A stretch of 18,033 bases of DNA, from NCBI GenBank assembly GCA_030620115.1, contig JAUXFG010000075.1:1-18033 (forward strand), given 5' to 3'. Positions 1-18,033 of the stretch are shown here, piece after piece. Below the pieces are notes generated by a model, which was not told the origin of the DNA, searched no databases, and saw only the letters and a list, made by a program, of their open reading frames with translations. This stretch comes from Candidatus Fermentibacterota bacterium. Lineage in GTDB: Bacteria; JAFGKV01. The first letter of the stretch is position 1, and each line of letters starts with the position of its first letter. Made by a program: the position numbers and the translations under genes.

Positions 1-98
1 CCATCGCGAAGACGGAACGGAGCGTAACGAAGTCCCGCGTCGGACGCGGGATGCTATATCGGCGGTTGCAGCCGATAGTTGGTGAGAAATCCGGGTTA
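1..98 (+). repeat. Element E, copy 1 (right part; left part lies outside the window)
   Basis: These 98 bases match 17554-17651 with about 8 substitutions and no gap (about 92% identity by eye). They end in the terminal repeat GGTGAGAAATCCGGGTTA, which recurs in both orientations through the window. Bases 32-50 form a short hairpin (TCCCGCGTC / GACGCGGGA), also present in copies 2, 3 and 4. The left terminal repeat would lie upstream of base 1. There is no open frame that looks coding. I read this as a non-autonomous, MITE-like element. Confidence 0.8.
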
Positions 99-226
99 AG
101 ACACCGCTGATTCTGGAGTATGAGCCAGATAGGTGACTCACCAGCAAGGGCTTGGCCTCCTGTGGCGGGCATGGGATCTGGGGATTTGGAACAAGCAGGA
201 ATCCCAAGATGCGATGCGTGGTCCCC

Positions 227-261
227 GTTCGAAGTTGAATGTTGAATGTTCGATGTTCGAT
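227..261 (+). repeat. Heptanucleotide tandem repeat, five units
   Basis: The units are GTTCGAA, GTTGAAT, GTTGAAT, GTTCGAT and GTTCGAT in exact 7-bp register. The same 7-mer family recurs at 3926-3953 (inverted), 4034-4065 and, in a worn form, 5195-5215. It is a short dispersed repeat without coding function. Confidence 0.8.
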
Positions 262-366
262 GTGCATATCGGTGTGCATATATGCTATTGGGTATGAATA
301 GAGGCGGAGAAAGACGACTTGATCGGGATCGAACTGAGGAGTGATCACATGGCCCTCAATCATAGA

Positions 367-537
367 AATCTGGATGTCCAATGAAGGTGAGAGCAACGGG
401 GTGGCTGATTTCGATAGCGATTCCGATGCCGAAGATGTTGTGGAGGAGAGGGAATGGCCACGGCGTCATGCATGTCCAATAGTCAGCCTCATTGAAGGGG
501 GAGAAGGCTGGATGCACGGACTTATCGGAAGTTACAC
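367..537 (-). repeat. Dispersed repeat X, copy A (gene relic on the minus strand)
   Basis: This aligns along its whole length with 16610-16792. A run of 23 identical bases spans 404-426 and 16645-16667. On the minus strand both copies read the same peptide, NI(L/F)GIGIAIEISH followed by AL(A/T)FI and HPD, then a stop. Differences within this part are conservative. Upstream of it copy A has a one-base indel relative to copy B, so the longer frame is broken. It is best read as the 3' end of an old gene carried as a repeat. The parent family is not recognised. Confidence 0.6.
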
Positions 538-655
538 TATCTCAATACCAACGCTTAGCTTGTAATGGAGCATCACCGGTGGGATATTCAGGTGCTTCTG
601 CTCGCCGACATGGAGTTCCATGGGGCATCTTGACTCAGAACAGACTTGGAGAAGA

Positions 656-1642
656 ATGGCGTATGAACCCGGCGCAAGCTCTGCTTGCGGTCTTAAACAC
701 GGAACCGTCTTCAAGAAGGGCTTGGGGCGATATCATGTAAGAGCTGATCTTGGGGTCGTCATCTGTTCAATTTCCAGCAAGCTCCGGAAGAATCTGATTT
801 ACCCGGAGGCTGATCCGGCGTCAATCCGGGCCAGCGTCGTGACAGTACGTGACATCCGATCAGTTGATCCGGTGGCTATCGGCGACAGGGTTGCATTCGC
901 TAGTTCGCCTGACGGTTCCGGAATGATCATACGGATTCTTCCAAGACGAAACAAATTCAGTCGTCGCGCCTCTGGGCGAAAGCCCATTGAACAGGTTATC
1001 GTGGCGAATTTGGATCAGGTAGTAATGGTCTTCGCCGCGGCACAGCCTCCACCCAACTGGGGTCTCTTGGATCGATACCTTTTGGACGCCGAGGCCGCAG
1101 AGCTCCCTGTTCTAATCTGCATCACGAAGTTGGACCTGATAGAAGGATCTAGCATTGCTGAGGTGCTGAGGATCTATGAGAGAATCGGCTACCCTTCGAT
1201 CTTCACGAGTGCTCTGACTGGCGAGGGTATAGAAAAACTCAAAGACCTTCTCCGCGGTCGGATATCGGTCTTGGTTGGAAGATCGGGCGTCGGAAAAACA
1301 ACCTTGCTTAATGCCATCCAGCCGGATCTCGGCCTGAGAGTCCGAGAGCTGAGTAAGAAAACAGGCAAAGGCAAGCATGCGACGAGCCACCTAGAGATGT
1401 TCGACCTCGAGTTCGGAGGTACTGTCATCGACACCCCGGGGATAAGGGAGTTTCAGCCTTGGCGAGAGGAAGATCAGAACCTCGCAGACCTTTTTCCAGA
1501 GATGCGCCAGTACATCGGACTGTGCCGGTTCGGTTCCTCGTGCAGCCACACACATGAGCCCGGATGTGCTATCAAAAAAGCGGTGGAGGACGAACTGATA
1601 GCCGCGCACCGCTACCGCAGCTATCTTCAACTGCTCGAATAG
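656..1642 (+). CDS. rsgA: Ribosome small-subunit-dependent GTPase A (RsgA)
   Basis: RsgA is a cytoplasmic GTPase that works in late maturation of the 30S ribosomal subunit. The sequence shows the diagnostic circularly permuted G-domain order. An OB-fold-like N-terminus (about residues 15-105) comes first, then G4 (TKLD, 157-160), G1/P-loop (GRSGVGKTT, 208-216), a G2 region (GKGKHATS) and G3 (DTPG, 259-262). A C-terminal zinc site follows, with Cys290, Cys296, His298 and Cys304. The ATG at 656 was chosen because GGAG lies just upstream and the N-terminus then matches the usual length. An in-frame ATG at 620 would add 12 residues. The 328-residue length fits the family. The first zinc pair is C-x5-C, one residue longer than the common C-x4-C. 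The gene stands alone, 124 bp before the next gene, with no clear terminator between. Confidence 0.95.
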   Translation: MAYEPGASSACGLKHGTVFKKGLGRYHVRADLGVVICSISSKLRKNLIYPEADPASIRASVVTVRDIRSVDPVAIGDRVAFASSPDGSGMIIRILPRRNKFSRRASGRKPIEQVIVANLDQVVMVFAAAQPPPNWGLLDRYLLDAEAAELPVLICITKLDLIEGSSIAEVLRIYERIGYPSIFTSALTGEGIEKLKDLLRGRISVLVGRSGVGKTTLLNAIQPDLGLRVRELSKKTGKGKHATSHLEMFDLEFGGTVIDTPGIREFQPWREEDQNLADLFPEMRQYIGLCRFGSSCSHTHEPGCAIKKAVEDELIAAHRYRSYLQLLE

Positions 1643-1766
1643 ACTATGGCTCGTTTTGCCGATGGAAAGGCTGATGTATTTGCTGTTGCGGAAGAGAAGA
1701 GTTCCTGTTGAGAAAGCACTCTTTCCATGTATCCCTCTGCGCAGACTCTCTTGGTTGGGATGAATC

Positions 1767-3677
1767 ATGGCTGCGAAAGAAACTTTGAAAGCGTATAGCC
1801 CTCTTTCGCGCCTCCTCGTCTTGCTCTCCGGGGTGTGGCTTCTTCTACGTCAGGCCTTCCAAGGTATCCTGGAATCCAGCTCCGTGGCGGACGGGGCCGC
1901 CTTGGTGATCTGCAGCCTGTTCGTGCTCTGCTTCGCCCTCGGTTTGACTTCTTTCGCCCTGCGACGGATGATCCTGGCTTCTATTGTCCTGACCGTCGGG
2001 CATTTCGTTCTTCTCCTTTCTGCCGATGCCCCTGAGTTCGTGATGTGGCTTGAGAGCGTGCGTCTATTCGTTGCCAGGATATCGCCCCTCGTTGGTCTGG
2101 TAGCGATTGTGCTGGCGTGGCGTCCGGGAATGAGGGCTGAGGTGATGCTCTCTCCGGTGAGATGGTGGATGTCTCTTCCCCGGGCCAAGTATGTACTCGG
2201 AGCCTCGCTCCTGGCGTTTCTCAGCACATTTCTCATGGCCAGATTCGCATATACCTGCATGCCAAGGTCATACGATGGGATTGCCAACATCTTCCAGGCT
2301 CGGATTTTTGCTTCAGGGCGACTCACTCTTCCGTCGCCCCCTCACCCAACGGCATTCTTGCATTTCGGTCTAATTCAAGAGCCGGCTTGGTGTTCCTACT
2401 ATCCACCGGGATACTCCGCAGTGCTGGCCATTGGCCTGCTCCTTGGATCAGTCTGTCTGGTGAATCCGATCCTTACTGCGTTGACCGTTCCCGCCCTTGA
2501 GAGAATAGCATTCAGGCGCTTTGGCAAGCCTGCGGCGGCTTTGACCGTCTTGATGTTCGCCCTTTCACCGTTCGTCCCCATTGTTGGCGCGTCGTTCAGA
2601 AACCACGCGCTTGCCTTGTTTCTCCTCGCCTGGTCTACCGCCATGCTTCTGGATCCAACTCGGAAACGACGCAGGCTTGTGCTATCCGGAGTGCTCGGAA
2701 GTGCGGCATTGCTTGCCAGGCCGTATACCGCTTTTCTTTGGGGCGCCGGCCTCTTTGTCGGGGTTGCTCTGGATCGTCGAAGAGAGTTCTGGCACATGCT
2801 ATGTCCATTTGTTTTGGGGGCCATTCCAGGGCTAACCATTGCAGTTCTCTACAATCTTATGCAGACAGGCGGGAGTCTGGACCCTCCTCCCGTGTATCTG
2901 TACGGTAAGGAATTCGGCCTTGGTTTCGGCCAAAGAGTGATGGGCGATCACACTCTGCTAAGGGCGATCTCATTTACCACGACCCGAATCGAAGGGCTCG
3001 GAAGAATGGTCTTGGGGTGGCCGTTCCCTGTTGTCCTCCTCCCGATTGCAGTGGCCTTCCTGGGGGGATGGCGATCCATGATGAAGATACGGCTATGGGT
3101 AATGGTCCTCCCGCCCCTGTTTTTGCTTCTCGGCTATGCGAGGTTTTGGTTCCTCGAGTTTTCCCATGGCCCTAGGTTCCTCTACAGCGCTCTCATCACA
3201 TTGCTTCCCATGACTGCTCACAGCATGCTGGTCCTTCCCCGAAAGATCGAGAATATTCTCCCCCCGGGCCTGAGACGATCGGCGGGTCCTATGCTCACGG
3301 GCGCCGTCTTGCTGTCTATCTTTTACAGTCTACTTGTCACGTGGCCTCATGCAATCCGCATTTTTGGCGATAACTACGGCTGCCAGGTGGATCTGCCGGA
3401 TCTGGCAAAGACCCTTCCCCCGGGCGAGAAGCTGATCTTCTTCGCTCCCATCACCTCGCAGATCTCTGACTATGGCTGGGGCTTCCTCATGAACGACCTG
3501 GAGCTCGACGGCGAATTCGTCGTGGCCTTCGACTATGGAGAGAAGCAGAATGCTGAGGTCATGGCGCTCTTCCCGAATAGACAGGTCTACTATTACTCCT
3601 ATGACCTGGGGAAACGAAAAGGATCCATTCGACCTATCTCACAGGCTAGCATCCTGCCGCGTGGGAAGGGGCAGTGA
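1767..3677 (+). CDS. Polytopic membrane glycosyltransferase, GT-C / GT39-like
   Basis: This 636-residue protein has about a dozen hydrophobic helices and a short soluble C-terminal part (about 540-636). After the helix near 145-162 comes a loop with RSYDGIANIFQARIF (Asp170) and then YYPPGYSAVLAIG (211-223). This layout, an acidic residue in the first large outer loop followed by a proline-rich YxPPGY segment before the next helix, is typical of GT-C enzymes of the ArnT/PMT type, which move sugars from polyprenyl-phosphate donors on the outer face of the inner membrane. Donor and acceptor cannot be told. The ATG at 1767 has only a weak GGGATG upstream. No polysaccharide genes are adjacent. An uncharacterised polytopic membrane protein remains possible. 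Confidence 0.75.
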   Translation: MAAKETLKAYSPLSRLLVLLSGVWLLLRQAFQGILESSSVADGAALVICSLFVLCFALGLTSFALRRMILASIVLTVGHFVLLLSADAPEFVMWLESVRLFVARISPLVGLVAIVLAWRPGMRAEVMLSPVRWWMSLPRAKYVLGASLLAFLSTFLMARFAYTCMPRSYDGIANIFQARIFASGRLTLPSPPHPTAFLHFGLIQEPAWCSYYPPGYSAVLAIGLLLGSVCLVNPILTALTVPALERIAFRRFGKPAAALTVLMFALSPFVPIVGASFRNHALALFLLAWSTAMLLDPTRKRRRLVLSGVLGSAALLARPYTAFLWGAGLFVGVALDRRREFWHMLCPFVLGAIPGLTIAVLYNLMQTGGSLDPPPVYLYGKEFGLGFGQRVMGDHTLLRAISFTTTRIEGLGRMVLGWPFPVVLLPIAVAFLGGWRSMMKIRLWVMVLPPLFLLLGYARFWFLEFSHGPRFLYSALITLLPMTAHSMLVLPRKIENILPPGLRRSAGPMLTGAVLLSIFYSLLVTWPHAIRIFGDNYGCQVDLPDLAKTLPPGEKLIFFAPITSQISDYGWGFLMNDLELDGEFVVAFDYGEKQNAEVMALFPNRQVYYYSYDLGKRKGSIRPISQASILPRGKGQ

Positions 3678-3721
3678 ACGGAAAGCCTAAGGTCTCGGGG
3701 TCCGCGGTCCTGCAAGGAAAA

Positions 3722-3752
3722 CCGGTGAAAAACGCGGGCTGACCCGCATTCC
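3722..3752 (+). repeat. Solitary, diverged end of element E
   Basis: The bases GGTGAAAAACGCGGGCTGAC followed by CCGCATT match the right end of copy 3 and its flank (17635-17660: GGTGAGAAGTCCGGGCTAGC then CCGCATT) with a few changes. It begins 44 bases after the stop codon at 3677. No partner end is visible nearby. Confidence 0.5.
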
Positions 3753-3778
3753 CTTGGATGTCGAGTCAGGAGCGGAGG

Positions 3779-4012
3779 TCAGTTCTTCTTTCGGATAAGG
3801 CGCAATGCGTCAGCGATCATGCGATTTGGGGATTTCTCGCAGTTGGCACGAATGTGCATTCGTGCATCGGAGTCACTGTTGTCCAGAATCGCTATCCCGC
3901 GTATTTCATGAGCATCATACGGCCAAACGTCCAACATCGAACGTTCAACGTCGAAATGCAAGAGAGCGAGGGGAAGAAACAAGGTCAGGTTCTTATCCGC
4001 AGCGCTTGTCAT
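3779..4012 (-). CDS. Short hypothetical protein, partly built from repeat DNA
   Basis: This 77-codon frame starts MTSAADKN and ends RLIRKKN. Its ATG at 4012 follows AAGGAG at a good distance of about 7 bases, which is the main reason to list it. Residues about 20-29 (FDVERSMLDV) are encoded by the inverted heptamer repeat 3926-3953. The ribosome binding site lies just inside the other heptamer tract (4034-4065), so the start sits between two opposed repeats. The second half (ILDNSDSD to RKKN) looks more like ordinary coding sequence and could be the 3' end of a decayed gene. No family is recognised. It may be a real small gene, a chimaera or chance. Confidence 0.3.
   Translation of the reverse strand: MTSAADKNLTLFLPLALLHFDVERSMLDVWPYDAHEIRGIAILDNSDSDARMHIRANCEKSPNRMIADALRLIRKKN
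3846..3865. repeat. Perfect 9-bp inverted repeat
   Basis: GCACGAATG, two bases (TG), then CATTCGTGC. It has no T-run after it, so it is not a standard intrinsic terminator. It lies inside the doubtful 3779-4012 frame. Confidence 0.6.
3926..3953 (-). repeat. Heptamer tract, inverted copy
   Basis: Read on the minus strand it is CGACGTT, GAACGTT, CGATGTT, GGACGTT in 7-bp register, the same family as 227-261. It faces the tract at 4034-4065. Confidence 0.7.
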
Positions 4013-4033
4013 AGTAATCTCCTTGCCTTGGAC

Positions 4034-4065
4034 GTTCGATGTTGAGCGTTGAATGTTGGACGTTC
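4034..4065 (+). repeat. Heptamer tract, direct copy
   Basis: The units are GTTCGAT, GTTGAGC, GTTGAAT, GTTGGAC and GTTC. With 3926-3953 it forms an inverted pair about 80 bases apart that encloses the start of the 3779-4012 frame. Confidence 0.7.
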
Positions 4066-4116
4066 TTCCCATAAGGCTCTCCCTCGTCACAGTAGAATCC
4101 CTTTTATTCTCACCGC

Positions 4117-4132
4117 CAGAAATCCGGGTTAG
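4117..4132 (+). repeat. Solitary end of element E after a minus-strand gene
   Basis: CAGAAATCCGGGTTAG matches the last 15 or so bases of copy 1 (GAGAAATCCGGGTTAAG). It begins 8 bases beyond the 3' end of the 4140-4862 gene. Confidence 0.5.
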
Positions 4133-4139
4133 TAGCGAT

Positions 4140-4862
4140 CTAGGGTGCCGGTAGTCTTCTGGCCCAGTAAAGCGTGTATGGTGTCAAATGAATCCGTATC
4201 TCGATAGCCTCTGGTCCGGTATAGTTCGAACCATCGCCGGTGATATCGAGAACCAACTCCTCAGCCATGGTCCATGTTGTTGGAAATTCTTCACGGTCCA
4301 CCCGAATCGCCGTGCCGTACGGATGTTCGAATACACCACCATTGATGGCGTCCCCAGCCACGATCTCTCCTGGGCGTATTGAAATGTAGGCGGTGAAGTA
4401 CACATCACGAACGAGCATCGGGGTCAGCCCATCACCGTAATGGAGCGGTACGAGGATGACGGTCTGTTCGGGCATGGGCGCGAGGGTTGCGGGGAAAGTC
4501 TGTGCCCCGCCGGAGGTGAGTTCTACACGAAACTCTCCTCCTTCAGGGCCATACCAGTTGGATCCATCGGCGATAATATAGACCACAAGCGTCTCTCCCG
4601 GGCTCCACTGCGTGGGGAAACTCGCGCACTCGAGCTGCACATATCCATCGGCAAGAAGACCTCCCGGGGAGATTTCATCGAGGTGCTCATCCGGTCGTAC
4701 AGAGACGTATGCATCAAAATGAAGGTCAGCCCCAAGTGGATGTGTGGCCCCATCGCTGAAGTAGACAGGAGAGAAAATCACCGAGTGGGGAGGTGCCTGT
4801 GCCCTGAGAACACTGGTCGGCACGAGCATCCCGATGAGTACGACGAACCAAATGCCTTTCAT
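4140..4862 (-). CDS. Secreted protein with two tandem copies of one module
   Basis: This 240-residue protein is probably exported. Residues 1-23 form a signal peptide with a hydrophobic core and likely cleavage after LRAQA. Two homologous modules of about 90-95 residues follow. Module 1 (about 27-118) contains YFSDG, AYVSVRPDE, FPTQWSPGETLVV, IADGSNWYGPE and FRVEL. Module 2 (about 134-228) contains HYGDG, AYISIRPGE, FPTTWTMAEELVL, ITGDGSNYTGPE and IRIHL in the same order. The start is fixed by AAGGAGG (4868-4874) six bases before the ATG. The pattern suggests a beta-sandwich carbohydrate-binding or adhesion-like module, but no family is recognised. It stands alone, convergent with the glycosyltransferase gene. 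Confidence 0.8.
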   Translation of the reverse strand: MKGIWFVVLIGMLVPTSVLRAQAPPHSVIFSPVYFSDGATHPLGADLHFDAYVSVRPDEHLDEISPGGLLADGYVQLECASFPTQWSPGETLVVYIIADGSNWYGPEGGEFRVELTSGGAQTFPATLAPMPEQTVILVPLHYGDGLTPMLVRDVYFTAYISIRPGEIVAGDAINGGVFEHPYGTAIRVDREEFPTTWTMAEELVLDITGDGSNYTGPEAIEIRIHLTPYTLYWARRLPAP

Positions 4863-5044
4863 GTCTGCCTCCTTGGATTCCCCAACATCTCTCTGCCCAT
4901 GTCGGCGTTTTGCCGCACCGAGATACCCTCATCATAAAAATGCAGCCCGAGCATACGGAGGTCAAGGACGACTACTAGGCCGAGGAGCTGGAGGAGGAAG
5001 ACATTGGGCACTTTGTGGGGCCACATCCTTCTGTCCACTACCAC

Positions 5045-5171
5045 TGTCATTCTGAGCGCCTTCAAGAAGCGAAGAATCTCTCCCTGCTCCTCGTTCCGTC
5101 ATCTAAACGCTCAATGCTTCCTTCTCCTCCCCACCCAGATTCTTCGGTCGCTTCGCTTCCTCAGAATGACA
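5045..5171. mobile_element. MITE of the TGTCATTCTGAG type
   Basis: The left end (5045-5079) starts TGTCATTCTGAGCG and ends GAAGAATCT. The right end (5137-5171) is its imperfect reverse complement: AGATTCTTC then CTCAGAATGACA. The outer 12 and inner 9 bases of the 35-bp ends pair exactly. The 57-bp middle has no coding capacity. Elements with TGTCATTCTGAGCGAAGCGAAGAATCT-like ends are known as short dispersed repeats in many bacterial genomes. No clear target duplication is visible. Movement would need a transposase supplied from elsewhere. Confidence 0.75.
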
Positions 5172-5194
5172 CTCAATCCCCCGATCCTTCCTCA

Positions 5195-5215
5195 CATTCG
5201 ACGTTGGGTGTTGAC
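5195..5215 (+). repeat. Worn heptamer tract
   Basis: CATTCGACGTTGGGTGTTGA is a short, diverged member of the heptamer family seen at 227-261. Confidence 0.4.
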
Positions 5216-5310
5216 CTGCCGTACGCCGCGCGATTGAGATTTTCCAAGATACCACCGAACCTGTCGCCTCCTCATGTGTTAGTGGGATGGAATGTGGAGG
5301 GATTGAGAAG

Positions 5311-5736
5311 ATGGGCAAGAAGTCAGACGTCGGACTCGTGAGAGCAGCACAGGGTGGTGATACTTCCGCCTTCAACGATCTGGTCAGGCGCCATCAGATC
5401 GGAGTCAAGATGGAAGCGATTCGTTTTCTGGGCAGCGTTGACGAAGCAGAGGATGTGACACAGGAGGCTTTTCTCAGAGCCTATCTGAAACTGTCATTAT
5501 TGCGGCCTCCATACAATTTTGGCGGTTGGGTGCGACAGATTGCCAAGAACATGGCGCGGAATCTGCTGACCAGAGGTCCCCGGCTTGTCGCTCTTGAACA
5601 ACAGCACCTCAATGATGAGCCCCAGTCTGTTCAGAGGCGGAGCCAGGAGGATTCGCTGGCTCAAGTGGAACAGGCAGTCCTGGCCTTGTCCAGACTGTCC
5701 CCAAAGGTAACCGTTCACGGGTTGAAAGGTTCATAG
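5311..5736 (+). pseudogene. ECF-type sigma-70 factor, truncated before region 4
   Basis: The first 132 codons are a clear sigma-70 region 2. They include LVRAAQGGDTSAFNDLVRRH, then VDEAEDVTQEAFLRAYLKL (the DxxQExF-like core-binding signature) and FGGWVRQIAKNMARNLLTR (the -10 recognition helix area). The linker to region 4 begins (LAQVEQAVLALSRLSPK), where an ECF factor should continue into the helix-turn-helix that reads the -35 element. At 5707 the sequence instead enters repeat DNA, adds ten unrelated codons and stops. The ATG at 5311 was chosen because GGAGG lies ten bases upstream. An in-frame ATG at 5287 is less likely. Without region 4 it should not act as a normal promoter-specific factor. 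No anti-sigma gene is adjacent. Confidence 0.85.
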
Positions 5737-5898
5737 GTTCAGGGTTCACCGGAAATCGAACCGTTGATTCGTGGGATCCGAAATGTAGCCTTGAATCCCG
5801 CTTCCAGCGGGAAACTCTGAACCTGTGAACGCTTACACATAGCCCAAGCTGACTTCAGGCAACCCTGAACGGTGAACTCTGAACCTGTGAACGCCTAC
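5707..5898. mobile_element. Repeat element with GGTTCA/TGAACC inverted ends inside the sigma gene
   Basis: The left end reads GTAACCGTTCACGGGTT and then AGGTTCATAGGTTCAGGGTT. The right end read backwards is GTAGGCGTTCACAGGTTCAG. The two therefore share GTAnnCGTTCACnGGTT. A third copy of the end motif lies inside (CTGAACCTGTGAACGCTTAC, 5818-5837), and 5790-5810 has a small hairpin (CCCGCTTCCAGCGGG). The left boundary coincides with the point where sigma-factor similarity stops. The right boundary coincides with the point where a second coding-like frame begins. No target duplication is apparent. Confidence 0.65.
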
Positions 5899-5936
5899 AT
5901 TACTTCGAAGTCACTGATCAAGGAATTCGGTGGATC

Positions 5937-6299
5937 ATGAGGGTGACCGCGGATGCATGCTATCCTCAGACAAGATTTCTGAGGCAAGACGAGGAACTAT
6001 TCCCCGCTTCCTATTGCTCCGGACTCCATGATGACTACAGTGGTCGAGTTGTGGAACTCACCGTTGGAGGCAGGCAATATGGACGATGCCTGGCGGTTTT
6101 CTGGTCCTGGGAAGACGGAACACCGGCGGAAAGCTTCTACACTCCTGATGGCCGCCAGGTCTTGCATCGTCGCTTCGTCGGGCCGGAGGCTTCCGCATCA
6201 CGGAACTATGATTACGACAAATTAGCGGGTGAAACCAGGAAGCTATTCCGGGACAAGGAGTATCGTCTCTGGTATGATACTCTTCTCATGGAATCCTGA
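5937..6299 (+). CDS. Hypothetical protein, probably missing its N-terminus
   Basis: The 120-residue product contains FLRQDEELFPASYCSG, a GRVVEL/GRQYGRCLAVFWSW strand pair, a PDGRQVLHRRF turn and a C-terminal KEYRLWYDTLLMES. It looks like a compact beta-rich cytoplasmic domain and has no signal peptide or membrane helix. The frame stays open upstream of the ATG to 5883, and the extra codons (YFEVTDQGIRWI) also look like protein. The natural gene therefore probably began further left and lost its start at the repeat edge near 5898. It has the same orientation as the broken sigma gene. I suspect it is the C-terminal domain of that sigma factor, separated by the repeat with loss of region 4. No known family could be named with certainty. 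Confidence 0.55.
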   Translation: MRVTADACYPQTRFLRQDEELFPASYCSGLHDDYSGRVVELTVGGRQYGRCLAVFWSWEDGTPAESFYTPDGRQVLHRRFVGPEASASRNYDYDKLAGETRKLFRDKEYRLWYDTLLMES

Positions 6300-6541
6300 C
6301 CAGAAACTTCATCCAGAACTTTGCTTGCCACGCCGACTGGTCACGGCGCATCCGCCAGGAGAAGACGGAAGCCATCCGACGAAGGCGGGTCCCGAACTTC
6401 CCCTTCCTCGTCCCAATAACCTCCTCCCAAAACTCTGTCCCCAGCTTCGTCAAGCCGGGTTTCTTCCATGAATGGTCCCGCCGATGGCTGGTGAGAAGTC
6501 CGGGATAACAGCCAGCTCTCTACTCCGACATGAATCTCGCG
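6300..6541. other. Gap with a decayed element-E copy
   Basis: There is no gene. The right end at 6488-6508 is a good element-E terminal repeat (TGGTGAGAAGTCCGGGATA). A worn left end may be CCCGAACTTCCCCTTCCTCG near 6391, which would give a degenerate element of about 120 bp. The rest (6300-6388, 6509-6541) shows nothing recognised. Confidence 0.45.
6488..6508 (+). repeat. End of element E upstream of the four-gene operon
   Basis: CTGGTGAGAAGTCCGGGATA is nearly identical to the right ends of copies 2 and 3. It lies 34 bases upstream of the operon promoter. Confidence 0.7.
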
Positions 6542-6570
6542 TTGACAAGGTACCCTACGCATGATAGGGT
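6542..6570 (+). promoter_or_regulatory. Sigma-70 promoter, extended -10
   Basis: TTGACA (6542-6547, perfect -35), a 17-base spacer and TAGGGT (6565-6570) preceded by TGA, an extended -10. Transcription would start near 6577, about 23 bases before the GTG at 6600. It would drive the four-gene membrane operon. Confidence 0.6.
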
Positions 6571-6585
6571 GTGCGCACTCAAGAG

Positions 6586-6591
6586 AAGGAG
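6586..6591 (+). promoter_or_regulatory. Ribosome binding site that fixes the GTG start at 6600
   Basis: AAGGAG lies eight bases before the GTG at 6600. The in-frame ATG at 6561 has no such site and falls within the promoter -10 region, so it cannot be the main start. Confidence 0.75.
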
Positions 6592-6599
6592 AGCGGCGC

Positions 6600-7754
6600 G
6601 TGATTGTTCTGTTTTGTGCATTCCTACTCATCGCTGATTCCACGCAGTGCGTTCTCCTGCCTACGCCACCGCCTACTGTCATGGATGTCCCAAATGATAA
6701 CGGGCACGCCCTGGACATCACCTGGGAACCATCACATGCTGAATCTTCAGGGCTTGTCACCGCGTATGAAGTATGGCGTAGCGAATCGCGAACCGGGCCA
6801 TTCGAGCTAAGGGGAGCTACCCCCCCTGGTCTGTGCGAGTATAGAGACAGAGGCGACAAGGATCCTGCTTCTTCCAACCACTTTCCATCCGGAAGACCCT
6901 ACATCTATTTCATCAGAACTGTCGGCAAGAACGAACAGGCCGATTCGCGCTACAGTGCGGAAGTCGCCGCAACCGGGCAGTGGTACCACAAAGGGAAAAC
7001 CCCGGTTCTCATTGGGACATTGTTGTTCTCCGCCCTGGCGCTCTACTTCGTGCAGATTGCACGGAAAGGGAAGAAGCTCTACATACGCCCCTTGGCCGGC
7101 ATATCCGCTGTTGACGAGGCCATCGGCCGCGCCACAGAGATGGGTAAGCCCATTCTCTACCTTCTGGGAAGCGGAAGCGCCTCAGGCATCGCCACCATCG
7201 CGTCGTACGCAATCCTTGGCCGAGTAGCAAGAAAGACAGCCGAGTACAGAACGCGGCTCATGGTTCCCTGCAAAGACCCCGTAGTCATGACCGTTGCCCA
7301 GGAAACCGTGAAGGGCGCCTATGCGGAGGCTGGGCAGCCTGACGCCTACGATGAGGACAGCGTCTTCTACATAACCTCCATGCAATTCGCGTTTGTGGCC
7401 GCAGTCAGTGGTATCATGCTGAGAGAGAAGCCTGCCACGAACTTCTACATGGGCAGCTTCTATGCGGAGAGCCTCTTTCTTGCCGAGACCGGCTCCAGTG
7501 CGGGGTCTATTCAAATATCCGGTACCGAACAGGTGGCTCAGATTCCATTCTTTGTCGTAGCCACAGACTATACGCTGATTGGCGAAGAGCTGTTTGCCGC
7601 CAGTGCCTATCTAGGCGGTGATCCCTTGCTGTTGGGTACTCTGAAAGCGCAGGACTACGCCAAGGCTGTCCTCATGTTCATCCTCGCCGCGGGAGCTTTG
7701 TCGATAACTCTGGGATGGAGCTGGTTTGCCCAACTCTTCAAGGTGGCTCTGTAG
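6600..7754 (+). CDS. FN3-domain membrane protein with DUF6754-type domain
   Basis: This is the first gene of a four-gene operon. The 384-residue product begins with a signal peptide or N-terminal anchor (VLFCAFLLIADS). A fibronectin type III-like domain follows (about 25-125, with ALDITWEPS, TAYEVWRS and YIYFIRTV), then a membrane helix (136-153). Next is a long domain starting VDEAIGRATEMGKPILYLLG that I recognise as DUF6754-like, a family of unknown function. A second helix (about 354-376) closes the protein. The N-terminal FN3 domain is probably outside the cytoplasm and the DUF6754 domain on the other face, though topology is inferred. The stop codon overlaps the next start by one base (TAGTG), which indicates translational coupling. 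Confidence 0.8.
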   Translation: MIVLFCAFLLIADSTQCVLLPTPPPTVMDVPNDNGHALDITWEPSHAESSGLVTAYEVWRSESRTGPFELRGATPPGLCEYRDRGDKDPASSNHFPSGRPYIYFIRTVGKNEQADSRYSAEVAATGQWYHKGKTPVLIGTLLFSALALYFVQIARKGKKLYIRPLAGISAVDEAIGRATEMGKPILYLLGSGSASGIATIASYAILGRVARKTAEYRTRLMVPCKDPVVMTVAQETVKGAYAEAGQPDAYDEDSVFYITSMQFAFVAAVSGIMLREKPATNFYMGSFYAESLFLAETGSSAGSIQISGTEQVAQIPFFVVATDYTLIGEELFAASAYLGGDPLLLGTLKAQDYAKAVLMFILAAGALSITLGWSWFAQLFKVAL

Positions 7755-8371
7755 TGAAGCGGCAGGTCCCACTCGCTCTGGTATTCATCACGGGGATGCT
7801 GCTTGTTATTCAGTACTTCGTACCGCACGATTACTCGGAGTTCCTCTATGAGTACTCGTTGGACTGGGTGATCGTCATCGGGATATTTGCCACTGCTCTG
7901 GGCCTATGGAGTCTCGTGAAGGTGACGACCGGCAAGGTCCATCGTCGCCAAAAAGGCTGGGGTTACTCAGTAGTCACTCTGGTAGGCTTGGCGGTGATGT
8001 TGTTCGCCGGGCCGATCTGGGGAATCGAAGAAGGCACCATTTTCATGAAATTCTTTTGGTATATCTATACCCCAATCCAGTCTACCATGTTCTCCCTCCT
8101 TGCGTTTTTCATTGCGTCCGCGGCGTACAGGTCCTTCAGGGTGCGATCGCTGGTTGCCACCGTGCTCCTCGTCTCCGCCCTTGTGATCATGATGAGGCTC
8201 ATTCCTATAGGTCCTTTCTCGAACTTCAATCAGACACTGGCCGGTTGGATTCTCTCCGTTCCCAACATGGCGGCCAAGAGAGCCATTGCCATGGGTGTAG
8301 GGTTGGGCGCCATGGCCACCGCACTGAAAGTTGTCACCGGCATCGAACGTTCCTACCTGGGAAAGGATTAG
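7754..8371 (+). CDS. Six-helix membrane protein of the DUF6754 cassette
   Basis: The 205-residue product has six predicted membrane helices, roughly 4-22, 36-56, 70-90, 107-125, 133-151 and 175-195. The best preserved-looking part is the fourth helix and its loop, FFWYIYTPIQSTMFSLLAFF followed by IASAAYRSFRVRS. Few charged residues lie inside the helices, so an ion channel or classical carrier is not suggested. GTG at 7754 is the natural start: it overlaps the previous stop, and AAGGTGG lies just upstream (7739-7745). It is probably a membrane partner of the DUF6754 protein. I know of similar proteins only as hypothetical genes beside DUF6754. Confidence 0.8.
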   Translation: MKRQVPLALVFITGMLLVIQYFVPHDYSEFLYEYSLDWVIVIGIFATALGLWSLVKVTTGKVHRRQKGWGYSVVTLVGLAVMLFAGPIWGIEEGTIFMKFFWYIYTPIQSTMFSLLAFFIASAAYRSFRVRSLVATVLLVSALVIMMRLIPIGPFSNFNQTLAGWILSVPNMAAKRAIAMGVGLGAMATALKVVTGIERSYLGKD

Positions 8372-8380
8372 CCGGAACAG

Positions 8381-9208
8381 ATGTCTATCCACGAGAAGCT
8401 CTTGTCAATCGACCGGCGGTGGATATTCATCGTTCTTGGGATCTCAGTGGTCGCACCTGTTTTTGTGCGGTTTTCCGTGCCGATCCACATTACTGACGAA
8501 GTGAGGTCGGTTCACGAATTCGTGGAGGATACGAAACCCGGTGAGATCATCTTCTTGGCCATCGATTATGATCCCCAAACCATGGCAGAGCTACACCCAA
8601 TGACCTACTCCATCATGAGACAGTGCTTTGGCAAAGGGATAAAGCTTATCATCTCGGCGCTCTCACAGAATGGTCCAGGCATGGCCGAACAAGCAATAGG
8701 AGAGATTGCGCGGGAGACCGGCGCCGTAAACGGAGAGGACTATGCATATCTGGGTTATAAGCCATATTTCGGTATAGTCATTCTGGCCATGGGTCAGGAT
8801 TTCCGTATCCCGTTCCCCGAAGACTACTACGGTACCCTACTGGATTCGCTCCCCATGATGAAAGGCGTACGCAACTACGACGACATTCGTGGCGTACTAG
8901 ATATATCAGGCGGCAACATAACCGACTCCTGGATTGCATATGCGAATGGGAGATATCAGGTGCCTGTGGCTTTGGGTGTGACGGGCGTCATGGCCTCAGA
9001 CTACTATCCCTTTCTGCAGTCCGAGCAAATATTCGGCATATTGGGCGGCATGAAGGGCGCGGCAGAGTACGAGATGCTTTGTCATAGAAAAGGCCCCGCG
9101 GTAGAAGGGATGAAAATCCAGACAGTAGCCCACAGCGTCATCATCGTCCTCATCCTGCTGGGGAATGTGGGATACTTCATCGCTCGACGAAAAAGGCAAG
9201 GGTCATGA
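8381..9208 (+). CDS. Double-anchored Rossmann-like membrane protein of the cassette
   Basis: The 275-residue product has one helix at each end (about 13-32 and 251-268) and a soluble middle of about 215 residues. The middle reads like an alternating alpha/beta fold. It has a strand ending in an acidic loop (IIFLAIDYDPQTMAELHPM, 56-74), then GKGIKLIISAL and YAYLGYKPYFGIVILAMGQD. PEDYYGT, NYDDI, WIAYANGRYQVPVALGVTGV and FGILGGMKGAAEYE follow. The IDYDP and GGMKGAAEYE segments are the most likely functional sites, but no catalytic set could be matched to a known enzyme. The start is ATG at 8381, ten bases after the previous stop, with a weak AAAGGA site. The last four bases overlap the next gene (ATGA). 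Confidence 0.8.
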   Translation: MSIHEKLLSIDRRWIFIVLGISVVAPVFVRFSVPIHITDEVRSVHEFVEDTKPGEIIFLAIDYDPQTMAELHPMTYSIMRQCFGKGIKLIISALSQNGPGMAEQAIGEIARETGAVNGEDYAYLGYKPYFGIVILAMGQDFRIPFPEDYYGTLLDSLPMMKGVRNYDDIRGVLDISGGNITDSWIAYANGRYQVPVALGVTGVMASDYYPFLQSEQIFGILGGMKGAAEYEMLCHRKGPAVEGMKIQTVAHSVIIVLILLGNVGYFIARRKRQGS

Positions 9209-9825
9209 GCAGCGCCGAGCTTGTTTGGAATGGTCTTGCCGCTTTTTTCACGCTTTGCGTTTTTTCTTTTCTGTACAAGGACAATCCATTCTATCGCTTT
9301 GCCGAGCATATAGTTGTTGGTGTTTCCGCCGGCTATTTCGCGATTATTCTCTACTACAATGGATTAGTTCCAAAACTGATCAATCCTGTCTTCCATCAAG
9401 GGAAACTTCACTACATAGTTCCAGGGCTCTTGGGCCTCCTGATGTGGACTCGATTCTCCAAGAAGTGGAGCTGGCTCTCGCGCTATTCCATTGCCGTGTA
9501 CATGGGAGTAGCAACCGGTGTGGTGATACCGCTCTATATGTACACCCACATCCTTCGGCAGGCCGAAGCGACCATGGTCCCCATCGGATTCACGAGCCTT
9601 CCTCTGATCAACAATCTACTGGTGTTGATTGGTGTGCTTTCAGGACTCGTCTATTTCTTCTTCTCAAAGGCCCATACCGGCGTGTTCGGGGCGATCTCAA
9701 GGGTAGGAATACTCGTGCTGATGATCGGGTTCGGCGCAGGGTTTGGGCTCACGGTCATGGGCCGAATTTCCCTCCTTGTGGATCGTATTCTCTTCCTTAG
9801 GGACTATATCAGCCAGCTGTTCTGA
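9205..9825 (+). CDS. Second six-helix membrane protein of the cassette
   Basis: The 206-residue product has about six membrane helices (8-24, 34-52, 68-84, 92-115, 133-152, 165-186). A marked segment, LYKDNPFYRFAEHIVVGVSA, spans the first loop and the start of the second helix. Its start overlaps the end of the previous gene (ATGA at 9205), the usual sign of co-translation. It closes the operon: the next coding sequence is on the other strand and is broken. The protein is unrelated by eye to the other six-helix protein (7754-8371). Two different polytopic proteins therefore accompany the FN3/DUF6754 and Rossmann-like partners. No function is known to me. Confidence 0.8.
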   Translation: MSSAELVWNGLAAFFTLCVFSFLYKDNPFYRFAEHIVVGVSAGYFAIILYYNGLVPKLINPVFHQGKLHYIVPGLLGLLMWTRFSKKWSWLSRYSIAVYMGVATGVVIPLYMYTHILRQAEATMVPIGFTSLPLINNLLVLIGVLSGLVYFFFSKAHTGVFGAISRVGILVLMIGFGAGFGLTVMGRISLLVDRILFLRDYISQLF

Positions 9826-9836
9826 CCTGAATATCT

Positions 9837-9855
9837 CATGAGAAGTCCGGGCTAA
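9837..9855 (+). repeat. Solitary end of element E after the operon
   Basis: CATGAGAAGTCCGGGCTAA matches the right terminal repeat of copy 3 in its core. It begins 11 bases after the stop at 9825 and lies between two converging genes. Confidence 0.65.
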
Positions 9856-9870
9856 CCTGGACTACCAGGA

Positions 9871-10238
9871 TCATTGTATATCGGACATGGACATGTTGCG
9901 CGCTTGGGCGCGTTCGACCATCCATTCCTGGATATTCGAAGGAGGAGGGGAGACCTCACCGTGCGGGCGGCATTTCATGGTCAGTGCTCCGGTTGGGCAT
10001 GCCGCGGCACAGAGTCCACAGCCTGAACATCGCTCATATCAATATGCACGGTGAAATCTGAGCGAGCGATGGCGATGGACGGTTCTGGAGTCAGTCGCAT
10101 CACCGCGGCCAAGCCTGCCTCTTCAGGAGCGAATATTTTTTGAAGAAGCCGAAGCTCAATCCCGCTTTTCGTTGCAGGGAAACCATTTGGAATAGCGTCA
10201 AGGCGTTGGGCCAACCTACGGTAGATGCTTGTCTCCAT
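9871..10238 (-). pseudogene. 4Fe-4S ferredoxin-type protein, internally deleted and frameshifted
   Basis: The 5' part is well preserved: an ATG at 10238 after GAGGAG, then ETSIYRRLAQRLDAIPNGFP, IELRLLQKIFAPEEAGLAA and MRLTPEPS. This is the typical N-terminus of a family of 4Fe-4S proteins of several hundred residues that carry a winged-helix-like start. The frame then jumps to material normally found just before the cluster (SDFTVHIDMS). The cluster itself, CSGCGLCAAACP (9997-10029, CxxCxxCxxxCP), lies in another frame one base off, and the protein end runs on to TGA at 9871. A large central part is missing and one base is lost near 10030-10035. The native frame instead stops at 9981. It lies 60 bases downstream of the protease gene on the same strand. 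Confidence 0.85.
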
Positions 10239-10297
10239 GCACCACTCTCCTCTCGTATGTGATATCGAGGAGCGGATATGACATTGCGGAACCTGTA

Positions 10298-13200
10298 CTA
10301 ACGGATGACCACTATCTTCCCCGCTTTCTTGCCGGCCGCGCTCAGAACGTGGTAGAGATAGACACCACTGGAGACTGTGCAGCCATTCCGATCCCGACCG
10401 TCCCATTCCACCACGCCGTCCGCGTTCCACTCCTGAAGCGAAGCGATGCGCCGCCCGGCAAGATTGTAGAGGTGAACAGTCGCATCCCTTGGTGCGCCGG
10501 TGAAGCATATTGTCGTGCCTTCAGCCACCCTCCAGGGGTTAGGAACGGGTTCCCAGGAATCAAGATCATCGGCAAAGAAGTATAGCCCGATACTGTCACC
10601 TTCCCCCGGCTTGATCCGGTTTCCATGGATATCTTGAGCGTCTTGAATGGTCAGCACATATTGCGCGCCATCAAGCATCGAGGGGGGAGTCACCAATAGC
10701 CTGAATTCTCTCGGGTCGGCGCTGCTGCGATGGAACTCGAGAATCTCGAGGGGTGGATTGAATGCGAGATTGTCCGACGCAAGGAGACTGTCAGGAGTAC
10801 TGTTGAAACAGACAGATATCCAGCCATCTCCCTGGTAGGCTGCCTGCGCAAGGTAGAAGGACGTCTCCCGTCTGATCACGATCTCTACTGCGGTATCAAA
10901 CGGAACGACTACACCAGTCGTGTCTTTCACCCCTTGAATACACAGAAGATAAAAACCGTCATCCTCCGGAAAGGAGCTGAATGCCAGAAGTACCCCTTGA
11001 TTCTGATGAGTCAAAATGGCGGAGCTTGGGGTGAATGGGCCGGGTTCCAAACGATAATGACCAGGTTCTTTGGCACTGTTGTCATCCAGCGGTTCGTTGA
11101 ATTCGAGAGCAATATGGGAGGGCGGAACGCAGGTTGCGCTGAGGAGTTCAGGAGGGGTATTGGTCGCCACCGAGACGGGATAGCTGAGGGCTCCTTCGGA
11201 TGGCGTTGAAGAACTATCAATAGTAGCCACTGAATACCAGTAGTCCACATGAAGTTCCAGTCCGGAGTCCAGGAACTCCGGAGGATCAACGATTATTATT
11301 GGTTCCAACTGATCCGGTGCCCGCCCGCGATAGACCCTATAGCGGTCTGCGCTCACCACCGCTGACCACTGAAGCATCACGTCGGTTGAAGAGATTGGCG
11401 TTGCCTTCACAAAGCCGGGAGGTTGCGGGCCGGGGAAGGCCCCGGGAGCACGAAATACGGTAGAGTGATCGGGGAAACTAATGACAAGTTCGTTGCGAGG
11501 ACCTTCGGGGCCTACGGCGCCATCCAGGTCAGCAATGATCACTGCGGGTGAGCTGGCGCCATGGCAGTACCAGAAGACTGCCAGGCTATCTCCAGCCTCC
11601 TGATAATCAAATACATAGAAGTCGGGGTAGGCGCAGACAGCAATCTCATCATCTCCATCTCCATCAAGATCTCCTGCTCCAAGGCCGTTTTGACCTGTAC
11701 TCGTGATCACGCCGAACAGCACGGTCTCCCAGAACGGCTGGAGCTCTGCCCCATTGCTGCGGAATCCCACTAGATTCCAACGCCGCGCATCGAAGTTGTG
11801 TTCGAGATTGAGATTCTCGGCAAGTCTGCACATACCGACCAGCTCGTCCACTCCGTCCCCGTCGAGATCGGCGGCGACTACTGAATGCGCGCAGCCTTGT
11901 TCGCCCAAGCTGCTACTGCCGGCCCAACAGAACTCAAACTCGTTGTCTGCCACGGACTCAAACCCTATGAAGCTGCCTTTATCCTCACAGAAAACGACCT
12001 CTCTACGTCCATCTCCGTCGAAGTCTCCGGAGGTCATGCCTCGCAGAACGAAGTTTGACGAGTGATCCACCGGGTTCCACAACGTATCGACGACAGCCAA
12101 GGAGTCATTTGCCACGGCCTCTTGAACGAGGATCGCCTTGTGGGGATAGATCCCTTGAATGATGGAGTAGATTTCTCCCCATCCATCGCCATCAGCATCC
12201 GACATACCCACAGCCAAGACATGTGATGAGTCACCCCACGCCAGTCTGCTCGGGAACTCGCCCGGCCCTGCAGATTCCCAGCCGTAATGGCTGAACACGT
12301 TCGTTGATTCGGCAACGAGAGGGACATAGTAGGTTCCCAGGATTTCGATAAGCCCGTCTTGATCTGCATCTCCGGCAGAGAGGGGATACATCTGCATGGC
12401 GCCACATGGCACTTCAGTGATTTCCAAGGAAGAGCTTGCTTCGAAAATCCGCATTGGTCCCAATGTGGTTTTCCCGGCGTTTCCAAAAGGTATCATCTCG
12501 CCGATCACGATTTCATGAAGGCCGTCATTGTCGAAGTCCGTTATGTCCGGAGTTAGATAGCCGGGCGGCAGTGTTTCTACTACGGGATCGAGTGTTGCAT
12601 ATCCAAGGGGCGCTCCGGAGATCGACACCCGATAGAGTAATCGGCTGTTATCTTCAATAGACTCGAGCCCCGCGGTGTTGGTTGCAGACACAAAAAGCTC
12701 CCACGAACCAGGGCCCGGGATCTCTGGCCCAATGAGCCACCGGTGCCATGTGGTCTCGTACTTCAAGGGGTAGACATCGAAATCCTCAGTGGAGTCTGCT
12801 TGCCTCATGTGTACGGCGGCTGATGTGATATCGTCTGTGGTGAATTCCAGAAGATGGTGCCAGTAAGGCCCCTCCAAGACCGTGGTGAGCGTCACCGGTT
12901 CAATCTCAGGAGGAGTACGATCGATCCAGACCGGAATCAATCGTTCGACCTGCACTCCGGCGTGATCCGTGGCAACGATCCGTAACATCTGTCTGCCGTC
13001 AGCAACGTCGTCAATGTGCCAGATTGCCAGAGTGTCGTGTACTACCTGCCTGGCATCCTCTTCATGTATCTGAAACCAGATGATTGGATTGTCCCCATTC
13101 CCGTACGAGAGTTCCCAGTACTCCAGCCCGAGCCCCGCCACGGTCCCGACGATGGCCGCGTCGTGGTAGAGCCCGGAATCAGAGCGCGGCTCATCGATTT

Positions 13201-14656
13201 CAATCCTCAGAGTCTTGTCAATGGCAAGACTGTTCGGGATGTCAATTCGACCTGCGCCGTAATAGCTGTCGCGTCCAGGTGTGCCAAGGTCAATGGCGCC
13301 TGTTTGAATCGCAAACCGAATCTCTTCATTAGAGAACTCAGGATGCAGGGACCGCACCAAGGCGGCAAGACCACTCACATGGGGAGCAGACATCGACGTG
13401 CCGCTAAGCTTCCGATACGAGCTGTCTCTTATTGTACTCATTATTTGGCAGCCCGGCGCCACCACATCTATGGTTGCGCCGTAGTTGGAGTTGCCGGCGA
13501 GATGGTCGTTGCTGTCACTATTGCCCACTGAAAGGGTCTGATCATACCCCGATGGATAGTGAATCGCATCAGTGGCGGAATTGCCGGCAGAGGCTACAAG
13601 TACACAGCCGCTCGCATGGGCATACTCCAGCACATCCTGTATAACCGGTGATACGACCACATCCCCCCAGCTCATGTTGATAACAGCTGCGCCGTTCTGC
13701 GCTGCGTACACAATGGCCGAGGATACATCATCCTCTTGGAGGTAGCCAGAGGCTCCCGCTCGAAGTGCCATTATCCGACATCCTGGCGCTACTCCCGCGA
13801 TGCCGATCCCATTGTCAGCAACCCCACAGGCGATCCCCGCCACATGGGTCCCATGACTGCTTCCGCTCTGGTCCATGGGATCGTTGTCTCGGCCAGTGTA
13901 GTCACCATCGCCCGGGAGTTCAGGGGAATCGGTAAAATCCCACCCCACGACATCATCTATAAAACCGTTTCCGTCATCATCAACACCATTGAGGTCGCCG
14001 CCCTCATCCTCAGGCATGGCATCAAATATGCCGTTCCCATTGACATCTTCTGCCGCATTGATCCAGATGTTCTCAGCCAGATCGGGGTGCAAGTAGTCGA
14101 CGCCCAAGTCTACGACTGCCACGATCACCTCTCTGCTCCCACGCTCGATGGACCATCCTTCTCTTGCCCGGATCTTTTCGAGGCCCCATTGCTGGGATTC
14201 GAGGGAATCAAGGGAGGATTCTGAAGCCAGAATCCTGTAGGAGTGATTGGGGACTACATATTCGATCTTGTCATTGCTCTTGTAGATGGCAATCGCGGCG
14301 TTCAGAGATGAACCTGGTTGCAGGCTGACTGCGCAAATCCTGGAGAGCCCCGAGGCTTCGAACAAGGGATCCGGACCGCCGCGTGGTGTCTTCAATAGGG
14401 GAGTCGCTCTCCTGGCCCTGGCTTCTCGGTGAAGGGATGCTCGGGGGCTCGATTGGTCACCATCTCCGTCGGCCCAAGGCTTGGCGGAGCTCCCCGCTTG
14501 CTCAGTGAACTTGACCAGGAGTTCCTGCCCATGTGCGTTCTGCACCACAAGAAGAACCGTGAGCCACAAGAAAAACCAGCTGATACTCATAAAGCTCAGA
14601 AAAGATAGAGGCTTGTTCTCCCCGTGATTGGATAACTTGAAAGAAAAGATCCTCAC
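10298..14656 (-). CDS. Secreted subtilisin-family (S8) serine protease with FG-GAP, FN3 and FlgD-like tail
   Basis: The product is a very large exported protease of 1452 residues. The order is: signal peptide (core about 26-38, likely cut near AHG-Q at 43), propeptide region (about 45-150) and S8 domain with Asp183 (AVVDLGVD), His268 (GSSHGTHVAG), oxyanion Asn359 (ASAGN) and Ser421 (GTSMSAPHVSG). The domain carries an acidic NGVDDDGNGFIDD insertion (223-235) like a calcium-binding loop. Six FG-GAP-like DxDxDG motifs follow (about 705-1020), for example DLDGDGVDEL. An FN3-like domain (about 1080-1165), Ig-like domains (about 1170-1365) and a C-terminal FlgD-like domain (about 1378-1452) complete it. 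The latter has VHLYNLAGRRI, WDGRDRNG and SGVYLYHV, as in T9SS-type sorting ends. The GTG start at 14656 is supported by AGGAGG. A TTG 63 bases upstream is less likely. Confidence 0.93.
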   Translation of the reverse strand: MRIFSFKLSNHGENKPLSFLSFMSISWFFLWLTVLLVVQNAHGQELLVKFTEQAGSSAKPWADGDGDQSSPRASLHREARARRATPLLKTPRGGPDPLFEASGLSRICAVSLQPGSSLNAAIAIYKSNDKIEYVVPNHSYRILASESSLDSLESQQWGLEKIRAREGWSIERGSREVIVAVVDLGVDYLHPDLAENIWINAAEDVNGNGIFDAMPEDEGGDLNGVDDDGNGFIDDVVGWDFTDSPELPGDGDYTGRDNDPMDQSGSSHGTHVAGIACGVADNGIGIAGVAPGCRIMALRAGASGYLQEDDVSSAIVYAAQNGAAVINMSWGDVVVSPVIQDVLEYAHASGCVLVASAGNSATDAIHYPSGYDQTLSVGNSDSNDHLAGNSNYGATIDVVAPGCQIMSTIRDSSYRKLSGTSMSAPHVSGLAALVRSLHPEFSNEEIRFAIQTGAIDLGTPGRDSYYGAGRIDIPNSLAIDKTLRIEIDEPRSDSGLYHDAAIVGTVAGLGLEYWELSYGNGDNPIIWFQIHEEDARQVVHDTLAIWHIDDVADGRQMLRIVATDHAGVQVERLIPVWIDRTPPEIEPVTLTTVLEGPYWHHLLEFTTDDITSAAVHMRQADSTEDFDVYPLKYETTWHRWLIGPEIPGPGSWELFVSATNTAGLESIEDNSRLLYRVSISGAPLGYATLDPVVETLPPGYLTPDITDFDNDGLHEIVIGEMIPFGNAGKTTLGPMRIFEASSSLEITEVPCGAMQMYPLSAGDADQDGLIEILGTYYVPLVAESTNVFSHYGWESAGPGEFPSRLAWGDSSHVLAVGMSDADGDGWGEIYSIIQGIYPHKAILVQEAVANDSLAVVDTLWNPVDHSSNFVLRGMTSGDFDGDGRREVVFCEDKGSFIGFESVADNEFEFCWAGSSSLGEQGCAHSVVAADLDGDGVDELVGMCRLAENLNLEHNFDARRWNLVGFRSNGAELQPFWETVLFGVITSTGQNGLGAGDLDGDGDDEIAVCAYPDFYVFDYQEAGDSLAVFWYCHGASSPAVIIADLDGAVGPEGPRNELVISFPDHSTVFRAPGAFPGPQPPGFVKATPISSTDVMLQWSAVVSADRYRVYRGRAPDQLEPIIIVDPPEFLDSGLELHVDYWYSVATIDSSSTPSEGALSYPVSVATNTPPELLSATCVPPSHIALEFNEPLDDNSAKEPGHYRLEPGPFTPSSAILTHQNQGVLLAFSSFPEDDGFYLLCIQGVKDTTGVVVPFDTAVEIVIRRETSFYLAQAAYQGDGWISVCFNSTPDSLLASDNLAFNPPLEILEFHRSSADPREFRLLVTPPSMLDGAQYVLTIQDAQDIHGNRIKPGEGDSIGLYFFADDLDSWEPVPNPWRVAEGTTICFTGAPRDATVHLYNLAGRRIASLQEWNADGVVEWDGRDRNGCTVSSGVYLYHVLSAAGKKAGKIVVIR

Positions 14657-14925
14657 CGTGGTTCCTCCTGTCAGCTGTCTACTCCATCTATCCGTCGGAA
14701 CAAGAAGTCTTTTCACCAATTAATGAGAGGCAATTTCAGCTCGGCTTGCCCTCATGCTTCACATCGATGGCTCCTCTCCTGCAATCCCCAATCATAAACC
14801 CTGAACTATGGATTGAGGATTCAAAAGGGAGTCGGGCCAGGGTTCAAGGCGAGAGATGCGCGGGAGATGAATGGTTCACCAGGTCATGGACGCAGCCCGC
14901 ATATTCCGTGAAATGCGCGGGTCAG
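14657..14925. other. Spacer between the two exported-protein genes
   Basis: The 269 bases between the FG-GAP gene and the protease gene (both minus strand) hold no gene. Near the protease start lies its ribosome binding site. No convincing terminator with a T-run was seen, so read-through from the FG-GAP gene into the protease gene is possible. Confidence 0.5.
14664..14669 (-). promoter_or_regulatory. Ribosome binding site that fixes the protease start
   Basis: On the minus strand this reads AGGAGG, seven bases before the GTG at 14656. Neither the longer TTG start (14719) nor the internal ATG that begins MSISW has a comparable site. Confidence 0.75.
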
Positions 14926-16230
14926 CTATCGTGTGGTCATCAGTTCGAAGTCGTGCTCACCAACGCGGTTGGAGATCGCGAGTATCTGATCGGCGCCACG
15001 GACCGCCACGAGGACGTATGTCCAGTTGGAGTCGGGCTCGTCAATACCGTTACCTATAGAATAGGAGTCCCACCCAGAGGATAGAATCGCCACTCTGTGC
15101 TCGTAGGGGGGAGTGAGCCCAGGCTCAAAGTAGGCGTGGTTGTTTGCCCCATACAGCCAATATGCCAAGGCAGGTACAATGGGTGTCCAGGTCAGGGCAA
15201 TTTGCCCGCTTTGGTAATCACCCCAGAGCAGTAGGCCCGGTGTGTAGATGTAGGCCCGTCCCGCACCCATCGGAGCGAGCCCCGGGTCCTCGTGAGGCGC
15301 GCCCACGATGATATCATCAAGGCCGTCTCCATTCGAATCTCCGACTCCGGCAGCGGCATATCCGAAGTTACCGTTCTCTTCCTCATTGGGAGAGAGGAGA
15401 GCGTAGAGAAGATCACCACTGGTTCCGCTGAATACATAGGCTCGGCCGGCTTGTGCGGGGCTCATTGCAGGATCTTCATGGCAGGCGCCCACGACGATGT
15501 CAGGGCAACCGTCACCGTCCAGGTCTCCCCCGCCGGAGACTGAAGATCCGAAAAAACCGTTCTGTTCCGGATTGGGAGACTGGAGTGTGCGGAGAAGTGT
15601 TCCCGTGGCTCCGCTGAAGATGTAGGCGAGTCCTGCATGGTCAGGACCCGGGCCGGTCTCGAAGGGAGCGCCCACGAGAATGTCGGGGCATCCATCCCCG
15701 TCTACGTCCTCAGTGCCGGAGACCGAACTGCCGAAGTGACCGGCAGCTATTTCATTCGGGGACTGAAACTCGTGGATCAAATCCCCGGTACTCCCACAGA
15801 AGAGATACGCTTTCCCCGCGAAATTCGGGCTGGAGTCGGAATACTCCCACGCGGCGCCGACGACCACGTCCTGGAAGCCGTCACCATTGGTGTCCCCTAT
15901 GCCTGAGACGGAAGTGCCGAAATGACCCGAGGCCTGCTCGTGGGGAGAGGAGAGGGTTAAAATGGACGAGCCATCCGAGCCGCTGAGAATGTGAACGCGC
16001 CCCGCACCTGTCGGGCCTGGAAACGGGCTCTCACCCGGGGCATTCACGATGAAGTCTGGGTTTCCGTCTCCATCTATGTCCCCGACTTTGGATATCGAAC
16101 CACCGAACCCACCGCCCTGTTGCTCGTTTGGTGAACCAACGGTGAGCAACAACCCCATCTCGTCAGCGGACACGTCCTGCATCACCAAGACAAAGACGAC
16201 AATCATAAGCACTCTGGTAAATATCGTCAT
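14926..16230 (-). CDS. Secreted FG-GAP repeat protein (integrin-alpha-like propeller)
   Basis: The 434-residue product has a signal peptide (VLMIVVFVLVMQDVSA, cut near 22) and five FG-GAP repeats. Their calcium-loop motifs start at Asp51, 113, 175, 236 and 298 (DIDGDGNPDF, DTNGDGFQDV, DVDGDGCPDI, DLDGDGCPDI, DSNGDGLDDI), a spacing of 61-62 residues. Each repeat has FGxSVSG before the loop, (V/N)GAP after it and a YxFSG strand. A C-terminal beta-sandwich-like part (about 336-428) follows without an obvious FlgD-like tail. FG-GAP blades form calcium-binding propellers that usually mediate binding outside the cell. The ATG at 16230 is fixed by AGGAGG six bases upstream. The frame could start 30 bases earlier but has no site there. 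Five blades are fewer than the seven of a closed integrin propeller. Confidence 0.88.
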   Translation of the reverse strand: MTIFTRVLMIVVFVLVMQDVSADEMGLLLTVGSPNEQQGGGFGGSISKVGDIDGDGNPDFIVNAPGESPFPGPTGAGRVHILSGSDGSSILTLSSPHEQASGHFGTSVSGIGDTNGDGFQDVVVGAAWEYSDSSPNFAGKAYLFCGSTGDLIHEFQSPNEIAAGHFGSSVSGTEDVDGDGCPDILVGAPFETGPGPDHAGLAYIFSGATGTLLRTLQSPNPEQNGFFGSSVSGGGDLDGDGCPDIVVGACHEDPAMSPAQAGRAYVFSGTSGDLLYALLSPNEEENGNFGYAAAGVGDSNGDGLDDIIVGAPHEDPGLAPMGAGRAYIYTPGLLLWGDYQSGQIALTWTPIVPALAYWLYGANNHAYFEPGLTPPYEHRVAILSSGWDSYSIGNGIDEPDSNWTYVLVAVRGADQILAISNRVGEHDFELMTTR

Positions 16231-16236
16231 CACGGG

Positions 16237-16242
16237 CCTCCT
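16237..16242 (-). promoter_or_regulatory. Ribosome binding site of the FG-GAP gene
   Basis: It reads AGGAGG on the minus strand, six bases before the ATG at 16230. It decides the start in favour of MTIFTRVLM over the upstream MRTGRLRR. Confidence 0.75.
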
Positions 16243-16340
16243 AAGCCTACCAGTTCGCATTCTTCATCAACAATATCCTGCCGCTTTATCGCGACAGCCG
16301 ATCAGGAATGCGGGCTGGGATTCTTGTAGTTCTCCTCAGC

Positions 16341-16369
16341 AATATACCAGCTCCTTCGAGCTACGAAAA
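16341..16369 (-). promoter_or_regulatory. Candidate promoter for the FG-GAP gene
   Basis: On the minus strand: TTTTCG (-35, weak), a 17-base spacer and TATATT (-10, 16341-16346) preceded by TGG, which gives an extended -10. Transcription would start near 16334, leaving a leader of about 104 bases. The -10 is strong and the -35 poor. Confidence 0.4.
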
Positions 16370-16390
16370 ATCGTGAGCTGTCAATGCAAC

Positions 16391-16578
16391 TGACCCGGAT
16401 TTCTTACCGGCTTTCGAAGCGAAGCCGCCGAGATTGCTCTGAATGCGAGGCTTGCGACCGAGGACCCCGGCTCTGTCAGGGCGTAGCCTGGCTCCGCCGT
16501 GGCGTAGCCCGAAGGCGTATCCTCTGTCCCGCGTCGGACGCGGGACTGCAGCCGATAGTTGGTGAGAAGTCCGGGTTA
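16391..16578. mobile_element. Element E, copy 2 (complete, 188 bp)
   Basis: The left end TGACCCGGATTTCTTACCGG is the imperfect reverse complement of the right end TTGGTGAGAAGTCCGGGTTA. A 69-base internal block (16456-16524) matches 17931-17999 of copy 4 with one difference. A TCCCGCGTC / GACGCGGGA hairpin lies near the right end. There is no transposase. The ends run to TA (TG at the left), as expected of elements that use TA targets. Confidence 0.8.
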
Positions 16579-16609
16579 GCATTGCGTCATTTGTCACGAT
16601 CTGGTACTC

Positions 16610-16792
16610 TATCTGGATGTTTGATGAAGGCCAGCGCAATGGTATGGCTGATTTCGATAGCGATTCCGATACCCAGGATGTTTGGGAGAGGGGGAACAAC
16701 CACGGTGCTATGTATGTCCAATAGTCGGCTTTCGTAAAGGGGGATCAAGGGGGATTTCTCCCATGCTGCACGGACTTATGGAGAAGTTACGA
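16610..16792 (-). repeat. Dispersed repeat X, copy B (gene relic on the minus strand)
   Basis: This is the partner of 367-537. On the minus strand an open frame can be followed through AWEKSPLIPLYESRLLDIHS, TVVVPPLPNILGIGIAIE and ISHTIALAFIKHPD to a stop, longer than in copy A. No start codon with a ribosome binding site was found. It lies 31 bases after element E copy 2 and directly before the DUF3795-type gene. Confidence 0.6.
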
Positions 16793-16808
16793 TCCGTGGA
16801 GGTGAGAA

Positions 16809-17387
16809 ATGCTGGTTGAACAGAAGCTTCTTGCGGGATGTTGTGGTTTGGACTGCGGGTTGTGCCCCAAGCTCCAATCCAAGGCGGCGAGCAGGTGTCT
16901 GGGCTGCCATCTGGGACCGCAGCACGACTACTGCAGTGTGTACCGGTGCTGTGTAACCAAGCGCGGCTACCACACCTGCGCCGAGTGCGAGGAGTATCCG
17001 TGTGATCGGTTGATCCGGGTCCTGGGCGTGGAAGAAGGGCTTGATAGCTTCATAAGCCACAAGCCGGCCATGCCCAACCTGAAGAGGATCAGGGAAATAG
17101 GGTTGAGAGCCTACTTGGAGGAACAGAAGGAACGGCGACTGCTGCTGGAACATCTGCTGGAAAACAACAACGAGGGCCGTTCCATGAGCTTCTACTGCCG
17201 TGCATGTGCCTTGATGCGACCCGAGCTTGTTCGTGAGGCGATCTCCGGAATAGAGGAGGAAACAGGGAGCGCTGGAGCGGAAAGCTCCGACCTGAAAGCC
17301 ATGGCCAAGGCCATGAGGACCAGGCTCCAGAGGCTGGCCGATGAGGCAGGCACCGATCTGAAGCTGAGACAGAAGAAAGGATCCTGA
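16809..17387 (+). CDS. Cys-rich DUF3795-type protein
   Basis: The 192-residue cytoplasmic protein opens with a dense cysteine region: CCGLDCGLCP (11-20), CLGC (30-33), YCSVYRCC (41-48) and CAECEEYPC (57-65). This matches the DUF3795 pattern and suggests a bound metal or iron-sulfur centre. A helical part (about 90-120) leads to NNEGRSMSFYCRACALM with another CxxC pair (Cys130, Cys133), as in the longer DUF3795 subfamily. A charged, helical tail follows (about 140-192). The start is ATG at 16809 after GGAGGTGAG. The gene stands alone between copies of element E (E2 plus X upstream, E3 25 bases downstream). The molecular role of the family is not established. Confidence 0.85.
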   Translation: MLVEQKLLAGCCGLDCGLCPKLQSKAASRCLGCHLGPQHDYCSVYRCCVTKRGYHTCAECEEYPCDRLIRVLGVEEGLDSFISHKPAMPNLKRIREIGLRAYLEEQKERRLLLEHLLENNNEGRSMSFYCRACALMRPELVREAISGIEEETGSAGAESSDLKAMAKAMRTRLQRLADEAGTDLKLRQKKGS

Positions 17388-17412
17388 GGTGCTCGTCACG
17401 CAGTTCTCCTAA

Positions 17413-17651
17413 TAGCCCGAACTTCTCACCAGCCTTCGTCGCAAAACGGCTGCGGTGGTATTGCCTGCAAGGCCTGCGACCGAGGACGGCTGAAGGCGTA
17501 TCCTCTGTCCCGCGTCTGACGCGGGATCGAGGAGGCTGCTTGTCACGTCGTAGCCATCGCGAAGACGGAACGAAGCGTAACGAAGTCCCGCGTCGGACGC
17601 GGGATGCCTTATCGGTGGTTGCAGCCGAAAGCTGGTGAGAAGTCCGGGCTA
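17413..17651. mobile_element. Element E, copy 3 (complete, 239 bp)
   Basis: The left end TAGCCCGAACTTCTCACCAG pairs with the right end CTGGTGAGAAGTCCGGGCTA at 19 of 20 positions. Both ends terminate in TA. Two TCCCGCGTC / GACGCGGGA hairpins occur inside (near 17507-17525 and 17585-17603). The right 98 bases match copy 1. It is longer than copy 2 because it carries both the copy-1-type right part and an extra middle segment. It begins 25 bases after the DUF3795-type gene. Confidence 0.85.
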
Positions 17652-17689
17652 GCCCGCATTCTTACCAGCGAAAGTGTAGATCTCCAAGC

Positions 17690-17719
17690 TTGACTTGCTG
17701 CGCAAATCATTGTTAGCTT
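17690..17719 (+). promoter_or_regulatory. Possible promoter without an intact gene
   Basis: TTGACT (17690-17695), 18 bases, then TAGCTT (17714-17719) preceded by TGT, again an extended -10. The 17720-17865 stretch downstream has no frame with a ribosome binding site and is followed by element E copy 4. A gene may have been displaced, or this is chance. Confidence 0.3.
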
Positions 17720-17865
17720 GTAGCGTCGGGTTGATATGATTGTATCTACATCTCCAGGGTGACGTATCACACAGCCCGGAGCTACACCGTGCTTCGATTC
17801 ATGATATCAGGTCGCTCTCTTGACAGTGGGCCAGAAGCGGCGGGGTCTCGTGAACGGAGACCGGC

Positions 17866-18033
17866 TATCCCGCACTTCTCATCGGCTTTCGTCGCGAAGG
17901 GGTGGAGTTGGCTATGGCTGCAAGGCTTGAGACCGAGGACCCCGGCTCTGTCAGGGCGTAGCCTGGCTCCGCCGTGGCGAAGCCCGAAGGCGTATCCTCG
18001 ATCCCGCGTCTGACGCGGGATCGAGGAGGCCGA
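17866..18033. mobile_element. Element E, copy 4 (cut by the window end)
   Basis: The left end TATCCCGCACTTCTCATCGG is followed by the block 17931-17999 shared with copy 2 (one difference in 69). It then has a perfect 15-bp hairpin (17996-18026). The right end lies outside the window. Confidence 0.8.
17996..18026. repeat. Perfect 15-bp hairpin inside element E
   Basis: CCTCGATCCCGCGTC, one T, then GACGCGGGATCGAGG. The other copies keep only the inner 9 bp. There is no T-run, so it is not a classical intrinsic terminator. Confidence 0.85.

Follow-up and report, generated by a model that had tools for sequence, protein, structure and literature searches.

The window, by which we mean the whole 18,033-nucleotide stretch analysed here from a Candidatus Fermentibacterota genome, contains four same-strand open reading frames, A, B, C and D, in close succession. 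A and B overlap by one base, B and C are separated by nine bases, and C and D share a four-base ATGA overlap, exactly the spacing given by the sequence-only reading that first singled out the cassette. Its features are as follows.

6542–6547, + strand: TTGACA, a perfect −35-like hexamer (promoter unproven)
6561–7754, + strand: gene A, encoding a signal/TM1, an FN3-like domain, TM2, DUF6754 and TM3 (PF20539 match; transmembrane and charge pattern)
6586–6591, + strand: AAGGAG, likely ribosome-binding site for GTG 6600, read directly from the sequence
about 6669–6990, + strand: FN3-like domain of gene A
6972–7739, + strand: DUF6754 domain of A, predicted cytoplasmic (Pfam match, family alignment, transmembrane and charge pattern)
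about 6996–7058, + strand: TM2 of gene A
7754–8371, + strand: gene B, GTG start, six-TM protein with both termini predicted inside
8381–9208, + strand: gene C, encoding a TM, a Rossmann-like extracytoplasmic domain and a second TM
9205–9825, + strand: gene D, a polytopic protein with five clear TMs and a probable sixth

Given the AAGGAG in front of it, GTG 6600 is probably where translation of A begins, rather than ATG 6561, in which case the first 13 residues of the 397-residue reading of A would be untranslated. For B, relatives in the alignment share the N-terminal sequence MKRxIPL, which backs its GTG start. A strong promoter had also been proposed ahead of A and does not hold up: the −35 hexamer is perfect, but the hexamer 17 nt past it, TAGGGT (6565–6570), matches the −10 consensus at 3 of 6 positions, and a consensus promoter scan returned zero sites against 2.8 expected by chance.

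Domain content and topology of A, B, C and D

Protein A is a clear member of DUF6754 (PF20539), a family with no assigned function (E = 5e-112 over residues 138–393 in a Pfam search; 373.6 bits against a curated cut-off of 27, spanning profile positions 2–257 of 257). The FN3 match is weak in the window copy (E = 0.18) and clear among relatives, being found in 8 of 43 (best 2.3e-11), and the family profile of A matches solved FN3 domains and nothing else in the PDB; the description of A as a membrane protein combining FN3 and DUF6754 stands. Family-averaged hydropathy and charge predict the order TM1, external FN3, TM2, cytoplasmic DUF6754, TM3, so that the positive-inside rule agrees with the earlier placement of the FN3 part outside. 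It is not part of the core, however: the region is variable, missing in some relatives (A proteins of 266–292 residues) and accompanied by about 600 extra residues in others, and, being optional, it is accessory. DUF6754 itself looks like a cytoplasmic alpha/beta domain. Within it R190, E193, R288, E303, E309, Q318, E342, D365 and K368 are invariant; all but Q318 are charged, an unusual number that would fit a site of activity or ligand binding. The AlphaFold model of A, built from four sequences, was poor (pTM 0.33).

By the same family-averaged analysis, B has six predicted TM helices with N and C termini inside, matching its earlier description, and its invariant residues are R126 and R176. 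D had likewise been called a six-helix protein, unrelated to B: five helices are clear, a sixth at about residues 33–55 falls below the cut-off, and the lack of kinship is upheld, profile–profile comparison detecting nothing that would make B and D relatives. N27, E34 and R187 are invariant in D, conserved cysteines are absent from the conserved columns of both proteins, and neither sequence profile has a significant match in the PDB. B, C and D have no family in Pfam or NCBIfam.

Protein C is predicted to run from an internal N terminus through one TM into an external domain of roughly 210 residues, and back through a second TM to an internal C terminus. The domain was modelled as an alpha/beta, Rossmann-like fold (pTM 0.67, pLDDT 67, four sequences), which agrees with the earlier view of a Rossmann-like protein anchored at both ends; the alignment behind the structure predictions was limited to the window and one further locus (L049), hence the shallow models. 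The best structural comparison of the C model, with the NADP-binding domain III of transhydrogenase, gave a Z score of 6.4, the usual background level; Foldseek returned no match at E <= 0.001 and the sequence profile has no significant match in the PDB. E70, P73, G125, G219, E231 and N262 are invariant, the segments IDYDP and GGMKGAAEYE rank with the best-conserved parts of the protein, and D62, Y63, P65, G223, G226, A227, E229 and Y230 are kept in at least 90% of sequences, D64 being less conserved than D62. From this conservation, ligand binding by the domain is plausible. A and C, though both predicted to follow a TM–alpha/beta–TM plan, do not appear to be paralogs, as hhalign on the trimmed domains found nothing.

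Recurrence, co-divergence and copy number of the cassette

DUF6754 is present in 102 of 386 sampled genomes, spread over 67 families, and absent from all 14 well-known control genomes. C occurs in 103 of the 386, in 100 of them together with A, and only five of the 105 genomes having either gene lack the other. With profiles built from fetched loci, the order A-B-C-D was kept in 60 of the 74 DUF6754 copies read (36 genomes, 33 families); several of the exceptions reflect contig ends or overlaps in the simple ORF caller, and a few A genes stand alone. Relatives share about 30–55% identity with the A–D proteins of the window, and in one locus (L077/L049) three cassettes lie head to tail. This recurrence of gene order in dozens of families is far above chance. 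The neighbour conservation that the sequence-only reading proposed among hypothetical genes is thus borne out and the four families are habitual companions; a match to a characterised transporter, enzyme or secretion part, which would have told against that reading, was not found.

The four proteins also diverge together. When distances among 63 complete cassettes are compared between the proteins, the matrices for A, B, C and D correlate pairwise at rho 0.56–0.65, against at most 0.23 when they are randomly relabelled; swapping paralogs within genomes yields maxima of 0.45–0.56, which in each pairing fall short of the real figure. The four proteins therefore diverge as one unit, in closer step than exchanged paralogs do. 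Together with the conserved order, the co-occurrence and the lack of a characterised match, this sustains the proposal of one undescribed membrane complex.

The window's genome (4.1 Mb, 296 contigs) holds seven copies of A and seven of C. Five other contigs carry A-B-C-D in order, while A alone lies on contig C207 and B-C-D alone on C122, leaving the A and BCD counts equal. The window cassette lies at a mean distance of 0.43 from cassettes of other families (genomes G298 and G159) but at 0.48 from the closest of its own paralogs (L032), and two further cassettes of the genome, L033 and L036, have their closest relatives in a member of another family (G137). As nearest relatives thus lie outside the cassettes' own family or genome, either the paralog classes are of long standing or lineages have exchanged cassettes. 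The flanks of paralog cassettes are diverse, with no common cargo gene found beside them and no single substrate indicated. Searches of viral contigs (for A and C), plasmids (for A) and phages (for C) were all negative, leaving a mobile or phage origin of the cassette unsupported.

A probable GlmL-family ATPase and two further partners

In many families A is preceded by three genes, which encode c3 (about 130 residues), a GlmL/MutL-family protein (about 600 residues; E about 1e-125 to PF13941) and c1 (about 375 residues), giving the order c3-GlmL-c1-A-B-C-D; genome G010 carries all seven genes in a single run, as c3-A-B-C-D-GlmL-c1. In seven genomes examined, the window's own included (G000, G381, G254, G242, G117, G353 and G083), GlmL and c1 form a single fusion protein of about 950–1035 residues. 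Four genomes have a small PH-like membrane protein (n8) ahead of c3. The sequence-only reading had left out these soluble partners, along with the cytoplasmic placement of DUF6754 and the seven cassettes of the genome.

Of the 386 genomes, 98 encode c1, and 97 of those also have A (Fisher p = 5e-84, with related genomes not independent); A and c1 are together in 97 of 103 genomes. The full set of A, C, c1 and GlmL is found in 95 genomes, from 62 families. A genome may contain as many as seven cassettes but just one or two copies of c1. Four genomes (G060, G079, G219 and G257) carry A yet lack both c1 and GlmL, and the membrane part may therefore be able to do without these partners. Conversely, genomes whose only GlmL is a short form of about 460 residues (for example G052, G080, G109, G197 and G325) are devoid of c1 and ABCD; the short protein is the form expected of amino-acid mutases.

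The long GlmL is 61–69% identical across families and carries the actin-like phosphate motifs DCGSTTTK and DIGGATTD; its assignment as a probable ATPase rests on these conserved motifs and on membership of an ASKHA-type family. The N-terminal domain of c1 is barrel-sandwich, like RnfC_N/NqrA_N, the only matches found in c1 being of this kind, with none to NADH/FMN (Complex1_51K), SLBB or iron-sulfur domains. Neither the c1 nor the GlmL sequence profile has a significant match in the PDB.

A candidate energised membrane complex among known systems

Taken together, these results strongly support A-B-C-D as an undescribed, conserved membrane system that is larger than first proposed, and the best-supported statement about its extent is that A-B-C-D, GlmL, c1 and c3 would form one machine. 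That the genes are neighbours by inertia, with no joint action, is very unlikely indeed in view of the order kept in 33 families, the co-divergence as a unit, the near-perfect co-occurrence with c1 and GlmL, and the gene fusion.

In the arrangement we favour, A-B-C-D would be the membrane core, with B and D as the membrane body and C binding a ligand on the outer side; the cytoplasmic part would be encoded directly upstream of A in many bacteria and, here, on a separate contig (C105). The GlmL/c1 module would dock on the cytoplasmic DUF6754 domain; that GlmL acts on the core through this domain is suggested by the predicted topology, by how the genes are ordered and by there being several cassettes to each c1/GlmL. 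By binding or hydrolysing ATP, GlmL could then power or gate the passage of a solute, or motion of the complex itself, across the inner membrane. The presence of many cassettes per GlmL/c1 module further suggests interchangeable membrane parts, perhaps for different ligands, sharing one energiser. We hold an ATP-linked inner-membrane complex, with GlmL/c1 energising ABCD for solute or complex movement, to have about an even chance of being right. Somewhat more tentative is the wider reading in which an actin-like, GlmL-type ATPase and a barrel-sandwich adaptor drive interchangeable A-B-C-D units in uptake, export or mechanical work; as part of it, and just as tentatively, the A-B-C-D paralog classes may have split before present bacterial families diverged. 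ATP-driven transport as such is a guess from two polytopic subunits and a ligand-like external domain, and B and D, once their structures are well resolved, might yet prove to have a known transporter fold.

The complex might instead be a trans-membrane sensor that transports nothing: C and FN3 would bind an outside ligand, B and D relay the signal, and DUF6754 pass it on through GlmL/c1 or a kinase. Regulators do lie nearby, a histidine kinase and an NtrC-type regulator following c1 in the window's phylum, a large histidine kinase following D in C5-type cassettes, and a protein kinase or SpoIIE phosphatase lying downstream in other cassettes; yet such neighbours are confined to a few lineages, and two strictly conserved polytopic subunits exceed what a sensor usually needs, so we regard sensing as rather unlikely.

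A link to glycine or one-carbon metabolism, in which the system would be a membrane component tied specifically to glycine cleavage, such as a lipoyl-dependent enzyme complex or a glycine-linked transporter, is suggested by the surroundings of the partner genes. On C105 of the window's genome, c3-GlmL-c1 lies directly behind genes for GcvT, GcvH, GcvP (GcvPA and GcvPB) and lipoate ligase; glycine-cleavage genes stand beside the partner genes in at least eight families, and in seven genomes the distance between GcvP and c1 is 4.7–5.5 kb; and carriers have GcvP more often than other genomes do (97 of 102 A-positive against 199 of 284 A-negative genomes, 95% versus 70%, p = 2e-8, uncorrected for kinship). 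GlmL relatives also sit in amino-acid mutase operons. Still, five carriers lack GcvP, the two neighbourhoods are not adjacent in most carriers examined, and the c1 barrel has no lysine at the lipoyl position, which makes a dedicated role of this kind unlikely. For the energised complex, the same recurrent glycine-cleavage and lipoate-ligase neighbourhood prompts a first guess that its ligand is related to amino acids or one-carbon units.

A redox-driven ion pump of the Rnf/Nqr type would account for the resemblance of the c1 N-terminal domain to the RnfC/NqrA barrel-sandwich domain, for two polytopic subunits next to an extracytoplasmic domain, and for the faint likeness of the C fold to transhydrogenase domain III, a score within the noise of such comparisons. 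The NADH/FMN, SLBB and iron-sulfur domains missing from c1, the want of conserved cysteines in B and D, and the absence of a conserved flavin-attachment, SGAT-like motif from A and C make such a pump a distant prospect.

Literature searches, whose scope was short on subscription journals and preprints, gave no mention of DUF6754, PF20539 or PF13941 and, for GlmL, nothing on this system. We rate the system as undescribed: by sequence, no part of ABCD appears to match a characterised family, the accessory FN3 aside. A membrane system of roughly seven components without a described function would occur in about a quarter of 386 bacterial genomes, with as many as seven copies in one genome and with strong conservation, above all of the putative ATPase. 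Once defined as a system, it has a list of components, a predicted topology and an energising module open to testing, and it gives DUF6754 and the long form of GlmL their first functional setting.

Among known systems, an ABC transporter is set aside because a P-loop ABC ATPase is not a constant component: ABC_tran has no match among A–D, c1 and GlmL, and ABC genes are only occasional neighbours. With Rnf/Nqr complexes the system shares the barrel-sandwich domain of c1, whereas the redox domains and cysteines that such a complex requires are absent and no homology to other Rnf subunits was found. The GlmL/MutL accessory proteins of B12-dependent mutases (PF13941, NF040745, TIGR01319) are homologous to the long GlmL over about 470 residues (E = 3e-70); the long form, however, scores 237 bits against the NF040745 equivalog, far under its cut-off of 475, has about 600 residues instead of 460, and sits with c1 and ABCD. 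For actin-like-ATPase membrane assemblies such as PilM-PilN-PilO, no sequence relation to the system was found, nor do PilN, PilO, PilB or PilC partners or other pilus or secretion genes recur in the neighbourhoods read, yet such assemblies offer an analogy in architecture: there, too, a cytoplasmic ASKHA-type protein is combined with inner-membrane proteins that bear external domains.

Repeats and other genes around the cassette

The A-B-C-D cassette, four membrane-protein genes of which A carries DUF6754, is flanked on both sides by the 18-base motif TGAGAAGTCCGGGNTAAC, which is present in 113 copies in the window's own genome at ≤1 mismatch versus 0 for a reversed-pattern control. Because GCNGCCGANAGYTGG often stands immediately ahead of these copies, their context suggests that the motif is part of a longer dispersed intergenic repeat. 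The motif, two other dispersed repeats and the remaining genes are placed as follows.

Other features of the window
620-1642: RsgA
1767-3677: membrane glycosyltransferase of the PMT_2 type; RsgA lies upstream
3900-4090: dispersed repeat, 61 genome matches
5020-5250: second dispersed repeat family, 83 matches
5287-5736: sigma-70 region 2 protein (region 2 match, E 1.6e-11)
6492-6509, 9839-9856, 16563-16580 and 17636-17653: 18-base motif; further copies near 83 (plus strand) and, twice, on the minus strand
10298-14719, minus strand: subtilase of 1473 aa with FG-GAP repeats and a C-terminus resembling a secretion tail
14926-16260, minus strand: FG-GAP repeat protein adjoining the subtilase

The open reading frames called within the 3900-4090 repeat are probably spurious, and matches to the second family often occur as adjoining pieces at contig ends. 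No region 4 match was found in the sigma-70 region 2 protein before its end; it may be an ECF-type sigma factor that has been shortened by truncation or a frameshift.

A second putative energising module

In addition to separate genes for the long GlmL/MutL-family putative ATPase GlmL and the barrel-sandwich protein c1 on contig C105, the window's genome encodes a single 985-aa GlmL-c1 fusion on contig C160 (locus L118, 8632-11589), which is a second, divergent copy of this putative energising module. At two loci from the window's phylum (L117 and L119), c1 is followed by a histidine kinase and, two open reading frames further, an NtrC-type sigma-54 regulator.

Split and divergent cassettes

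Elsewhere in the window's genome, a DUF6754 gene occurs alone (L035, contig C207) and a B-C-D set occurs alone (L038, contig C122); the two are possibly one cassette, split. A divergent cassette class at approximately 30% identity (L037, L042 and L047, from three genomes) is accompanied by an SH3-domain membrane protein upstream and a very large histidine kinase-like protein downstream.
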